Assembly (NCBI GenBank): GCA_020845635.1
Contig: JADLFI010000018.1
Location: forward strand, 1 to 64,000
Source: Bacteroidia bacterium
GTDB taxonomy: Bacteria; Bacteroidota; Bacteroidia; UBA4408
Reading direction: 5' to 3'
DNA length: 64,000 nt
The position numbers and the translations under genes were made by a program. The notes under the pieces were generated by a model. The model worked only from the letters and a program-made list of their open reading frames with translations, was not told the DNA's origin and ran no database searches. Below, piece by piece: positions 1 through 64,000 of this stretch. Numbering within the stretch: position 1 is the stretch's first letter; every line of letters starts with the position of its first letter.

Positions 1-435
1 ACCAATGATATATTTCATAAGGCAAATATACTGAAAATCAAACGGATAAGCTAATTATTTAGAGATAAGTTATTAACAATCAATGAGTTAATAAAGAAGA
101 GGTTTTTAGACAGTTTGACGGTTTGCAGCTACAAGAAGTTGGCGATTTCGAAGCACAAAACTGTCTGCCAGCACTGCACTTGATACGAAGCACAAAGCTT
201 CATTCAACAACTGAACCGCCAATTTCTTGTAGGTGCTGTTATATGATGCCCTTACACCTGTCATGCTCCAGAATGGTTCAAACATTATACTTGTCTGTGC
301 TGAACCCGTGCGCAGCTTACAAGCTCTTTTAATTTTTTGTAGGGCTGGCATTAGCATTGGAAAAAATTAAATGTGCTTGTAAAAAGCGTTGGTAAATTAG
401 CTGTGAACTGTCGAAATGTTCCATACACTTTTGGA
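1..435. other. Intergenic stretch without a recognised gene
   Basis: I see no convincing gene here. The longest open frame is 83 codons on the minus strand (106-357). It has no recognisable domain, signal peptide or clear ribosome binding site, and its composition is not distinctive. Downstream of the stop of the neighbouring gene (436) there is no strong hairpin. The stretch could hold a decayed gene whose remainder lies outside the window. Confidence 0.5.
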
Positions 436-2625
436 TTAGTTTTTAATTACTTTTCCTTGGCCTAAAATGCTGCCTTCATTGTCGGTTATTTGATAAAAAT
501 AGATACCAGTAAGTAATTCTTCAATGCTAATAAATTCAATATTTTCTGTCAGTTTTTTATTAAGTACTTGGGCACCTTGCATATTGAAAATATTTACTAA
601 ACTGCTGGAGGATGCGTTTTGAATAGTAAAACTATTTGTTGTCGGATTGGGATATACTTTAATTTCTTTATTTTCATTAACAACATTTACGGTAGTAACT
701 GGAAAACCAAAATCAACAAGGCTCCTATACCATGTGCTAAAACCTGTTGTCCCAAGCCACAGATTGTCGCCAAAAACTGTATTCGTGTTGGCGTATGGTT
801 CGTAACAACCTAAGGCTACTGAACCGTAATAACATGGTAAATTGTCTGACATGTCTGAAAAACTGCTTAACGAAATTGCAGTATTTATATATTTTGAACC
901 AGTAAATAAGTAATCACCATAGCCATATGCATCACCAATATTTGAGGCCATAACAGTAAAACTAGTAGCTGATGTGTCAGCATAATTCGTTAAACTTGTT
1001 GGACCAATGGCTTGTGGGCTAGTAAATATTTTACCTCCCGCTCCAGTAATGTATAAGAAAGGACCTCCACTTGTTGCCCCAGCAAAAGCTGTCCATGTTA
1101 AACCATTGTCGTTACTTCTAAAAACACCATTACCTGTAGCGTACAAATAGCTACCATATTTTTGCAAATCATTGCAAGCTAGTGTACTTACTTGTGTCCA
1201 AGTATTTGCTTGGTCGGTGCTGCGGTATATTCCTCCTGTGGTTGCTGCTATAATTGCGTTCCCATTGATATATAAATCTTTTACTGTTTTATAACCAGCA
1301 GGAGTGTTGGTTATTGGCAAGCCAACATGGCTTTGAACCCAAGTTACTCCATTATCATTGCTACTCCAAACACCACCATCAGTACCAACGTAGTATTTGT
1401 TGCCTGCACCAAAACTCACACAAAAAACTTGAGTGCTCAACGAACTAAGAAGTGTTCCGCCAAAATCGTATCCTGCAACCACAAACCTACTCCATGTTAA
1501 ATTTGTAGGATTGAATTTAAAAAAACTTCCTGTATTATTTATTGCAAATAAAATTCCATTTGCTGTAATTAATTTGTTTATATCATACATATATGGGGTT
1601 TCAAGTGTTTCTGACCATGTGCTTCCATTATTATTTGATTTTACTAATTTATCTGAAGAATTAATTGAATTCACAAATCCAAGATAAATGCCATTTGAAT
1701 AATTTAATAAGGTTGGATTTGAACCATTATCTAAAGTCGAAGGAGACCATGAATTTCCATTTAATTGAAATAATTGATTTGCTGTTCTAGCGAATAATGT
1801 GTTATTAACTATTCTTGGTTCACTTGCAGCTGCTCCGGTAATGCCATTATTAATTAAACTCCAAGAAATGCCTTCATCTGCTGTAGTATATATTTCAATT
1901 GAATTAAACTTATGACAATAAATGTTTCCATTAAAATTGAGCAAACCTTGCATATTTGGTATAGCACCAGATATTCCAGCATTTGAAAGATTAAAAGTTT
2001 GCCCATTGTCGGTAGAACGATATATACCACCATTAATACTTACCAACACTGTAGAATTCAATACTGCAATACGCCTACCATTTCCTAAATTATTACCATA
2101 TGACCACGATAACCCATCATTATCTGAATAATAAACATGAGCTAATCCAACTGCTAACAACCTATTCCCAATCTTATCAATATCAACTATAGAAGATGTA
2201 CTATCAGCAGAGACAATACCTGTATTTTGAGATTGCCAACTTAAACCATTATTGGTGCTAACAAAAATCCCTTTTGAAGTAGCTGCTAGTATTTTCGTTG
2301 GAAGAAAATATAAATCATTTATTGTCACTGATGGAAAATTTTCAACTTGCCATGTATCTCCATTGTCATCGCTATGAAATAAGCGAGAACCCAAAATGTA
2401 TAATCTATTTCCATTTTGTTGTATTTTAGAGATATATCCAAGCCTACCCTCCGGTCCTGAATTATTCCATTGGGCTTTGATGGCAAGTGTAGAAAACATT
2501 AAAGCAATTAAAAGTAAATATTTTTTACTCAAATAGCGTTTGTTTTTTAAATTGTAGTACTCATTTTTTTCTTTTTTGATTTGGTATTCGTGCTTGCTGA
2601 GCAGGCCGTGAGACTTCGTGTTCAT
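436..2625 (-). CDS. Secreted BNR/sortilin-like repeat protein with T9SS type A sorting domain
   Basis: A predicted cell-surface or secreted protein of about 729 residues. A hydrophobic signal segment (YLLLIALMFSTLAIKAQ) is followed by many repeats containing S-x-DNG-x-x-W or STDNGQTF, the Asp-box pattern of BNR/sortilin/YCF48 beta-propellers. The last ~75 residues hold the T9SS type A sorting domain, starting at VYPNPTTNSF and ending GQGKVIKN. T9SS would carry it across the outer membrane. It is a paralogue of the next gene (2684-4825). The start is uncertain: the ATG at 2625 adds about 30 polar residues before the hydrophobic core and lies just past the neighbour's terminator. A TTG near 2532 would give a normal-length signal peptide. 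The ligand or substrate is unknown. Confidence 0.85.
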   Translation of the reverse strand: MNTKSHGLLSKHEYQIKKEKNEYYNLKNKRYLSKKYLLLIALMFSTLAIKAQWNNSGPEGRLGYISKIQQNGNRLYILGSRLFHSDDNGDTWQVENFPSVTINDLYFLPTKILAATSKGIFVSTNNGLSWQSQNTGIVSADSTSSIVDIDKIGNRLLAVGLAHVYYSDNDGLSWSYGNNLGNGRRIAVLNSTVLVSINGGIYRSTDNGQTFNLSNAGISGAIPNMQGLLNFNGNIYCHKFNSIEIYTTADEGISWSLINNGITGAAASEPRIVNNTLFARTANQLFQLNGNSWSPSTLDNGSNPTLLNYSNGIYLGFVNSINSSDKLVKSNNNGSTWSETLETPYMYDINKLITANGILFAINNTGSFFKFNPTNLTWSRFVVAGYDFGGTLLSSLSTQVFCVSFGAGNKYYVGTDGGVWSSNDNGVTWVQSHVGLPITNTPAGYKTVKDLYINGNAIIAATTGGIYRSTDQANTWTQVSTLACNDLQKYGSYLYATGNGVFRSNDNGLTWTAFAGATSGGPFLYITGAGGKIFTSPQAIGPTSLTNYADTSATSFTVMASNIGDAYGYGDYLFTGSKYINTAISLSSFSDMSDNLPCYYGSVALGCYEPYANTNTVFGDNLWLGTTGFSTWYRSLVDFGFPVTTVNVVNENKEIKVYPNPTTNSFTIQNASSSSLVNIFNMQGAQVLNKKLTENIEFISIEELLTGIYFYQITDNEGSILGQGKVIKN

Positions 2626-2635
2626 TTTATTTTAG

Positions 2636-2672
2636 TATTAAAAAACCCTTAACCGCATAGCGGTTAAGGGTT
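2636..2672 (-). terminator. Rho-independent terminator of the 2684-4825 gene
   Basis: A perfect 13-bp stem (2644-2656 with 2660-2672) has a 3-nt loop. Read on the minus strand it is followed by TTTTTTAATAC. It lies 12 nt after the stop codon at 2684 and just before the start of the next minus-strand gene, so it should separate the two transcripts. Confidence 0.85.
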
Positions 2673-2683
2673 GGGTTAATAGT

Positions 2684-4825
2684 TTATTGTTTAATAAAAG
2701 TAGTAACTAAATTCTTATCTTCAATACCTAACACTTGCAAATGATACATTCCCTTTGCAAAAGAGCTTATATCAATACTTACCTTACCCGCCTTTACATT
2801 GGTTTGCGCCTGATATACGCTTTGCCCCAAAGCATCAAATATGGTGATAACGGCATTGCCTTCGGTGGCATTAATCAGTTCCAGGGTAAGGTTATTGCTG
2901 GCAGGGTTGGGGTAAACAATACCTCCTGTTGTGCTTTTTTCCTTTTTTGTTGTGGTTACGGGAATGCTATACCCAAAATCATTTAAGCTGCGGTAAAAAG
3001 TGCTCATGCCATTGGTACCCAGCCACAGCTTGCCGTTAAAAACAGCCATCGAAAAACCGTTGCTTAAATAGCTGTACCTTTTAGCCTGGCTTGGGATACG
3101 GTAAAACGGAAGGTCTGGAGCTACCTGTACCAAATCAGAAGGCGTGGCGCTGCCTAATAAGGTGGTATTCAGTTTCCAAACTCCTGCTTCGTTGTAATAA
3201 AAAACAAGAGTGTCGTAAGCGGCTACTGAATAGGCAAAGCCGGGGCTGCCGGATGTAATGGGGGTAAATGAGGCCAAGCCGCTTACAGGGGCATATTTTA
3301 AGGTATTGTTGCCGGTAGATACAAACAAATACCCGTCTGTGGCTGCAAAACCAAGAATGCCTGTATTGGTGAATGCTGTAAATTGTGACCAGTTATTGCT
3401 ACTGCCAAGCTTATAAATCTTTGTTCCTGCACAGTACAATACGCCATCGTATTTTAAAAACTGCTGCATTTTGGCTCCATTTGTGCTTGTACATTGTGTA
3501 AAAGTTTGGGCATCATCGGTACTGTAATATATGCCGTTATCGTTAGCTATATACAGCGTGTCATTAGGAAAGCTGCCGGAAATAAACATATCATACACAT
3601 TGCGTGTTGGGATAGCTCCTGATGCCGGTATGCCGGTATAAGACTGAGTATAGCTTACTCCATTGTTAATGCTTTTCCAAACCCCGCCTGCTGTGGCTAA
3701 ATAAATAGTGCCGTTACTGCGTTTCTTAATGTCAAGTACACCATATTGAGCATAAGTGTTGGATGAATAATTTTGATTATAAGGTGAAAATCTTGTATAG
3801 GAAGTTTGTGTGCTGTCGTAAATATAACCGCCTACACTCCATAATGCGTATAAATTATCTGATACTGAAAGCTTTTGCACAATCATACAATTTACACCAT
3901 TGCAATCCTGCCACGTTGCCCCATTATCATCTGAAAAAACTAAACCATCATAACTATAACCATTAATCCCAAAATACCGACCCGATGAAAAGCCGGATAA
4001 AATAAAGTTAGGTGTCAGATTTGAATTTATATTCCATTGGGATGAGCTAAAATCATATTCAAAAACACCTGTTGTCATCTTTTTAAAAATCCGGCTATTG
4101 TAAGAGTAAAACTTGCCCTGTGAGCTTCCTGTTATACCGCTGTTTACAGAAGTCCAGGATAAGCCATTATCGGTTGACTTATAAAAATCAGTGTTATTCC
4201 CATTGATATAATAGCTGTTGTTAATATGTAATAGTTCTGTAAATGCCGGTGAAGCGGGCAATCCGGTTGAGTTTAAATTTTGCCATGTAAGTCCGTTATC
4301 AACTGTAGTATAAAATTCCAATCCGTCTGTCGCCAGAATATAGGAACCAACTACTATTGCTTTAAATATTATGGGTGCATTGGAAATAGGATCCCAATGC
4401 TGACCTTCATTATCTGAATAATAAATCCCTGAATTAAACCTTGTAATTAACCTATTGTTCAATAATTTAGTTATGTAAAATGCACTGGTTGTGCTATCCC
4501 CACCTGACAAACCTTGATTTGATGTTACCCAAGTTATGCCGCCATCTGCACTACAAAAGATACCTTTGTTTGTAGATGCTACCATTTTTGAATTAGTAAA
4601 CACTAAGTCATTCATAGTAAACCCGGCAAAAGTAGATACCCTGTTCCAGTTTAATCCGTTATCGGTAGATTTGTATAAGCCGATTAGATTAGTGGAATAT
4701 AATATACCATTATTTTCAATAATTTTTATAATACCTACGGCTTCAGGCCCCGTTTGCACCCATTGTGCCCTACTTTGCAAGATGCAAATAAGCATCAGCA
4801 TTAAAAGAGTAAGTGTTTTTTTCAT
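2684..4825 (-). CDS. Secreted BNR/sortilin-like repeat protein with T9SS type A sorting domain
   Basis: A protein of 713 residues with a clear signal peptide (MKKTLTLLMLMLICILQSRAQ). Repeated Asp-box motifs follow (STDNGLNW, SADGGITW, TVDNGLTW, STDNGLSW, SDDNGATW), which suggests one or more beta-propellers. The C-terminal sorting domain starts at VYPNPASNNLTLEL and ends FIKQ. It is a paralogue of 436-2625 in overall plan. Its sorting-domain DNA, however, is nearly identical to that of the remnant at 4877-5722 and not to that of the closer paralogue. Family knowledge predicts export by T9SS and proteolytic removal or anchoring of the tail. The bound ligand is unknown. Confidence 0.87.
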   Translation of the reverse strand: MKKTLTLLMLMLICILQSRAQWVQTGPEAVGIIKIIENNGILYSTNLIGLYKSTDNGLNWNRVSTFAGFTMNDLVFTNSKMVASTNKGIFCSADGGITWVTSNQGLSGGDSTTSAFYITKLLNNRLITRFNSGIYYSDNEGQHWDPISNAPIIFKAIVVGSYILATDGLEFYTTVDNGLTWQNLNSTGLPASPAFTELLHINNSYYINGNNTDFYKSTDNGLSWTSVNSGITGSSQGKFYSYNSRIFKKMTTGVFEYDFSSSQWNINSNLTPNFILSGFSSGRYFGINGYSYDGLVFSDDNGATWQDCNGVNCMIVQKLSVSDNLYALWSVGGYIYDSTQTSYTRFSPYNQNYSSNTYAQYGVLDIKKRSNGTIYLATAGGVWKSINNGVSYTQSYTGIPASGAIPTRNVYDMFISGSFPNDTLYIANDNGIYYSTDDAQTFTQCTSTNGAKMQQFLKYDGVLYCAGTKIYKLGSSNNWSQFTAFTNTGILGFAATDGYLFVSTGNNTLKYAPVSGLASFTPITSGSPGFAYSVAAYDTLVFYYNEAGVWKLNTTLLGSATPSDLVQVAPDLPFYRIPSQAKRYSYLSNGFSMAVFNGKLWLGTNGMSTFYRSLNDFGYSIPVTTTKKEKSTTGGIVYPNPASNNLTLELINATEGNAVITIFDALGQSVYQAQTNVKAGKVSIDISSFAKGMYHLQVLGIEDKNLVTTFIKQ
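2766..2911. repeat. Direct repeat copy 1, encoding part of a T9SS sorting domain
   Basis: This 146-bp stretch matches 4959-5104 at about 144 of 146 positions by eye. Both copies encode the core of the sorting domain (YPNPASNNLTLELINATEGN onward). The flanking codons diverge at once on both sides, so the module has been copied or converted recently. Confidence 0.85.
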
Positions 4826-4840
4826 TTCTTTTGGTTTAAA

Positions 4841-4871
4841 AACAAGGGGGCTAATGCCCCCCTGTTGAGTT
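4841..4871 (-). terminator. Rho-independent terminator of the truncated sorting-domain gene
   Basis: The inverted repeat pairs 4841-4851 with roughly 4856-4866. It is GC-rich, with one mismatch and a short loop, and on the minus strand it is followed by GTTTTTAAACC. It sits between the stop of the remnant at 4877 and the start of the gene at 4825. Confidence 0.7.
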
Positions 4872-4876
4872 AATAA

Positions 4877-5722
4877 TTATTGTTTGATAAAGGAATTGCT
4901 TAATGACTGGTTGGCGGCATTAATCAGTTGTATATGATTCAATCCATTGGCCAATGAACTTATATCAATACTTACCTTACCCGCCTTTACATTGGTTTGC
5001 GCCTGATATACGCTTTGCCCCAAAGCATCAAATACGGTGATAATGGCATTGCCTTCGGTGGCATTAATCAGTTCCAGGGTAAGGTTATTGCTGGCAGGGT
5101 TGGGATACACTTTAAGCGCACTTGCTGCCAGCGATGTTACATTTTTACCGTGCTCCTGCGTTTGCAAAGCAATAGGCCTGAAAGGATAATCGTAGCCGTC
5201 AACAGCCTGCTTCAGCAAATCGTAAGCCTTTGGGCTGCAAGGCAGCGCTGCGGCTGCAATGCTTTTTAAGGCTGCAATGTCAGCAGCATTTAGTTTGCGT
5301 GGTGTCAGGTTTTGTAACCACATACCGGTTTTTATGCTTTCTAATTTTATTGTTTGCTGCTCATTTTCACTGCTGCTGTTAATACTTTGTAAATGAGTTA
5401 ATGCAGCTTGAAAATCGCTTTTTGCAAAATTATAATAATAATCTAACCAGGCTTGCTGACCCGCATTTAACTTACCTGAGCTATTTACTAAATTATAAAC
5501 GGTATTTATTTCAGCCTGCTTACTATAGGCAGCCAGCAGGTTAAACAAACCTGCGGCTTTGGGCAGCAGCTCGGTTGCTTTCCATCTGCTAATCTGCCGC
5601 TCAATTCCCGGAGCTAAGCTTATACCGTTTTGCTCCATTTTAATAATGCTGTCGTTATTAAAAACAAAGGGCGCACAGGTTGTAAGGCTGTCCATATCCA
5701 ACTGCTGGTTGTAGTTAAAATT
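4877..5722 (-). pseudogene. 5'-truncated gene for a T9SS-sorted protein
   Basis: The open frame ends in a complete T9SS type A sorting domain (VYPNPASNNLTLEL to FIKQ) but has no credible beginning. The only start available is a TTG at 5701, there is no signal peptide, and the frame stays open upstream (RVNFNYNQQLDMDSL) until it runs into an insertion-sequence end at about 5722. The ~200 residues before the sorting domain are helical and leucine-rich, with no family I recognise. The best reading is the 3' end of a larger secreted-protein gene whose front was lost when the element inserted and decayed. A T9SS tail without a signal peptide cannot be exported, so the product is probably non-functional if it is made. 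Confidence 0.7.
4959..5104. repeat. Direct repeat copy 2, encoding part of a T9SS sorting domain
   Basis: This is the second copy of the 146-bp module at 2766-2911, with about two base differences. It lies inside the truncated gene at 4877-5722. Confidence 0.85.
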
Positions 5723-5894
5723 GACTCGTCCTAAAAAAAGTTTACAGGTTAATACTTAAATCCTACTACAAATTTACACATTAAATTTAATCCTGTAATA
5801 CGTTTACAGTAGTTTGTTTTTTCTGGTAATAATTCTTCCATAACTTTTCTGTTTTTAGCGGGTTTATTGAATGATGTACTTGGCTTGGAGTAGG
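5723..5894 (-). mobile_element. Insertion-sequence relic: transposase C-terminus plus terminal repeat
   Basis: On the minus strand, 5894-5787 reads as a 35-residue tail with the segments PTPSQVHHSINPLKTEK and LWKNYYQKKQTTVNVLQD before a TAA stop. This resembles the C-terminal end of DDE-integrase transposases (IS3/IS481 type) common in Bacteroidota. It is followed by about 60 nt ending TGTAAACTTTTTTTAGGACG near 5727, which looks like an element's terminal inverted repeat. The rest of the transposase and the other end are missing, so this is a dead relic. The family assignment is from memory of such ends and is tentative. Confidence 0.6.
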
Positions 5895-5962
5895 CTAAAA
5901 TATACTCAAAATTATGAAAACAGTTGTATTATGGTAAACTTGAAGAACCAACTATAAACGAG

Positions 5963-7570
5963 CTACAAAGGCTGTTTGCTTTTGAAATAGTGGATAATAT
6001 CATTGATATCAAAGGCGTTGAAACAATGGGATAGAGGCAATATACCTTTTTGAGCAGCATAAACACCGTACATTATATCATCTAAACCTTTAATGCTATG
6101 AGCATCGGGGTTTATACTAATCAGAACTCCCTTGTTCAAGCAGTAATCTAACAAACGCCAATCAATATCTAAACGATGTGGATTAGCATTTAATTCAATA
6201 ATAACATTGTTTTGGGCACAGGCATCAATAATTTTATGATAATGCAAAGGATAACCCGGGCGCGAAAGTAATAAACGTCCGGTCATATGCCCCAGCATTG
6301 TGGTATAAGGGTTCTCAATGGCTTTTAGCAAACGGTTTGTGGCTTTTTCAATATCCATTCGCAACACACTATGCACCGAAGCAATAACAAAGTCAAACTC
6401 CTTCAATACTTCTTCTTCATAATCAAGTGCTCCATCTATTAATACATCGCTTTCTATCCCTTTGAAAATTTTGAAAGGAGCCAACTCAATATTCAATTGA
6501 TTAATTTCGTGGTGTTGTAGGTAAACTCGTTCAGGACTTAAGCCGTTGGCATAAAAAGCAGAACGACTATGATCACTGATGCCGATATAATGCAAACCTT
6601 TATTTTTTACGGCCAAAGCCATATCTTTTACCGAAGAAGTGCCATCGCTAAAGGTTGTATGCACATGAAAAATACCCGAAATATTTTCCGGCTGTATGAT
6701 TTTATTCAAATCATCAGAATTGATTTTTGAATTGCTGATATTTATCTTGTCACGATAAACAGGCTCAATATAAGGATAGCCAAGATATTCAAAAATTTGT
6801 TCTTCTGAGCCTTGAGGAGGCAATCCCAATGGGTTAATCTTTAATGATTCAAAAAAACTTTGTGGCCCTGTGCTTTGAAGTAATGAAACATAAAAGTTTT
6901 CTTTTGTTACCGGAATAAATTTTACTCTAAAGGCCAAATCTAATTCATCAATTTTACACTCTTTCTCGGTGCTTAGTATTTCTATAATCTCTATAATTTC
7001 GCATTTGCGTCTGAAATCACCGGTTATAGCAAACAAGGCAGCAGGATATTTTTCTTGCAGATACCTTAGTAAAGCATAAGCTGCTTCTTCAATTTGAGCC
7101 CATAAAAACTTATGTTCATTAGATTTAATAAACTCTATTGATTTTTTTATTGACTCCTGAGTCTTTTCGCCAAAACCTTTTAACGAAACTAGTCTATTTT
7201 CATTGCAAGCGTATAATAATTCGCCCATACTTTCAATCCCTAACTCTCTCCATAGCAACGAAATTTTTTTAGGCCCTAAACCTTTTATATTAAGCATTTT
7301 TACCACACCCTCAGGAACTTCTTGAATTAGTTCATTCATTTCGGAAGTGGTTTTATGCTGTAATAATTCAATAATCTTAGCCGAAATTCCTTTACCAATT
7401 CCTTCTATTGTTTCAATCTCAGACGGAGCTAAAGCGCTTAATTCTATAGGGAGTTTATCAATTTTAAATGAAGCCGCCAACAACGATTTTATTTTAAAAG
7501 CATTGCCATCAAGAATCTCGAGAAGATTTGCTGTAAGCTTAAGAAATTGAGAAATTTGTTTATTGGTCAT
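5963..7570 (-). CDS. PolX-like protein: HhH plus PHP domain, polymerase site degenerate
   Basis: A protein of 535 residues with the layout of bacterial PolX. Helix-hairpin-helix segments come first (IEGIGKGISAKI near 55-66, IKGLGPKKISLLW near 95-107, LKGFGEKTQESI near 130). A remnant of the Pol-beta-type nucleotidyltransferase core follows, then a PHP phosphoesterase domain from about residue 300 with HVHTTFSDGT, GISDHS, a glutamate in GIESDV, ASVHSV and NPDAHS. The PHP metal ligands look intact, so 3'-5' exonuclease or phosphoesterase activity is plausible. The polymerase motif, normally G-S-x-R-R followed by D-x-D, reads TGDFRRKCEIIEIIE, with no aspartate pair visible. DNA synthesis is therefore doubtful. 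It is a single gene followed by no clear terminator. Confidence 0.85.
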   Translation of the reverse strand: MTNKQISQFLKLTANLLEILDGNAFKIKSLLAASFKIDKLPIELSALAPSEIETIEGIGKGISAKIIELLQHKTTSEMNELIQEVPEGVVKMLNIKGLGPKKISLLWRELGIESMGELLYACNENRLVSLKGFGEKTQESIKKSIEFIKSNEHKFLWAQIEEAAYALLRYLQEKYPAALFAITGDFRRKCEIIEIIEILSTEKECKIDELDLAFRVKFIPVTKENFYVSLLQSTGPQSFFESLKINPLGLPPQGSEEQIFEYLGYPYIEPVYRDKINISNSKINSDDLNKIIQPENISGIFHVHTTFSDGTSSVKDMALAVKNKGLHYIGISDHSRSAFYANGLSPERVYLQHHEINQLNIELAPFKIFKGIESDVLIDGALDYEEEVLKEFDFVIASVHSVLRMDIEKATNRLLKAIENPYTTMLGHMTGRLLLSRPGYPLHYHKIIDACAQNNVIIELNANPHRLDIDWRLLDYCLNKGVLISINPDAHSIKGLDDIMYGVYAAQKGILPLSHCFNAFDINDIIHYFKSKQPL

Positions 7571-7625
7571 GCTTCGTAATTACAAAAATGAAACAACAAC
7601 CACAAATGTAACCTAAATATAATTT

Positions 7626-9065
7626 CTACAATGTTTTAATTTCAGCTACTAATTCAGTAAGTGCTTTTTTGGCATCGCCAAAGAACATACTACACTTTGA
7701 ATCGTAAAACAACAAGTTATCAATACCTGCATAACCGGCATTCATACTGCGTTTATTAACTATTATATTTTTGGCTTTATCTACTTCCAAGATAGGCATT
7801 CCATAGATTGGCGATGAAGGATCGGTTTTAGCCGCAGGGTTTACCACATCATTAGCTCCTACTACCAACACTACATCAGTTTGCTCAAACTCAGGATTAA
7901 TATCATCCATCTCTACCAATTTTTCGTAGGCTACATTACTCTCGGCCAGTAAAACATTCATGTGGCCGGGCATACGTCCGGCAACGGGGTGTATGGCATA
8001 TTTAACTTCAACTCCTCTATCTTCAAGCAATAGCTCAAGTTCATGAATTATGTGTTGTGCTTGGGCTACGGCTAAGCCATAACCGGGAACAATAACTACT
8101 TTTTTGCTGTAATTCATTAAAATAGCTAAGTCGGTAACATTAATATCTTTAATAGAGCCTTTGGTAGCAGTGTCTGTAGAGTCGCTTGCAGACGACCCGC
8201 CAAAGGCACCAAAAATAACATTGCTTAATGGGCGGTTCATAGCTTTACACATTACCAGAGTAAGCAAAGTACCGGCCGAACCTACCAATATACCTCCTGT
8301 AAGCATAATTTTATTGTCGTACAAGAAACCACCAAAAGCAGCAGCCAAACCGGTAAATGAATTTAACAATGAAATTACCACCGGCATATCGGCTCCTCCA
8401 ATAGGTATTGTAAATAATATTCCATAAATAGCTGCAGCCACAAATAACAAATAAACCAAAGTAATGTTGCCTCCGGTAAATACCAAATAAGTACCAAAGG
8501 CCAATACGGCAATCATCACTAGGGTGTTAATGATATTATAGGAAGGTAGTCTGATAGGCTTAGCCATAGAACCATTTAATTTCATGAAAGCAATGATACT
8601 TCCCGAAAAAGATACGGTACCTATAATTAAACCGGCCATAATGGCTGCCAAAGTTCCAATAAGGCTTCCGGCAGAACCGCTTAATGCTAAGGCGGCAACA
8701 TATACAGGGTCTTGTAATTCGGTATATAAATGGTTGTACTCAATTAAAGAAATTAAGGCTGCACAAGCACCGCCCATCCCGTTAAATATGGAAACCAATT
8801 CGGGCATTTTGGTCATTTGTACTTTCTTGGCGGTAAGCCATCCTATTACAGTACCTATAGCTATAGCTGCAAAAATAAGCCCGTAAATAATTCCGCTTAC
8901 TTTTTTGTCATGCAAAAACAAAGTCCCTACAATGGCCAATGTCATACCGGCTGCGGCAACTAAATTACCATTGCGTGCGGTTTTTGCATTTCCCATCATT
9001 TTAAGGCCTACAATAAAGGTGATGGATCCTATAAGATAACAGATTTCGAGTAAATTTTGTGTCAT
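7626..9065 (-). CDS. pntB: NAD(P) transhydrogenase subunit beta
   Basis: This is the beta subunit of the membrane transhydrogenase, which couples proton entry to hydride transfer from NADH to NADP+. It has 479 residues, the usual length. The N-terminal ~270 residues form about nine membrane segments. The last ~180 residues are the NADP(H)-binding domain III, with VVIVPGYGLAVAQAQH, HPVAGRMPGHMNVLLAE, VVLVVGANDVVNPAA and KRSMNAGYAGIDN. It is the last gene of a three-gene operon, 43 nt after pntAB. Its role is to supply NADPH for biosynthesis and redox defence. Confidence 0.97.
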   Translation of the reverse strand: MTQNLLEICYLIGSITFIVGLKMMGNAKTARNGNLVAAAGMTLAIVGTLFLHDKKVSGIIYGLIFAAIAIGTVIGWLTAKKVQMTKMPELVSIFNGMGGACAALISLIEYNHLYTELQDPVYVAALALSGSAGSLIGTLAAIMAGLIIGTVSFSGSIIAFMKLNGSMAKPIRLPSYNIINTLVMIAVLAFGTYLVFTGGNITLVYLLFVAAAIYGILFTIPIGGADMPVVISLLNSFTGLAAAFGGFLYDNKIMLTGGILVGSAGTLLTLVMCKAMNRPLSNVIFGAFGGSSASDSTDTATKGSIKDINVTDLAILMNYSKKVVIVPGYGLAVAQAQHIIHELELLLEDRGVEVKYAIHPVAGRMPGHMNVLLAESNVAYEKLVEMDDINPEFEQTDVVLVVGANDVVNPAAKTDPSSPIYGMPILEVDKAKNIIVNKRSMNAGYAGIDNLLFYDSKCSMFFGDAKKALTELVAEIKTL

Positions 9066-9108
9066 ATATTAATTATTCGGCAGACAATTTATAAGGTTTT
9101 ACGAACTT

Positions 9109-9414
9109 TTATTTCTTCTTAAACATTTCAAGCATACGGTCGGTAACCACAAAACCACCCACCACATTAAGCGTACCTAATAATACGGCCAAAAAGCCCA
9201 AAATTAAAGCCAGGGTATTATCGGGTTCAAGATGTAGCATAACGTAAATGGCACCAACAATTACTACACCGTGTATAGCATTGGCACCGCTCATCAATGG
9301 TGTGTGTAATACAGTTGGTACTCCACCAATAACTTCAATTCCCACAAAAATTGCTAAAGCAATAAAGTAAAGCATTTCGCGGTGTGTTCCTATTAAATTT
9401 AAAATATTTTCCAT
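9109..9414 (-). CDS. pntAB: NAD(P) transhydrogenase subunit alpha 2 (membrane part)
   Basis: A small membrane protein of 101 residues with three hydrophobic segments. It corresponds to the C-terminal membrane domain of the single-chain PntA of enteric bacteria, here encoded separately. The conserved stretch HTPLMSGANAIHGVVIVGAI is typical of this subunit. Together with PntB it forms the proton channel. It lies between pntAA (30 nt upstream) and pntB (43 nt downstream), so the three are very likely co-transcribed. Confidence 0.96.
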   Translation of the reverse strand: MENILNLIGTHREMLYFIALAIFVGIEVIGGVPTVLHTPLMSGANAIHGVVIVGAIYVMLHLEPDNTLALILGFLAVLLGTLNVVGGFVVTDRMLEMFKKK

Positions 9415-9444
9415 GTAAAATACCGGTTTATTTATTATTTGTTA

Positions 9445-10575
9445 TTAAGCATGTATTGGTTTGTTAACACTGGGATGAACAGCTTTTCCTTGATGCACAA
9501 TTAAAGAGCTTTTGGTAATTTCTTCATCCATTTCCCATTTAAAACCATCTTTACTGGCCAAATGATACAAGAAAGTTTGAATATTTTTTGCATATAAATC
9601 GCTGGCATTCATAGGTAACAATGAAGGAATATTACTTTCTCCAATTATCGTTACACCATGCTTCTGAACGGTTTTGTTCAGTTCACTTCCTACAACATTA
9701 CCTCCTTGCTCAACAGCCATGTCTAATATTACCGAGCCAAAACGCATACTTTTTACCATCTCGTCAGATACCAATACCGGAGCTTTTTTACCGGGAATTA
9801 ATGCGGTAGTTATTACTATGTCGGCTTCCTTTACGTGTTTGGCCACCGTTTCTTGTTGTTTTCTTAGAAAATCTTCCGAAACACTTTTTACATAGCCGCC
9901 TTCTACCTTTATAGTATCATCGGCAGGCACTTCAATAAATTTACCTCCTAACGATTCTACTTGCTCTTTCGTATCCGGGCGAATGTCCGACACCTCAACT
10001 ACTGCACCCAAGCGCTTAGCAGTAGCTATAGCCTGTAATCCGGCAACTCCGGCCCCAAAAATAACTACTTTGGAGGGTCTTATTGTTCCTGCGGCTGTAG
10101 TCATCATAGGTAATATCTTTCCAATGGTGTCGGCAGCAAGCAATACCGATTTATAGCCCGCAAGGTTGGCCTGCGAGGAAAGGGCATCCATTTTTTGAGC
10201 ACGAGAAATTCGAGGTACTGCATCCATACTAAAGGCAGAAATTTCGGCTTTGCAGCAAGCCTCAACCAATGCAGGGTTGGTACCGGCAAACATAAATGAA
10301 ATGAGCACCGCATTTTTTTTCATCAGGGCAATTTCATCGGGCAATGGAGCGTTAACCCGCAATACTATATCGGCCTCTTTGTATAACGAAGCTAGGTCAT
10401 TTATCACGGTAGCACCTACAGCAGTGTATTGACTATCGGAATAAAATGATGAACTTCCTGCGTCTGATTGTATGCTTACTTGAAATCCCTTGTTGACTAA
10501 ATCTTTTACTACATCGGGGGTTATAGCTACTCTATTTTCTTTAATTTTTGTTTCTTTCGGAACGGCTATTCGCAT
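9445..10575 (-). CDS. pntAA: NAD(P) transhydrogenase subunit alpha 1 (NAD-binding)
   Basis: The soluble NAD(H)-binding domain I of the transhydrogenase, 376 residues, similar to alanine dehydrogenase. Hallmarks are the N-terminal RIAVPKETKIKENRVAITP, the loop ending SQANLAGYKSVL, and the Rossmann motif VVIFGAGVAGLQAIATAKRL near 168. The C-terminus stops without membrane helices, because these are supplied by the separate pntAB product. It is the first gene of the operon, and a ~700-nt gene-poor stretch lies upstream. Confidence 0.97.
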   Translation of the reverse strand: MRIAVPKETKIKENRVAITPDVVKDLVNKGFQVSIQSDAGSSSFYSDSQYTAVGATVINDLASLYKEADIVLRVNAPLPDEIALMKKNAVLISFMFAGTNPALVEACCKAEISAFSMDAVPRISRAQKMDALSSQANLAGYKSVLLAADTIGKILPMMTTAAGTIRPSKVVIFGAGVAGLQAIATAKRLGAVVEVSDIRPDTKEQVESLGGKFIEVPADDTIKVEGGYVKSVSEDFLRKQQETVAKHVKEADIVITTALIPGKKAPVLVSDEMVKSMRFGSVILDMAVEQGGNVVGSELNKTVQKHGVTIIGESNIPSLLPMNASDLYAKNIQTFLYHLASKDGFKWEMDEEITKSSLIVHQGKAVHPSVNKPIHA

Positions 10576-11279
10576 ATCTGTTGTATATTTATTTCAAGAC
10601 TTTAAAAAATAAAATTGCCCTCAATTTTTCGGACGCTAAAAAACGTAAAAAATATTTAAATATAAAAGCGATTTTACAAACTTGTTAAAATGGCTTTTTC
10701 TATCTATTCTTTATGTGCAATATTAAGCACTTTAGAGAGTTTTGCCTATATAAAATACAAAAACTTCATCAAAAATTAACGTATTTTGAGAAATTTGCCG
10801 CAATCCCAAGAAAACATATTGAAATTTAGATATATCTTATTTAGAATTAATCAAAATTATGAATATTAAAAATGGTGATATAGCTTTATTAAACAACTTA
10901 ATACGCTATAATTTTACTCACTCTAACCCGGATTATAGCTATAATTACATTCATTTAAGTTGTAACGAAATGTATATACTTGGTTTTGTTTTCGTTTATT
11001 ACTATTAGCATTACTTTATTGGAATAACTAATTTCACAAAGGCTAAGCCAAGCACTAATAAAAATACTTCATAAATTATCATTCCTTGTGAGCTGAAGTT
11101 AGTAAGCGCACAAATTTATATCTATAGCAAAACCTTAATCATACCTTGCGTTTCATTTATGGCACAAGGTACATGTGGCTTGCTTTGTTTAGGCAAGTAT
11201 TGCCATTAATACTAATTGTTTATTTTTATTTATTTGAAGATGGATGGTTAATCCTTTAAACCATTCAAATATGCTATTG
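10576..11279. other. 704-bp gene-poor stretch between pntAA and the SIMPL gene
   Basis: No recognisable gene is present. Two tiny open frames are seen: 49 codons on the plus strand at 10859-11008 (MNIKNGDIALL...), and 23 codons on the minus strand at 11011-11082 (MIIYEVFLLVLGLAFVKLVI). The second is strongly hydrophobic and follows an AAGGA-like sequence. Neither has a family I know. The part next to 10575 must contain the pnt operon promoter, but I could not fix a TAnnTTTG box there. Confidence 0.4.
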
Positions 11280-12014
11280 CTAATTAGTTTGATACACCAA
11301 TTTTACGGTAATATTGGCCGATTTTCTTTTAGAATCAGTGTTAAAAGATCCGCCCCAAGAGTAATCTTCAGAAGAGTTCTGAGCAATTATTTGAAAAACT
11401 CCCAGCGAAGCACTTTTTAAGCGACCTACCTCACTACCTGCATTCTTTGCAATTATTTGTGCCCTTGCATTAGCATCTTTGGTGGCTTCTTCAATCATTT
11501 CGAGTTTAAGTTTTGTCAGCTTGGTGTAGTAATACTCGGGGTTGTTTGAATAAAATTCTATTCCTTGATTTATGAGCTCGCTAATTTCGCGTGATATGCT
11601 TTCTACCTTATCTACTTCATTAGATTCAACCCTTAAATTCTGACTTAATAAATAACCACTAAAAGTTGTTTGTGAAACCAAACCTTCTTTATTGTAGGTG
11701 TATTCAAACTCTTTATTAATATTTACGGCTTCAAAGATTATATTTTTCTCGCTAATTCCTTTAGAGACAAGATATTTTCTTATGTTTTCTCTATCCTGAT
11801 CAAGCATTAATGATGCGTCTTTAAGCACCATACTCTTTTTGCTAAAGGAACTCCGCCAAACAATCAGGTCTGATACAAAGTCTTTACTTCCTAATCCGGT
11901 TACAATAATTGTATCATTGCTTTTATTCCTGTTCATATAGGCATTGGAAGAAATAAGTGCAGTAATGACAATAGCAATAGCAATAACTATTGTTCCAATG
12001 TTTTTTGATTTCAT
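11280..12014 (-). CDS. SIMPL domain protein (DUF541), membrane-anchored
   Basis: A protein of 244 residues with one N-terminal membrane segment or uncleaved signal (IGTIVIAIAIVITALISS). The SIMPL/DUF541 fold follows: VTGLGSKDFVSDLIVWRSSF at the beginning, a central NLRVESNEVDKVESISREI, and near the end AQIIAKNAGSEVGRLKSASLG and SANITVKLVYQT. Such proteins are periplasmic or envelope-associated and form oligomers. Their function is poorly known. It stands alone: a terminator-like hairpin (12074-12117) separates it from the dioxygenase operon upstream. Confidence 0.85.
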   Translation of the reverse strand: MKSKNIGTIVIAIAIVITALISSNAYMNRNKSNDTIIVTGLGSKDFVSDLIVWRSSFSKKSMVLKDASLMLDQDRENIRKYLVSKGISEKNIIFEAVNINKEFEYTYNKEGLVSQTTFSGYLLSQNLRVESNEVDKVESISREISELINQGIEFYSNNPEYYYTKLTKLKLEMIEEATKDANARAQIIAKNAGSEVGRLKSASLGVFQIIAQNSSEDYSWGGSFNTDSKRKSANITVKLVYQTN

Positions 12015-12066
12015 GGTGTGGGTGTTTAGTTTGCTTACTTACTTGTTTGGGGGGTGGTAAATAGTC

Positions 12067-12117
12067 CTAAAAATACCCATTGCAAATAATTAATCACTTA
12101 AAAATATGCAATGGGTA
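12067..12117 (-). terminator. Hairpin terminator of the hmgA-hpd operon
   Basis: An 11-bp perfect stem (TACCCATTGCA at 12074-12084 with its complement at 12107-12117) has a 22-nt AT-rich loop. On the minus strand it is followed by TTTTTAGGAC. It lies about 58 nt after the stop of the 4-hydroxyphenylpyruvate dioxygenase gene. The large loop makes it less certain than the other terminators here. Confidence 0.6.
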
Positions 12118-12174
12118 ATAATGGTTATTGGTAAAGATTTATGGCGTTATAAAGCATTTATTAAACAATACATA

Positions 12175-13332
12175 TTATAAGGTACCTCTTTTTTCTTGCT
12201 CGCGTTCTATTGATTCAAATAATGCCTTAAAGTTTCCGGCTCCAAAGCCACGAGCACCCATACGCTGAATAATTTCATAAAACAAAGTAGGCCGATCCTC
12301 TACAGGTTTGGTAAATATTTGCAATAAATAACCTTCTTCATCAGCATCAATTAAAATACCTAATTTCTCCAGCTCATTTAAATCTTCTTTCATCATTTTC
12401 ATGTGCGAACCAAGACGCATAGGTACTTCTTCATAATAAGTATGCGGAGGTGCCGAAAGAAACTCAACTCCTCTTTCACGCAATTGTTTAACCGTACTTA
12501 TGATATCATCAGTAGCAACAGCAATATGTTGAGCTCCCGGTCCTTCGTAAAAATCAAGATATTCCTCAATTTGCGACCTTTTCTTTCCTTCGGCAGGCTC
12601 ATTAATAGGGAATTTAATCCTTCCGTTTCCGTTGCTCATTACTTTACTCATTAATGCCGAGTACTCAGTATGAATTTGTTTATCATCAAAAGAAAGAAAG
12701 TTAACAAAACCCATCACATCTTCGTACCATTTAACCCAGGTGTTCATCTCGCCCCATCCTACATTGCCTACCATGTGATCTACAAATTTTAATCCTGTGG
12801 AGCTTGGGTTATAATCGCTTTTCCATTCAACATAGCCGGGCAAGAAACAACCTTTGTAGTTTTTACGCTCTACAAAAATATGTACAGTTTCACCATAGGT
12901 ATAAATACCTGAGCGTACCGTTTCTCCATGTTCATCTTTCTCAACAGTAGGTTCCATGTATGATTTGGCTCCTCTTTTGGTAGTTTCTTCCCATGACTTA
13001 CGAGCATCTTCAACCCAAAGAGCAATTACCTTGACTCCATCACCATGTTTCTTTACATGCTCACCAATAGGCGAACTGCTATTTAAGGCTGTGGTAAAAA
13101 CCAAAGTAATTTTGTTTTGTTTTAAAACATAGCTTGCACGATCTTTCAATCCGGTTTCGAGTCCAGCGTAGGCATAAGACTGGAAACCAAAAGCTGTTTT
13201 GTAATAGTGTGCGGCTTGCTTGGCATTTCCGACATAAAACTCAACATAGTCGGTACCTAAAAGAGGTAAAAAATCTTGTGCTGCTTCAAATATTTTTTCT
13301 AATCCGTATTCTACGTTTTTAACTTCTTTCAT
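12175..13332 (-). CDS. hppD: 4-hydroxyphenylpyruvate dioxygenase
   Basis: It converts 4-hydroxyphenylpyruvate to homogentisate, the second step of tyrosine breakdown. It has 385 residues, full length for the family. It contains two vicinal-oxygen-chelate halves. The iron ligands are visible as the histidine in FVDHMVGNV (~190), the histidine in GAQHIAVATDD (~270) and the glutamate in FKALFESIEREQ near the C-terminus. The preceding GARGFGAGNF motif is characteristic. It is the second gene of an operon, 47 nt after hmgA, whose product consumes the homogentisate made here. No fumarylacetoacetase or maleylacetoacetate isomerase gene lies in the window. Confidence 0.97.
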   Translation of the reverse strand: MKEVKNVEYGLEKIFEAAQDFLPLLGTDYVEFYVGNAKQAAHYYKTAFGFQSYAYAGLETGLKDRASYVLKQNKITLVFTTALNSSSPIGEHVKKHGDGVKVIALWVEDARKSWEETTKRGAKSYMEPTVEKDEHGETVRSGIYTYGETVHIFVERKNYKGCFLPGYVEWKSDYNPSSTGLKFVDHMVGNVGWGEMNTWVKWYEDVMGFVNFLSFDDKQIHTEYSALMSKVMSNGNGRIKFPINEPAEGKKRSQIEEYLDFYEGPGAQHIAVATDDIISTVKQLRERGVEFLSAPPHTYYEEVPMRLGSHMKMMKEDLNELEKLGILIDADEEGYLLQIFTKPVEDRPTLFYEIIQRMGARGFGAGNFKALFESIEREQEKRGTL

Positions 13333-13379
13333 ATTATTTGTAATTAGGTTGTTTGTTAATAATTATTTTGTTTTTGTTG

Positions 13380-14540
13380 TTAGTCTTCTAACCAACTTTT
13401 GTAATACTTTCCATCATCAATTTGCATGGCTGTTTTGGTTACTTTTAAAGGGTGGAAAGTATCAATCATTACGGCCAATTCGGGAGTTTCTTTTTTACCA
13501 ATACTTCTTTCCATGGCACCGGGTGCCGGCCCGTGGGCAATACCTTTTGGATGTAAAGTTATATGTCCAGGCTCAATATTATTACGACTCATAAAATCGC
13601 CATCAACATAGTACAACAATTCATCACTGTCAATATTGCTGTGATTATATGGGGCAGGTATGGCCTGCGGGTGATAATCGTAAAGGCGAGGGCAAAATGA
13701 ACATACTACCATTGCCGGAGTCTCAAAAGTTTGATGTATGGGAGGTGGTAAATGCACACGACCTGTAATAGGCTCAAAATTATGAATACTAAAGCCCCAA
13801 GGGAAATTATATCCATCCCAACCTATAACATCAAAAGGATGGCGCGCATATACTATTTCATGAATTACACCTTCTTTTTTTACCTTTATTAAAAAATCAC
13901 CTTTTTCGTCATGTGTTTCTAATGCAGAAGGTAATTTATAATCGCGCTCACAAAAAGGGGAATGTTCAAGCATTTGCCCTGAGCTGCTTTTATATCTTTT
14001 AGGGGTGTATAACGGATGATAGGTTTCGAGATATAACAAACGGTTATCGCTGGTTTCAAAGTCTATCTGATAAATCATACCGCGCGGAATAATTAAATAA
14101 TCGCCATATTCAAAATCAATATTTCCCATAAAAGTTCTTAGCTTTCCTTTGCCTTTATGAATAAAGAGCATTTCATCAGCATCGGAATTTTTATAGAAAT
14201 AAGTTCTGAGACTTTCTTGAGGGGCAGCCAAGCCAATAATACAATCGTTATTTAAAAATAATGCTTTGCGGCTCTCCAAAAAATCTTTCTCGGGTTTAAT
14301 GTCAAACCCTTTTAATAACATACATTTAATATTCTTATCAACAGCTATTTCCGGACTAACATTATATGATTTAATAATTTCTTTAACTTGAGTAGGACGG
14401 TGAACATGATAGAGCAATGAGGAATGACTATGAAAGCCTTCGGTACCGAAAAGCTCTTCGTAGTAATGATTCCCGTTCTTATCTTTAAAAACAGTGTGTC
14501 TTTTATGAGGGAAATTACCCAGTTTATGATATATAGGCAT
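13380..14540 (-). CDS. hmgA: Homogentisate 1,2-dioxygenase
   Basis: It opens the homogentisate ring to maleylacetoacetate, the third step of tyrosine catabolism. It has 386 residues with a double cupin-like fold. The conserved C-terminal half holds the histidine and glutamate iron ligands in HLPPPIHQTFETPAMVVCSF, CPRLYDYHPQAIPAPYNHSN, SDELLYYVDGDF and HPKGIAHGP. It is first in the operon with hppD. A promoter-like TACCTTTG box on the minus strand lies about 27 nt upstream of the ATG. Confidence 0.95.
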   Translation of the reverse strand: MPIYHKLGNFPHKRHTVFKDKNGNHYYEELFGTEGFHSHSSLLYHVHRPTQVKEIIKSYNVSPEIAVDKNIKCMLLKGFDIKPEKDFLESRKALFLNNDCIIGLAAPQESLRTYFYKNSDADEMLFIHKGKGKLRTFMGNIDFEYGDYLIIPRGMIYQIDFETSDNRLLYLETYHPLYTPKRYKSSSGQMLEHSPFCERDYKLPSALETHDEKGDFLIKVKKEGVIHEIVYARHPFDVIGWDGYNFPWGFSIHNFEPITGRVHLPPPIHQTFETPAMVVCSFCPRLYDYHPQAIPAPYNHSNIDSDELLYYVDGDFMSRNNIEPGHITLHPKGIAHGPAPGAMERSIGKKETPELAVMIDTFHPLKVTKTAMQIDDGKYYKSWLED

Positions 14541-14567
14541 GGTTGTAATTGTTTAGGTTATGAATAT

Positions 14568-14575
14568 CAAAGGTA
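14568..14575 (-). promoter_or_regulatory. Putative -7 box (TACCTTTG) of the hmgA-hppD operon
   Basis: On the minus strand this reads TACCTTTG, matching the Bacteroidota -7 consensus TAnnTTTG, with a leader of about 20-27 nt to the hmgA ATG. A TTTG lies upstream (14589-14592), but only 13 nt away, which is short for a -33 element. Confidence 0.45.
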
Positions 14576-14670
14576 ATAAAATATGTTTCAAATGAAACTA
14601 AAAAAAAGCAAATGAACAGTATTTTTTGTATCTTGTTTTAGATAATGGCAAATGGTTTAAGATTATTTTT

Positions 14671-14678
14671 TACCTTTG
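14671..14678 (+). promoter_or_regulatory. Putative -7 box (TACCTTTG) of the B12 operon
   Basis: TACCTTTGC matches the -7 consensus and would start transcription near 14683. This is exactly where the conserved cobalamin riboswitch structure begins. No clear -33 TTTG is seen. Confidence 0.5.
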
Positions 14679-14684
14679 CTGTGC

Positions 14685-14860
14685 ATTTGGTTTTGCTATG
14701 CAAATTAAAAGGGAATCCTGTGCAAGTCAGGAACAGTTCCCGCTGCTGTGAGTTTATTAATAAAGGTTATTATTCAATACCACTGTTTTAGTTAACGGGA
14801 AGGTTTAAATAACCAAAAACAAGTCAGAAGACCTGCCCTATGCAATAGTTTTTATGCTTT
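14685..14860 (+). ncRNA. Cobalamin riboswitch
   Basis: The conserved core is visible: a run containing GGGAATCCTGTGCAAGTC at about 14711, then CAGTTCCCGCTGCTGTGA at about 14733. About 70 nt later comes the B12-box-like AAGTCAGAAGACCTGCC (about 14822-14838). This order and sequence match the adenosylcobalamin riboswitch family. It sits in the leader of the TonB receptor gene. Binding of cobalamin should repress the receptor and the two genes behind it. The 3' boundary and the expression platform were not resolved. Confidence 0.9.
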
Positions 14861-14938
14861 CGGAGAAAAGGCAATAACTTACATGCTTTAAAAGCCTTGT
14901 AATAGTTTACTGTTTTTTTCTGCGACAATTTAATACAG

Positions 14939-16846
14939 ATGAAAAATTACAAAGGCAAATTTTTTCTGTTTTTTCTTTTGATAAGCCAAAACTTGCTTTG
15001 GGCACAGCAGGATAGTATCTATTTGTTAAAAGGGGTTGAAATAAGTGCGGATTACAGGGCATTGTATAATCATGAAGGATTGAAAGTAGAAAGTACCGAT
15101 TCGGTATTTTTACAAAATAATCTGAATCTGAACATGGGTGAACTATTAAGCCGTTTGAGTCCTGTATTTATAAAAAGTTATGGGGGAGGAAGTTTGGCGT
15201 CAAGCTCTTTTCGAGGTGGTAGTGCCAATCACACTGCGGTAATATGGAATGGTGTTAATTTGCAAAGTCCGGTTAATGGGATGATTGATTTATCATTAAT
15301 TCCTACATCTTTATTTCAACAAATAAGCCTTCAATATGGAGGTAATAGTGCATCGTGGGGAAGCGGTGTCATAGGGGGTTCATTGTTACTTGAGAGTAAA
15401 CCCGTGTTTAACCATAAAACCAAAATTAAAATGTATGTAGGGGCGGGCAGTTTCTCACAGCGCAATTTGCTATTGGCAGCGGGTGTCAGCAACAGAAGAA
15501 TAAGTCATGAAATGAGATTTTACGGCAGTTCGGCATTAAATAACTATACCTACCAAAGATTAGAAGGCGATAGCATTTTTACCGAAAAATTGTCACATGC
15601 TGCCGCCAAGCAAAATAATTATATGCAAGATACTTATTTTAAAATAAGGCAAAATCAAATGTTGGAAGCACATTTATGGGTTCAAAAAAACAATAGATTA
15701 ATTCCACCCACTTTGTATGAATACAACAGTACTGCTCTTCAAAACGATCAGTCAACAAGACTTAATGCGGCATATTCAATCTATTTTGGCCATGTAAAGG
15801 CAGTATTAAAATCAGCCTATTTTAACGATAAACTTATCTATCAGGATAATGATTTCGCAAAACCGTCACAATATGCTGCGCAAACCTCTGTGAACGAGTT
15901 TTTAATGAGCGGAAATATCAATAATATGATACTTAGCGGAGGTATTCATCACACCTATATTTTATCAAAAAATGAAGCCTTTGTCTCCTCTCAGGTTTTT
16001 CAGAACAGAATGGCTATATTCAGCTCAGGGCACTACACTGCCCTTAACAATAAACTACAAGCCTTGATTTCGCTCAGGCAGGAATGGATGATTAAAGGTA
16101 AAATGCCTTTTACTTATAGTGTTGGAGGCAATTATTTATTTACAAAGTGGCTTGATTTAAAAGCCAATATTTCTAAAGTATTCAGGTTTCCCACACTTAA
16201 CGACATGTATTGGAAAGAGGGTGGCAATAAGAATTTATTGCCCGAAAGTGGATATGCTTATGAAGGGGGTATAGTTTTTAAACCGATTACTAAAGTAAAT
16301 CAGCGGCTAACTATTGAAATGACAGCCTTCAGCAAAATAATAAACAACTGGATAATATGGCTTCCTCAAGGCTCATTCTGGAGTCCGCAAAATTTGTATA
16401 AAGTTTGGAGCCGAGGAACCGAAAGCAATAGCACTTATACTTATACCTCTAAACAAATGTCACTTTTATTAAATTTTAAAACAAGTTATGTGCTTTCCGA
16501 GAATATGCAATCACAGTTAATTAACGATGAGTCGGTAAACAAGCAGCTAATTTACATTCCTCTCTATAGCGGGCAGTTTAACTGGCGTGTGGGGATAAAA
16601 AAGTTTGGGTTGCTTTTTACTCATAGTTATACCGGATATCGTTATACCAGCAGCGACCACAGTACATATCTCAATCCATATTTTTTACATCATGCTAATG
16701 CTACTTATACTTTTAGTCTTAATAAAATAAGCCTTGATTTACAATTATATGTGCAGAATATTTTAAACACTTCCTATCAGGCAATTTCTTCAAGGCCAAT
16801 GCCGGGTCGTAGCATAGGAGGGGGCATAGTATTTAACTTTAACTAA
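14939..16846 (+). CDS. btuB: TonB-dependent receptor, probable cobalamin transporter
   Basis: An outer-membrane receptor of 635 residues. It has a signal peptide ending near LLWAQ, a TonB-dependent plug domain (LLSRLSPVFIKSYGGGSLA, SFRGGSANHTAVIWNGVNL) and a long beta-barrel. The barrel ends in the usual Ile-Phe-Asn-Phe-Asn aromatic terminus. It lacks the carboxypeptidase-like N-terminal domain of SusC-type receptors. The riboswitch in its leader points to cobalamin or a corrinoid as substrate. It leads an operon with the YkoF-like protein (8 nt downstream) and the beta-propeller lipoprotein. I assign the substrate by regulation, not by barrel sequence. Confidence 0.88.
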   Translation: MKNYKGKFFLFFLLISQNLLWAQQDSIYLLKGVEISADYRALYNHEGLKVESTDSVFLQNNLNLNMGELLSRLSPVFIKSYGGGSLASSSFRGGSANHTAVIWNGVNLQSPVNGMIDLSLIPTSLFQQISLQYGGNSASWGSGVIGGSLLLESKPVFNHKTKIKMYVGAGSFSQRNLLLAAGVSNRRISHEMRFYGSSALNNYTYQRLEGDSIFTEKLSHAAAKQNNYMQDTYFKIRQNQMLEAHLWVQKNNRLIPPTLYEYNSTALQNDQSTRLNAAYSIYFGHVKAVLKSAYFNDKLIYQDNDFAKPSQYAAQTSVNEFLMSGNINNMILSGGIHHTYILSKNEAFVSSQVFQNRMAIFSSGHYTALNNKLQALISLRQEWMIKGKMPFTYSVGGNYLFTKWLDLKANISKVFRFPTLNDMYWKEGGNKNLLPESGYAYEGGIVFKPITKVNQRLTIEMTAFSKIINNWIIWLPQGSFWSPQNLYKVWSRGTESNSTYTYTSKQMSLLLNFKTSYVLSENMQSQLINDESVNKQLIYIPLYSGQFNWRVGIKKFGLLFTHSYTGYRYTSSDHSTYLNPYFLHHANATYTFSLNKISLDLQLYVQNILNTSYQAISSRPMPGRSIGGGIVFNFN

Positions 16847-16854
16847 TAATAATA

Positions 16855-17154
16855 ATGAAAAACTTAAAAACTAATGTAGCAATTCAATTACTTCCTTTAG
16901 GGAATAATATTAATCGTTATGCAGTAGTTGATGAGGCTATAGATGAAATAAAAAAATCGGGATTAAACTATCAGGTATGCCCTTTTGAAACGGTTGTTGA
17001 AGGCCGGTTTGAAGAGATTGTTACCTTGGTTGAAAATATTAAGAATCGTTGCCTGAAAGGTGAAAACACTGAAATTATTATGAATTTGAAACTTCACTGT
17101 CATCAATCAAAAGATTTGCATATTGAGGACAAAACCGGAAAATATAAATCATGA
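16855..17154 (+). CDS. Thiamine-binding-type protein (MTH1187/YkoF family)
   Basis: A cytoplasmic protein of 99 residues without a signal peptide. The pattern VAIQLLPLGN ... YAVVDEAIDEIKKSGLNYQV ... FETVVEGRFEEIVTLVENI is that of the MTH1187/YqgV (Thiamine_BP) family, a small ferredoxin-like fold. Characterised relatives bind thiamine or related molecules. Here the gene is locked in a cobalamin-riboswitch operon. It begins 8 nt after the TonB receptor, and its last 4 nt (ATGA) overlap the next gene. The role in B12 uptake or use is unknown. Confidence 0.85.
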   Translation: MKNLKTNVAIQLLPLGNNINRYAVVDEAIDEIKKSGLNYQVCPFETVVEGRFEEIVTLVENIKNRCLKGENTEIIMNLKLHCHQSKDLHIEDKTGKYKS

Positions 17155-18200
17155 AAAACAATATAGTTACAGCAGTTTTATGGAGTTTGTTTATACTGTC
17201 CTTGGGGGCATGTAAATCAGACAAGCCTAAGGATGAAATTAAACCCGCCCTAAACATGTCCGGCAAGCATGGTTTTTATATTATTAATGAAGGCAACTTT
17301 CAGTTCGGAAATGCATCTATAAGTTACTATAATCCTGAGGACAAAACTTTTATTGAAGATATTTATAAAACCATTAATAAAACTGGAATTGGCGATGTTT
17401 GCCAGAGTATGACCAATATTAATGGCTGGTACTATGTAGTAGTAAATAACTCAAAAAAAATTGAAATAATAAATCCTGAAAATTTTGAACGTAAACAAAG
17501 TATTACCGGATTATTATCGCCCCGTTATATTGTTGCGGTAAGCAATGCCAAGGCTTATGTCAGCGATTTTAAAAGCAACTGCTTACATATTATTAACACC
17601 ATTAGCAATAGCAAACAAGGCGAAATAGTATTACCCGGTTGGACTGAAGAGATGATTGTGCAATACGGCAAAGTGTACGTTACCAATATGACTTACGATA
17701 AATTATATGTGGTTAATGCTGCCAATGATGCGGTTGAGGATAGCCTTGTTTTGGCGCAAAGTCCGGGTAGCTTGGTGCAAGATAAAGAAGGAAAAATTTG
17801 GGTATTATGTCAGGGCGATAATACAATGGGGAAAAATGCCGCATTGTTTTGCATCAACCCTTTTAACTTAAGTATTGAAAAAAGAATGGACTTTGCTGCA
17901 AACCAATCTCCTATTCATTTAAGAATTAATTCACAAGCCGATACCTTATATTTCATTAACAAGCATGTTTACCGGATGTCTGTTAGTGATAACAGCTTAC
18001 CTACACAAGAATTTATTAATGGAAACAATCATAATTTTTACGGTCTAAACATTGAGCCAAAAACCGATAATATTTATGTTGCCGATGCTATTGACTATAT
18101 ACAAAAAGGAACAATTTATGCCTATAATAGACAGGGGCAAAATATGTTTGAGGTAAAATCAGGACTCATACCTTCTAAAGTGTTTTTTGAGCGCCAGTAA
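17151..18200 (+). CDS. BtuG-like beta-propeller surface lipoprotein (YncE/DUF5074 type)
   Basis: A lipoprotein of 349 residues: the signal ends in the lipobox LSLGAC, with the acylated cysteine at 21. The mature part has repeated blades (INGWYYVVVNNSKKIEIINP, NAKAYVSDFKSNCLHIIN, GKVYVTNMTYDKLYVVNA) typical of YncE/DUF5074 beta-propellers. In Bacteroides, proteins of this type (BtuG) sit on the BtuB receptor and capture B12 at the surface. The gene overlaps the preceding one by 4 nt (ATGA) and is under the same cobalamin riboswitch, so a B12-capture role is likely. I infer homology to BtuG from architecture and context. Confidence 0.85.
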   Translation: MKNNIVTAVLWSLFILSLGACKSDKPKDEIKPALNMSGKHGFYIINEGNFQFGNASISYYNPEDKTFIEDIYKTINKTGIGDVCQSMTNINGWYYVVVNNSKKIEIINPENFERKQSITGLLSPRYIVAVSNAKAYVSDFKSNCLHIINTISNSKQGEIVLPGWTEEMIVQYGKVYVTNMTYDKLYVVNAANDAVEDSLVLAQSPGSLVQDKEGKIWVLCQGDNTMGKNAALFCINPFNLSIEKRMDFAANQSPIHLRINSQADTLYFINKHVYRMSVSDNSLPTQEFINGNNHNFYGLNIEPKTDNIYVADAIDYIQKGTIYAYNRQGQNMFEVKSGLIPSKVFFERQ

Positions 18201-18327
18201 ATAGAAACTTTAACGGAGTATTTTTAATCATATTCATTAAGTTTTTGAAGTATCAAAATGCAAAATATTCAGGGGTATTTGTCAATACCATTTGAAATCA
18301 ATAGAATAAGATTTTTATACAATATAG

Positions 18328-18355
18328 TTTGTTTTACAATTTAATTATAGTTTTG
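18328..18355 (+). promoter_or_regulatory. Promoter of glyS, apparently leaderless
   Basis: TTTG at 18328-18331, a 16-nt spacer and TAGTTTTGC (-7 box 18348-18355) fit the Bacteroidota consensus. The -7 box ends 4 nt before the ATG at 18360, so transcription should start at or next to the first base of the start codon. Confidence 0.6.
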
Positions 18356-18359
18356 CAGC

Positions 18360-19910
18360 ATGAGTACAATAAAAACACTATCAGGAGAAGAACTATTTAA
18401 GAATATTATCAGCCATGCCAAAGAATATGGTTATATTTTCCCGTCAAGCGAGATTTATGACGGCCTCAGCGCTGTTTACGATTATGGTCAATATGGGGTT
18501 GAACTAAAGAAAAACATTCGTGAATATTGGTGGAAAGCCATGGTTCAGATGCACGAAAATATTGTGGGGATTGATGCAGCCATATTTATGCACCCTACCA
18601 TTTGGAAGGCAAGCGGACATGTTGATGCTTTTAACGATCCTTTAATTGATAATAAAGACAGCAAGAAAAGATACAGAGCCGATGTATTGATTGAAGATTA
18701 TGTTGCTAAAATTTTGACAAAAGCCGACAAGGAAATAGCTAAAGCTCGCGAAAAATTCGGGGATAGCTTTGATGAGCAAAAATATAAAACTACCAATGCA
18801 CGTGTAATGGAGTATTTAAGTAAAGCCGAAGAAATAAATCAGCGATTTAAAACAGCCATGGACAACAACAACCTTGCTGAGGTAAAAAATATTATTGAAG
18901 ACCTTGAAATTGTTTGCCCTATTAGCGGTACTAAAAACTGGACAGAAGTAAGGCAATTTAACCTTATGTTCAGTACCGAAATGGGAAGTACGGCAGAGGG
19001 AGCCAGTACTATTTATCTTCGCCCCGAAACAGCGCAGGGTATTTTTGTTAATTTCCTAAATGTGCAAAAAACAGGACGCATGAAAATTCCTTTTGGCATT
19101 GCACAAACCGGAAAAGCTTTTAGAAACGAGATTGTAGCCCGGCAGTTCATTTTCCGCATGCGCGAGTTTGAACAGATGGAAATGCAGTTTTTTGTTCGCC
19201 CCGGTGATGAAATAAAATGGTATAACTATTGGAAAGAAGCTCGTTTAAAATGGCACTTATCACTTGGCTTTGGCAATAATAAATATCGCTATCACGACCA
19301 TTTAAAGTTGGCTCATTATGCCAATGCTGCCTGCGATATTGAGTTTGAGTTTCCTTTTGGGTTTAAAGAGTTAGAAGGTATTCATAGTCGTACCGATTTT
19401 GATTTAAAATCACATGAGCAGTATTCAGGAAAAAAGCTTCAATACTTTGACCCCGAACTTAATCAAAGTTATATTCCTTATGTAGTAGAAACTTCGGTAG
19501 GTTTAGATCGTTTATTCTTAGCCGTATTAAGCTCGGCATATCAGGAAGAAACACTTGAAGACGGCTCGCAAAGAGTAGTTTTAAATATACCCCCAATTCT
19601 TGCACCCGTAAAAGCTGCCGTATTGCCTCTTACTAAAAAAGACGGACTCCCTGAAAAAGCAAGAGAAATATTAGAAGAGTTAAAATTTGGCTATAACTGT
19701 CAGTACGATGAAAAAGATGCCATTGGAAAACGCTATCGCAGGCAAGATGCTATTGGAACACCTTATTGTATTACTGTAGATCATCAAACCCTAGAAGACA
19801 ACACTGTTACCATGCGATATAGAGATACTATGGTTCAGGAACGTATTGCCATAACCAAACTGTCTGAAATTATTGGGGAAAAGATGAGTCTTAAAACATT
19901 ATTAAGCTAA
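18360..19910 (+). CDS. glyS: Glycine--tRNA ligase (single-chain alpha2 type)
   Basis: It charges tRNA-Gly with glycine. It has 516 residues and belongs to the archaeal/eukaryotic-like class II GlyRS used by Bacteroidota, not the alpha2beta2 form. Class II motifs are visible: TIYLRPETAQGIFVNF (motif 2 region), FRNEIVARQFIFRMREFEQM, and YVVETSVGLDRLFLAVL (motif 3). The C-terminal anticodon-binding domain starts near APVKAAVLPLT. It is monocistronic, with its own promoter and no visible leader. Confidence 0.98.
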   Translation: MSTIKTLSGEELFKNIISHAKEYGYIFPSSEIYDGLSAVYDYGQYGVELKKNIREYWWKAMVQMHENIVGIDAAIFMHPTIWKASGHVDAFNDPLIDNKDSKKRYRADVLIEDYVAKILTKADKEIAKAREKFGDSFDEQKYKTTNARVMEYLSKAEEINQRFKTAMDNNNLAEVKNIIEDLEIVCPISGTKNWTEVRQFNLMFSTEMGSTAEGASTIYLRPETAQGIFVNFLNVQKTGRMKIPFGIAQTGKAFRNEIVARQFIFRMREFEQMEMQFFVRPGDEIKWYNYWKEARLKWHLSLGFGNNKYRYHDHLKLAHYANAACDIEFEFPFGFKELEGIHSRTDFDLKSHEQYSGKKLQYFDPELNQSYIPYVVETSVGLDRLFLAVLSSAYQEETLEDGSQRVVLNIPPILAPVKAAVLPLTKKDGLPEKAREILEELKFGYNCQYDEKDAIGKRYRRQDAIGTPYCITVDHQTLEDNTVTMRYRDTMVQERIAITKLSEIIGEKMSLKTLLS

Positions 19911-20094
19911 ACTTTATATTACTCCATTTTAATCTCATTAGTCTTGCTTTCCTTTATGTATTGAGAGGTATTTCAATTTGTTTTACTATCTTTATCGAAG
20001 TGTTAGCAAGTTAAATGTTATTTAACTTATACTTGATTTTACAAGAGTATGATGGCAAGAAATACAAGTAAAACAATTTTAATTGAATGCATTA

Positions 20095-21012
20095 ATGTTC
20101 AAAAATATTATTGAAAAAATAGTTTCAAAATATGTACAAGCTATTATAAAAAATAACATCATAGCTCACGAAACTCAATTAATGGCATTGGGCACTGTAT
20201 TGTGTAATCAGCAACGCGGCATGGTTAGTGATAACTTGAATGATTATGAATTTAAAATTTTCAGCCAGTTCGGGGATGACGGGATTATACAGTATCTAAT
20301 TAGAAATTTAAAAATTGAAAATAATACTTTTATTGAGTTTGGCGTGGAGAATTACACCGAATCAAATACCCGCTTTTTGTTAATGCACAACAACTGGTCG
20401 GGTTTTGTTATTGATGCTTCACAAAAGAATATTGATAATATTAAAAATCAGTATTGGTTTTGGAGGTATAATCTTAAACCCTATTGTGCTTTTATTGACA
20501 TTGAAAATATAAATCAAATACTTGGTCAATCTGGTTTTTCAAATATTGGAATATTGAGTATTGATATTGACGGAAATGACTATCATATCCTTAAAGCACT
20601 TGATTTGTCACAGCTTAATCCGGCTATTATTATTGCAGAATACAACAGTGTTTTTGGGAGTGAACGTTGTATTAGCATTCCATATCAGAAAGAGTTTATA
20701 CGCTCAAAAGCACATTACAGTCAATTGTATTACGGAGCATCAATAGGTGCGTTGCATTATATAGCCTTAAAAAATGGATATGTTTTGGTTGGCAGTAACA
20801 AGGCAGGAAATAACGCTTACTTTGTTCGAAAAGATTTAATCAACCATCACGTAAAAGAAGCCTCGGTTACGCAAATTTTTAGAGAAAGTCAATATCGCGA
20901 GAGTAGAAATGCAAACAACAGCTTATCATACCTTGGAGGTACTGAACGTTTAAATTTAATTAAGGGGTTAAATGTGTTGAATGTTTTGAGCAATGAATTA
21001 GAGCAATTATAA
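20095..21012 (+). CDS. FkbM-like methyltransferase-fold protein
   Basis: A cytoplasmic protein of about 305 residues. I chose the ATG at 20095 over a TTG 12 nt earlier. The central part has a Rossmann-like pattern: FSQFGDDGIIQYLI, FIEFGVENYTESNTRFLL, WSGFVIDASQKNID, GILSIDIDGNDYHILKAL, AIIIAEYNSVFG. This resembles the FkbM-type SAM-dependent methyltransferase fold found in glycan gene clusters. The canonical SAM-binding glycine loop is replaced by FGVEN, so activity is uncertain. The neighbours (glyS, a secreted T9SS protein) do not suggest a pathway. Confidence 0.6.
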   Translation: MFKNIIEKIVSKYVQAIIKNNIIAHETQLMALGTVLCNQQRGMVSDNLNDYEFKIFSQFGDDGIIQYLIRNLKIENNTFIEFGVENYTESNTRFLLMHNNWSGFVIDASQKNIDNIKNQYWFWRYNLKPYCAFIDIENINQILGQSGFSNIGILSIDIDGNDYHILKALDLSQLNPAIIIAEYNSVFGSERCISIPYQKEFIRSKAHYSQLYYGASIGALHYIALKNGYVLVGSNKAGNNAYFVRKDLINHHVKEASVTQIFRESQYRESRNANNSLSYLGGTERLNLIKGLNVLNVLSNELEQL

Positions 21013-21143
21013 GTAAGCATTAATTTTGCCAGATGTATCATTTGTTAAGTTTATGTAAAAAGTTGATTTTCACCGTATTTTTTTTATTTAATATATATAT
21101 TTATTTAGTAAATTTGTTTATAAATATTTATAAACAAAGTATC

Positions 21144-22277
21144 ATGAAAAAAATAACTTTTCTTTTAATTAGTGTTTTTGTAGTGATACATAACACCTCT
21201 ACTGCCCAAATTTCTCTTAATATTTCTGATTTTCCGTTGAAATCAATATATAGAGTACAAACCGACACGACAACCAAGATTTCGCTCGAGGAAACCGGAC
21301 CCAATCTACTTTGGGACTTTTCTTCTTTTGTTTCAGGAGAAGTTTACACTGTATCAAACAATTACCAAGAGTGCGCACCTAATCCCATTTTCCCGGGAGC
21401 TAATTTTATGTTATGCGACACTTTTAGCCCTAATACCCCTGATCAATCTATATCAGTTAATTATTATAGCATTAGCCCTAGCGGTATTTTACATTGTGGT
21501 GAGTTTAGTGATAATATTTATTCTACTTCCATACGTAAATTTTATCCTTACTACAATATTCATACGCATCTTCCCCTAACCTACGGTAGCTATGACTCTT
21601 TAAAAGTAAAAATAATAGAAACACAAATACCGAAAAGTAACCGAAATGGAGCTGACTCAGTTATTACCATATCCTATTACACAGTAATAAAACATGTTGA
21701 TGCATGGGGCGATATAATTTTGCCATCAGGCGAAAGGTATCAGGCTTTGCGTTTGAGCTATATTGATTACGGTGGAGATTCAGCAATCTTTGACCATACC
21801 CCAAATGAAGGATGGGTGTGCAGTACAGAAAATGATATGCGAATAAATTATTATTCCGATGCAACCAAGTATCTCTGGTATGTAAAGGGACATGGAATAG
21901 TTGCAAATGTAAGAGACGATTATGCTTCCTTGGAAAATTATTACGAGGATGGGATAAGGATGAATCGAGAAATCAATCATAGAAGATATTATTTTTTTGA
22001 ACCTATGAAATTGGATAGTGATTCTTCCGGTAAATTATTAGACGACTTTCAGGTTAGCCCCAATCCGGCAAGCAAAGAAATTCAAATTAAACTTACAAAT
22101 GATATTGTTATTGAACGAATAGAAATATTTGATGCTTCAGGCAAAATTCAGAAAGGCAATACTGAAATTAGTAGAAATAATATTAAAATAGACATATCAG
22201 ATTTACCCCAGGGCTCTTATTTTCTTAACATTATAAGCAATAAGGGACAAAAGTCACGCAAATTTGTGAAAAAATAA
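21144..22277 (+). CDS. Secreted protein of unknown function with T9SS type A sorting domain
   Basis: About 377 residues from the ATG at 21144, which gives a clean signal peptide (MKKITFLLISVFVVIHNTSTAQ). An earlier in-frame ATG at 21033 would add 37 mostly hydrophobic residues and is less likely. A -7-like TAAATTTG lies at 21109-21116. The body has no domain I recognise. The C-terminus has the sorting domain (FQVSPNPASKEIQIKL, then FVKK at the end). The lack of Asp-box repeats sets it apart from the two large cargo proteins at the start of the window. Confidence 0.8.
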   Translation: MKKITFLLISVFVVIHNTSTAQISLNISDFPLKSIYRVQTDTTTKISLEETGPNLLWDFSSFVSGEVYTVSNNYQECAPNPIFPGANFMLCDTFSPNTPDQSISVNYYSISPSGILHCGEFSDNIYSTSIRKFYPYYNIHTHLPLTYGSYDSLKVKIIETQIPKSNRNGADSVITISYYTVIKHVDAWGDIILPSGERYQALRLSYIDYGGDSAIFDHTPNEGWVCSTENDMRINYYSDATKYLWYVKGHGIVANVRDDYASLENYYEDGIRMNREINHRRYYFFEPMKLDSDSSGKLLDDFQVSPNPASKEIQIKLTNDIVIERIEIFDASGKIQKGNTEISRNNIKIDISDLPQGSYFLNIISNKGQKSRKFVKK

Positions 22278-22353
22278 ACTTGACGATTTATCTTCAAGGC
22301 ATAGATCTTTTAATAAATAAATTGAATATTTTATCCTTACATTACCTAACTCA

Positions 22354-22385
22354 TTGTAGGAGTTAATATTTACTTATTACATTTG
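22354..22385 (+). promoter_or_regulatory. Promoter of ruvC, apparently leaderless
   Basis: TTG at 22354-22356, a 21-nt spacer and TACATTTGC (-7 box 22378-22385). The box ends 4 nt before the ATG at 22390, the same distance as for glyS and topA. Confidence 0.55.
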
Positions 22386-22389
22386 CCTG

Positions 22390-22971
22390 ATGATTAAGGC
22401 AAAGCCAAAGCAAATAAATGATGATAGAGTAATTTTAGGGATTGACCCCGGTACTAATCTAATGGGTTATGGAATTCTACTTATAAGAAACCAAAAGCCG
22501 GAGTTGGTAGCTTTGGGAGTTCTTAATTTAGGCAAATATGACAATCATGCCTTAAAGTTAAAAAAGATTTTTGAATGTGTTTTAGGGTTGATTGAGCAAT
22601 ATGTACCCGATGAACTATCTATTGAAGCCCCATTTTTTGGGAAAAATATTCAGTCTATGCTTAAACTGGGTAGGGCACAGGGGGTAGCTATTGCGGCAGC
22701 GGTATATCGCAATATTCCGATTACCGAATATCTGCCTCGAAAAATTAAACAATCGGTTACCGGAAATGGAAATGCTTCAAAAGAACAAGTAGCTGCCATG
22801 CTAAAAAATATTCTTCATCTTGAAAACCAACTTGAGGGCGAAAGCCTTGATGCTACAGATGCCTTGGCTGCCGCGCTATGCCATTATTTTCAACATAAAA
22901 AAACAGTCGGCACCAAAAGTTATTCAGGATGGGATGCATTTATTAAAGACAATCCCAACAGAGTGAAGTAG
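22390..22971 (+). CDS. ruvC: Crossover junction endodeoxyribonuclease RuvC
   Basis: This nuclease resolves Holliday junctions during homologous recombination together with RuvAB. It has 193 residues. The four acidic catalytic residues are present: Asp19 in GIDPGTNLMGYG, Glu79 in LSIEAPFFG, and Asp154 and Asp157 in ESLDATDALAAALCH. A short N-terminal extension of about ten residues precedes the family core. No ruvA or ruvB is adjacent. Confidence 0.97.
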   Translation: MIKAKPKQINDDRVILGIDPGTNLMGYGILLIRNQKPELVALGVLNLGKYDNHALKLKKIFECVLGLIEQYVPDELSIEAPFFGKNIQSMLKLGRAQGVAIAAAVYRNIPITEYLPRKIKQSVTGNGNASKEQVAAMLKNILHLENQLEGESLDATDALAAALCHYFQHKKTVGTKSYSGWDAFIKDNPNRVK

Positions 22972-22987
22972 CATAGTAAATTTATAA

Positions 22988-23695
22988 TCATTTATATAAA
23001 GCAAAAACAGTCATTTTCTTATGCAAATCGGGCAAACTTCTTTTCCATTCGGTTATTGATTTTACGGCTATTGATTGTTCCGGGAAACCTAATTGAGAAG
23101 CAATGCACAGCTTAGTCTCAGATTTACATACTTCCGTTAAATGTTGAAGCAATTGATTGTTTCTATATGGGGTTTCTATAAATATTTGTGTTTGATTCTG
23201 TTTGTAAATCAAATATTCCAATTGTTGTATTTTCTTGGCTCTTTGTGCCTTGTCAATAGGCAAATAGCCGTTAAAGGTAAAACTTTGACCGTTAAACCCC
23301 GATGCCATTAGTGTAAGTATTATACTTGAAGGACCGGTAAGTGGTTTTACTTCTATCTCTAATTGATGTGCCGCAGCAACAGCTATAGCTCCGGGGTCTG
23401 CAATACCCGGGCATCCGGCCTCAGATAATATTCCAATAGGAGTGTGTTTAATATTGTTTTGGATAAAACTTTTTAATGCTTGATATTGTTCAAAATCTTT
23501 TTGAAATTCAAAAAATGAAACTTCATCAAAATTTCTCTGATAGGCTATCTTACGCAAGTATCTTCTGGTGCTTCTTATATTCTCTGTAATAAAAGCATGG
23601 CACTGCATAGCCGATTGAATAATTTCAGGGCTTATGGCATCAGTATTTAGATTGCCGTTTAGAGTGCATGGTATTAGATATATACAATTTTTCAA
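22988..23695 (-). CDS. SAM-dependent methyltransferase, tetrapyrrole methylase / RsmI family
   Basis: A protein of 235 residues related to RsmI, which 2'-O-methylates C1402 of 16S rRNA. Visible motifs are FITENIRSTRRYLRKI, GILSEAGCPGIADPGA (the SAM-site loop), VKPLTGPSSIILTLMASGF, FTFNGYLP and QIFIETPYRNNQLL. It differs from typical RsmI (about 280 residues) in being shorter and in lacking the N-terminal GTLYLVATPIGN box, replaced by NCIYLIPCTLNG. This is the short Bacteroidota subfamily, whose substrate is not firmly known. It lies 15 nt from dapD on the same strand and may share its transcript. Confidence 0.88.
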   Translation of the reverse strand: MKNCIYLIPCTLNGNLNTDAISPEIIQSAMQCHAFITENIRSTRRYLRKIAYQRNFDEVSFFEFQKDFEQYQALKSFIQNNIKHTPIGILSEAGCPGIADPGAIAVAAAHQLEIEVKPLTGPSSIILTLMASGFNGQSFTFNGYLPIDKAQRAKKIQQLEYLIYKQNQTQIFIETPYRNNQLLQHLTEVCKSETKLCIASQLGFPEQSIAVKSITEWKRSLPDLHKKMTVFALYK

Positions 23696-23710
23696 AGAAG
23701 ATTACTTAAG

Positions 23711-24529
23711 TTAAACAGCTACATTATACTCACGAAGTGCATTGTTTAAAGAAGTTTTAAGGTCGGTACTGCTTTTTCTCTGACCTATTATTAAGGCGCA
23801 ATTTACCTGATATGTTCCTGCGTTAAAAGTCTTACTGTACGAACCCGGTATTACCACAGAACGCTCAGGTACATAACCTGTCATTTCCTTTGGTGTTGAA
23901 CCGGTAACATCAATTATTTTTGTACTCATGGTAAGCACTACATTAGCGCCTAAAACAGCCTCCTTGCCAACACGAACTCCTTCCACAACAATACTTCTCG
24001 AACCAATAAAAGCACCATCCTCAATAATTACCGGTGAGGCTTGTATAGGTTCTAATACACCACCAATTCCTACACCTCCGCTTAAATGTACATTCTTTCC
24101 TATTTGTGCACATGAACCTACTGTAGCCCAAGTGTCAACCATTGTTCCGGAGTCAACATAAGCTCCAATATTTACGTAACTTGGCATCATAATAACCCCC
24201 GGTGCCAAATACGAACCGTAACGTGCCAAAGCATGTGGTACTACTCTTACACCCAATTCCTGATAGTTCTTCTTTAAATCCATCTTGTCATAATACTCAA
24301 AAATACCTACCTCATATACTTGCATAGGTTGTATCAAAAAATACAATATAACCGATTTTTTCACCCATTCATTCACTTGCCAATGACCTTCTTCAAGAGG
24401 TTGGGCAACCCTGAGTTTTCCACTGTCAAGCAAAGAAATAATTTCGCGAATGTTTTTTACAACTTCTGTATCTTTTAGCAATTCTCTGTTTTGCCAGGCC
24501 TGCTCAATAATTGTGGTATAATGTTGCAT
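23711..24529 (-). CDS. dapD: 2,3,4,5-tetrahydropyridine-2,6-dicarboxylate N-succinyltransferase
   Basis: It transfers succinyl from succinyl-CoA to tetrahydrodipicolinate in the succinylase branch of lysine and diaminopimelate synthesis. It has 272 residues from the ATG at 24529. An upstream TTG/ATG-like extension would overlap the next gene and adds no conserved sequence. The N-terminal helical domain is followed by a left-handed beta-helix of hexapeptide repeats (VNIGAYVDSGTMVDTWATVG, GKNVHLSGGVGIGGVLEP, VIIEDGAFIGSRSIVVEG). It lies 11 nt after the outer-membrane protein gene, probably in one operon with fumC. Confidence 0.97.
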   Translation of the reverse strand: MQHYTTIIEQAWQNRELLKDTEVVKNIREIISLLDSGKLRVAQPLEEGHWQVNEWVKKSVILYFLIQPMQVYEVGIFEYYDKMDLKKNYQELGVRVVPHALARYGSYLAPGVIMMPSYVNIGAYVDSGTMVDTWATVGSCAQIGKNVHLSGGVGIGGVLEPIQASPVIIEDGAFIGSRSIVVEGVRVGKEAVLGANVVLTMSTKIIDVTGSTPKEMTGYVPERSVVIPGSYSKTFNAGTYQVNCALIIGQRKSSTDLKTSLNNALREYNVAV

Positions 24530-24540
24530 AAAAAATATTG

Positions 24541-25158
24541 TTATTCTGAATCGGCATTTATTCTGCCCTGATAAGCACTGCTTAGAAATATATCTATCCT
24601 TACACCAAACAATGGCCAATAAGGATTATATTGTCCAAATATAGTAAATCCGGCTCCAATATCATAAAATAGCTTACGCACAAATTGTGCTTCGGCATAT
24701 ATTCCGTATGTTCTGAATGATAAGGTATCGTTTATTACGCCCCAAGGCCTTGTTATGCCTCCATAATAAGCAACATTTAAGGCTTTGGTTTCTCTTCTGA
24801 AACCATAACCAAAATGCAAATCATTCATTCTGTTTTTATGAGGCTTGTTCAAAAATCCACTAATATCTGTTCTTTGGTAGCCAAGCAAAAAATAGGAACG
24901 CTTAATATGAAAATTATATTCAATGGCTGTAGGATTGTATATCTTAGAATTAAAAAGAGTTCCGCCAATACCCGTTCCCAAATTTACATAGTTATTAAAA
25001 ATTCTGAATCGATTACCATAAATGTTGCGTTCTTTCTTCAATTCATCTTTACGTTCTTTCTCTTGGGCTGTTACCTCCTGAAAAAGAAAAAATGAAAAAG
25101 CCATTAAGGATATTAATACCTTAATATTAAGCCGAGTATTACTAAATATAAAATTCAA
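24541..25158 (-). CDS. Predicted outer-membrane beta-barrel protein of unknown function
   Basis: It has 205 residues with a signal peptide (IKVLISLMAFSFFLFQEVTAQ). A short charged stretch (EKERKDELKKERN) follows, then alternating aromatic beta-strands (FNNYVNLGTGIGGTLF, YFLLGYQRTDISGF, DLHFGYGFRRET, LNVAYYGGITRPWG). This suggests a small barrel. I know no named family. It lies between dapD and fumC with gaps of 11 nt on each side, so it is likely to be co-transcribed, but the neighbours do not explain it. Confidence 0.7.
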   Translation of the reverse strand: MNFIFSNTRLNIKVLISLMAFSFFLFQEVTAQEKERKDELKKERNIYGNRFRIFNNYVNLGTGIGGTLFNSKIYNPTAIEYNFHIKRSYFLLGYQRTDISGFLNKPHKNRMNDLHFGYGFRRETKALNVAYYGGITRPWGVINDTLSFRTYGIYAEAQFVRKLFYDIGAGFTIFGQYNPYWPLFGVRIDIFLSSAYQGRINADSE

Positions 25159-25169
25159 TAAAGTATATT

Positions 25170-26555
25170 TTAAACCATTTTTTCAGGCTTTACCCACTCT
25201 GTAAATTGCCCATCGGTTAGCAAATTAAGTTCTATGGCCGCCTGTCTTAATGTTTTATTTTCTTTGTGTGCTTTCTTGGCTATTTTGGCTGCATTTTCAT
25301 AACCAATATGGGTATTTAACGCAGTTACCAACATTAACGAGTGTTCTAAATGTTTTTGAATAACTTCAATATTGGGCTCAATACCAATAGCACAGTTGTT
25401 ATTGAACGATACGCATGCATCACCTATTAAACGTCCGCTTTGTAATACATTTGAAGCAATTAACGGTTTAAATACATTTAATTCAAAATGTCCGGTTGCT
25501 CCGCCAATACTGGCGGCTACATCATTACCCATAACCTGGGCACAAACCATTGTTAACGCTTCAGGTTGCGTAGGATTAACCTTTCCCGGCATAATTGATG
25601 AACCCGGCTCATTGTCAGGAATAATTATTTCGCCTATACCGCTACGTGGGCCTGAGGATAACATACGAACGTCATTCGCTATTTTCATCAAGGCTACCGC
25701 TGTTCTCTTATAGGCCGAGCTTAGCTCAATCATAGCATCATGTGCAGCAAGAGCCTCAAATTTATTAGGAGCGGTTACAAATGGTAATTGGGTAAACTCG
25801 GCTATTTTTTTGGCTACCAAAACATCGTATCCTTTTGGTGTATTTAAACCGGTTCCAACGGCTGTACCTCCCAAAGCAAGTTCTCTAACCATTTCAAGCG
25901 CATTTTTTATGGCTCTTATACTATTGGTTATTTGTTGAACATAGCCGCTAAATTCTTGCCCTAAGGTTAATGGCGTAGCATCCATAAAATGGGTACGACC
26001 TACTTTAACAATTGTCTTAAAGCTCTCTGCCTTGCTTGCTAAAGTGTCACGTAATTTCTCTAGGCCGGGTATAGTAATTTCTACAGCCTGTTTATAAGCA
26101 GCTATGTGCATAGCAGTAGGATAAGTGTCGTTGCTACTTTGCGATTTATTAACATCATCGTTTGGATGCAATACTTTCTTTTCATCAGTTAGTTTTCCAC
26201 CACTTATTACATGTCCACGATTGGCAACTACTTCGTTTACGTTCATATTACTTTGCGTACCACTTCCGGTTTGCCAAATTACCAGCGGAAACTCTGTGTT
26301 GTGTTTTTTATCCAATATTTCATCACACACCTTTGAAATTAAATCTCTTTTTTCGGTGCTTAATACGCCTAAATCGCAATTGGCGTGTGCTGCTGCTTTC
26401 TTTAAATAGGCAAAGGCATAAATAACTTCCTTTGGCATACTTGCCTCCGGGCCTATTCTAAAATTATTACGGCTGCGTTCTGTTTGCGCACCCCAATATT
26501 TATCGGCAGGTACCTTAACCTCGCCCATCGTGTCTTTTTCTATTCTGTAGTCCAT
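25170..26555 (-). CDS. fumC: Fumarate hydratase class II
   Basis: It interconverts fumarate and malate in the TCA cycle. It has 461 residues, full length. Family signatures are [55 protein letters not shown] and the lyase signature [16 protein letters not shown] with the catalytic serine loop. It probably starts an operon with the outer-membrane protein and dapD. A minus-strand TAGTTTTG box lies about 58 nt upstream (26613-26620). Confidence 0.98.
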
Positions 26556-26639
26556 AGTGTTACATTATTTTTGTTTACAAATTTGCAGTTTATTCAGGTT
26601 AAATACAAGTTTCAAAACTAAGTACTTCGTTAAAATACT

Positions 26640-28580
26640 CTATATTTTATTTTCTTCTATTTCTATAAAAACTACAGTTCCCTTACCGGGCTTTGAGTCT
26701 ATCTCAATACTCCCTTTTAGCAGGCTTAAACGTGAATTGATATTGTACCAACCATTTCCTGTTGATTTTTCAAGTTTGTCCTTGTCAAACCCCTTTCCGT
26801 TATCCTCAATCATTACACTTATTGTTTCATCTTCACGGGTTACTTGTACTTGTACTTCAGTAGCATTGGCATATTTTACTATATTGTTCAACAATTCCTG
26901 TACAATACGATATAAGTTTATTTCTACCAACTCACTTGGCCGACTCTCAAAGCCATTAATATCAAAATAAAAACGAATATTTCCCGAGTGGTTCATATAG
27001 TACGAAAGCTCATTAAAGGCTGCTTTTAAACCTCCTTTTATCAATACCCCCGGCATTAATTGATGCGAAATTTGTCTTAGTTCCTCGCACGATTGGTCAA
27101 TTAGATGTAATGATTTTTGATGTTGAGTAGCGAAATTTTCATGAACCTGTATGGCCGAAACATTCATTTTCACAACCGCCATCATTTGCCCCACACCATC
27201 ATGCAATTCCCGTGATATTCTTTTGCGCTCCAGTTCTTGAGTTTGCATTACTTTATTTAGCCACAGCCTCTCTTGCTCAAGCATGGTACGGTTTATTTTC
27301 ATTTTATTTCTATTGCTGATAATGTTTAAAGTTACAATAATGGCTATTAAAATTAATACAATGAGGGTAATTAAAATATTCCTATTAACCCGCTCTTTCG
27401 ATAATTGCAAACTTTTGGTTTGATTTTCACTTTTCAGTAGTTGATTTGCTATTTCTTTTTTATCACTCTCATATTTAGTGCTCATCTCGGCCACAGCCTT
27501 GTTCAAATTAATGTTCAGCAACGAATCGTGTATTAACATATATTGTTTGTAATATCCAATACTCTCACTCAATTGACCCGATTTATGAGCTATTTCAGCC
27601 ATGCTTTTATATAAATTTTCTTGTTCAGGCAAAGCTGAGGTTTGCTTTGAAAGTACCAATGCTTTTTCAAAAGCTTCTTTTGACTGACGGTTTAATTTTA
27701 AATTATAGCTTACATTGGCCAAATTAACATAAGAGGAAATAAGCCCTTTACTGTCGTTCATCTGTTGGCGCAAATCAATACTTTCCTGAATAAGCGGCAA
27801 TGCCTTATTATTTTCTCCAATTGCTGATAATGCCGAACCTAAGTTGTTGAGTATGGCACTTAAGTATTCTTTATCATTAATCCTGCGGCCAATACTGAGT
27901 GCACGATTTAAATACTCAATGGCTTTTTGGAAATCTTTTTGTTCAAAATATATGTTGGCAATGTTTAATAATGAGCCCGAAATACCGTAATCATCATTCA
28001 TTTTTTCTTTAATTGTTAAACTCTTTAAATGATACTTAAGAGCTTTAGGAATATTGCCCATATTGTAATGTATTATGGCTATATTGTTTAAACAATAGGC
28101 AATTCCCTTGTTAAATTTTAATTGCTCGTATAGCTGTAAACTAATCAATTGGTTTTGCAGTGCTTCCTCCAGTTTCCCCATTTTTTGATAGGCAATACCT
28201 ATTTTTATATATAGCGAAGCTATACCCATACTATCTTTATCTTCCTTTCGTATGATTAAACTTTCGCGATAATATGCCAAGGCTTTCTCAAATTTTGACT
28301 GGTCGTTATATATAATTCCCAAATCGTTTAATGCTTGCGATAGTTGCTTTCTTTGCTTTAAAACTCTGCTTGTTTGTACGGCTCTGTTTCCATACATCAA
28401 TGCCGAATCGCTTGATATATTCCGAAATTCCCAGCATAAATCACTTAATATTTTTGCCTTCCCTGTGTCTGCCGTGTTCGGCAACAAGTTTCTTAGACTA
28501 TCAATTTTGGCATTTTGTGCTCTTCCTATATTAGTATTAACCAATATCAGCAAGATGTATATAAGCAAAGAATTTCTCAT
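26640..28580 (-). CDS. Sensor histidine kinase with periplasmic TPR domain
   Basis: About 646 residues from the ATG at 28580, which gives a normal signal sequence. An in-frame TTG 21 nt earlier is unlikely. Layout: signal peptide (LLIYILLILVNTNIGRAQ), seven or more tetratricopeptide repeats (ALAYYRESLIIRKE, AIEYLNRALSIGRR) to about residue 390, and one membrane helix (NILITLIVLILIAIIVTLNI). A HisKA_3 dimerisation helix follows, with the phospho-histidine in RISRELHDGVGQMM, then an ATPase domain (N-box ELLNNIVKYANA, DNGKGFD). The NarL-type kinase family normally pairs with a LuxR-type response regulator, but none is adjacent. Confidence 0.92.
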   Translation of the reverse strand: MRNSLLIYILLILVNTNIGRAQNAKIDSLRNLLPNTADTGKAKILSDLCWEFRNISSDSALMYGNRAVQTSRVLKQRKQLSQALNDLGIIYNDQSKFEKALAYYRESLIIRKEDKDSMGIASLYIKIGIAYQKMGKLEEALQNQLISLQLYEQLKFNKGIAYCLNNIAIIHYNMGNIPKALKYHLKSLTIKEKMNDDYGISGSLLNIANIYFEQKDFQKAIEYLNRALSIGRRINDKEYLSAILNNLGSALSAIGENNKALPLIQESIDLRQQMNDSKGLISSYVNLANVSYNLKLNRQSKEAFEKALVLSKQTSALPEQENLYKSMAEIAHKSGQLSESIGYYKQYMLIHDSLLNINLNKAVAEMSTKYESDKKEIANQLLKSENQTKSLQLSKERVNRNILITLIVLILIAIIVTLNIISNRNKMKINRTMLEQERLWLNKVMQTQELERKRISRELHDGVGQMMAVVKMNVSAIQVHENFATQHQKSLHLIDQSCEELRQISHQLMPGVLIKGGLKAAFNELSYYMNHSGNIRFYFDINGFESRPSELVEINLYRIVQELLNNIVKYANATEVQVQVTREDETISVMIEDNGKGFDKDKLEKSTGNGWYNINSRLSLLKGSIEIDSKPGKGTVVFIEIEENKI

Positions 28581-28742
28581 TTTAGATTTATTTCCCAACA
28601 AAATACAATATTATTAAAAAGCTTTTTACATGTATTTAGTTCATCAAAACAATTCATTCACATTTAATGATGAACCCATAATTTAACTTATTTATTGATT
28701 CTTAATCTGCAATTTGTTTAATTTGTCAATAAAAATGTTTTT

Positions 28743-29873
28743 ATGCCTTATTTAAACCAAAATAACCAAAGAATTACCGAGTTGGATGGATTGCGTGGAA
28801 TGGCCATTTTTGCAACGGTTATATATCATTATACTAATAATCTAATCAATGCCGATGCATCTAATTATCATCTATTGCTTAAATCACTTACTCAGTTTTT
28901 TTATACCTGTCTTGATATGTTTTTTATTCTTTCAGGCTTTCTATTGGGAGGGATATTGTTACGTTACAAGAACTCGCCTAATTACTTCAAGGCTTTTTAT
29001 GCAAGACGATTTTTCAGGATAGTTCCCTTATATTTATTTTTATTAGTATCGGTTTTAATTATTTGTCTATTTAATATTGGACGAGGCACTACTTGGTGGT
29101 TTAACCCCGAAATTCCTTATTGGGCTTATTTTACATTTGCCCAAAATATTTTTATGGGAATAAAGAATACTCTTGGCAACCACTGGTTAATCCCCACTTG
29201 GTCGTTAGGAGTTGAAGAGCAGTTTTATTTGATTGTTTCGGTTTTAATCTTCTTCACTTCCCGAAAATATCTGGTTTTTATCCTTTTACTGGGAATGATT
29301 TGTTCGCCTGTTTTCAGATATTATTATGTCACTTCCGGTAGTACTGCCGAGGCTTATCCCTTGTCTTTTTCTGCTTTTTTACATTGCCGCTTAGATTCAT
29401 TATTCGGGGGTATTTTACTGGCAGTCATTCACCAAAATGCTAAAGCTTTTAATTGGGTTAAGCAACATCATCAAATTCTTTACCTGTTGGTTGTTATACA
29501 TATCGGAATAACCTTCTTATTCTCTATTGGCAAATGGCATATTCAAATTTATTGGGTATATAGCTGGTTTGGCTTTATTTATATGCTTATTCTGCTTCTG
29601 GTTTTAGCACATCCAAATAACGTATTCGCCAGGCTCTCACGTATTCCGTTTTTTGTTAATTTGGGTTTGTATTCATACAGTATTTATCTTTTTCATGAAC
29701 TAATTTTAGGATTGTTTTTCTTCTTAATTCCTAAAAAATTACCTCAAATAAATTCTCTGTTAGATTTGACAATGGTGGTTTTTTGTACTGTCCTTACATA
29801 CTTTTTTGCCCGCTTTGTATATCTCAACTTTGAGAAAAAGTTCATGGCTATGGGGCACTCAATAAAATATTAA
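28743..29873 (+). CDS. Membrane acyltransferase family 3 (OafA/YrhL-like)
   Basis: An integral membrane protein of 376 residues with about ten hydrophobic segments. The family marks are the N-terminal ITELDGLRGMAIFATVIYHY with the catalytic histidine, the arginine-rich YARRFFRIVPLYLF, and TWSLGVEEQFYL. Such enzymes transfer acetyl or other acyl groups onto surface glycans such as O-antigen. No glycan cluster is adjacent, so the acceptor is unknown. It is divergent from the histidine kinase gene. Confidence 0.92.
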   Translation: MPYLNQNNQRITELDGLRGMAIFATVIYHYTNNLINADASNYHLLLKSLTQFFYTCLDMFFILSGFLLGGILLRYKNSPNYFKAFYARRFFRIVPLYLFLLVSVLIICLFNIGRGTTWWFNPEIPYWAYFTFAQNIFMGIKNTLGNHWLIPTWSLGVEEQFYLIVSVLIFFTSRKYLVFILLLGMICSPVFRYYYVTSGSTAEAYPLSFSAFLHCRLDSLFGGILLAVIHQNAKAFNWVKQHHQILYLLVVIHIGITFLFSIGKWHIQIYWVYSWFGFIYMLILLLVLAHPNNVFARLSRIPFFVNLGLYSYSIYLFHELILGLFFFLIPKKLPQINSLLDLTMVVFCTVLTYFFARFVYLNFEKKFMAMGHSIKY

Positions 29874-29971
29874 TCATAATATTATTGTATATTAATGTGA
29901 TGATAATTAAGTGTTTAGCATTGTTTTTAACTCCCAAAAATAAATTGTTAACAAAATAATCCTAAAAAATA

Positions 29972-30002
29972 TTTGCAATTTAATAAAGTATTACTACATT
30001 TG
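29972..30002 (+). promoter_or_regulatory. Promoter of the small PID-CTERM gene
   Basis: TTTG (29972-29975), a 19-nt spacer and TACATTTG (29995-30002) match the Bacteroidota -33/-7 consensus well. The leader to the ATG at 30045 would be about 38 nt. Confidence 0.65.
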
Positions 30003-30044
30003 TTGATAATTATTCAATTGAAAAACTTTTAAAACTTATATAAA

Positions 30045-30224
30045 ATGAAAAAAGGTAACATTCTTTCTCTTGCATTTTTTACTACAGCTTTAGTACTTTC
30101 TGCAACTCCTCTTTTTGCTATGCCTCCAAATGCAACTCCAATTGATGGCGGTTTATCATTAGTATTGGGTTCTTGCGCTGTTTACGGTGTTAAGAAGATC
30201 AGAGACGCTCGTAAAAAGAACTAA
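30045..30224 (+). CDS. Small PID-CTERM-type sorting protein, 59 residues
   Basis: An N-terminal signal peptide (MKKGNILSLAFFTTALVLSA ... PLFA) is followed after only about eight residues by PNATPIDGGLSLVLGSCAVY and a basic end (GVKKIRDARKKN). A Pro-Ile-Asp-Gly-Gly motif, one hydrophobic helix and a basic tail are the plan of the PID-CTERM sorting domain of Bacteroidota. That domain resembles PEP-CTERM tails, which are thought to be processed by exosortase-like enzymes. Here there is almost no passenger, so the mature product would be a tiny membrane-held peptide or the sorted remnant itself. It has its own consensus promoter and a terminator, which argues for a real, well-expressed gene. No exosortase gene is nearby. 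Confidence 0.8.
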   Translation: MKKGNILSLAFFTTALVLSATPLFAMPPNATPIDGGLSLVLGSCAVYGVKKIRDARKKN

Positions 30225-30251
30225 TTTCTAAATAAGTCTTTTTTTGTTTTA

Positions 30252-30282
30252 CCTCCTTTCCACAAGAAAGGAGGATTTCTTG
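30252..30282 (+). terminator. Rho-independent terminator of the small PID-CTERM gene
   Basis: A 9-bp perfect stem (CCTCCTTTC at 30252-30260 with 30266-30274) has a 5-nt loop, followed by ATTTCTTGTTTG. It lies 27 nt after the stop codon. Confidence 0.75.
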
Positions 30283-30403
30283 TTTGTATTTATTGATGAT
30301 TATTATTACGCAGAGGCAAACATAAATATTGGTAATAATACTGTTTTCTGCTTAAAGCAATGTAATATTGCCGAAATTTTATTTATCCCCAAACATTTTT
30401 TTT

Positions 30404-32089
30404 ATGCAACAACTAATTGAATGTGTTCCTAACTTTAGTGAAGGAAACAATATGCAGATAATTAATCAAATTACTCAAGTAATTGAAAATACAGAAGGTG
30501 TAAAACTACTTAATGTTGACCCCGGGAAAGCCACTAACCGCACCGTTGTTACTTTTGTAGGGTCGCCCGATGCAGTAGTTGACGCTGCTTTCAAAGCCAT
30601 CAAAAAAGCAGGCGAGTTAATTGATATGTCAAAACATAAAGGTGAGCATCCGCGCATGGGAGCTACTGATGTTTGCCCGCTTATTCCGGTATCAAACATT
30701 TCAATGGAAGAAACAGCTGAATACGCCAAAAAATTAGCTCAAAAAGTAGGCGCTGAACTCAACCTCCCTGTTTATCTCTATGAGGCTGCCCAGCCCAATA
30801 AGAACAGAAGTAACCTGAGTATTATCAGAGCCGGTGAGTATGAAGGCTTTTTTAAAAAAATAAAACAGCCCGAATGGAAACCCGATTTTGGACCTACTGA
30901 GTTTGATACAAAAAGAGGCGCAACTGTTATTGGAGCGCGCGATTTCTTAATTGCTTATAACATTAATCTTAACACCACTTCAACCAGACGAGCTAATGCT
31001 ATTGCCTTTGATGTACGCGAAGCTGGACGTGTTAAACGAGATGGAGACCCTTTAACCGGCAAAATTGTAACTAATCCTGATGGCAGTCCGATACATATCC
31101 CCGGAAGCTTAAAAGCGGTAAAAGCTATAGGATGGTATATTGAAGAATATGGTATTGCCCAAATTTCAATGAATCTTACCAATATTAATATTACACCGGT
31201 ACACATTGCTTTTGATGAGGTTTGTAAGAAAGCAAACGAAAGAGGAATTAGAGTTACAGGATCTGAAATTGTTGGGTTGGTTCCGCTTAAGTGTATGTTG
31301 GATGCCGGTAAATATTTTCTTGAAAAACAACAACGATCTGTTGGTGTGCCTGAAAGCGAGTTGATTAAAATAGCCGTTAAATCTATGGGTTTAGAGGATT
31401 TAGCTCTATTTAACCCACGTGAAAGAATTATTGAGTATATCCTTGAAGATAAAGCCAAAAGTCGTTTGGTAGGTATGTCATTAACCGAGTTTGCTAACGA
31501 AACATCAGCCGAAAGTCCTGCCCCTGGTGGAGGGTCTGTTTCGGCTTATGTAGGCGCCTTAGGCATTGCTTTGGGCACTATGGTAGCCAACTTATCCTCA
31601 CATAAAAAAGGTTGGGACAGCCAATGGAAATTCTTTAGCGACTGGGCTTTGCAAGGTCAAATCCTAAAGGATAAAATGATGAAGCTGGTTGATGAAGATA
31701 CTTTGGCATACAATAAAATTATGCAAGCCTTTACTCTTCCTAAAGAAACAGATAATGAGAAGAAAATTAGAAGCGAAGCTATACAAGAGGCTACAAAATA
31801 CGCTATTCTTTCCCCTTATAATATGATGAAAGTGGCTTTCGAGAGCCTTGACCTGATGAAAGCTATGGTTGAAAAAGGGAATCCAAATTCTGTAACCGAT
31901 GGTGCGGTTGGTGCATTATGTGTAAGAACTGCTATAGGTGGAGCTTTGTTGAATGTAAAAATTAACGCTACTTCCTATAAAGATAAAGCCTTTGTGAACC
32001 AGCTTATAGCTGAAGGCGAGAAAATGTATGAAGAGGCGCAGCAGATAGAGAAAGAAATATTAGATTCTGCAGCTAAATTATTGGTATAG
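30404..32089 (+). CDS. ftcD: Glutamate formimidoyltransferase / formimidotetrahydrofolate cyclodeaminase
   Basis: A bifunctional enzyme of about 561 residues from the ATG at 30404 (MQQLIECVPNFSEG, the exact family N-terminus). The N-terminal ~330 residues are the formimidoyltransferase (HKGEHPRMGATDVCPLIP, NLPVYLYEAAQ, GARDFLIAYNINLNT). The C-terminal ~200 residues are the cyclodeaminase (AESPAPGGGSVSAYVGALG). It moves the formimino group of formiminoglutamate from histidine breakdown onto tetrahydrofolate and releases ammonia. No hutH, hutU or hutI lies in the window. A degenerate formimidoylglutamase relative is at 45053. Confidence 0.96.
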   Translation: MQQLIECVPNFSEGNNMQIINQITQVIENTEGVKLLNVDPGKATNRTVVTFVGSPDAVVDAAFKAIKKAGELIDMSKHKGEHPRMGATDVCPLIPVSNISMEETAEYAKKLAQKVGAELNLPVYLYEAAQPNKNRSNLSIIRAGEYEGFFKKIKQPEWKPDFGPTEFDTKRGATVIGARDFLIAYNINLNTTSTRRANAIAFDVREAGRVKRDGDPLTGKIVTNPDGSPIHIPGSLKAVKAIGWYIEEYGIAQISMNLTNINITPVHIAFDEVCKKANERGIRVTGSEIVGLVPLKCMLDAGKYFLEKQQRSVGVPESELIKIAVKSMGLEDLALFNPRERIIEYILEDKAKSRLVGMSLTEFANETSAESPAPGGGSVSAYVGALGIALGTMVANLSSHKKGWDSQWKFFSDWALQGQILKDKMMKLVDEDTLAYNKIMQAFTLPKETDNEKKIRSEAIQEATKYAILSPYNMMKVAFESLDLMKAMVEKGNPNSVTDGAVGALCVRTAIGGALLNVKINATSYKDKAFVNQLIAEGEKMYEEAQQIEKEILDSAAKLLV

Positions 32090-32115
32090 TTTATTCGGCT
32101 TTTTAATCATACTTT

Positions 32116-33009
32116 TTAAGGTATGTAAAAACGCCCGAAAACACCTAAAGGTAATTTATATCCCGAAGCTGAGGGGAGATAAAGCTCTCCTATCTCTAAA
32201 TGTTTTCCGGCTTTCTCCAATAAAAGGTTTTCAAGTATTATACTCGATAATCCTAAGGAATAGGCATTTAATATTAAGAAATGAGTTTTACCCCCTAATA
32301 GCTGCAATACGAGTTGAACCATTTCATTGATGTGGTCTTCGAGTTTCCATTTTTCGCCATTAGGGCCATGGCCAAAGGCCGGAGGGTCAAGAATTATTCC
32401 GTGATAGGTATTTCCTCTTTTATGTTCTCGCTTTACAAACTTTAATGCATCTTCTACCACCCACCTTATGTTTGAAAGCTGACTAAGATGCGCATTTTCA
32501 TTGGCCCAGGTAACCACCTGCTTAATACTGTCAACATGTGTTACATCAGCACCTGCAAGAGATGCAGCCAACGAAGCACCACCTGTATAGGCAAATAAAT
32601 TAAGCACTTTAGGGTTTGCAACACCCGACTTTTTTAAACCTTTAACAGCATTAAAAATATAATCCCAGTTAGCTGCCTGTTCCGGAAATATTCCCACGTG
32701 TTTAAACGAGGTAAGCCCTAAACGAAAAATCATTCTGCTTGCATCCGGCAATTGGTAACTTATATTCCACTGCTCTGGCGATTCTTTTATATGGCTCCAC
32801 TTCCCCGAAGAGCTTGAGGTAGGGGTAAACCTTAAATGTGCTCTTTTATTCCATTCTGTACTACTCCATTTTCTGTCCCATACAGCTTGTGGTTCAGGGC
32901 GTATGCTTATATATTTCCCAAAGCGTTCTAGTTTTTCAAAACTTCCACAATCTAACAATTCATAGTCATTAAAGTTTTGTGGCGATAGGGTAATTATACG
33001 ATTCATCAC
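32116..33009 (-). CDS. Class I SAM-dependent methyltransferase (RlmI/COG1092-like)
   Basis: It has 297 residues. The SAM-binding motif is VLNLFAYTGGASLAASLAGA, followed by VTHVDSIKQVVTWANENA and the catalytic-type motif IILDPPAFGHGPNGEKW. This is the COG1092 pattern of 23S rRNA m5C methyltransferases such as RlmI. The PUA RNA-binding domain of RlmI is not evident. The N-terminal ~100 residues are of another kind, so the substrate may differ. It ends convergent with ftcD and starts 3 nt after the deacetylase gene, implying one operon. Confidence 0.88.
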   Translation of the reverse strand: MMNRIITLSPQNFNDYELLDCGSFEKLERFGKYISIRPEPQAVWDRKWSSTEWNKRAHLRFTPTSSSSGKWSHIKESPEQWNISYQLPDASRMIFRLGLTSFKHVGIFPEQAANWDYIFNAVKGLKKSGVANPKVLNLFAYTGGASLAASLAGADVTHVDSIKQVVTWANENAHLSQLSNIRWVVEDALKFVKREHKRGNTYHGIILDPPAFGHGPNGEKWKLEDHINEMVQLVLQLLGGKTHFLILNAYSLGLSSIILENLLLEKAGKHLEIGELYLPSASGYKLPLGVFGRFYIP

Positions 33010-33012
33010 TAA

Positions 33013-33651
33013 TTATATTTTATCAAAAGTGTAACCTTGGTCTTTGGCTTGTTTAATAAACTCCGGCAATGCATGTTTAATATTTATTGATGCCTTTAAA
33101 CTATCGTGTAAAACGATTATGGCATTGCTCCTTAAAGGCTTTAATATATTACGTAAACATTGGTGTGGGTTTTTATACGGTAACCAATCGTAACCCAATA
33201 TGCTCCACATAATAATTCTGTATTTATGTTTTAGAGCTTTTATCTGGTCCCGAGTAATTTTTCCGTATGGCGGACGAAACAAGGGTTTGCCATCATGTTG
33301 GTATCCATATTCCTGCAATATTTTTTCACATGCTTCTATTTCGTTTAGATAAGTGCTTGTGTTAGTTTTCCAACCGTTTACATGATGTTGGGTATGATTA
33401 CCCACCCTATGCTGTTGCTTAATAAGTTCCTGAAAAAGTTGGGGTTCTTTTTTAATATTAGCCCCTATACAAAAAAAGCTGGCCTTTATGGAATTTTTAC
33501 ACAATTGATTTAATACAAAATCGGTAACTTGAGGGGTGGGGCCGTCATCAAAACTTAGATATAATTTGCGGGAAATACGAGCATCATTAATTTGCCATTC
33601 TAATGAATGAAATAAACTGGTTATAATTATTGGGGGAGTAATAATTTTCAT
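33013..33651 (-). CDS. Polysaccharide deacetylase (NodB homology domain)
   Basis: It has 212 residues, most of which form a NodB domain of carbohydrate esterase family 4. The motifs are LYLSFDDGPTPQVTDFVL (catalytic base and metal Asp), GNHTQHHVNGW (metal histidines), PLFRPPYGKI and IIVLHDSLKA. No signal peptide or membrane segment is evident, which is unusual for a cell-wall or glycan enzyme. It lies between the epimerase (29 nt) and the methyltransferase (3 nt) genes on the same strand. The substrate is unknown. Confidence 0.93.
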   Translation of the reverse strand: MKIITPPIIITSLFHSLEWQINDARISRKLYLSFDDGPTPQVTDFVLNQLCKNSIKASFFCIGANIKKEPQLFQELIKQQHRVGNHTQHHVNGWKTNTSTYLNEIEACEKILQEYGYQHDGKPLFRPPYGKITRDQIKALKHKYRIIMWSILGYDWLPYKNPHQCLRNILKPLRSNAIIVLHDSLKASINIKHALPEFIKQAKDQGYTFDKI

Positions 33652-33680
33652 TCATCTATAATTCAACAGCAACAAGGTAA

Positions 33681-34616
33681 CTATAATATCCAATCAGTAT
33701 TATCCAGTATTTTTTTCATCCCTTCTTCAAAAGGTAGCATTGGCCTGTTTAGCAATGTTTTCATTTTAGTAATATCCGGCCTTCTGCGAGTCATATCGCC
33801 TTCCTGCAAAGGAGCTAAGTGTACAATCTTTGATTCTGATTTGGTAAGTTTTATAATGGTTTTGGCCAAATCTAAAATACTTATTTCCTGCTCACCGCCA
33901 ATATTTACCACATCATTGATATACATATTTTTGTAAAATGCATTCGTAGTAGCTTCAATATTATCATCTATATAACAAAAGGTGCGTGATTGTGTTCCAT
34001 CACCATACACCGTAATGTTAGAATTTTTGAGAGCCTTGTATATAAATTTTGAAACCACAAAATCCTTACTCTGCTTAGGGCCGTAGGTATTAAAAAATCT
34101 GAAAACGGTATAATCTAACCCATACTCTTGTTTATATGATTTTAAAAAAGCTTCTCCTACATTTTTTACAATGGCATAAGGCAATCGTGAATTTAATGGG
34201 GTAGTATGCTCATTTTGCGGAAATTCTACCGGCTCGCCATACACCTCTGATGAAGAAGAATAATAGATACGTTTTACACCCGAGTTTTTGCAAAGATTAA
34301 GGATATTTTTCAGTCCGCTGATATCGTTTAATACTTTAACCGGGTTTTCTAAAGTGCGCTGCACCCCTACCAATGCTGCATAATGAAAAACATAATCAAA
34401 ATGGAAACTATAGAAAACTCCTGCAATATCTCTAAAATCATTGCAATCAGCCTTAATAAATTTAATATTGTTATGAGGTGATTTGGGAATTTTACTTTTT
34501 GAACCGGTGATAAAATTGTCAACTATTACTATATAATTATCAGGATTTTCGGCCAGTTTTTCGGCTAAGCTGCTTGGAATAAATCCTGCTCCACCAGTAA
34601 CTAATATTTTATTCAT
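33681..34616 (-). CDS. NAD-dependent nucleotide-sugar epimerase/dehydratase
   Basis: An extended short-chain dehydrogenase of 311 residues. It has the NAD-binding motif TGGAGFIPSSLAEKL, VFHYAALVGVQRTLENPVKV, YYSSSSEVYGEP, the catalytic pair in YAIVKNVGEAF (YxxxK) and RFFNTYGPKQS. The C-terminal RRRPDITKMKTLL is typical of UDP-glucuronate decarboxylase and UDP-glucose 4-epimerase relatives. The glycine motif reads GFIPSSL rather than the usual GFIGSHL. The product sugar cannot be told from the sequence. Confidence 0.9.
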   Translation of the reverse strand: MNKILVTGGAGFIPSSLAEKLAENPDNYIVIVDNFITGSKSKIPKSPHNNIKFIKADCNDFRDIAGVFYSFHFDYVFHYAALVGVQRTLENPVKVLNDISGLKNILNLCKNSGVKRIYYSSSSEVYGEPVEFPQNEHTTPLNSRLPYAIVKNVGEAFLKSYKQEYGLDYTVFRFFNTYGPKQSKDFVVSKFIYKALKNSNITVYGDGTQSRTFCYIDDNIEATTNAFYKNMYINDVVNIGGEQEISILDLAKTIIKLTKSESKIVHLAPLQEGDMTRRRPDITKMKTLLNRPMLPFEEGMKKILDNTDWIL

Positions 34617-34781
34617 AATTCTTTACTTCTTAACAACTAACTTTTATATATGCGAGGTTATTTTTTCGCACTGCAATAGTACAAAAATCTTTTTAAATAT
34701 ATTTAACATGTCTCGGTTTTCTTCTAATTTACATATAAATGCCAAACAACAATTATCACTATTAAAGTATTTAAAGCATTG

Positions 34782-34812
34782 TTTGTTAGCAATGCTGAAA
34801 AAGTTAACTTTG
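34782..34812 (+). promoter_or_regulatory. Promoter of the deoxyhypusine-synthase-like gene
   Basis: TTTG (34782-34785), a 19-nt spacer and TAACTTTGC (-7 box 34805-34812). The leader to the ATG at 34834 is about 17-21 nt. Confidence 0.6.
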
Positions 34813-34833
34813 CCTTTCTAAAAAATATACGAT

Positions 34834-35811
34834 ATGGCAAATAAAGGACCAATTTCACAATTCATTCAGAATAATTTTTTACACTTCAATGCAGCCGCAT
34901 TGGTTGACGCTGCCAAAGGTTACGAAACTCACTTGTTAGAGGGAGGTAAAATGATGATTACCCTAGCAGGAGCCATGAGTACTGCCGAATTGGGCAAATC
35001 ATTAGCCGAAATGATTCGTCAGGGAAAGGTTGATATAATCAGTTGCACCGGTGCTAACCTAGAAGAAGACATTATGAATTTGGTGGCACACAGTCATTAT
35101 AAACGCGTCCCAAATTATCGCGATTTATCACCACAAGAAGAATGGGATTTATTAGAGAATCATTACAACCGTGTTACTGATACTTGTATTCCGGAGGAAG
35201 AGGCTTTTAGGCGACTACAACAACATATACATAAAATATGGAAAGAAGCCGATAACTCAAACCAACGTTATTTTCCTCATGAGTTTATGTACAAAATGCT
35301 GCTAAGCGGTGATTTGGAACAATATTATGAAATTGATCCAAAAAACAGTTGGATGCTGGCAGCCGCTCAAAAGAATATTCCTATCGTTGTTCCGGGTTGG
35401 GAGGACAGCACTATGGGGAATATTTTTGCTTCTTATGTAATTAAAGGAGAATTAAAAGCCTCCACCATGAAAAGCGGTATTGAATATATGGTATGGTTAA
35501 GCGATTGGTATAGAAATAACTCTGAAGGTAAAGGGGTTGGTTTTTTTCAGATTGGAGGCGGTATAGCCGGTGATTTTCCTATTTGTGTTGTTCCTATGAT
35601 GTATCAGGACTTAGGTTGGCACGATGTCCCTTTCTGGTCGTATTTCTGCCAGATTAGCGACTCAACCACAAGCTACGGATCATACTCTGGTGCTGTTCCT
35701 AATGAAAAAATTACATGGGGAAAACTGGATATTAATACACCTAAATATATTGTAGAGAGCGATGCAACTATTGTTGCACCTTTAATATTCGCATGGGTTT
35801 TAGGATGGTAA
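34834..35811 (+). CDS. Deoxyhypusine-synthase-like protein lacking the catalytic lysine
   Basis: It has 325 residues with the deoxyhypusine synthase fold throughout: MMITLAGAMSTAELGKSLAEMI, IISCTGANLEEDIMNLVAHS, IPIVVPGWEDSTMGNIFASY, and ITWGKLDINTPKYIVESDAT near the end. Eukaryotic and archaeal enzymes have a catalytic lysine in GGGxxKHH. Here the equivalent reads GGGIAGDFPIC, so no Schiff-base lysine is available at that place. Bacteria lack eIF5A. Bacterial relatives have been proposed to act on polyamines or other substrates, and the function here is unknown. It has its own promoter and lies before the DAHP synthase gene. Confidence 0.85.
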   Translation: MANKGPISQFIQNNFLHFNAAALVDAAKGYETHLLEGGKMMITLAGAMSTAELGKSLAEMIRQGKVDIISCTGANLEEDIMNLVAHSHYKRVPNYRDLSPQEEWDLLENHYNRVTDTCIPEEEAFRRLQQHIHKIWKEADNSNQRYFPHEFMYKMLLSGDLEQYYEIDPKNSWMLAAAQKNIPIVVPGWEDSTMGNIFASYVIKGELKASTMKSGIEYMVWLSDWYRNNSEGKGVGFFQIGGGIAGDFPICVVPMMYQDLGWHDVPFWSYFCQISDSTTSYGSYSGAVPNEKITWGKLDINTPKYIVESDATIVAPLIFAWVLGW

Positions 35812-35840
35812 TACTAATCTAATTGTTTTAAGTTTGAAGG

Positions 35841-35873
35841 AAGTTTACGTTTTATTTTATATACCGTAAACTT
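35841..35873. other. Inverted repeat between the deoxyhypusine-synthase-like gene and DAHP synthase
   Basis: AAGTTTACG (35841-35849) is repeated inverted at 35865-35873 around a 15-nt AT-rich spacer. There is no T-run behind it, so it is not a typical terminator. It ends about 20 nt before the GTG start of the DAHP synthase gene and could be an operator or an mRNA hairpin near the ribosome binding site. Confidence 0.35.
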
Positions 35874-35894
35874 GATATTAATGAATGCTATCTC

Positions 35895-36986
35895 GTGAAA
35901 AGTAACTTTTCAAAGTGGATTAATCAATCTTCAAAGCCTTTCCTTATTGCCGGGCCTTGCAGTGCAGAAACGCATGGGCAAATTATGCAAACTGCCCAGG
36001 GTATAGCTACTTATTTTCCTGACGCTATATTTAGAGCAGGTGTTTGGAAACCACGTACACGCCCCGGAGCCTTTGAAGGAATAGGCCAAGAAGCTTTGCT
36101 TTGGCTCGATGATATGCGCCAACAAACCGGATTAAGGTATGCCATTGAGGTAGCAACATCTGAGCATGTTGAGTTAGCTTTGAAGCATCAAGTCGATGTA
36201 CTTTGGATTGGTGCCAGAACAGTTGTAAATCCATTCTCAGTACAACATTTAGCCGATGCCTTAAAAGGAGTTACACATATTCCTATATTAATTAAAAACC
36301 CTATTCATCCTGATGTCAACTTGTGGTTAGGAGCTATTGAAAGAATATATAATTCAGGGATTGAAAATATTGCTGCCGTTCATCGCGGATTTTATAAGTA
36401 TGGTCAAACACGATATAGAAATTATCCGGCTTGGGAAATACCCGTGCAACTTAAAACCATTATGCCCGATTTACCTTTGTTTTGCGACCCCAGTCATATA
36501 GGAGGTAAGCGCAAGCTTATTGCACCTGTCGCCCAGCAGGCTATGGATTTGGCGATGGATGGGTTAATGATTGAAACGCATTGCAACCCCGAACAGGCAT
36601 GGAGTGACGCCTCACAACAAATTACTCCTAAAGAATTATTGAAACTGATAAATGGGCTTAATATTGCCAATAGCGAAGCCGATGAACCAAATGGAGAACT
36701 GAATATACTCAGAAAAAGTATTGATATTATTGATGATGAGCTATTGAGTTTACTAAACAGACGTAATGCCTTATCACATAAAATAGGAGAGTATAAGGTA
36801 AAGAATAATATTACTATCCTGCAAATACGCAGGAGGAAAAACACCTTGAAAAACCAGTTAAAACAAGCCAAAACACTTAACCTAAATAATGATTTTATAA
36901 AAGCAATTTACCAGACTATTCATGATGAATCAATACGGATTCAAAGCGAAATAAAGAAATCAAAATCTACGAAGAAGAAATTATGA
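35895..36986 (+). CDS. Bifunctional 3-deoxy-7-phosphoheptulonate synthase / chorismate mutase
   Basis: It has 363 residues. The N-terminal ~260 residues are a type I-beta DAHP synthase (FLIAGPCSAETHGQIMQTAQ, FRAGVWKPRTRPGAFEG, LPLFCDPSHIGGKR, GLMIETHCNPEQAWSDASQQ). The C-terminal ~95 residues are a helical type II chorismate mutase domain (LRKSIDIIDDELLSLLNRRN, HKIGEYKVKNNI). It joins the first step of the shikimate pathway to the first step of phenylalanine/tyrosine synthesis, and the mutase domain usually mediates feedback control. The GTG start at 35895 fits the conserved beginning. Confidence 0.95.
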   Translation: MKSNFSKWINQSSKPFLIAGPCSAETHGQIMQTAQGIATYFPDAIFRAGVWKPRTRPGAFEGIGQEALLWLDDMRQQTGLRYAIEVATSEHVELALKHQVDVLWIGARTVVNPFSVQHLADALKGVTHIPILIKNPIHPDVNLWLGAIERIYNSGIENIAAVHRGFYKYGQTRYRNYPAWEIPVQLKTIMPDLPLFCDPSHIGGKRKLIAPVAQQAMDLAMDGLMIETHCNPEQAWSDASQQITPKELLKLINGLNIANSEADEPNGELNILRKSIDIIDDELLSLLNRRNALSHKIGEYKVKNNITILQIRRRKNTLKNQLKQAKTLNLNNDFIKAIYQTIHDESIRIQSEIKKSKSTKKKL

Positions 36987-37098
36987 ACTCTTTAATAGTA
37001 TTGATTCAAGCTAAATTACGGGGAGTTTCAATTTTCTAATAAAAATATCGTTCAATTCAAAACAGATTTGTTTATTTGTATTGTATTATAATTATTAC

Positions 37099-38145
37099 AT
37101 GAAGAAAATTTTTTCTGCCTTTCTGCTTTTTACCTTTTTATCACATACCGGAGGAGTGTTGGCACAAACCGGAGGTAATACGGTTTATAATTTCCTAAAC
37201 CTTATCCCCAATGCTCGAATTACTGCTTTAGGAGGATACACGCCTGCGGTGAAGGACTACGACCTTAATTTAGGTTTAATTAATCCCGCCTTGCTTAACT
37301 CCGAAATGAGTAATCAAATGACTTTAAATTATCTCAACTTTGTGTCAGGCATTAACTATGGTATGATTGGCTACGGAAAATCGTTTGAAAACTACGGCAC
37401 TTTCTCGGCCGGGTTGCAATATATTAGTTACGGTAAATTTATTGAAAGTGATGAAACCTCATTGCAAACCGGAACCTTTACCGGTGGCGAATACGCTTTT
37501 AATATTGGTTGGGGTAAAAAAATTGATTCAGTTTTTAGTATCGGTGCCAATCTTAAACCTGTTTACTCATCAATAGCCGGTTATAGCTCCTTAGGCATTG
37601 GTGTTGATATTGCGGGCGCTTTTTTTCATCCTAATAAAAGATTTGCAGCTTCATTCTTAGCTCGTAATATAGGAACACAAATTATTTCTTATACAGGCCA
37701 TCGCGAAGCCATTCCTCTAAATGTCGAAATAGGCCTTACACAAAGACTGGAGCATGTACCTTTGCGTTTTAATCTTGTGGCTACCAACCTCCAGCAATTT
37801 AAACTAACTTATACCGATTCTGTTAATGAGGTTAAAGTTGACCCCATGACTAATCAAATAATTCCTCCCGGAAGAAAGATTGGTGAAAATATTTTCCGTC
37901 ACTTTGTAATTGGTGCCGAGTTCTTGATAACCAAGAACTTAAATCTGAGATTAAGTTATAATTACAATAGACGCAAAGATTTAGTGATAGAATCACGCAC
38001 CGGTATGAGTGGTTTTGCTTTTGGTGTAGGATTTAAAGTATCTAAGTTTGTTTTAGGATATAGTCACTCTTTTTATCACTTGGCCGGGGGAAGCAATATC
38101 TTTTCTTTAAGTGTAAATTTTAATGAATTTAGAAAAAAAGCTTAA
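37099..38145 (+). CDS. porQ: T9SS protein PorQ-like outer-membrane protein
   Basis: About 348 residues from the ATG at 37099, which gives a clean signal peptide (MKKIFSAFLLFTFLSHTGGVLAQ). An in-frame TTG 18 nt earlier is unlikely. The mature part is a predicted PorV/PorQ-type beta-barrel (FLNLIPNARITALGGYTPAV near the N-terminus, SGINYGMIGYGKSF, FEFRKKA-like end). PorQ belongs to the attachment complex, which anchors T9SS cargo to the outer membrane with PorU, PorV and PorZ. Those partners are not in this window. It supports the view that the sorting-domain proteins here are real cargo. Confidence 0.85.
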   Translation: MKKIFSAFLLFTFLSHTGGVLAQTGGNTVYNFLNLIPNARITALGGYTPAVKDYDLNLGLINPALLNSEMSNQMTLNYLNFVSGINYGMIGYGKSFENYGTFSAGLQYISYGKFIESDETSLQTGTFTGGEYAFNIGWGKKIDSVFSIGANLKPVYSSIAGYSSLGIGVDIAGAFFHPNKRFAASFLARNIGTQIISYTGHREAIPLNVEIGLTQRLEHVPLRFNLVATNLQQFKLTYTDSVNEVKVDPMTNQIIPPGRKIGENIFRHFVIGAEFLITKNLNLRLSYNYNRRKDLVIESRTGMSGFAFGVGFKVSKFVLGYSHSFYHLAGGSNIFSLSVNFNEFRKKA

Positions 38146-38184
38146 TTAATATTCAGCATCTTTTTAACCTTGTTATCTTCTTTA

Positions 38185-39669
38185 TTACTTTCTTGCCCTG
38201 ATACCCAAACGGCTCTTCAGATTATTCAATAACTCTTCTTCTATTAAATTTAATTTATAGCAAAGCGATAAATATAATACGGTAATACCGCTCCCTAATA
38301 ACAATATGCCCAAATAGGCATTTTCTATTTGTGGTATTAACTTAAAAGCGGCAATAACCGTAATGATAACCATAAGGTTTAACAAGGTTTGCTTGGTAAA
38401 AGGCTGAAACTTGTATTTAACCCAAAGAAACATAAACTTTAAAAAATTATAAATTAAACTCACTATGGCATTAGCTATGGCTGCACCATAAATACCATAT
38501 TTAGGAATTAGTATATAATTAAGTGAAATTATTACTCCAACCAATATAATTAAAAAGGATGTTCCGCATTTATAACCTTTTGAAGTAAATATTAAACTGC
38601 CGTTTAAGCCCGTAGTCATATTAAATAAACTTCCCATTGCTATTATAGGTACAATATTTTTAGCTTCTCGGTACTCTTCAGGCAATAGCTCAAATAAGTA
38701 AGGAGAACAAATAATAATCCCTGAAAATAAATAACCACCAATAAAAAGTAAATATTTACAAGAAGTTTGATAAATTTTAAAAAGCTCTGTCAAATTATTC
38801 TGATGCCATTCATTGGCAATCTTAGCATTGGCAATCCTCTCAAATGAAATTACAGGAGCCTCAATAACTGTAGGTATAAATGCGGCTATTGAATATACCC
38901 CCACCAAACTTAAAGGTACAAAAGCCCCTAACATCATTACATCAATATATTTTATAGACAATGATGCTATAGAATTGATAGACAAAATAAAACCATAAGT
39001 AAGTATTTCTGCAGTGCCTATTTCTTTTATCTTCTTAAAGTTTATTTTTAACGAAGGCTTGTCGTTATTGTAAATATAAAGCAGTAGGGTTAAAGCTTGC
39101 AATGTATATGATGCAAAAAATAAAATAACCATCATGGTTATCTCAATGTACCCAAAAAAATATATGACTATAACCCCTATATTAAAAATACGTAATGCTA
39201 TTTCATTGATAAAAGACGGGATAACCGACTTATATAACGATTGGCTATATATCCCAAACAGCGAGCAAAATGCAATAGAAATTGTAATAGGAAATACCAA
39301 ATAAAAATATTGTACAAACAGTGCTGAATCTTTACTGTATAAACTTATAAAAGCTTCTTTAAAAATTAATAATACTATGCCAACAATAACTGAACCTATA
39401 ATAGAGAACAAAAAAATCAATCCCATAATGCCGTGATGGCCATTTTCTTGATTCCTGAAATAGGGAAAATATTTTAAAGTGATATTTCCAACACCTAAAG
39501 GTAAAAACATAGCAATAGTGGCCGAAAACGAAAATAATATACGTAATAATCCTACCTCCTCAGAACTTAAAAAATTAGGTTGGACATAGATAATATTAAT
39601 AAAGCCTATTAATATCCCAATATAGCTTATTAAAGTGTTTGCTATACCTTGCTTTCTAATTACTCCCAT
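38185..39669 (-). CDS. Polysaccharide flippase (Wzx/MATE-like, oligosaccharide exporter)
   Basis: An integral membrane protein of 494 residues with about 14 hydrophobic helices. The N-terminal pattern GVIRKQGIANTLISYIGI ... EEVGLLRILFSFSATIAMFL is that of Bacteroidota lipopolysaccharide/polysaccharide flippases of the MOP superfamily. It should move lipid-linked glycans across the inner membrane. No glycosyltransferases lie next to it. Its end faces the porQ gene, with 39 nt between them and no clear hairpin. Confidence 0.9.
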   Translation of the reverse strand: MGVIRKQGIANTLISYIGILIGFINIIYVQPNFLSSEEVGLLRILFSFSATIAMFLPLGVGNITLKYFPYFRNQENGHHGIMGLIFLFSIIGSVIVGIVLLIFKEAFISLYSKDSALFVQYFYLVFPITISIAFCSLFGIYSQSLYKSVIPSFINEIALRIFNIGVIVIYFFGYIEITMMVILFFASYTLQALTLLLYIYNNDKPSLKINFKKIKEIGTAEILTYGFILSINSIASLSIKYIDVMMLGAFVPLSLVGVYSIAAFIPTVIEAPVISFERIANAKIANEWHQNNLTELFKIYQTSCKYLLFIGGYLFSGIIICSPYLFELLPEEYREAKNIVPIIAMGSLFNMTTGLNGSLIFTSKGYKCGTSFLIILVGVIISLNYILIPKYGIYGAAIANAIVSLIYNFLKFMFLWVKYKFQPFTKQTLLNLMVIITVIAAFKLIPQIENAYLGILLLGSGITVLYLSLCYKLNLIEEELLNNLKSRLGIRARK

Positions 39670-39784
39670 TTTATCATGTGCCTTTGACAGCTTATCTTTT
39701 CAAAGAAAGCATAAATCAATATATTATTGTGTGTTGGTTTGGAAAGCATTCCTGTTCTTAACGTGTTGAGTCTATTATTTATGG

Positions 39785-40654
39785 CTACCATGAAATATAA
39801 AAATCAAGTAAAAAGAAACATAAAAATGTTACACTAGCTATCCCGTTGGTGGTAAAGAAAGCCACATTTACTTTTGATAAATCGTTGTGCTTTATTAAGC
39901 GGTGTTGAAATACCAATAATAGAGAAAAAACAGACCATCCCAAATAGTAAAATTTTGAAGCTTCTAGTAAATATCCTACTATCAGCAGTAATACCGATAC
40001 CATAAAATGAGTTACTTGCGAAAGATGTAAAGCATTTTTTCGGCCTAACAATACAGGAATAGATTTTAAGTTTTGAGATTTATCAAAATCATCATCTTGT
40101 AAGGCATAAATAATATCAAATCCGCCAACCCACAATAATACAGCAATAGAAAGCAATATCGGGATAATATCAAACCTTCCTGTTACCGACAAGAAGGCGC
40201 CTATTGGAGCCAAACCTAACCCTACTCCTAATATAAAATGACATAAAGTAGTAAAACGCTTGGTCATGCTATATCCTAAAATAACCATTAAAGCAATAGG
40301 AGATAAAAAAAATACCAGACGATTAATGAACCAAGTGGTAACTATAAAAAACAAACAATTAAGAATAATAAAAACTAAGGCTGAACGTGGTTTTATAATA
40401 CCTGACGGAATCTCACGATTGGTAGTTCGTGGGTTTTGTTCATCAATTTCTCTATCGGCATATCTATTATACGCCATAGCCGCATTGCGGGCAAAAATCA
40501 TACATAAAATTACTTTAATAAAAATAGCAATATCAAATGGTGTTTCGCCTATTTTTATAGCCATAAAAAATCCTATAATAGCAAAAGGTAAAGCAAAAAT
40601 GGTATGACTGAACTTTACTAACGAAAGGTAATTGATAATATTTGATTTAATCAT
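39785..40654 (-). CDS. ubiA: UbiA-family prenyltransferase
   Basis: An integral membrane protein of 289 residues with about eight helices. It has the two Asp-rich motifs of UbiA enzymes: AYNRYADREIDEQNPRT (NxxxDxxxD) and DIIYALQDDDFDKSQNL. FSHTIFALPFAIIGFFMA at the N-terminus is typical of the 4-hydroxybenzoate polyprenyltransferase group. Bacteroidota usually rely on menaquinone, so the exact aromatic acceptor is uncertain and the gene symbol reflects the family only. No quinone or haem genes adjoin it. Confidence 0.88.
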   Translation of the reverse strand: MIKSNIINYLSLVKFSHTIFALPFAIIGFFMAIKIGETPFDIAIFIKVILCMIFARNAAMAYNRYADREIDEQNPRTTNREIPSGIIKPRSALVFIILNCLFFIVTTWFINRLVFFLSPIALMVILGYSMTKRFTTLCHFILGVGLGLAPIGAFLSVTGRFDIIPILLSIAVLLWVGGFDIIYALQDDDFDKSQNLKSIPVLLGRKNALHLSQVTHFMVSVLLLIVGYLLEASKFYYLGWSVFSLLLVFQHRLIKHNDLSKVNVAFFTTNGIASVTFLCFFLLDFYISW

Positions 40655-40712
40655 TCTCTGTTTTCAAAAGGTTATTTCTCTATCATATTAATTTTCTTAA
40701 AAACAACTTATT

Positions 40713-40970
40713 CTAAGCTTTGTTTTTTGCGTTGTTCTCTTTAACCCTCTCTTCTCTGGGGCCTCTATAATGAATAATTAAACCATTTAAAAAATTTCTC
40801 AAAATCTGATCGCCACATTCTTTATAATTTGGATGTTCTTCATTTCTAAAAAATGAGTTTAATTCGCTTAAACTAACTCTAAAATCTGATAGTTCCAGTA
40901 TCTTCTGAATATCTTCCGATTTTAGTTTCAAGGCTACCCTTAGCTTTTTTAAAATATCATTATTTGACAT
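40713..40970 (-). CDS. DUF1456 (YehS-like) small protein, single-repeat form
   Basis: A protein of 85 residues. The pattern MSNNDILKKLRVALKLKSED ... LELSDFRVSLSELNSFFRNE ... CGDQILRNFLNGLI matches one DUF1456 unit. E. coli YehS is about 156 residues and carries two such units, so this is a half-length version. It ends in a basic, charged tail (REERVKENNAKNKA). The function of the family is unknown. A minus-strand TATTTTTG box (41012-41019) lies about 42 nt upstream and may be its promoter. Confidence 0.85.
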   Translation of the reverse strand: MSNNDILKKLRVALKLKSEDIQKILELSDFRVSLSELNSFFRNEEHPNYKECGDQILRNFLNGLIIHYRGPREERVKENNAKNKA

Positions 40971-41197
40971 TTATAAAGTTTTTAGTGAAATTGCATTATA
41001 ATAACTTACTACAAAAATAGAAAAGATTTTTTGTATTAATACACACAATGATATTACCTAAATCATTCAGTTGAATATGACATTAGCTAAAAATTATATT
41101 TTGTTAGATTTTAAATATCAAAATGGTTTTAACAATTTGTTGATAAATTAAAGGCTCAATCAAATATTTTATGTTTTTTTTCCACTTAGGGTAAAAT

Positions 41198-41205
41198 TAT
41201 CTTTG
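41198..41205 (+). promoter_or_regulatory. Putative -7 box (TATCTTTG) of the OmpA-family gene
   Basis: TATCTTTG fits the TAnnTTTG consensus and lies 19 nt before the ATG at 41225. No clear -33 TTTG is visible. Confidence 0.45.
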
Positions 41206-41224
41206 TAAAATATTTATTTGAACA

Positions 41225-42463
41225 ATGCGTTTATTTTTAATCGTTTTTTACCTGTTTTTAATTTCTCAAAACAAGCTCAAAGCACAAAATAATGATTGCA
41301 ATTCGGCTGTAATTCTTACCCAAGCAGACACTCTTTACTCTCATAAAGAAAGACCTTTAGGTTACGGGAAAATAAAAGAACTTAACCAACTCAAAAAGTA
41401 CGACTCAACCTTTTTTAAAAATGAAAAAAATAGCTCATGGTATATACTTAATTCACCGTATAAAGCAGAATTAACCTTTACCATCATTCCTGATAACATT
41501 AATGATGATTATGATTTTATGTTTTTTGATGCATCTGTTGAAGGATTTTGCGATTCTATTAAAACCGCAAGAATAAAACCTTTACGATCTAATATCTCTC
41601 GGAATGATAAAGCGATTAAGAGTGTTACAGGTTTGAATAAAAATGCCGATACAGCATTTGTTGGAATGGGGGTAGGAAGCTCATTTAGCAAAGATGTGGT
41701 TATTGAGGCTGGAAAAAATTATATGCTTGTGCTGGCCAACGATAAAACTCCGTTAGCCGGATATGTTTTAAAAATAAACTACAAAGAAATTAAATCTAAT
41801 AGTGTTGCTGTTGATAGTTTATTGGCTAAAATGGAAGCCGAAGCCCAAAAAAATAAAAACAGACTTCAATTGGTTTTTGCAGATGCTGAAACTAAAGAAA
41901 AAATTGAAACAGATATTGTGGTTAGAACTGCCAGCGTTGATACCGGTTTTGTTATTTCAGGAAATAATTCCTATAAATTTCCCCTTAACTCTTCAACCGA
42001 TTTAATGGCTGTTTCCGGTGGGTTTATGATTGAAAAAAGAACCTATCAAATACTCCCCGATTCAAGTGGATATGTTGATACCGTTTATTTGCGTAAAATT
42101 GTTCCTGATTCCTATTTAGATATTATTCCTTTTTATTTTGAAGGCAATACCGATAAATTATTACCCAAGTCAAAACCGGCATTAACCACCTTATTACTTT
42201 TTTTACAAAAAAATAGCCACGTCAAAATTGAAATACAAGGACATGCCAATGGCCCTAAACAAAAAAACTTGAAAGAGTTTAAACGATTAAGTGAGAAACG
42301 AGCTGATGCCATAAAAAAATATTTACTTTATCAGGGAATCAATAAAAAAAGGTGCCACGTTGAGGGGTTTGGAAACTCTATGATGCTTTTCCCCGATCCC
42401 AAAAATGATGAGGAGAGCGAACTAAACCGAAGAGTGGAGATTAAGATTGTAAAGGTTGACTAG
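41225..42463 (+). CDS. OmpA-family outer-membrane protein
   Basis: It has 412 residues with a signal peptide (LFLIVFYLFLISQNKLKAQ). The middle ~270 residues form a beta-rich domain of unknown family (NDCNSAVILTQADTLYS, SSWYILNSPYKAELTFTI). The C-terminal ~110 residues are an OmpA/MotB peptidoglycan-binding domain: FYFEGNTDKLLPKSKPAL, VKIEIQGHANGPKQKN, LSEKRADAIKKYLLYQGI and the closing SELNRRVEIKI. It should tether the outer membrane to peptidoglycan. The position of the gene before topA and the T9SS cluster may or may not be meaningful. Confidence 0.9.
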   Translation: MRLFLIVFYLFLISQNKLKAQNNDCNSAVILTQADTLYSHKERPLGYGKIKELNQLKKYDSTFFKNEKNSSWYILNSPYKAELTFTIIPDNINDDYDFMFFDASVEGFCDSIKTARIKPLRSNISRNDKAIKSVTGLNKNADTAFVGMGVGSSFSKDVVIEAGKNYMLVLANDKTPLAGYVLKINYKEIKSNSVAVDSLLAKMEAEAQKNKNRLQLVFADAETKEKIETDIVVRTASVDTGFVISGNNSYKFPLNSSTDLMAVSGGFMIEKRTYQILPDSSGYVDTVYLRKIVPDSYLDIIPFYFEGNTDKLLPKSKPALTTLLLFLQKNSHVKIEIQGHANGPKQKNLKEFKRLSEKRADAIKKYLLYQGINKKRCHVEGFGNSMMLFPDPKNDEESELNRRVEIKIVKVD

Positions 42464-42553
42464 TTGATAGATTTGATTGTGACACACAAATACACAATTT
42501 GTTATTTCTTCCCAAAGTTCAAAATTAATCTCATTTAAAATAAAATTATTTTC

Positions 42554-42583
42554 TTTGCCGTAATATTTCCTTAAATATATTTG
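42554..42583 (+). promoter_or_regulatory. Promoter of topA, apparently leaderless
   Basis: TTTG (42554-42557), an 18-nt spacer and TATATTTGC (-7 box 42576-42583) form one of the best promoters in the window. The -7 box ends 4 nt before the ATG at 42588. Confidence 0.65.
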
Positions 42584-42587
42584 CATT

Positions 42588-45050
42588 ATGAGTAAAAATT
42601 TAGTTATAGTTGAGTCACCGGCAAAAGCCAAAACCATTGAAGGGTTTTTAGGAAAGGATTACACAGTAAAATCAAGCTTTGGCCATGTTCGTGACCTTGT
42701 AAAAAAAGGACTTGGCGTAGATGTAAACAAAAAATTTTTACCTAACTATGAAATATCTGAAGACAAAGTAAAGGTAGTTGGAGAGCTGAAAAAAATGGCT
42801 CAAAAAGCCGATACGGTTTGGCTGGCAACTGATGAGGATCGTGAAGGAGAAGCTATTTCATGGCATTTATTTGAAACACTTGGGTTAAATAATAATAATA
42901 CAAAGAGAATAGTTTTTCATGAAATTACCCCCTCTGCCATTAAAAATGCTATAGATAATCCTCGAAATATTGATATCAACCTGGTAGATGCCCAACAAGC
43001 CCGTAGAATTCTTGACCGACTCGTGGGATTTGAATTATCACCGGTATTGTGGAAAAAAGTAAAACCTCCTTTATCTGCCGGTAGAGTACAATCTGTGGCT
43101 GTTAGACTTATTGTTGAACGAGAAAGAGATATAATAAGCTTTACCTCCGAGAGCTATTATAAAATAGCTGCAATTTTTACTAATTCAAAAAACGATAGCT
43201 TTAAAGCAGATATTGTAAGAAAAATTGCTTCATTTGAGGAAGCACAAAAACTTCTGGAAGCGTTTAAAGATGCTCAGTTTAAAGTTGCCGATTTACAAAC
43301 TTCTCCGGCCAAAAAATCACCCGCTGCACCGTTTACAACATCAACATTACAACAAGAAGCTAGTAGAAAGCTTGGCTTTTCTGTTGGTCAAACTATGAGT
43401 GTAGCTCAACGATTATACGAAAGTGGAAAAATCACTTATATGAGAACCGATTCGGTTAACCTCTCAGAAACCGCACTCAATGCCTCTAAAGACGAAATAA
43501 TTCAACTGTTCGGTAAAGAATATCATCACAAGCGTCAGTTTAAAACCAAATCTAAAAGCGCACAAGAAGCACACGAAGCCATAAGACCTACATATTTTAA
43601 TGTACAAAAGATTGATGGTGATAATCAAGAAAAAAAATTGTACGATTTAATTTGGAAACGTACAGTAGCTTCTCAAATGAGCGATGCACAATTAGAAAAA
43701 ACAAATGTATTAATTACCAACGATAAAAATAAAGAAAATTTTAATGCCGTAGGTGAAATGCTTAAGTTCGAAGGTTTTCTGAAACTTTATATAGAGTCAA
43801 CCGATGAAGAAAACACCGAAGAGCAAGAAGGCATGTTACCTACTTTAAAAACAAACGAAACATTAAACTACGCTGAAATTAAAGCAACCCAAAAGTTTAC
43901 TTATCATCAGCCTCGATATACCGAAGCTTCATTGGTAAAAAAATTAGAAGAATTAGGGATTGGTCGTCCCTCTACATACGCACCAACAATTTCAACAATT
44001 CAAAAAAGAGGCTATGTGGTAAAAGAAGATAGGGAAGGAACAAAAAAGAATTTTAAAGTAATTTTATTAAAAAATAAATCGCTTAACACTATCACTGAAT
44101 CAATGAATAGTGGGGCAGAGAAAGCCAAATTGTTTCCTACTGATATTGGGATGGTGGTAACAGATTTTCTACTTGCAAACTTTAAGGAAATTATGGACTA
44201 TAATTTCACGGCCTCGGTCGAAAAAGAATTTGATGAAATTGCCGAAGGAAAATTAAAATGGCAAAAGATGTTAGACAGCTTTTATAAACCATTTCACAAC
44301 CTTGTTGAAAACACTATAGAGTATTCTGATAGAGCCTCCGGTGAACGCAATTTAGGAAAAGACCCTGTTAGCGGAAAAAATGTATATGCCAGAATTGGTC
44401 GCTTTGGTCCAATGATACAAATAGGTGAAAATAATGATGAAACCGATAAACCGCGATTTGCCGGGCTAAACTCTAACCAACGACTCGATACTATTACCTT
44501 AGACGAAGCACTGAAGCTATTTATTTTACCAAGGGTGGTTGGAAATTTTGAAAACACTGAGATGGTTGCTGCAGCAGGGCGCTTTGGACCATATATCAGA
44601 CATAATGGAATGTTTTATTCACTTGCCAAAACAGACGATCCATTATCAATTACCCAAGAACGAGCCATTGAATTAATACTGGCAAAAAGAAAGAAAGATA
44701 GCGAAAGAGTGATAAATACCTTTGAAGAACAAAACATACAAATACTCAACGGGCGCTGGGGGCCTTATATAGCTGCTAATAATAAAAATTATAAAATACC
44801 CAAAGGTAGTAAAGATGCAAAAGATTTAACCTTACAAGATTGCCAACTTATTATTAGTGATACTGATGCTAGTAATGCCGATAGCGCAACCCCAAAAGCA
44901 ACAAAGCAAAGTAATTCCGGAACTTCTAAACGCAAAGAAGCTCCTGTAAAAAGTGCAGCACAGAAAACTGCAGCTAAGAGGGCTGAACCTAAAAAAACAT
45001 CCACCAAAAAAAATACTGCAAAAAAAGCTAATAACACTAAAAAGAAATAA
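42588..45050 (+). CDS. topA: DNA topoisomerase I
   Basis: This type IA topoisomerase relaxes negative supercoils. It has 820 residues. The Toprim domain is at the start (NLVIVESPAKAKTIEGFLG, WLATDEDREGEAISWHLFE). The active-site tyrosine lies in SGKITYMRTDSVNLS, and a conserved core LGIGRPSTYAPTISTIQKRG follows. After it there are C-terminal repeat segments (RFGPMIQIGENNDE, AAGRFGPYIRHNG, LNGRWGPYIAANNKNYKIPK) instead of classic four-cysteine zinc fingers. The protein ends in a ~55-residue Lys/Ala-rich tail like that of histone H1. The next gene begins 2 nt after its stop, so the two are translationally coupled. Confidence 0.98.
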   Translation: MSKNLVIVESPAKAKTIEGFLGKDYTVKSSFGHVRDLVKKGLGVDVNKKFLPNYEISEDKVKVVGELKKMAQKADTVWLATDEDREGEAISWHLFETLGLNNNNTKRIVFHEITPSAIKNAIDNPRNIDINLVDAQQARRILDRLVGFELSPVLWKKVKPPLSAGRVQSVAVRLIVERERDIISFTSESYYKIAAIFTNSKNDSFKADIVRKIASFEEAQKLLEAFKDAQFKVADLQTSPAKKSPAAPFTTSTLQQEASRKLGFSVGQTMSVAQRLYESGKITYMRTDSVNLSETALNASKDEIIQLFGKEYHHKRQFKTKSKSAQEAHEAIRPTYFNVQKIDGDNQEKKLYDLIWKRTVASQMSDAQLEKTNVLITNDKNKENFNAVGEMLKFEGFLKLYIESTDEENTEEQEGMLPTLKTNETLNYAEIKATQKFTYHQPRYTEASLVKKLEELGIGRPSTYAPTISTIQKRGYVVKEDREGTKKNFKVILLKNKSLNTITESMNSGAEKAKLFPTDIGMVVTDFLLANFKEIMDYNFTASVEKEFDEIAEGKLKWQKMLDSFYKPFHNLVENTIEYSDRASGERNLGKDPVSGKNVYARIGRFGPMIQIGENNDETDKPRFAGLNSNQRLDTITLDEALKLFILPRVVGNFENTEMVAAAGRFGPYIRHNGMFYSLAKTDDPLSITQERAIELILAKRKKDSERVINTFEEQNIQILNGRWGPYIAANNKNYKIPKGSKDAKDLTLQDCQLIISDTDASNADSATPKATKQSNSGTSKRKEAPVKSAAQKTAAKRAEPKKTSTKKNTAKKANNTKKK

Positions 45051-45052
45051 AA

Positions 45053-46225
45053 TTGGATATTTCGGTTTTTTTCAAGCCTATTAATGTTGAACAAATAAGT
45101 AATGAATATAATTACTTACCCAATCAATTAGGAGATACTATAAAAAAGTATGAAAAGTTGAATGAGTTTCCTTCGCTTGAAGAATGTAGAATTGCAATTA
45201 TTGGTGTAAAAGAAGGAAGAGGTGCTTTAGATAATGAAGGTTGTGCCCTAGCCCCGGATATTATTAGAAAGTATCTTTATAAATTATGGGGCTTAGGAAA
45301 CCAATTTCAAATTATTGATTTAGGAAATATTGAAGCCGGACATACTCTTGACGACACCTATTTTGCCCTTCATTCTACCATAGAAACTCTGGTTAAAGAT
45401 AATATTATTCCCGTTATTCTTGGTGGTGGTCATGACCTTACCTATGCCTGTTATAAAGGATACGAAAACCTAGAGCAATTAGTAAATCTTGTAGTTATTG
45501 ACTGCGACTTCAATTTAGGATTTATTGATCAAAACATTGATGCTCAAACCTATTTGAGCAAAATTATCATGCACCAGCCAAATTATCTTTTTAATTTTAG
45601 TAATATTGGATATCAAACCTATTTAGTAGATCCTAATGCTGTTGAACTTATGGATAAATTATTCTTTGATTGTTATCGCTTAGGACCGGTAAGAGCTAAT
45701 ATCGAAGAAACCGAACCCATTGTGAGGAATGCAGATATTGTATCTTTCGACATTAGTGCTGTTCGAATGGCTGATGCCCCGGGAAACTATAATGCCGGGC
45801 CAAATGGCTTTTCAGGTGAAGAATACTGCCAGATTGCCCGATATGCAGGATTAAGTGATAAAGTTACCTCAGTAGGATTTTATGAATACAATCCAACCTT
45901 TGATAATAGAGAGTTTACGGCTAGCCTTACTGCACAAGCAATTTGGTGTTTTATTGAAGGCGTAACCCAAAGAAAAAATGATAACCCCTCAGCACTGAAC
46001 CCTAATTTTTTAAAGTATAGAGTTTTTATTAGTGAAAATAAACATGAGATAATTTTTTATAAAAGTAATAAAAGCGATAGATGGTGGATGGAAGTGCCAT
46101 ACCCTAACAATAAATCTAAATACGAGAGACATCATTTAGTTCCTTGCTCTTATTCCGACTACCAAACAGCTTGTAATGAAATAATACCCGATAAATGGTG
46201 GCAAACCTATCAGAAACTGATTTAG
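45053..46225 (+). CDS. Formimidoylglutamase-like ureohydrolase with degenerate metal site
   Basis: It has 390 residues with the arginase/agmatinase/formimidoylglutamase fold. It starts with a TTG 2 nt after the topA stop, with no nearby in-frame ATG. The first metal motif is kept (ILGGGHDLTYACYKG). The second reads VVIDCDFNLG instead of the usual DAHxDxR, and the third reads SFDISAVRMADAPG instead of SxDxDxxxP. So about three of six manganese ligands appear replaced. It is probably a pseudoenzyme. It lies directly upstream of porP-gldKLMN, and as I recall an annotated formimidoylglutamase between topA and gldK also occurs in other Bacteroidota. A non-catalytic or secretion-linked role is my inference. 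Confidence 0.82.
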   Translation: MDISVFFKPINVEQISNEYNYLPNQLGDTIKKYEKLNEFPSLEECRIAIIGVKEGRGALDNEGCALAPDIIRKYLYKLWGLGNQFQIIDLGNIEAGHTLDDTYFALHSTIETLVKDNIIPVILGGGHDLTYACYKGYENLEQLVNLVVIDCDFNLGFIDQNIDAQTYLSKIIMHQPNYLFNFSNIGYQTYLVDPNAVELMDKLFFDCYRLGPVRANIEETEPIVRNADIVSFDISAVRMADAPGNYNAGPNGFSGEEYCQIARYAGLSDKVTSVGFYEYNPTFDNREFTASLTAQAIWCFIEGVTQRKNDNPSALNPNFLKYRVFISENKHEIIFYKSNKSDRWWMEVPYPNNKSKYERHHLVPCSYSDYQTACNEIIPDKWWQTYQKLI

Positions 46226-46404
46226 AGGCTATTAATTCCATTCGTATTAAAAAAACGTTAAAAGATTGCCTATATTTTTTTTACATTCAACATAAAATTG
46301 TTAAAAAGATTTGCAATTTTCAAAATAGATGCTTTACTTTACCGACTGAATTATAAAAAAACACCTTTTAATTGTATAAATTTTAAGTAACAAAAATAGA
46401 TTAT

Positions 46405-47340
46405 ATGAAAAAAATAGTTACTTCTGTACTCCTTGTTTTAAGCGGAATTCAAGCTTTTGCACAACAAGATCCTCAGTTTAGTCAACAGATGTTTACACGA
46501 CTTTCAACCAATGCAGGATTTGCGGGAGCAAGCGAGTATTTATGTGCTACAGTTATTAACCGCCAACAATGGGTTGGTTTTGATGGAGCCCCTAAAACAA
46601 CCTTAGTTACAATTGATGCTCCTTTTAAAATTGGAGAGCAAACAATAGGTGTTGGTGCCACAATTATTGCAGATAAGTTAGGTTTTGAAAAAACTTTCTT
46701 CGCAAAACTTGCCGGAGCTTATCGCCTAAATATTGGTCCCGGAAACTTAGGAGTAGGTTTAGATTTGGGATTATTAAATAAAGCAATAAGTGGAAATTTT
46801 ATTTCTATTGATCAAGGTGATAATTTAATTCCACTAGCCTCTGTTAGTGATAATACAATGGATTTAGGCTTTGGTGCACATTATCATATTCCCGGAAAAT
46901 TATATGCCGGTATTTCAGGTGTTCACTTATTAGCTCCAAAATTAGCCAATACTAGTTTACAATATCTAATGGCTCGTCACTGGTATGTTACTGCCGGCTA
47001 TGAGTATGATATTAATGAAACATTAAAAGTGCGCCCTAACTTCTTGCTCAAAACAGATGCTGCCTCTACACAATTAGATGTGAATGCCAATGTACTATAT
47101 AATAATATGCTTTGGGCCGGCTTGTCATATCGCCTACAAGATGCCATTGTTCCTTTATTAGGGTATCAAGGCACCTTGGCCAATGGAAAAGGAAATTATA
47201 GAATAGGATATTCGTACGATTTAACACTTTCTAACATAAAACAACATAGCAGCGGATCTCACGAAATTATGCTTGGATTCTGCTATAACATTACTCCGCC
47301 AAAGAAAATTACCAGATATAAAAACCCAAGATTTTTATAA
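46405..47340 (+). CDS. porP: PorP/SprF family T9SS outer-membrane protein
   Basis: It has 311 residues with a signal peptide (KKIVTSVLLVLSGIQAFAQ). The family opening QQDPQFSQQMFTRLSTNAGF is followed by NRQQWVGFDGAPKTTLVTID, GLDLGLLNKAISG, HYHIPGKLYAGISGVHLLAP and a C-terminal barrel (YRIGYSYDLTLSNI, SGSHEIMLGFCYN). PorP/SprF proteins sit in the outer membrane with the PorK-PorN ring or assist particular cargo such as SprB. It lies 162 nt upstream of gldK on the same strand, the standard order of this locus. Confidence 0.95.
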   Translation: MKKIVTSVLLVLSGIQAFAQQDPQFSQQMFTRLSTNAGFAGASEYLCATVINRQQWVGFDGAPKTTLVTIDAPFKIGEQTIGVGATIIADKLGFEKTFFAKLAGAYRLNIGPGNLGVGLDLGLLNKAISGNFISIDQGDNLIPLASVSDNTMDLGFGAHYHIPGKLYAGISGVHLLAPKLANTSLQYLMARHWYVTAGYEYDINETLKVRPNFLLKTDAASTQLDVNANVLYNNMLWAGLSYRLQDAIVPLLGYQGTLANGKGNYRIGYSYDLTLSNIKQHSSGSHEIMLGFCYNITPPKKITRYKNPRFL

Positions 47341-47501
47341 AATCATATTTTTTGTAACCTTTATTTTAATAATTGCGTAAAGACCCTTTACATTATATTT
47401 TTTTTTAACAGCAAATAAATTCTACAATATGAAACAAAATATTCTATTCCTTTTTAGAAATAATAAGTTTCAAAAATTGTATTCAATTTAAATTAGAAAA
47501 A

Positions 47502-48815
47502 ATGAAGAAATTATTTTCTTTAATAGCCATAGCAGTAGTTACTTTACTGTTTACATCATGTAGTAATGATGGTAATGGACAATTAATCGGTGTTCAAAAT
47601 CGTCAAGCATGGTATGACCTTGATCCTTACGGTATGCTCTATATTAAAATGGGAAGCTTTAATATGGGTCCAAGCGATCAAAATGTGCCTTTTTCTCAAA
47701 CAACACAGGCAAAAACAGTTTCCGTTCAAGCATTTTATATGGATGAAACAGAAATTACCAATAACGAATACAGACAATTTGTGTATTGGGTTAGAGATTC
47801 AATTGCCAGAAGAACCTTAGGTGAAGCAGGTAATGATAATTTCTTAATTTCGCAAGATATATATGGAGATGACATTACTCCGGGGCCACAAATAAACTGG
47901 GAAGAAAAGTTGAAATGGACTTCACCGGAGGCTAGAGAAGGTCTTGTGGAAATGTACTTACCTGAGAATGAAAGATTCTACAATAGGAAGGAAATTGACA
48001 CCCGAAAACTTATGTTTGAATACTATTGGATAGATTTACGTGAAGCAGCACGCAAAGCCAATAGAGAGCAAGGTTTAATAGATCGCTCTGTATTTATTAG
48101 AAAAGACGTAATTAATGTTTATCCCGATACTTTGGCCTGGATACATGATTTTACTTACTCTTTTAACGAGCCTATGACTAACATGTACTTTTGGCATCCG
48201 GCTTATGATGATTATCCGGTGGTTGGTGTAACATGGAAACAAGCACGCGCTTTTTGTATCTGGAGAACACAATTAATGAATAGCTTTTTAGTTAATGTAG
48301 ATGTTCCTATGGTTCAGGATTTTCGCTTACCAACAGAAAGTGAATGGGAGTACGCTGCCAGAGGAGGTCTAAAAAATTCACCATATCCTTGGGGAGGTCC
48401 TTATATCAGAAATCAAAGAGGATGTTTCTTAGCCAACTTTAAACCTATGCGAGGTAATTATACCGATGATGGTGGTTTTCATACAGTACGCGTAGGCACT
48501 TATAATCCTAATAATTTTGGGTTATACGAAATGGCAGGTAATGTGGCCGAATGGACAAATAATGCTTATGATGAATCAGCATATAACTTTGCCCACGACT
48601 TAAATATGGATTATCAGTATGAGGCTAACGATAATGATTATTATGCACTAAAACGAAAAGTAATTCGCGGAGGTTCTTGGAAAGATATTTCATATTTTAC
48701 ACAGGTGGGTACCAGAACCTATGAGTATCAAGATACTGCCAAGTGTTACATCGGCTTTCGCTGTGTGATGAGTTATTTAGGAAGAGGTAAAGGAATGGAT
48801 GTTTCAACACAATAA
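47502..48815 (+). CDS. gldK: T9SS lipoprotein GldK/PorK
   Basis: A lipoprotein of 437 residues: the lipobox is LLFTSC, with the acylated cysteine at 20. The mature part has a formylglycine-generating-enzyme (SUMF1) fold: MGSFNMGPSD, FYMDETEITNNEYRQFVYWV, VVGVTWKQARAFCIWRT, FRLPTESEWEYAARGG, GLYEMAGNVAEWTNNAYD and VIRGGSWKD. In T9SS this fold is structural: with GldN it forms the large periplasmic ring attached to the outer membrane. It is the first of four gld genes in order. Confidence 0.97.
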   Translation: MKKLFSLIAIAVVTLLFTSCSNDGNGQLIGVQNRQAWYDLDPYGMLYIKMGSFNMGPSDQNVPFSQTTQAKTVSVQAFYMDETEITNNEYRQFVYWVRDSIARRTLGEAGNDNFLISQDIYGDDITPGPQINWEEKLKWTSPEAREGLVEMYLPENERFYNRKEIDTRKLMFEYYWIDLREAARKANREQGLIDRSVFIRKDVINVYPDTLAWIHDFTYSFNEPMTNMYFWHPAYDDYPVVGVTWKQARAFCIWRTQLMNSFLVNVDVPMVQDFRLPTESEWEYAARGGLKNSPYPWGGPYIRNQRGCFLANFKPMRGNYTDDGGFHTVRVGTYNPNNFGLYEMAGNVAEWTNNAYDESAYNFAHDLNMDYQYEANDNDYYALKRKVIRGGSWKDISYFTQVGTRTYEYQDTAKCYIGFRCVMSYLGRGKGMDVSTQ

Positions 48816-48913
48816 TATTGAAAACATTAATATTAAATAGTACTTATTTATAAAAACAAAATAATAATTTCGACCAAATCAAATTTTTTCTAACACAAAT
48901 TCTTTAAAAAACT

Positions 48914-49735
48914 ATGGGACTTATTCAAACACTTCAATCAAAAAAAGGTAAAAAATTCATGGGTTATCTCTATGGATGGGGAGCTGCAATTGTAATTGTA
49001 GGAGCTATGTTTAAAATTCAGCACTGGCCTGGAGCGGGGGCAATGCTTGTTGGCGGATTATCCATTGAGGCTATCATATTCTTTTTCTCAGCTTTTGAAC
49101 CGGTACATGAAGATGTTGATTGGAGTTTAGTTTACCCTGAATTGCGTGGTATGCATGATGATGAAGGTCATGGGCATGGTCACAAAGAAATTAAAAAAGG
49201 CTCAAAAGATCCAATCACTCAGGAATTAGACAAAATGCTTGAAGAGGCAAAAATTGGCCCGGAGTTATTAGAAAGCTTAAGTTCAGGAATGAGAAATTTG
49301 AGCGATCAAGCAAATAAAATGTCAATCATGGCTGATGCTTCTGTTGCAACTTCTGCCTTTGTGAAAGAAGTTGAGGGAGCAACCCAAAATATGACTGAAT
49401 TAAGCAAGAGTTATGTAAAAGCTACCGCTTCATTAGCTGATTTGTCAAATACAAATATTGATGGTCAGGCCTATGGGGAACAGTTACAACAGGTTTCTAA
49501 AAATTTAAGTGCTTTAAATGCAGTATATGAATTACAACTTCAAGGTTCAAGTGAGCATTTAAAGGCCACTAATAAAATGTATGAAGGTATTGAAACATTA
49601 TGGAAAAATTTACAAGATTCTGTTGAAGATACCAATAAGTATAAAGAAGAAATTGGTAAGTTAGCTACCAATTTAGGAGCTTTAAATACCGTTTATGGTA
49701 ACATGCTTTCAGCAATGAATTTTAATAGAGGTTAA
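48914..49735 (+). CDS. gldL: T9SS inner-membrane motor protein GldL
   Basis: It has 273 residues. Two membrane helices at the N-terminus (YLYGWGAAIVIVGAMFKI and GAGAMLVGGLSIEAIIFFFS) are joined by QHWPG. A cytoplasmic helical domain follows, with a His-rich patch (HDDEGHGHGHKE) and a conserved segment (LLESLSSGMRNLSDQANKMS). GldL pentamers surround a GldM dimer and use the proton gradient to drive T9SS and gliding. The acidic residue inside the second helix (IEAII) is the one implicated in proton use. The gap to gldM is 51 nt. Confidence 0.97.
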   Translation: MGLIQTLQSKKGKKFMGYLYGWGAAIVIVGAMFKIQHWPGAGAMLVGGLSIEAIIFFFSAFEPVHEDVDWSLVYPELRGMHDDEGHGHGHKEIKKGSKDPITQELDKMLEEAKIGPELLESLSSGMRNLSDQANKMSIMADASVATSAFVKEVEGATQNMTELSKSYVKATASLADLSNTNIDGQAYGEQLQQVSKNLSALNAVYELQLQGSSEHLKATNKMYEGIETLWKNLQDSVEDTNKYKEEIGKLATNLGALNTVYGNMLSAMNFNRG

Positions 49736-49786
49736 TTAGGCCCCTTATATATTTTAATTTACTCATTTAATAAATAGAACTATAAA

Positions 49787-51457
49787 ATGGCAGGCGGCAA
49801 ATTACCACCACGACAAAAGATGATTGGAATGATGTATTTGGTGTTAACAGCATTGTTGGCACTTAACGTTTCCAAATCAATTCTTGATTCTTTCGTAATT
49901 GTAAATGAAGGGCTTGAAAGAGCGAACACAAATTACGAGAAGAAAAACGAGAAATTATATAATGATTTTAAGGCAGCTCTCGATAAGGATGCAAATAAAA
50001 CAAAACCTTACTATGACAGAGCACAACAAGCCAAAAAAATAAGTGCTGATTTGGTTAATTATATTGACCAAATAAAGAAACATGTGATAAAAGAAACTGA
50101 TAAAAAGGAGCAAGCTGTTGTTGATACTATTCAATTAAAATATGTTGACTCAAAGGATAACTATGATGTTCCTACTGAGGTATTGATTGGTAGTGAGCCT
50201 GCTACTCCAAAAGATGGTGAATTAACTGCTCTTGATTTGAAAAAAAGAGTTTTTAAATACCGTGATGACTTAATAAAACTATTTGATGATGCCAAGTTAT
50301 TCCTACCGGCCGATAAAAAGGATATGGAGTCTAAATTAAAAGCCGGTTTAGAGTTACCTGACGGAGTTGAAAATGGGGTAAAAGCCGGTTGGGAAATTAT
50401 CAACTTTTATCACTTACCTTTAGCAGCTGTTATTGTTAACTTAAGCGCTTTAGAAATGCAAATTAGAAATGCCGAAGTTGATGTTGTTACAAAATTATTA
50501 TCATCAGTTTCTGCCGGTGATTTTAAATTTGATAAATTAGGGGCAAAAGTTATTGCTCCATCTAGTGTTGTGATGCAAGGAGATGAATATAAAGCTGATG
50601 TATTGTTAATTGCTTCTAACTCTAGCAGTAATCCAAGAATTTTATTATGTGCCGTTGATACCTCAAAAAATGATGGAGAAACTGACCCTAGGATAAATAA
50701 AAACGATCCGGGTAAAGAAATTCCTGTTAGTGGGGGTATTGGAAAATATAAAGTAGGAACTAGTGCTACCGGAGAACAAAAATGGAGTGGAGTTATTGAA
50801 GTTGAAAAACCGGGTGGCGGGTTTAATTATTATCCTTTTTCATCTAGTTATATTGTTACACCACCGGCATTAGTTGTATCACCTACAAAAATGAATGTAC
50901 TTTACATTGGAGTTGATAACCCTGTAGATATATCTGTTCCGGGTTATGCTCCTGATTTGGTTACCCCTAATATTTCAGGCGGTAGCATAAAACCGGATCC
51001 TTCTAAAAAGGGTTCTTATATTGTTAATTGCCCTGCAGGTTCAAAAGAAGCTAATATTACCGTTTCTGTTAAACAAGGAACATCAAATAAGGCCATACAA
51101 GGAGGATTTAAATTCCGTGTAAAATCATTACCTGACCCAATTGCAAAAGTTGCCGGACAAAAGTCAGGTGGAACTGTATCTAAGGCACTTTTACTCTCTG
51201 CCGGAGGAGTAGCCTCTGTTATGGAAAACTTTGATTTTGATTTAAAAACTACAGTTTCTTCCTACTCGGTTGCCCTAAACGTTGGAGGTGAATTTAAATC
51301 AGAAGCTGCCACTGGTGCAGCCTTTACCGGAGGTGTTACTAATTTATTGCAAAAGGTGAAAAATAATGGTAGGGTTATTTTTGAGGATATTAAAGTAAGA
51401 ATGCCTGATGGTACAGTTAGAACCCTTCCTCCGGTTACTCTTAAAATTAAAGGTTAG
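49787..51457 (+). CDS. gldM: T9SS inner-membrane/periplasmic motor shaft GldM
   Basis: It has 556 residues. The N-terminal MAGGKLPPRQKMIGMMYLVL followed by TALLALNVSKSILDSF is the family signature and the single membrane helix. The rest is periplasmic: a helical section (to ~220) and then consecutive beta-sandwich domains (D2-D4), for example VVMQGDEYKADVLLIAS, GGIGKYKV and VSPTKMNVLYIGVDNPVDIS. GldM passes rotation from GldL to the GldK/GldN ring. No truncation is seen. Confidence 0.97.
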   Translation: MAGGKLPPRQKMIGMMYLVLTALLALNVSKSILDSFVIVNEGLERANTNYEKKNEKLYNDFKAALDKDANKTKPYYDRAQQAKKISADLVNYIDQIKKHVIKETDKKEQAVVDTIQLKYVDSKDNYDVPTEVLIGSEPATPKDGELTALDLKKRVFKYRDDLIKLFDDAKLFLPADKKDMESKLKAGLELPDGVENGVKAGWEIINFYHLPLAAVIVNLSALEMQIRNAEVDVVTKLLSSVSAGDFKFDKLGAKVIAPSSVVMQGDEYKADVLLIASNSSSNPRILLCAVDTSKNDGETDPRINKNDPGKEIPVSGGIGKYKVGTSATGEQKWSGVIEVEKPGGGFNYYPFSSSYIVTPPALVVSPTKMNVLYIGVDNPVDISVPGYAPDLVTPNISGGSIKPDPSKKGSYIVNCPAGSKEANITVSVKQGTSNKAIQGGFKFRVKSLPDPIAKVAGQKSGGTVSKALLLSAGGVASVMENFDFDLKTTVSSYSVALNVGGEFKSEAATGAAFTGGVTNLLQKVKNNGRVIFEDIKVRMPDGTVRTLPPVTLKIKG

Positions 51458-51486
51458 TTATATATCTTCATTAAAAATTTAATAAA

Positions 51487-52338
51487 ATGAGAACCTTGAG
51501 CAAAAAAGCGATTGTTGTTGTTGTTACGGTGTTTTTAATGCTTTCATTAAATCACGATGTTAAATCTCAAAGTAACATCCTTGATGGTGTTTATATAAAA
51601 GAACACTCATTACAACGCAAAGTAATTCCTTATTCTTCATTACGCGAAGCTGATGTGATGTGGAGTAAAAGAATTTGGAGAATTGTTGATTTGCGCGAAA
51701 AGATAAATCAAGATTTTTATTTTCCTACTGATCCTATTGCCGGGAGAAAAAGTTTAATGCAGGTAGTATGGGATGGAGTTACCAAAGACGGTTCATTAAT
51801 TGCATACAGCGATGAAAATGATGGTGACTTTACCACTCAATTGTCAAAAACCGAGTTAGACGCCAAATATAACTCTTGGGATACAACTCAGATTGAGAAC
51901 TTTGAAACCGGAGAGCTAGAAGAAAAGATTACACAAAGGCAATTTATACCTGCCGAGGTTAAGCAAATTAAAATTAAGGAGGAGTGGTTTTTTGATCGTC
52001 AGCGTTCAGTTATGGATGTTAGAATAATTGGTTTAGCTCCGGTACGTTTTTATGAAAAAAATGGAGAGGAAAGGATAGAAACAATGTTTTGGATTTATTT
52101 TCCCGAAGCCCGATTTACCTTTGTAAATGCTGAGGTGTATAATAAGGGAAATGATGCTGAGCGTAGAACTTATGACGATATTTTTATGAAAAGACGTTTT
52201 AGCAGTTATATCTACAAAGAGAGCAACGTTTACAATAGAAGAATTAATGCTTACCTATCCGGCTTAGATGCCTTATTGGAAGCTGAAAAAATCAAAGAAG
52301 ATATTTTTAATACCGAGCATGATTTGTGGGAATACTAG
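51487..52338 (+). CDS. gldN: T9SS periplasmic ring protein GldN
   Basis: It has 283 residues with a signal peptide (AIVVVVTVFLMLSLNHDVKS). Family motifs include ADVMWSKRIWRIVDLREKIN, SLMQVVWDGV, IKEEWFFDRQRSVMDVRIIG and WIYFPEARFTFVNAEVYN. It pairs with GldK in the ring beneath the outer membrane. Its final codons (AEKIKEDIFNTEHDL) are repeated at the end of the next gene because of a tandem duplication (52282-53842). A strong terminator follows the stop. Confidence 0.97.
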   Translation: MRTLSKKAIVVVVTVFLMLSLNHDVKSQSNILDGVYIKEHSLQRKVIPYSSLREADVMWSKRIWRIVDLREKINQDFYFPTDPIAGRKSLMQVVWDGVTKDGSLIAYSDENDGDFTTQLSKTELDAKYNSWDTTQIENFETGELEEKITQRQFIPAEVKQIKIKEEWFFDRQRSVMDVRIIGLAPVRFYEKNGEERIETMFWIYFPEARFTFVNAEVYNKGNDAERRTYDDIFMKRRFSSYIYKESNVYNRRINAYLSGLDALLEAEKIKEDIFNTEHDLWEY

Positions 52339-53062
52339 GTTAAAAGAGTTGTATAATAGAAAAGGGAGGCACTGCCTCCCTTTTCTATTATTGTTACCTT
52401 ATACAGAGAGCCTTTGAATATTTCAAAATTGACAAATTTTAAAATAGAGATTTATTTTTTATAAATTTATATATTTGTAGAATATTGAAAAATATGTTTA
52501 TGCAAAAAAGTTTCAAGAATACTGCGTTTAAGTATTACGCTTACTTGTGGAAAGGACTTTTTTGTTTGATGGTAGTTTTACTGATTACCAATAAAGAGAG
52601 TATTGCGCAAAAAGGCAAGGCATTTACTTTAGAGATTAATGGGTTGGTAGTTGATGATGACTCTCGTAGAACCATTGATGGGGCAATTGTTAAACTTACA
52701 GATAATAAAGGGAAGTTAATTCAAACCATAACCACTACTGGAAATGGGAAATTTAGGTTTACATTAGACCCTGATAAAGAATATTTAATTTCTGCAGGAA
52801 AACCCGGATACACAGGTAAGATTGTTTCGGTAAGTACAGTTGGAGTTTACACCGAATCAAACACGTTAGATTATTATAAGTTTCCGATGTCAATTGGTAT
52901 TTTTAAGGAAGTTCCGGATGTAGATGTATCGGTATTAGAGAAACCTTTAGGGGAAGTTTTTTATAATCAAACTACGAAAGAATTTGATTATAATGCCGAT
53001 AAGTTTATGCGTGGTGAATTGGAAAAGATGGCTAAAGAAATTGAAAAGAAAAAAAAGGAAGA
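52282..53062. repeat. Tandem duplication, copy 1 (about 780 bp)
   Basis: This unit runs from the last ~19 codons of gldN, through the terminator and the promoter (TATATTTG at 52470-52477), to about codon 193 of the next gene. It is followed head to tail by a second copy that differs at only a few percent of positions. The join is at a short shared GCTGAAA. Exact ends may be off by a few bases. Confidence 0.85.
52355..52389 (+). terminator. Rho-independent terminator after gldN
   Basis: A near-perfect inverted repeat, about 16 bp per arm (AATAGAAAAGGGAGGC and its complement around 52372), is rich in GC at the tip, with a TTTTCTATTATTG tail. It is duplicated at 53135-53169. Confidence 0.85.
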
Positions 53063-53120
53063 GGCTGAAAAAATCAAAGAAGATATTTTTAATACCGAGC
53101 ATGATTTGCGGGATTACTAG
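52494..53120 (+). CDS. Chimeric truncated paralogue of the next gene, ending in the GldN tail
   Basis: About 208 residues from the ATG at 52494. An in-frame TTG lies 9 nt earlier, and another ATG at 52500. It has a signal peptide or anchor (GLFCLMVVLLITNKESIAQ), then a carboxypeptidase-regulatory-like beta-sandwich (FTLEINGLVVDDDSRRTIDG, NGKFRFTLDPDKEYLISAGK), then FYNQTTKEFDYNADKFMRGE. All of this is almost identical to 53274-54617 (about four changes). After EKKKKEEAE it switches to KIKEDIFNTEHDLRDY, which is the end of GldN. The long coiled coil and C-terminal domain of the parent are missing. It is open, has its own copied promoter and terminator, and may be made, but it is a by-product of the duplication. 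Confidence 0.75.
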   Translation: MFMQKSFKNTAFKYYAYLWKGLFCLMVVLLITNKESIAQKGKAFTLEINGLVVDDDSRRTIDGAIVKLTDNKGKLIQTITTTGNGKFRFTLDPDKEYLISAGKPGYTGKIVSVSTVGVYTESNTLDYYKFPMSIGIFKEVPDVDVSVLEKPLGEVFYNQTTKEFDYNADKFMRGELEKMAKEIEKKKKEEAEKIKEDIFNTEHDLRDY

Positions 53121-53842
53121 CAAAAGTATTGTATAAAAGAAAAGGGAGGCACTGCCTCCCTTTTCTTTTATTGTTTACCTTATACAGAGAGCCTTTGAAT
53201 ATTTCAAAATTGACAAATTTTAAAATAGAGATTTATTTTTTTAAATTTATATATTTGTAGAATATTGAAAAATATGTTTATGCAAAAAAGTTTCAAGAAT
53301 ACTGCTTTTAAGTATTACGCTTACTTGTGGAAAGGACTTTTTTGTTTGATGGTAGTTTTACTGATTACCAATAAAAAGAGTATTGCGCAAAAAGGCAAGG
53401 CATTTACTTTAGAGATTAATGGTTTGGTAGTTGATGATGACTCTCGTAGAACCATTGATGGGGCAATTGTTAAACTTACAGATAATAAAGGTAAGTTAAT
53501 TCAAACCATAACCACTACAGGCAATGGGAAATTTAGGTTTACATTAGACCCTGATAAAGAATATTTAATTTCTGCCGGAAAACCCGGATATACAGGTAAG
53601 ATTGTTTCGGTAAGTACAGTAGGAGTTTACACCGAATCAAACACGTTAGATTATTATAAGTTTCCGATGTCAATTGGTATTTTTAAGGAAGTTCCTGATT
53701 TAGATGTATCGGTATTAGAGAAACCTATAGGTGAAGTTTTTTATAATCAAACTATGAAAGAGTTTGATTATAATGCCGATAAGTTTATGCGTGGTGAATT
53801 AGAAAAGATGGCCAAAGAAATTGAAAAGAAAAAAAAGGAAGA
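53063..53842. repeat. Tandem duplication, copy 2 (about 780 bp)
   Basis: This is the second unit of the duplication described at 52282-53062. It begins with the GldN-like tail that closes the chimeric gene and ends within the intact downstream gene at about 53842, where the original sequence continues into the coiled-coil region. Confidence 0.85.
53135..53169 (+). terminator. Rho-independent terminator after the chimeric gene (duplicated copy)
   Basis: An inverted repeat like that at 52355-52389, with two compensating differences in the lower stem (AAAAG paired with CTTTT instead of AATAG with CTATT). The fact that both arms changed together suggests the stem has been kept paired. Confidence 0.85.
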
Positions 53843-54617
53843 GGCTGAAAGATTAAAGCGCGAGCAAGAAGAACTTAAAAATAAAGCCAAAAGAGATGCA
53901 AAGGAAGCAGCCGAAGCTGCTGAGGCGGCACGAAAAAGAGCTGCCGAGGAGGAAAAGGAAAGATTAAAAAGAGAAGCTAGAGAAAAAGCCGAAGCTGAAG
54001 CTGAAGCAAAAAGGAGATTAGCCGAAGAAGAGGCTTTAAAGAAAAAATCTGAACAAGATGCTAAAAGATTAGCTGAAGAAGAAGCGAAACGTAAGGCTCA
54101 GGAAGCAGCAGAAGCTTTAGCAGCAAAAAAGAAAGCCGAGCAAGATGCCATAAGAGAAGAAGCCGAAGCCGCAAAGGCTAAAGCTGCAGCCGAAGCAGAG
54201 GCAAGGGCTCAAGCTAAAAGAGAAGCTGAGGAAGCTGAAAATGCAAAGGCTGCTGCAGCAGCCGAGGCTGAATTTAAACGAAGAGAAGCGGCTAGACTTC
54301 AAGCAGAGGAGGAAGCAAGGCAAAAAGCTGAGTTGAAAGCTCAAGAATTGGCTCAAAGACGTGCAGAAGCTGAAGCACGTTTACAGGCTGCAGAAGAAGC
54401 AAAAAAAATATATGTAAAATTTGTTGATTATGATTCAGAGGAAGGAACTAATTGTTTTATCTCGAAAACCATTGTTACCTTAACAACGGGTGATATTATT
54501 GTTTATAGAAAAATCACCTACACATGGGGTGGTCTTTATTATAAAAAAGACAACGCAGATATTTCTCAAGAAAGTTTTATTCAAGAACTAAAGAATATTG
54601 TGATAAAGACCGATTAA
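53274..54617 (+). CDS. Envelope protein with carboxypeptidase-regulatory-like domain and long coiled coil
   Basis: About 447 residues from the ATG at 53274. An in-frame TTG lies 9 nt earlier, and a -7-like TATATTTG is at 53250-53257. Layout: signal or anchor (GLFCLMVVLLITNKKSIAQ), a carboxypeptidase-regulatory-like beta-sandwich (to ~115), and a linker with FYNQTMKEFDYNADKF. Then comes about 200 residues almost entirely of Ala, Glu, Lys and Arg, a long charged helix or coiled coil like that of TolA. A compact C-terminal domain of ~65 residues (IYVKFVDYDSEEGTNCFISK ... GGLYYKKDNADIS) ends the protein. I know no named family for the whole. The plan could span the periplasm. It follows gldKLMN, so a T9SS or envelope role is possible but unproven. 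Confidence 0.8.
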   Translation: MFMQKSFKNTAFKYYAYLWKGLFCLMVVLLITNKKSIAQKGKAFTLEINGLVVDDDSRRTIDGAIVKLTDNKGKLIQTITTTGNGKFRFTLDPDKEYLISAGKPGYTGKIVSVSTVGVYTESNTLDYYKFPMSIGIFKEVPDLDVSVLEKPIGEVFYNQTMKEFDYNADKFMRGELEKMAKEIEKKKKEEAERLKREQEELKNKAKRDAKEAAEAAEAARKRAAEEEKERLKREAREKAEAEAEAKRRLAEEEALKKKSEQDAKRLAEEEAKRKAQEAAEALAAKKKAEQDAIREEAEAAKAKAAAEAEARAQAKREAEEAENAKAAAAAEAEFKRREAARLQAEEEARQKAELKAQELAQRRAEAEARLQAAEEAKKIYVKFVDYDSEEGTNCFISKTIVTLTTGDIIVYRKITYTWGGLYYKKDNADISQESFIQELKNIVIKTD

Positions 54618-54654
54618 TGTTTCTTATCAAAATTTGATTTTTTCTTATCTGCTT

Positions 54655-54909
54655 ATGTTTCCGGTTTATTTAAAGTATAAAAAACACGACACCTATTTTA
54701 AAATTAATTCATTCGTAAATTTTGAGGAGCTACGTATTATTGGAGATTTCTTTAATATCTCTAATTTTAATGCAAAGATATTACCCGATAGAGTTTTTAT
54801 TGCCGACTTGCTAGAGGACAAAGGCCACAGAATGGAACGAATATCATCTCGTGAGTATGAAGATACCTTAGAACTGTGTTATAGGCATAAAAGACAAAAG
54901 AGTTTCTGA
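54655..54909 (+). CDS. Small protein of unknown function
   Basis: About 84 residues from the ATG at 54655. An in-frame TTG 21 nt earlier is less likely. It begins 37 nt after the coiled-coil gene. The sequence is mixed alpha/beta, with no signal peptide (YKKHDTYFKINSFVNFEELR, DRVFIADLLEDKGHRMERIS) and a basic end. I do not recognise it. It may form the tail of the transcript from 53274. Confidence 0.5.
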   Translation: MFPVYLKYKKHDTYFKINSFVNFEELRIIGDFFNISNFNAKILPDRVFIADLLEDKGHRMERISSREYEDTLELCYRHKRQKSF

Positions 54910-55317
54910 ATTAACAGTACCCATTAAAAGATAAAATGGAATTTTAGGAATTTGTAATATAATTCACTATATTAACTTAATTCATCATATTACGAGGTAA
55001 TTTCCTTCCTGCGAAATATTACATATTTTGATTATAGTGCTTAATTAGCGAGGAAAAATCTCCCTACAATGTTTACCATGATGTGTAAGTTGAAAAGTCA
55101 TGGTTGAGGCTTTTCTTCTCCAAATTCTTCCAGTAGGAGAATAAAATGGCAAAAAATATACTTTAAAATTGGATTAACATATCGTTTTTTGTGTGCATTC
55201 TTTTTTGCAAGTTACCTTAATTTAAGTATAACAATGTCTTATAAAAATAAAAAATCTGAATTATGTTTTTAAACATAATTCAGATTTAGGAAAGGGTTAA
55301 TCAAATATGGTTGCTTA
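54910..55317. other. 408-bp gap with a minus-strand terminator and no recognised gene
   Basis: No open frame of note is present. The only structure I can support is the hairpin terminator at 55252-55287, which belongs to the DPP III gene. The remainder is AT-rich and not repeated elsewhere in the window, as far as I can see. Confidence 0.5.
55240..55287 (-). terminator. Rho-independent terminator of the DPP III gene
   Basis: A 17-bp perfect stem (55252-55268 with 55271-55287) has a minimal loop and is AT-rich. On the minus strand it is followed by TTTTATTTTTAT. It lies about 30 nt after the stop at 55318. Because it is rich in A and T it may work in both directions. Confidence 0.75.
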
Positions 55318-57387
55318 TTAATTAATATTTGGCAAGAAGTTATATTCTTTTCCGTACTCAATCATTTGTTTACTAAAGTCGGTAGGGTATTCAATTTTTA
55401 CATCGGTAATTTTATCATTTTCCATAACCGGTACAAGCTTAGGTTGAATAAAACCTTTATATGGAGCTACGTTTAATTTTTCAAAACGTTCTAACACTTC
55501 TTTATGTAAGTCGTAGTTAATTTTTACACCGTATGTTTCTACTAAATCTGTAGCAGCTTTATAGTCGCCTTCCGATTTTATTCTTTGAATCTCCTTTAAT
55601 AGTTGACCAAAAAGCACTTTTAACTTATCATAATCATTAACTTTTACGTAAGTCTTTCCATCTTTCTTTACCATTTCTATAACATTATCTTGTTTGCCTT
55701 TTTCAAAAGCCCAGCCGGCAACTAATTGACGGTTTCTCATGTGTGCTTCTTCTAAGTGGTCGCCTAATTTAATACGTGTAAGCTGCATAATTAACCCGTT
55801 AAGAATATAATTATCATATTCGGTTTTGCCAACCTCTAAAGAGGGCATTACTCCTATATCAATTAATTTTTGATCGTATATGTAATATAAAGCAACTAAG
55901 TCAGCGCGAGCTTCTTCCAAGCAGTTGGCATAATTTTTTAAGGTAACATCTGGCGTACCCACACCTGGGTTAATTTTTCCTGAAGCATGACCAATTACTT
56001 CATGCATATCGGTATGTAAATTTCCTGCCAAGGCACCATATTTCTTAGCTCTTTCAACAACTTCATTGTCGTATGCAAACTCTTTTAAAGTAGGACTTTT
56101 TGCACTTACAATGTTGTAGCTCTCCACAATATTACCTAAAGAAACAGATTTTGAACCATGTATTTCGCGTATCCAATTACTATTAGGTAGGTTTATACCT
56201 ATAGGTGTGGAAGGAGCCGCATCACCGGCTTCGGCAATAACAGTAATTACTTTGGCCGATATTCCTTTTACTTCTTTTTTCTTATGTTCATTGGCAATAG
56301 GTGAATTATCTTCAAACCATTGTGCTTCTTTACCAATTGTAGCAATAGTTTTTGTAGCTTCCATATCTTTCATACTTAACACCGATTCAAAACTTCCGCG
56401 TTTGCCAATAGCATCACCATATACTTCAATAAATCCATTTACTACATCTATTCGTGAGTTAATGTCTTTTACCCAAGCAATTGAGTATTCGTCAAAATCT
56501 TTCAAATCGCCACTTTTGTAATATTTAGCTAATTTCTCGATAGCATCTTTTTGTTCAGCATTTTCAGCTACTGTTGCTGCTTTTTCAAGCCAGTAAACTA
56601 TTTTTTCAATGGCTGCTCCATACATTCCGCCCACTTTCCAAACTTTTTCCACCAATTTTCCGTTTTCTTTTACCATTTTGCTGTTTAGCCCATACATAAT
56701 AGGAGTTTTGTCATCTTTATTCATCAACTTTGCATAATAATCTTCAACTTCCTTTTGGCTAACGCCTTCATAAAAATTATTGGCCGAAGCCTTAATATTA
56801 TCAATTCCGGCTGCTTGATTAACAATTTTGGCATCTACCTTTGGATCAAACAATATTGGGTTGAGTAGTTTTAAGAAATCTTCAATACTCTTACCATCTA
56901 AGGGTAACAAACTTTGATCACTATTATTTAATAACTCAGCAAAATAAGTTTCATTAAAATCAGGCATCATTTTCATATTTGAATAATGATGGTGTATTCC
57001 GTTACTAAACCAAATTCTTTTGGCATATACATCAAAAGCTTTCCAATCGGCAGTATTTTTATCCCCTTTATAGGTAGTGTATATAGCATCAATGGTTCTG
57101 CGTATGATAAGATTGTACTTGTATTTTTGATCGTAAACAATATCACGACCACTCATAGCTGCTTCATATAAATAGTAAGCTAATTGCTTTTGCTGAAGAC
57201 TTAGTTCATCAAATCCTTTTACTTGATATCGTAGAACTTGTAAATCTGCAAATCTTTCGGCCTCAACTTCAAAAGGCATGGTGTCAACTTCTGCTATTTT
57301 GGTTTTATCTACCTCCTTGTTGTTATTACTGCATCCGGAGGAAAAGAGAATACAAGCAACACTTGCTAAAATTAAATTAAATTTCAT
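55318..57387 (-). CDS. Dipeptidyl-peptidase III family lipoprotein (peptidase M49)
   Basis: A lipoprotein of 689 residues: the lipobox is LFSSGC, with cysteine 19. The zinc site is present as HEVIGH (about 462-467) and EEARAD (about 491-496). Typical M49 enzymes have HELLGH or HEVxGH and EECRAE, so the pattern is kept with conservative changes. Family members release dipeptides from peptide N-termini. Being anchored in the envelope, this one should degrade peptides in the periplasm or at the surface. It is monocistronic, with a minus-strand TATCTTTG box at 57409-57416 and its own terminator. Confidence 0.93.
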   Translation of the reverse strand: MKFNLILASVACILFSSGCSNNNKEVDKTKIAEVDTMPFEVEAERFADLQVLRYQVKGFDELSLQQKQLAYYLYEAAMSGRDIVYDQKYKYNLIIRRTIDAIYTTYKGDKNTADWKAFDVYAKRIWFSNGIHHHYSNMKMMPDFNETYFAELLNNSDQSLLPLDGKSIEDFLKLLNPILFDPKVDAKIVNQAAGIDNIKASANNFYEGVSQKEVEDYYAKLMNKDDKTPIMYGLNSKMVKENGKLVEKVWKVGGMYGAAIEKIVYWLEKAATVAENAEQKDAIEKLAKYYKSGDLKDFDEYSIAWVKDINSRIDVVNGFIEVYGDAIGKRGSFESVLSMKDMEATKTIATIGKEAQWFEDNSPIANEHKKKEVKGISAKVITVIAEAGDAAPSTPIGINLPNSNWIREIHGSKSVSLGNIVESYNIVSAKSPTLKEFAYDNEVVERAKKYGALAGNLHTDMHEVIGHASGKINPGVGTPDVTLKNYANCLEEARADLVALYYIYDQKLIDIGVMPSLEVGKTEYDNYILNGLIMQLTRIKLGDHLEEAHMRNRQLVAGWAFEKGKQDNVIEMVKKDGKTYVKVNDYDKLKVLFGQLLKEIQRIKSEGDYKAATDLVETYGVKINYDLHKEVLERFEKLNVAPYKGFIQPKLVPVMENDKITDVKIEYPTDFSKQMIEYGKEYNFLPNIN

Positions 57388-57408
57388 TATAGTTAAATTT
57401 TAAAGTCG

Positions 57409-57416
57409 CAAAGATA
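57409..57416 (-). promoter_or_regulatory. Putative -7 box (TATCTTTG) of the DPP III gene
   Basis: On the minus strand this reads TATCTTTG, with about 21 nt to the ATG at 57387. No -33 element is clear. Confidence 0.45.
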
Positions 57417-57529
57417 TTATTATTTACGAATATATGTAATCTATTCATTAATAGGCAGAAAAAATGAATTTGATTATGAAACAAAGAAAATTAAGATACG
57501 TATTAATAAACATTAACAAACATTATTAT

Positions 57530-58399
57530 ATGCGGCAACTAAAAATTACTAAACAAGTTACTAATCGTGAAACAGCTTCTTTAGATAAATACCTATCTGA
57601 GATTGGGCGTGTTGAGCTTATTTCGGCCGAAGAAGAAGTTGAATTGGCCAAACGTATTAAACAGGGCGACCAAGCCGCGTTGGAGAAACTCACAAAGGCG
57701 AACTTGCGCTTTGTTGTTTCAGTTTCAAAACAATATCAAAACCAAGGGTTAACCTTACCGGATTTAATTAATGAAGGTAATTTAGGCCTTATTAAAGCCG
57801 CTCAGCGTTTTGACGAAACCCGAGGGTTTAAATTTATTTCATACGCGGTATGGTGGATCAGGCAAAGTATTTTGCAAGCATTGGCCGAGCAAAGTCGTAT
57901 AGTTAGGCTGCCTTTGAATAAAATTGGAACTATAAATAAAATTAATAAAACTTTCTCGAAATTAGAACAAGAGTTTGAAAGAGAACCTACTGCCGGAGAA
58001 ATTAGTGAGCTGTTGGAGATGACCGAGCAAGACGTAAAAGATTCATTGCGTACTACAGGGCGACATGTGTCAATGGATGCCCCACTTTCTACCAGTGATG
58101 ATGGCTCAGGTAATCTATACGACTTGATGGAGAGTGAAGATAACCCTAGTCCTGAGCATGAATTAATTAATGATTCTTTGAGACGAGAAATTGAGAGGGC
58201 ATTGACCACCCTGACAAGCAGAGAAGCAGAAGTTTTGAAATGTTTTTTTGGGCTTGATGGCAAAGCTGCAATGACACTTGAAGAAATAGGCGAAAAATTA
58301 GATTTAACACGTGAAAGGGTAAGGCAAATTAAGGAAAAAGGGATAAGAAGACTCAAGCATACCTCTCGTAGCAAGATTCTAAAAACCTATTTAGGATAA
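57530..58399 (+). CDS. rpoD: RNA polymerase primary sigma factor (RpoD/SigA, short Bacteroidota form)
   Basis: It has 289 residues from the ATG at 57530. The sequence [20 protein letters not shown] is the standard beginning in this phylum. An ATG at 57464 would add 22 unrelated residues. Region 1.2 is followed by region 2 ([40 protein letters not shown] with the -10-binding segment [13 protein letters not shown]), region 3, and region 4 ([20 protein letters not shown], the -35 helix-turn-helix). Region 1.1 is absent, as usual in Bacteroidota. It should recognise the TTTG/TAnnTTTG promoters listed here. Confidence 0.97.
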
Positions 58400-58422
58400 T
58401 CAGCAAAACAAATAAGTTTCTT

Positions 58423-58462
58423 TAATACGCTCCCTTTATTATGAAGGGAGCGTATTTTGTTT
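58423..58462 (+). terminator. Rho-independent terminator of rpoD
   Basis: A 13-bp perfect stem (AATACGCTCCCTT at 58423-58435 with 58444-58456) has an 8-nt loop and is followed by TTGTTTTATT. It lies about 24 nt after the stop codon. Confidence 0.85.
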
Positions 58463-58544
58463 TATTACTTAATTTTGCAGACTTCAACAAATATTTTGTA
58501 TTTGTTGCTAATTATGAAATACTGTTGCCTTACTATAATTTTTT

Positions 58545-59759
58545 ATGTTTCATTCGATATTTACCACATTTAAAGGGGCATTTTCCGGTATCAATAAAAC
58601 CATTTGGTTTTTATCATTGGCTATGTTAATTAATCGTAGTGGAACTATGGTAATTATTTTCATGACCGTATATGCCACACAAAGTTTACATTTTAGCATT
58701 GAGCAAGCCGGTACAATCATGTCTATGTTTGGTATAGGCTCATTAATAGGTGTTTTTTTAGGCGGAAAACTATCTGATATGATTGGGTTTAATAAAGTAA
58801 TGTATGGAAGTTTGTTGTTGGGTGCTGTATTTCTTTTTTTGTTAGCTCAAGTTGAGTCGTTTAAACTTTTTGCATTTTGTACTCTTTTGGTGAGTCTATT
58901 TGGAGAAGCCTTTAGACCTGCAAATACGGCTGCTATTGGAACATATAGTAAACCGGAAAATTTTACACGTTCATTATCACTGAACCGTTTGGCTACAAAT
59001 TTGGGTTTTTCTGTAGGGCCGGCTTTAGGTGGTTTATTGGCACAACACAATTTCTCTGATTTGTTCTATGCTGATGCCATTTCATCAGTATTGGCAGCTT
59101 TTATTATTATTTTATTTGTTTCAAATAAAAAACATTTGCATAAACCGGTTAAAGACAGTGAAATTATAGAATTGAAAAACATATCGCCTTTTGCTGATGT
59201 TCATTTTATGATTTTTATTGGGTTCACCATTTTATATACTACTGCTTTTTTTCAAATGTTTAGCACTATGCCTTTATACTATAAAGATGTACATCATTTA
59301 TCAGCACGCAGTATAGGTTTTCTTATGGCAATGAATGGAATTTTGGTGGCCGCCACTGAAATGATTTTGATTTATAAAATTGAACATAAGTTTAAACCAT
59401 TACAATTTGTTGTTTTTGGTGCTGCCGCCTTAGTTCTAAATTATTTGTTATTGTTAGGGGCTTCGAATTTAATTTGGTTGGTTTTTTCTATGTTATTGGT
59501 TACTTTGTCTGAAATGTTGGCTATGCCTTTTATGATGACATTTATGATAAGCCGTGCAAATAAAAACAACAAGGGAAGGTATGCTGCTTTATATAGTATG
59601 ACATGGAGTATTGCACAAATTGCATCGCCAATTATTGCGACCCAAACAATAAGCAATTTTGGGTTTGATGTTTTGTGGCTGTTGTATGCTTTTTTTAGTT
59701 TCTTAGTATTGGTAGGAATGTTTTTTTTACATAAAAAGGTTAGTTTGGTACACCCATGA
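58545..59759 (+). CDS. Major facilitator superfamily transporter
   Basis: It has 404 residues with twelve predicted membrane helices. The loop between helices 2 and 3 has the MFS signature (FLGGKLSDMIGFNKVMYG, resembling GxxxDxxGRKxx). The substrate is not evident. Drug exporters of the MdtH/YfcJ kind have similar N-termini (MLINRSGTMVIIFMTVYATQ). A -7-like TAATTTTG lies at 58470-58477. The stop overlaps the start of the next gene (ATGA), so the two are translationally coupled. Confidence 0.92.
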   Translation: MFHSIFTTFKGAFSGINKTIWFLSLAMLINRSGTMVIIFMTVYATQSLHFSIEQAGTIMSMFGIGSLIGVFLGGKLSDMIGFNKVMYGSLLLGAVFLFLLAQVESFKLFAFCTLLVSLFGEAFRPANTAAIGTYSKPENFTRSLSLNRLATNLGFSVGPALGGLLAQHNFSDLFYADAISSVLAAFIIILFVSNKKHLHKPVKDSEIIELKNISPFADVHFMIFIGFTILYTTAFFQMFSTMPLYYKDVHHLSARSIGFLMAMNGILVAATEMILIYKIEHKFKPLQFVVFGAAALVLNYLLLLGASNLIWLVFSMLLVTLSEMLAMPFMMTFMISRANKNNKGRYAALYSMTWSIAQIASPIIATQTISNFGFDVLWLLYAFFSFLVLVGMFFLHKKVSLVHP

Positions 59760-60403
59760 TTCACCTGCAGAACATATTGAATATGAGGGTTGAAAGAGTT
59801 AGATTGGTAATGATTTTTACACTCTTTCTAACCTTGACAAGTTGTTCGTCAATAGTAACAGCACTTTATGGGATTAAACAGCCTGTGGCTGTTAAGGAAC
59901 ATACAATTGTGAAGTATGCTAAAAAGTATAATATTCCGGTTTCTGATAATTATGTGCTTGACACAGCCTACTTTTCTTATTTGTTTTCATTGGATAGTAT
60001 CAAATTTAAAGCTCAAATAAAGAATCATTATCAACCTTTGCAAGCCCTCTATTACGATGATTCAGGACACCTGTGTTCATTTCAAATTAATTGTTATGCC
60101 GGAGGTTTTCCTAACTTAAAGTGGAATAGGAACAATATTATGACTACTTTCCCCCCTAAACAACAAGCACCGATAGACAGTATTGTTGGACTTCAAACTC
60201 AACTTAAATTTTTAAAACCAATATTGCCTGCTGTTGGGCCTTCAATTAATAATTGCGATTATATTGTAATTGTTTATTGGAATAAATTTATGGGGAGACA
60301 AAGTAAAAGACTTATTCGCATTATACAGAAGAATGCTAAGCTTGAGAGCAAGAAAAGAGTTAAGATTATTTATGTCAATAATGATAATATTTTTTCCAGA
60401 TAA
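59756..60403 (+). CDS. Lipoprotein of unknown function
   Basis: It has 215 residues from the ATG that overlaps the MFS stop. A second ATG at 59783 would give a more usual signal length. The signal ends in the lipobox FLTLTSC. The mature part (~185 residues) has no family I recognise: YYDDSGHLCSFQINCYAGGF, WNRNNIMTTFPPKQQAP and CDYIVIVYWNKFMGRQSKRL. The coupling with the transporter gene suggests a shared role, but nothing more can be said. Confidence 0.75.
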   Translation: MIHLQNILNMRVERVRLVMIFTLFLTLTSCSSIVTALYGIKQPVAVKEHTIVKYAKKYNIPVSDNYVLDTAYFSYLFSLDSIKFKAQIKNHYQPLQALYYDDSGHLCSFQINCYAGGFPNLKWNRNNIMTTFPPKQQAPIDSIVGLQTQLKFLKPILPAVGPSINNCDYIVIVYWNKFMGRQSKRLIRIIQKNAKLESKKRVKIIYVNNDNIFSR

Positions 60404-60521
60404 GCGTCAGTTTATCAATTCTATGTACTAACAAAGGAAGGTATTGTGTATGAGGCAAAAGCTTTTTTGTATTAATTTATGAATAAATTACTGTAAACTG
60501 ATAGGCTGTAATGAGCGTGAA

Positions 60522-61439
60522 TTAGAGTTTCTCCATTAAAAGTTTATATATGTCAATCATACTTTCAATATCTTTCTTATAGGCTCTTTCTTTGGGACTG
60601 TGAACGTTTGATTCCGGAGCTCCTACAAAGCACCAATTGATAGGATATGGACTATGTTGTATAGAATTAGCATCACTTCCTCCGGTAGCCTCAACTTCAA
60701 GCTGAAAAGGCAACTTACTTTCTTTAATAATATTTACTATTTTGTTTACATATTGTTTGCGAGGCAAACCACTGTCTCGTAATGATACTACACAGCCGTT
60801 ACCGTGAGAAACACCTTCGGTGACCCAAGTAATATCAGAAATAAGAGCTTGTTTTACTTTGTATTTTTCGTAAATAAATTTGGCTAAGTATTCAACACTA
60901 CCCCCACCTGTTTCTTCCCAGCAACTAAAGCAAATAATTCCATCTTTGAGTGTTTCGGCAACTTTTAAAGCATTAAATACCCCCAAACGGTTGTCTAAAT
61001 AACAACATTGTATGTAGTTGTTGTTTTCTTTCCACTCGGGTAAAAAAGTTAATGTTGTTCCACGCTCCAGTTCCCTTTTTGATTCGTATTCCGGTTGATT
61101 ATGGCTATGTACTTTTAGTTTACATTGAATAGCTCCTTTTTTGTCTTCACCAATTAGTTTATATCCATTGCTAATAACCGGTTTGCCTATACATACCAAT
61201 TGATTGCCATATCTTACAGTAAAACCTATAGTGTCAATATGTGCAAATATGGCTGTTCGGGGTTTGCCAAAGACTAGTACCAGACAATCCTGAAAGTCTT
61301 CTCCATAAAATAACTGTGGTTCTGTTTTCCAATTCTTTTTATTGTTGTTTATGTACTCCAACAAAAATTTTGTCATATTATATTCACTTCCTGAAGGCGA
61401 ATGAATAGCACACATTTGTTTAACTAACTCATAGTTCAT
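60522..61439 (-). CDS. M42-family (M20/M28-like) aminopeptidase
   Basis: A cytoplasmic metallopeptidase of 305 residues. The two-metal site is laid out as in M42 enzymes: His-x-Asp in TAIFAHIDTIGFTV, the bridging Asp in CYLDNRLGVF, the Glu-Glu pair in CWEETGGGSVEY, an Asp in ISDITWVT, and the final His in NVHSPKERAY. It probably cleaves N-terminal residues from peptides. Metal and substrate preference cannot be read from the sequence. It stands alone, convergent with the lipoprotein gene. Confidence 0.9.
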   Translation of the reverse strand: MNYELVKQMCAIHSPSGSEYNMTKFLLEYINNNKKNWKTEPQLFYGEDFQDCLVLVFGKPRTAIFAHIDTIGFTVRYGNQLVCIGKPVISNGYKLIGEDKKGAIQCKLKVHSHNQPEYESKRELERGTTLTFLPEWKENNNYIQCCYLDNRLGVFNALKVAETLKDGIICFSCWEETGGGSVEYLAKFIYEKYKVKQALISDITWVTEGVSHGNGCVVSLRDSGLPRKQYVNKIVNIIKESKLPFQLEVEATGGSDANSIQHSPYPINWCFVGAPESNVHSPKERAYKKDIESMIDIYKLLMEKL

Positions 61440-61493
61440 ACTGATATGAAAAATTGAATTTAAGGCAAGAATAATGAATAGAAAAATGAATGA

Positions 61494-62513
61494 TTATCGA
61501 ATACCAATAACCATAAAAAGTTTTTCAATTTGGCTGTTCCATAAATCTATGGTTGATTGAACACTGCTTTCATCTTCACAAAAATCGGTAATAATAAGGG
61601 TTAAATCATTAGTTATTTCATCAGTTTCAACTCTAAACTCAAAAAATATGGCTTCGGGCATGTCAAGCCAACGGAAACGTATGAAATGATCTTCGCGGAA
61701 AGTTATTATTTTAGCTGCCTGCTGTGTGTCATCCCATCTAAAAACCATAATATCACTTTTTTCTATTACCTGGTCGGCAAACCATTCTGAAAGACCCGAA
61801 CTCGTACTTAAATAGCTAAATAAGATATGCTTTGAGGACTTCACTTGATACTCTATTTCTACCTTTTTATAGCGCGAACGTATGGCTAAAATGGCCTGAG
61901 AGTTAGAGGAAGAAGAGCTACTTTTTAAAAGCGGCTTGGTTACCGGTTTTAGTTGAGGTTGTTTGGTGGTTTCTGTTGCTTTGGCTTCCTTTTTTGTAGT
62001 TTTTTTCTCTATAAACTGTTTCTCTACGGTTTTTATCTTACTTTCTGTGGTTTTTTTGGTAGAACTTGGTTTTTTTGTAGTATTAACTTTAGTCTTAGCC
62101 ACTTGTGAATTTACTTTAGCGGCTTTTTTACTTTTTACGGATATTTTATTTTTTTCAACTTTACTAGGACTGTTTTTTTTAGTAGAAGACTTAGTAATTG
62201 TTTTTTTGTTTAATTTATTACTTTTAGAAATAGACTCAGTTTTTTTTCGGGCTGAGGTTAACTTAGAATCTACTTTTGATAATTTAACATTCTTATTTGA
62301 ACTAGATTTCTTGGCCACTAAACTTACCTTTTTTGAGGAAATGATATTTTTCTTCTTAGGTGCATTTTTTGTGTTATCAGCGACTCTTTTTGCTGTTTTA
62401 GCAGTTTTACTAGAAGATTTTGTTTTATTAGCAACTGTTTTTGCAACGGCTGTTTTAGGTTTAACCGTTTTCTTCTTCGTCACTGTCTTTTTTAAGGTTG
62501 ATTTTATAGCCAT
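61494..62513 (-). CDS. START-like (SRPBCC) domain protein with a long histone-H1-like basic tail
   Basis: It has 339 residues. The first ~205 residues are almost only Lys, Ser, Thr, Ala and Val in short repeats (KKTVTKKKTVKPKTAVAKTV, KKPSSTKKTTESKIKTVEK), as in histone H1 and bacterial H1-like proteins. The last ~130 residues form the START-like domain common in Bacteroidota (KKVEIEYQVKSSKHILFSYL, SGLSEWFADQVIEKSDIMVF, IRFRWLDMPEAIFFEFRVE). In most relatives this domain stands alone. The tail could bind DNA or RNA. The ligand of the START part is unknown. Confidence 0.85.
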   Translation of the reverse strand: MAIKSTLKKTVTKKKTVKPKTAVAKTVANKTKSSSKTAKTAKRVADNTKNAPKKKNIISSKKVSLVAKKSSSNKNVKLSKVDSKLTSARKKTESISKSNKLNKKTITKSSTKKNSPSKVEKNKISVKSKKAAKVNSQVAKTKVNTTKKPSSTKKTTESKIKTVEKQFIEKKTTKKEAKATETTKQPQLKPVTKPLLKSSSSSSNSQAILAIRSRYKKVEIEYQVKSSKHILFSYLSTSSGLSEWFADQVIEKSDIMVFRWDDTQQAAKIITFREDHFIRFRWLDMPEAIFFEFRVETDEITNDLTLIITDFCEDESSVQSTIDLWNSQIEKLFMVIGIR

Positions 62514-62589
62514 AATATTTTAATTATTTTCGCCCATAAATAATTTTTGGGCAATGTAATATTTATTTTTGAATCTTAAAATTTTTTTA

Positions 62590-63333
62590 ATGGCTCTAAT
62601 TCACAGTTTTGAATCGTCAGGGAATTTCCTCTTCAAGTATCGCGGACAATTTCCTATAGTTTTGTTTTTTCTATGTATTCCTTATGTTTATACTACTAAT
62701 TATCAGGATATTGCAATAAGTAATCAGAGGTTGTTTTTGTGGTTAGGTGTTTTACTTTGTATAGCAGGTTTTTTTATTCGAGCGGTAACTATTGGAAATA
62801 CGCCTAAAGGAACTTCGGGACGAAATACCCAACAACAAGTGGCTGAACAACTGAATACCAGTGGAATTTACTCGATAGTACGCCATCCCTTATACTTGGG
62901 AAACTATTTAATGTGGGCTGGAATTGTTGTTTATGTAATGAATTTTAGTTTTTTTCTTATTTTTTCAATGGCTTATTGGATTTATTATGAGAGAATAATG
63001 TTTGCAGAAGAAAGGTTTTTAGAAAAAAAATTCGGGAATAATTATTTAGAATGGTCTAAACAAGTTCCGGCATTTATACCATCGTTTAAAAACTATATTA
63101 AATCAAACGGGTCTTTTTCTTTTAAATCAATCTTGAGGCGCGAATATTCAGGTGTTTTGGCTACAGTTATTGGTTTTGTTTATATACAATTTTTGCGGAA
63201 TATCTTTGCCATTCAAAAAGTATTTATTTCTACAAATTTTATGACCGTTCTAGGATTAACCATTGCGGCAGCACTTATTTTAAGATCATTGAAGCATTAT
63301 ACCGGTATTCTTAATGAATCTGATAAGGATTAG
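62590..63333 (+). CDS. Isoprenylcysteine carboxyl methyltransferase-like membrane protein
   Basis: About 247 residues from the ATG at 62590. A TTG 21 nt earlier is less likely, and a -7-like TATTTTTG lies at 62564-62571. Several membrane helices are present. The ICMT/PEMT signature is GIYSIVRHPLYLGNYLMWAG, with YYERIMFAEERFLEKKFGNN and YLEWSKQVPAFIPSF. These enzymes methylate lipids or isoprenoid-linked groups from SAM. A further hydrophobic C-terminal section (~80 residues) extends beyond the usual domain. The substrate is unknown. Confidence 0.87.
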   Translation: MALIHSFESSGNFLFKYRGQFPIVLFFLCIPYVYTTNYQDIAISNQRLFLWLGVLLCIAGFFIRAVTIGNTPKGTSGRNTQQQVAEQLNTSGIYSIVRHPLYLGNYLMWAGIVVYVMNFSFFLIFSMAYWIYYERIMFAEERFLEKKFGNNYLEWSKQVPAFIPSFKNYIKSNGSFSFKSILRREYSGVLATVIGFVYIQFLRNIFAIQKVFISTNFMTVLGLTIAAALILRSLKHYTGILNESDKD

Positions 63334-63431
63334 AGTATAGTGCGGTTAGAAAGGCTAAAGAATTTGATTTACTTTTTTAGTTGTTTTATTTATCTTTAAA
63401 TTGCGAAACTGAATTATTTTATAAATAAAAG

Positions 63432-63445
63432 ATGATATAAATCAT
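63432..63445. promoter_or_regulatory. Palindrome upstream of ccoS, possible FNR/FixK-type site
   Basis: ATGAT-ATAA-ATCAT is a perfect 5-bp inverted repeat with a 4-nt spacer. It shares the TGAT-N4-ATCA core of FNR boxes (TTGAT-N4-ATCAA). It lies about 78 nt before the ccoS ATG. A second partial match (TTGA-N6-TTAA) is at 63448-63461. Control of a cbb3 oxidase by oxygen sensors is common, which makes the site plausible, but short palindromes arise by chance in AT-rich DNA. Confidence 0.35.
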
Positions 63446-63522
63446 GTTTGAGTCTGATTAATGTCATTGAGATAGTTAATTGCTTAAAATAATTTTACCC
63501 CTGTAAAAACCCGAGGAGTCTA

Positions 63523-63732
63523 ATGACTGTAATGATTGTATTAATAGGATTTAGCTTATTACTGGCTGTTAGTTTTTTGATTGCCTTTTTGAGGTCTGTT
63601 AAAAACGGTCAGTTTGATGATGATTATACCCCATCAGTAAGGATTTTATTAGATGACATCACAGTAAAAACTGAGGAAAAGAAAGAATCAAACCAATCAA
63701 TAATTTCAAATCACACAAAAAACCAAGCGTAA
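63523..63732 (+). CDS. ccoS: cbb3-type cytochrome oxidase assembly protein CcoS
   Basis: It has 69 residues. One N-terminal membrane helix (MIVLIGFSLLLAVSFLIAFL) is followed by the conserved NGQFDDDYTPSVRILLDD. CcoS is needed to put haem and copper into the cbb3 oxidase. It lies 4 nt upstream of ccoN on the same strand, the usual order in Bacteroidota. No ccoI is seen just upstream. Confidence 0.93.
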   Translation: MTVMIVLIGFSLLLAVSFLIAFLRSVKNGQFDDDYTPSVRILLDDITVKTEEKKESNQSIISNHTKNQA

Positions 63733-63736
63733 ATTT

Positions 63737-64000
63737 ATGGAACAAGAAAAGTTTTATTATGATAATAAGATTGTAAAACTATTTGCTTATGCAACTATTT
63801 TTTGGGGTCTAATAGGCATGTCGGTAGGCTTGCTGGTGGCTTTACAATTTGTATTTCCTGAGTTAAGTTTTAATTGGGCTCCAACTACTTTTGGACGTGT
63901 ACGTCCGGTGCATACTAATGCAGTAATTTTTGCCTTTGTGGGTAATGGAATTTTTACAGGGGTGTATTATTCCTTGCAACGATTGTGTAAAACCCGTATG
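63737..64000 (+). CDS. ccoN: cbb3-type cytochrome c oxidase subunit I (CcoN), 5' part
   Basis: The first 88 codons are present and the gene runs off the window. The beginning (MEQEKFYYDNKIVKLFAYAT) leads into a membrane helix (WGLIGMSVGLLVALQFVFPE). Then comes FGRVRPVHTNAVIFAFVGNG, the conserved CcoN stretch around the first haem-ligating histidine. In this phylum CcoN is often fused to CcoO, which cannot be checked here. The enzyme is a high-affinity terminal oxidase for low oxygen. Confidence 0.93.
   Translation, partial: MEQEKFYYDNKIVKLFAYATIFWGLIGMSVGLLVALQFVFPELSFNWAPTTFGRVRPVHTNAVIFAFVGNGIFTGVYYSLQRLCKTRM

Follow-up and report, generated by a model that had tools for sequence, protein, structure and literature searches.

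The DNA analyzed here, referred to as the window, is a stretch of 64,000 nucleotides from a Bacteroidia bacterium, and the gene under study encodes a protein of 59 residues (Table 1). A sequence-only reading had described the product as a PID-CTERM protein with hardly anything beyond its sorting signals. This description was confirmed: the open reading frame occupies exactly the positions listed, and residues 31–54 matched the NCBIfam model PID_CTERM (NF046080) with 32.3 bits (cut-off 26). Hydropathy, charge and the structural model yielded the N-terminal signal peptide, single helix and basic tail expected of this family. Signal-peptide cleavage after A25 is probable (the site was placed by rule), and both prolines of the adjoining MPPNAT stretch were retained in the orthologs (alignment of four genomes). 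The AlphaFold model was of low confidence (mean pLDDT 71, pTM 0.34) and contributes only a prediction of two helices (residues 3–19 and 33–58). A Pfam search with the protein returned no family, and tblastn against PLSDB gave two matches, both weak and partial. A Burkholderia match (L217) was regarded as due to chance.

Table 1. Features of the 59-residue gene and its surroundings, in window positions
Feature	Position	Strand	Basis or remark
Acyltransferase (Acyl_transf_3, PF01757), upstream neighbor	28743..29873	+	kept in all four genomes
Bacteroidota-type promoter, TTTG-N19-TACATTTG	29972..30002	+	kept in orthologs; consensus PMC9723704
CDS, 59-residue PID-CTERM protein (ATG...TAA, stop codon counted)	30045..30224	+	NF046080 match; dN/dS over four orthologs
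Signal peptide, residues 1-25, MKKGNILSLAFFTTALVLSATPLFA	30045..30119	+	sequence, hydropathy
Whole "passenger", residues 26-31, MPPNAT	30120..30137	+	sequence
PIDGG sorting motif, residues 32-36	30138..30152	+	NF046080; invariant in four orthologs
Hydrophobic segment of sorting helix, residues 37-48, LSLVLGSCAVYG	30153..30188	+	hydropathy; modelled helix
Cys44 codon	30174..30176	+	position is Gly in 60/74 PID-CTERM proteins, Cys in 10/74
Basic tail, residues 49-59, VKKIRDARKKN, net charge +5	30189..30221	+	sequence
Intrinsic terminator, 9-bp stem, 5-nt loop, GGAGG hairpin	30252..30274	+	near-invariant in all four orthologs
Glutamate formimidoyltransferase/cyclohydrolase fusion, downstream neighbor	30404..32089	+	kept in G002, G003
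T9SS type A sorting domain of another gene	442-657	-	
T9SS type A sorting domain of another gene	2687-2917	-	
T9SS type A sorting domain of another gene	22053-22274	+	

Orthologs, each of exactly 59 residues, were detected in three other genomes of the same genus (G001, G002 and G003) and aligned with no indels. The gene is under purifying selection: in pairwise comparisons among the four orthologs dS was 1.05–1.87, dN 0.08–0.21 and dN/dS 0.06–0.16, the changes fell mostly at codon position 3, and the strongest constraint was in the PID-helix-tail region (pN 0.065, vs 0.205 in the signal peptide). The acyltransferase gene directly upstream was common to all four orthologs, and the ftcD-like gene downstream was present in two of the three relatives; the latter probably is unrelated, since it starts past the terminator. 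The promoter has the form described for Bacteroidota sigma-A, with a -7 box TAnnTTTG (PMC9723704), and both boxes were kept in 4/4 orthologs; the one difference, a T in G002 in place of C, falls within the -7 box where the consensus sets no constraint. A sigma-70 hexamer site at the same positions was rejected, as a sigma-70 scan gave chance-level sites only. Because the promoter is of the phylum's own form, the gene appears to be genuine and transcribed on its own, and the promoter, terminator and conserved frame that the sequence-only reading had proposed or looked for are thus all present. A short frame in an AT-rich setting could be a chance ORF or a decayed remnant, but this explanation is refuted by the low dN/dS, the lack of indels and the conservation of promoter, terminator and synteny, and its probability is negligible.

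The near-empty passenger had been taken as unusual and hence as a hint of a signalling, decoy or structural peptide, and this part of the earlier reading did not hold. In the class sample (119 genomes plus genomes of the window's family, with the window's order represented by only eight), 74 PID-CTERM proteins scored above threshold. Their median length was 73 residues, most had 55–87 residues, and a passenger domain was not evident. In the three longest (118–149 residues), the signal peptide likely follows an internal start; two very short proteins resemble fragments or start-site errors. In a phylum-wide sample, every PID-CTERM match among those listed was in an open frame of at most 183 residues. 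Tiny size without a passenger domain is therefore the normal form of the family, with 59 residues near its lower end, and as the same small size recurs across class and phylum, the empty passenger of this protein is not odd. The gene is genuine and conserved, and its product has an ordinary size for a family that is already recognized. In seven genomes (G017, G026, G041, G050, G082, G107 and G118), small PID-like genes without an NF046080 match were found beside xrt, and thus the curated model fails to capture some members of the family.

That the protein gives rise to a secreted peptide signal, or acts as a decoy titrating the exosortase, is very improbable and finds no support, although any cleavage product would have just ~6–10 residues. 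No receptor or regulator gene linked to the 59-residue gene was seen, and the linker varies among relatives and is rich in Pro. In addition, most genomes had a single detected PID-CTERM protein, likewise tiny, so a decoy would lack any further PID-CTERM client to act for.

An XrtX-like exosortase was present in 52/52 PID-CTERM-bearing genomes and in 22/67 others (119-genome class sample; Fisher p 2e-16, inflated, as are all p-values here, by phylogenetic dependence). At least seven of those 22 genomes had a below-threshold PID-like gene beside xrt, and approximately half of the 74 PID-CTERM genes were located directly upstream of an exosortase gene. PID_CTERM, XrtX and the XrtX-associated membrane protein are numbered consecutively in NCBIfam, and the system was thus already recognized by curators; among the papers searched, none was found that names PID-CTERM or XrtX or that puts a PID-CTERM protein to a biochemical test. 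Within the exosortase core, Cys, Asn and Arg were invariant in 83 sequences. One exosortase match (L142, G011:C4:278856-279353) contained an internal TGA, which may reflect either gene disruption or faulty assembly.

The sequence-only reading had suggested looking in the same genome (G000) for a partner exosortase-like gene and for other short PID-CTERM proteins, and both were found, the genome having two exosortases. A canonical XrtX (186 bits) is encoded at C18:170523, on the same contig as the 59-residue gene. It forms a trio at 170 kb (L032) with a 78-residue PID-CTERM protein and a gene for an XrtX-associated membrane protein (56 bits, below the cut-off of 75). The second exosortase (G000:C15:90946-91452) belongs to the exosortase/archaeosortase superfamily (52 bits with TIGR04178, cut-off 23) and has its catalytic core, C96, N134, R137 and H156, in place. 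It falls outside exosortase X (NF046081; 141.8 bits, under the 170 cut-off), and its grouping with the XrtX sequences as one clade was rejected (AU p 0.012). Its adjoining genes, asd and a 6-pyruvoyl-tetrahydropterin-synthase-like gene, are housekeeping, and synteny there was uninformative. In none of the four genomes was an exosortase gene found close to the 59-residue gene.

The 59-residue and 78-residue PID-CTERM proteins differ within the sorting helix. At motif position D+10, the 78-residue protein adjacent to XrtX is of the predominant Gly type and the 59-residue protein is of the Cys type (Cys44; see Table 1 for counts). All ten Cys-type proteins came from 7 genomes, each with an exosortase of the second type (designated DIV) or of the G053/G115 type; the replacement of Gly by Cys is thus confined to genomes with certain non-XrtX exosortases, in few independent lineages. 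The Cys-type genes of G053 and G115 were each immediately upstream of the gene for the G053/G115-type exosortase. Five contig-database loci (L209, L211, L212, L213 and L216) had a fatty-acid-hydroxylase-like gene followed by a Cys-type PID-CTERM gene. In the ORF lists, an exosortase gene came next at L209, L212 and L216; G053, of which L211 is apparently the record, likewise has an exosortase gene there, which makes four of the five loci. One exception was G009, which had the same locus type but Gly at the Cys position. The DIV and G053/G115 exosortase groups were each well supported in the tree. A quick first tree (83 rows) placed DIV on the same side as G053/G115, which a careful subset tree did not confirm; the latter neither established nor rejected a single clade uniting the two (AU p 0.18). 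A lipobox at Cys44 was also considered and rejected: small residues preceded the Cys in 10/10 proteins, yet they are standard before that position, which makes such a match cheap.

It is possible, though unlikely, that the canonical XrtX processes the 59-residue protein and that the second exosortase has another function. The XrtX gene and the 59-residue gene are on one contig, and some XrtX genomes had several dispersed PID-CTERM genes and one exosortase (G061 had five such genes). However, within the window's family, orphan short PID-CTERM proteins of the Cys type occurred in 5/5 genomes with the second exosortase and in 0/3 without it, and the helix residue differs from that of the XrtX-adjacent protein. 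XrtX, the less likely partner, has its own adjacent Gly-type protein.

The gene directly upstream of PID-CTERM genes encoded a T9SS type A sorting domain (TIGR04183) in 33/68 cases, compared with a background of ~100–150 such domains per genome (six genomes checked, a lower bound in most), or ~4–5% of genes by our own estimate of gene number. A profile built from these tails matched 36/57 same-strand upstream genes vs 1/77 other neighbors, a count that depends on construction of the profile from the same tails, whereas the TIGR04183 count is independent. The upstream T9SS cases were distributed over 22/25 families, with gaps mostly below 100 bp. After removal of the last 85 residues, 30 upstream T9SS proteins still joined one BLAST group, although single linkage is a lenient criterion when proteins are rich in repeats, and one of the 30 also had relatives away from PID-CTERM genes. 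Complete upstream T9SS genes encoded ~800 to 2000 residues, with varied N-terminal domains (DUF3494 ice-binding-like, LTD, PKD). Several loci also had a divergent Wzz/BY-kinase gene and ABC polysaccharide exporter genes beside the PID-CTERM/T9SS genes.

In G106 (L097:1879-5058 and 6349-8001), two PID-CTERM genes ~4.4 kb apart each followed a T9SS-tailed protein, and the same C-terminal end on both of the latter suggests a duplicated pair. In G061, the T9SS protein upstream of one PID-CTERM gene (L169:336-2945) had an N-terminal DUF3494 ice-binding-like domain (130 bits), and three further PID-CTERM genes likewise followed T9SS-tailed proteins.

For the 59-residue gene itself, the T9SS tie is indirect. 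A T9SS-tailed protein was encoded two genes upstream in G001 and G002 (2016 residues in G002), with the acyltransferase gene between; in the window genome and G003, the same slot was occupied by a histidine-kinase-like gene on the other strand, and no T9SS gene adjoined the 59-residue gene. Since relatives of this gene adjoin genes for an exosortase, T9SS surface proteins and sugar-polymer export, its role probably lies in cell-surface assembly rather than in signalling.

Taken together, we somewhat favor the view that the Cys-type PID-CTERM protein is a very small exosortase substrate and an accessory in building a surface layer of T9SS proteins and exopolysaccharide. It would be exported by Sec and lose its signal peptide, and the C-terminal helix would then keep it in the inner membrane, leaving the basic tail on the cytoplasmic side. 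An exosortase, more likely the second, non-XrtX enzyme, would then cut at or near PIDGG, and the short remaining peptide, presumably coupled to a lipid or glycan, would assist in assembling surface material from T9SS proteins and exopolysaccharide. A modified lipid is conceivable as the coupling partner. A fatty-acid-hydroxylase-family gene lies directly upstream of the Cys-type gene at L211:4971-5852, with like genes in L209, L212, L213 and L216, and three upstream neighbors of PID-CTERM genes match the ornithine lipid hydroxylase OlsE. Against this reading stand the lack of an adjoining T9SS gene in the window genome and G003, the lack of a nearby exosortase gene, the Gly in G009 and the tree, in which the two exosortase groups did not resolve as sisters. 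It is rather improbable that the helix stays uncleaved and that the protein serves as a small membrane peptide with a structural or regulatory function, for example as a subunit of an exosortase or T9SS assembly. The signal peptide and helix do make up nearly the whole protein, and the PID-helix-tail region is its most conserved part, but many families keep the PID motif, and it occurs together with exosortases whose catalytic residues are intact.

PEP-CTERM proteins usually have sizeable passenger domains, and the 59-residue protein has none. It shares with PEP-CTERM/EpsH (XrtA) sorting (PMC1569441) the tripartite C-terminal signal, the exosortase and the link to exopolysaccharide genes, but its motif is PIDGG rather than PEP and the second exosortase scored far below the 8TM_EpsH cut-off (14.2 vs 105.6 bits). 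The PID-CTERM/exosortase X system (NF046080, NF046081, NF046082) is similar in its signal peptide, short linker, PIDGG, helix, basic tail and tiny size, and the same genome carries such a gene trio; the 59-residue protein differs in having Cys in the helix, no adjacent exosortase gene and a probable partner below the exosortase X threshold. In Flavobacterium johnsoniae, a Bacteroidota organism with T9SS, deletion of xrtF impairs biofilm formation and surface colonization (PMC10936215); XrtF belongs to a different exosortase family and its substrates were left to future work in that paper, but by analogy the phenotype is consistent with a surface role. The MYXO-CTERM/myxosortase system (PMC11980579) also combines a Cys in the sorting signal with surface anchoring. 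However, its protease is of a different family, and its Cys is in the motif before the helix, not inside it.

A tentative extension to the whole family is that PID-CTERM proteins carry no passengers and are instead dedicated peptide partners of T9SS surface proteins. An inner-membrane exosortase would charge a short peptide onto a lipid or glycan, which would help to fix or assemble the neighboring T9SS adhesin and polysaccharide, and the 59-residue protein would represent a branch with Cys in the helix, served by an exosortase of its own that has yet to be named. The association with upstream T9SS cargo and exopolysaccharide genes and the Cys-for-Gly replacement with non-XrtX exosortases were found in no paper searched, and the former is a more interesting lead than the empty passenger. 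Few substrates are known for the exosortase systems of Bacteroidota. The Cys/Gly split provides a candidate sequence rule to pair substrates with exosortases, and PID-CTERM and its exosortase are a gene pair simple enough for deletion tests. Near-empty substrates encoded beside T9SS cargo and polysaccharide exporters suggest that two separately studied routes of surface anchoring may meet in one process.

Follow-up and report, generated by a model that had tools for sequence, protein, structure and literature searches.

Immediately downstream of gldN, in the 64,000-nucleotide stretch of a Bacteroidia genome that we analyzed (the window), a tandem duplication at a 7-bp repeat has created an in-frame chimeric gene and left both of its parent genes intact, as a preliminary description of this DNA had proposed. 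Comparison of the sequences makes it probable that the gene now following gldN moved there, that a short-junction duplication came afterwards, and that the product, an exported variant of that gene's protein without its long coiled coil, has been kept by selection. We refer to the gene after gldN, which encodes a signal peptide/CarboxypepD_reg/coiled-coil protein, as cc. All features of the duplicated region described below lie on the forward strand.

The parent genes and the duplication

Both parent genes are full length on either side of the chimera. The gldN gene (51487-52338) encodes 283 amino acids, matches PF19841 (1e-69) and TIGR03523 (5e-64), follows gldK-gldL-gldM as in relatives, and is the donor of the chimeric tail. 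In many genomes of the class a second gldN-like gene adjoins gldN (loci L042, L123, L126, L128, L131, and L150). The cc gene (53274-54617) encodes 447 amino acids, matches PF13620 (2e-9) and has single orthologs in the genus that are 52-58% identical to it. Its N-terminus is the same as that of the chimera. Prediction of its structure gives a signal-peptide helix, a CarboxypepD_reg beta domain (residues 44-128, PF13620), a long helix of about 214 residues (164-377) and, after it, a C-terminal region whose sequence is conserved in the genus; the full model is weak (mean pLDDT 57) and was used only for rough helix limits.

Alignment of the duplicated units gives lengths of 782 nt (52282-53063) and 780 nt (53064-53843), in agreement with the two head-to-tail units of ~780 bp, running from the end of gldN into the next gene, that had been noticed earlier. 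The two are ~97% identical and differ by 24 substitutions and 4 indel bases. Unit 1 holds the last 18 codons and stop of gldN, a hairpin, the promoter region and the start of the cc copy, and in each unit about 100 nt of upstream sequence separates the hairpin from the cc start. At 780 bp and ~97% identity this is the longest direct repeat in the window and is far above chance. Elsewhere in the window, on the minus strand, a 186-nt stretch is found in two neighbouring genes (2732-2917 and 4925-5110) with 92% identity; by its look it resembles the C-terminal sorting tail of type IX secreted proteins, and the identity could reflect gene conversion.

The crossover had been placed at a GCTGAAA common to gldN and cc, and the sequence bears this out. 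The motif is found in gldN (52282-52288), at the recombination joint (53064-53070) and in cc (53844-53850), it encodes Ala-Glu in the same frame in both parents, and the homology at the joint is exactly these 7 bp and nothing longer. This length also bears on whether the duplication is real. Two strain variants of one gldN-cc region might have been stitched in tandem during assembly, and the genome is indeed in 60 contigs, with a difference of ~3% between the copies that resembles strain variants. Against this, assemblers do not join on 7 bp, which is far under any assembler overlap, so a read or molecule that bears the junction must have existed. In addition, the reported contamination is 0.21%, and the loss of a tryptophan in the copied GldN tail, described below, is more easily understood in a freed copy than in a strain allele. 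We therefore regard an assembly artefact as improbable.

The hairpin that follows gldN (52353-52391) has an 18-bp stem, is terminator-like and folds to -27.0 kcal/mol; it was not listed by the terminator scan, which requires more T after the stem. Its copy, 3' of the chimeric gene (53133-53171), folds to -26.4 kcal/mol and was listed as terminator-like. As had been described, the stem is altered in both arms together, with a T-A pair at 52357/52387 in unit 1 and A-T in the second copy, and both forms fold to about -27 kcal/mol. The core of the hairpin is found in these two copies only and is not a genome repeat, and a search of the region against Rfam gave no match.

The chimeric gene

The chimeric gene (52494-53120) starts at the ATG at 52494, or possibly at the TTG at 52485, and encodes 208 amino acids with the C-terminal end EEAEKIKEDIFNTEHDLRDY. 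It is composed of 192 cc codons followed by KIKEDIFNTEHDLRDY from GldN; earlier figures of ~193 shared codons and ~17 tail residues are thus corrected to 192 codons and 16 residues after the shared Ala-Glu. The protein has a signal peptide, a CarboxypepD_reg-like beta domain (PF13620, 5e-10, above the family cut-off), a short helix and the 16-residue GldN-derived tail. The GldN core domain is absent, with no match to the TIGR03523 or PF19841 profiles, and the chimera does not belong to the GldN family. Only the first 28 residues of the long cc helix precede the joint, and in a low-confidence model (mean pLDDT 54) the GldN tail simply prolongs what is left of it, giving a sole helix at residues 166-207. 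Comparison of the chimera with solved structures returned, besides SdrD, only WD-40 and designed propellers; in these no stretch passed alone, and they were discarded. A tblastn search of the chimera against plasmids gave no match, and a scan of genome contigs found only an Acinetobacter coiled-coil stretch.

Signs of selection in the body and the tail

The preliminary description held that the duplication is under some selection. The comparison of the copies supports this for the body and does not support it for the GldN-derived tail. Over the 192 shared codons the copies differ by 13 silent and 4 replacement changes (dN 0.009, dS 0.12-0.15, dN/dS ~0.07), while the neutral expectation is 72-79% replacements (P 2e-6 to 5e-5 against neutrality). 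One possible objection is that the parent alone is constrained. Yet a neutral chimera that had received half of the silent changes should show 18-26 replacements, so that parent constraint alone does not explain the silent excess of the body. Neutrality can be rejected even with all four replacements assigned to the chimera, as long as five or six of the silent changes are its own. At two of the replacement sites, codons 143 and 152, the three relatives compared all match the parent residue, which indicates that the chimera is derived at these positions.

The 16-residue tail carries two changes, both replacements, which turn DLWEY into DLRDY. Since the tail is otherwise that of GldN, the peptide of the chimeric end suggested earlier is specific to the chimera only in its last residues. 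The lost Trp, part of the EHDLWEY of the GldN C-terminus, is present in 45 of the 46 GldN tails from the class. A functional gldN would hardly be expected to accept its loss, and W to R most probably dates from after the duplication. The replacement excess of the tail over the body (P 0.08) is suggestive only. Together these patterns suggest a body that is kept and a tail that was freed.

We also noted that at six sites (52526, 52643, 52712, 52916, 52920, and 52952) the chimera has G and the parent T, with no site of the reverse kind. For two of the six the direction can be assigned, and it suggests a T to G change in the chimera; the numbers are small, and a mutational bias or a sequencing effect could produce such a pattern.

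Might the tail have brought a function with it? One hypothesis places the chimera at the type IX secretion ring: its tail would dock at the site of the GldN tail, and the protein would serve as an adaptor or compete with GldN. In favour of this, the tail of GldN is strongly conserved, both proteins are predicted to be periplasmic, and in the ring structure the terminal arms of PorN contact the neighbouring PorK (PMC12635249). The tail of the chimera, with just two changes, both of them replacements, has nevertheless lost the near-invariant Trp (DLWEY to DLRDY), and the GldN core is missing, which leaves this role very improbable.

A second hypothesis accepts the duplication as real and takes the chimera as a functionless by-product that persists by chance, the apparent constraint reflecting divergence between strain alleles before recombination joined the units. 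The decaying tail is in line with it, as are several silent changes that give the chimera rarer codons (GCG, GGG), as under relaxed selection. If the units came from the alleles of different strains, the silent excess could predate the duplication. Such a history needs a second event, namely the import of a diverged allele together with an illegitimate joint, and at least a part of the divergence is later than the duplication, as W to R is unlikely to be tolerated in a working GldN. Since tandem repeats of this kind are also usually lost (PMC3486894), we find this account unlikely, more credible than an assembly artefact and clearly behind retention by selection.

Age of the duplication

The duplication had been called recent. 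The copies do differ by few bases, and their dS of 0.12-0.15 is small beside the divergence between species (gldN dS ~1.5 or saturated), the three other species of the genus being too distant to date the event. On the scale of bacterial generations, in contrast, it is not recent: mutation rates in bacteria are usually 1e-10 to 1e-9 per base per generation, and at such rates a dS of 0.12-0.15 takes a very large number of generations to build up. Newly formed short-junction duplications are readily cured and usually lost quickly (PMC3486894); that this one has lasted long enough to diverge so far speaks for its retention by selection, unless the units already differed as alleles when they were joined.

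Order of events in the genus

We compared the genome of the window (G000) with three other species of the genus (G001, G002, and G003). In these three, gldN and cc are each single and lie far apart or unlinked, and among the four species cc directly follows gldN only in the window's genome. None of the three carries a short gene with a GldN-like end, so that an ancestral short gene, which would have spoken against the duplication, was not found among them. In G002 and G003 cc is located just upstream of rpsL-rpsG-fusA. On its other side, G001 and G002 agree in having the suf cluster and a conserved 178-aa gene before it, and in G001 cc is the last gene on its contig. The window's genome carries the suf cluster and the 178-aa gene on a different contig that lacks cc, and after them comes a gene that we take, by eye, to be amylase-like. 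Downstream of cc here come a 91-aa gene and, farther on, a peptidase gene; these are likewise apart in the relatives.

Since cc and gldN are unlinked in three relatives and cc is upstream of rpsL in two, we infer that the first step in this lineage was the arrival of cc next to gldN. The duplication would then be the later event, because both units carry the gldN end and the hairpin. The presumed former neighbourhood of cc offers an observation on its own. In the window's genome rpsL is at a contig start, without cc, and is preceded by the end of an IS1595-like element (G000:C57:1-130, L084), which occupies the place where two relatives keep cc; this transposase end occurs four times in the genome, at the ends of contigs or close to them. 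Transfer of cc by such an element was considered and not adopted: no copy of the IS end is present on the contig of the window, and the species of the genus differ extensively in gene order, which leaves the idea a suggestion.

A candidate Bacteroidota -7 element, TATATTTG, is found before the chimeric gene (52470-52477), with a second copy before cc (53250-53257). The pattern TAnnTTTG precedes cc in all four species, and cc therefore seems to have moved with its own promoter; by itself the motif is not above chance. The ~130 nt after the hairpin show zero substitutions and one indel between the units. This was noticed after the fact, and the promoter region may have been kept.

A coil-less form in the same family

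Another question that is raised by the chimera is what use a cc protein without its coil could have. All four species carry an older coil-less paralog of ~190 aa (G000 C38, G001 C37, G002 C99, and G003 C9), upstream of a thymidylate-synthase-like gene, that ends where the cc part of the chimera ends. Like the chimera, these proteins have an N-terminal hydrophobic segment and a homologous beta domain and end near the helix start. They differ from it in being ~30% identical, in occupying a separate, old locus and in lacking a GldN-derived tail, and by locus and identity the chimera is not their ortholog. It fits the coil-less form all the same, with a CarboxypepD_reg domain, no long helix (in a low-confidence model) and a sequence that can be aligned with the paralogs. 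As the paralogs end at the corresponding point, the fusion appears to have re-created an existing form, and the chimera, judged by its sequence, is an independent re-creation from cc of a form that the family already uses. More generally, the four genomes hold a large paralogous family of exported CarboxypepD_reg-like proteins (L106-L118, G000-G003), with coil-less, medium (with a shared C-terminal region) and long-coil forms.

The mechanism that we find probable would start with cc coming to lie beside gldN and bringing its own promoter. A RecA-independent, short-junction tandem duplication between the GCTGAAA in gldN and that in cc would then have produced the chimera and left the parents intact. 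The chimera is predicted to be expressed from the copied cc promoter and exported by the cc signal peptide, and its role in the envelope would be that of a cc protein without the coil: a CarboxypepD_reg-like beta domain carried by a short helix. The former GldN tail would cap it, having supplied a stop codon and a terminator and no GldN function. The body would be kept by selection for a useful short form; the conservation of coil-less paralogs across the genus points the same way. We hold more tentatively that a single step, a short-junction duplication at 7 bp next to a conserved secretion operon, may have given rise to a new and persistent natural gene that selection maintains, re-creating the coil-less form with the gldN end as a ready-made stop and terminator.

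Comparison with known duplications

The mechanism of this duplication is already known, and the locus is a clear natural example of it and not a new kind of thing. In Staphylococcus aureus, short-junction duplications at sigH have 7-8 bp repeats and units of 1.2-1.9 kb, and produce an in-frame fusion with the parents intact (PMC3486894). The likeness to the present locus is close: direct repeats of 7-8 bp at the joint, a unit of ~1-2 kb, and the 5' part of the downstream gene fused in frame to the 3' part of the upstream gene and driven by the downstream promoter. By the topology and joint length read from its sequence, the locus is a natural member of the sigH type. The sigH duplications are rare, reversible and laboratory-selected and activate the protein of the upstream gene. 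The one described here, unlike them, has persisted to a dS of 0.12-0.15, and its constrained part is the head of the downstream gene. Tandem duplications with promoter fusions in the histidine genes of Salmonella (Anderson and Roth, 1978, as cited in PMC11111574) and engineered duplications at a 9-bp microhomology (PMC11111574) also make a new junction gene or promoter fusion, and these are laboratory-selected, in contrast to the natural and diverged locus here. Gene-fusing short-junction duplications have mainly been known from the laboratory, where they are unstable; a natural case whose copies have diverged at silent sites, with its body constrained, its tail freed and an intact parent adjacent to it, shows how such accidents can become genes.
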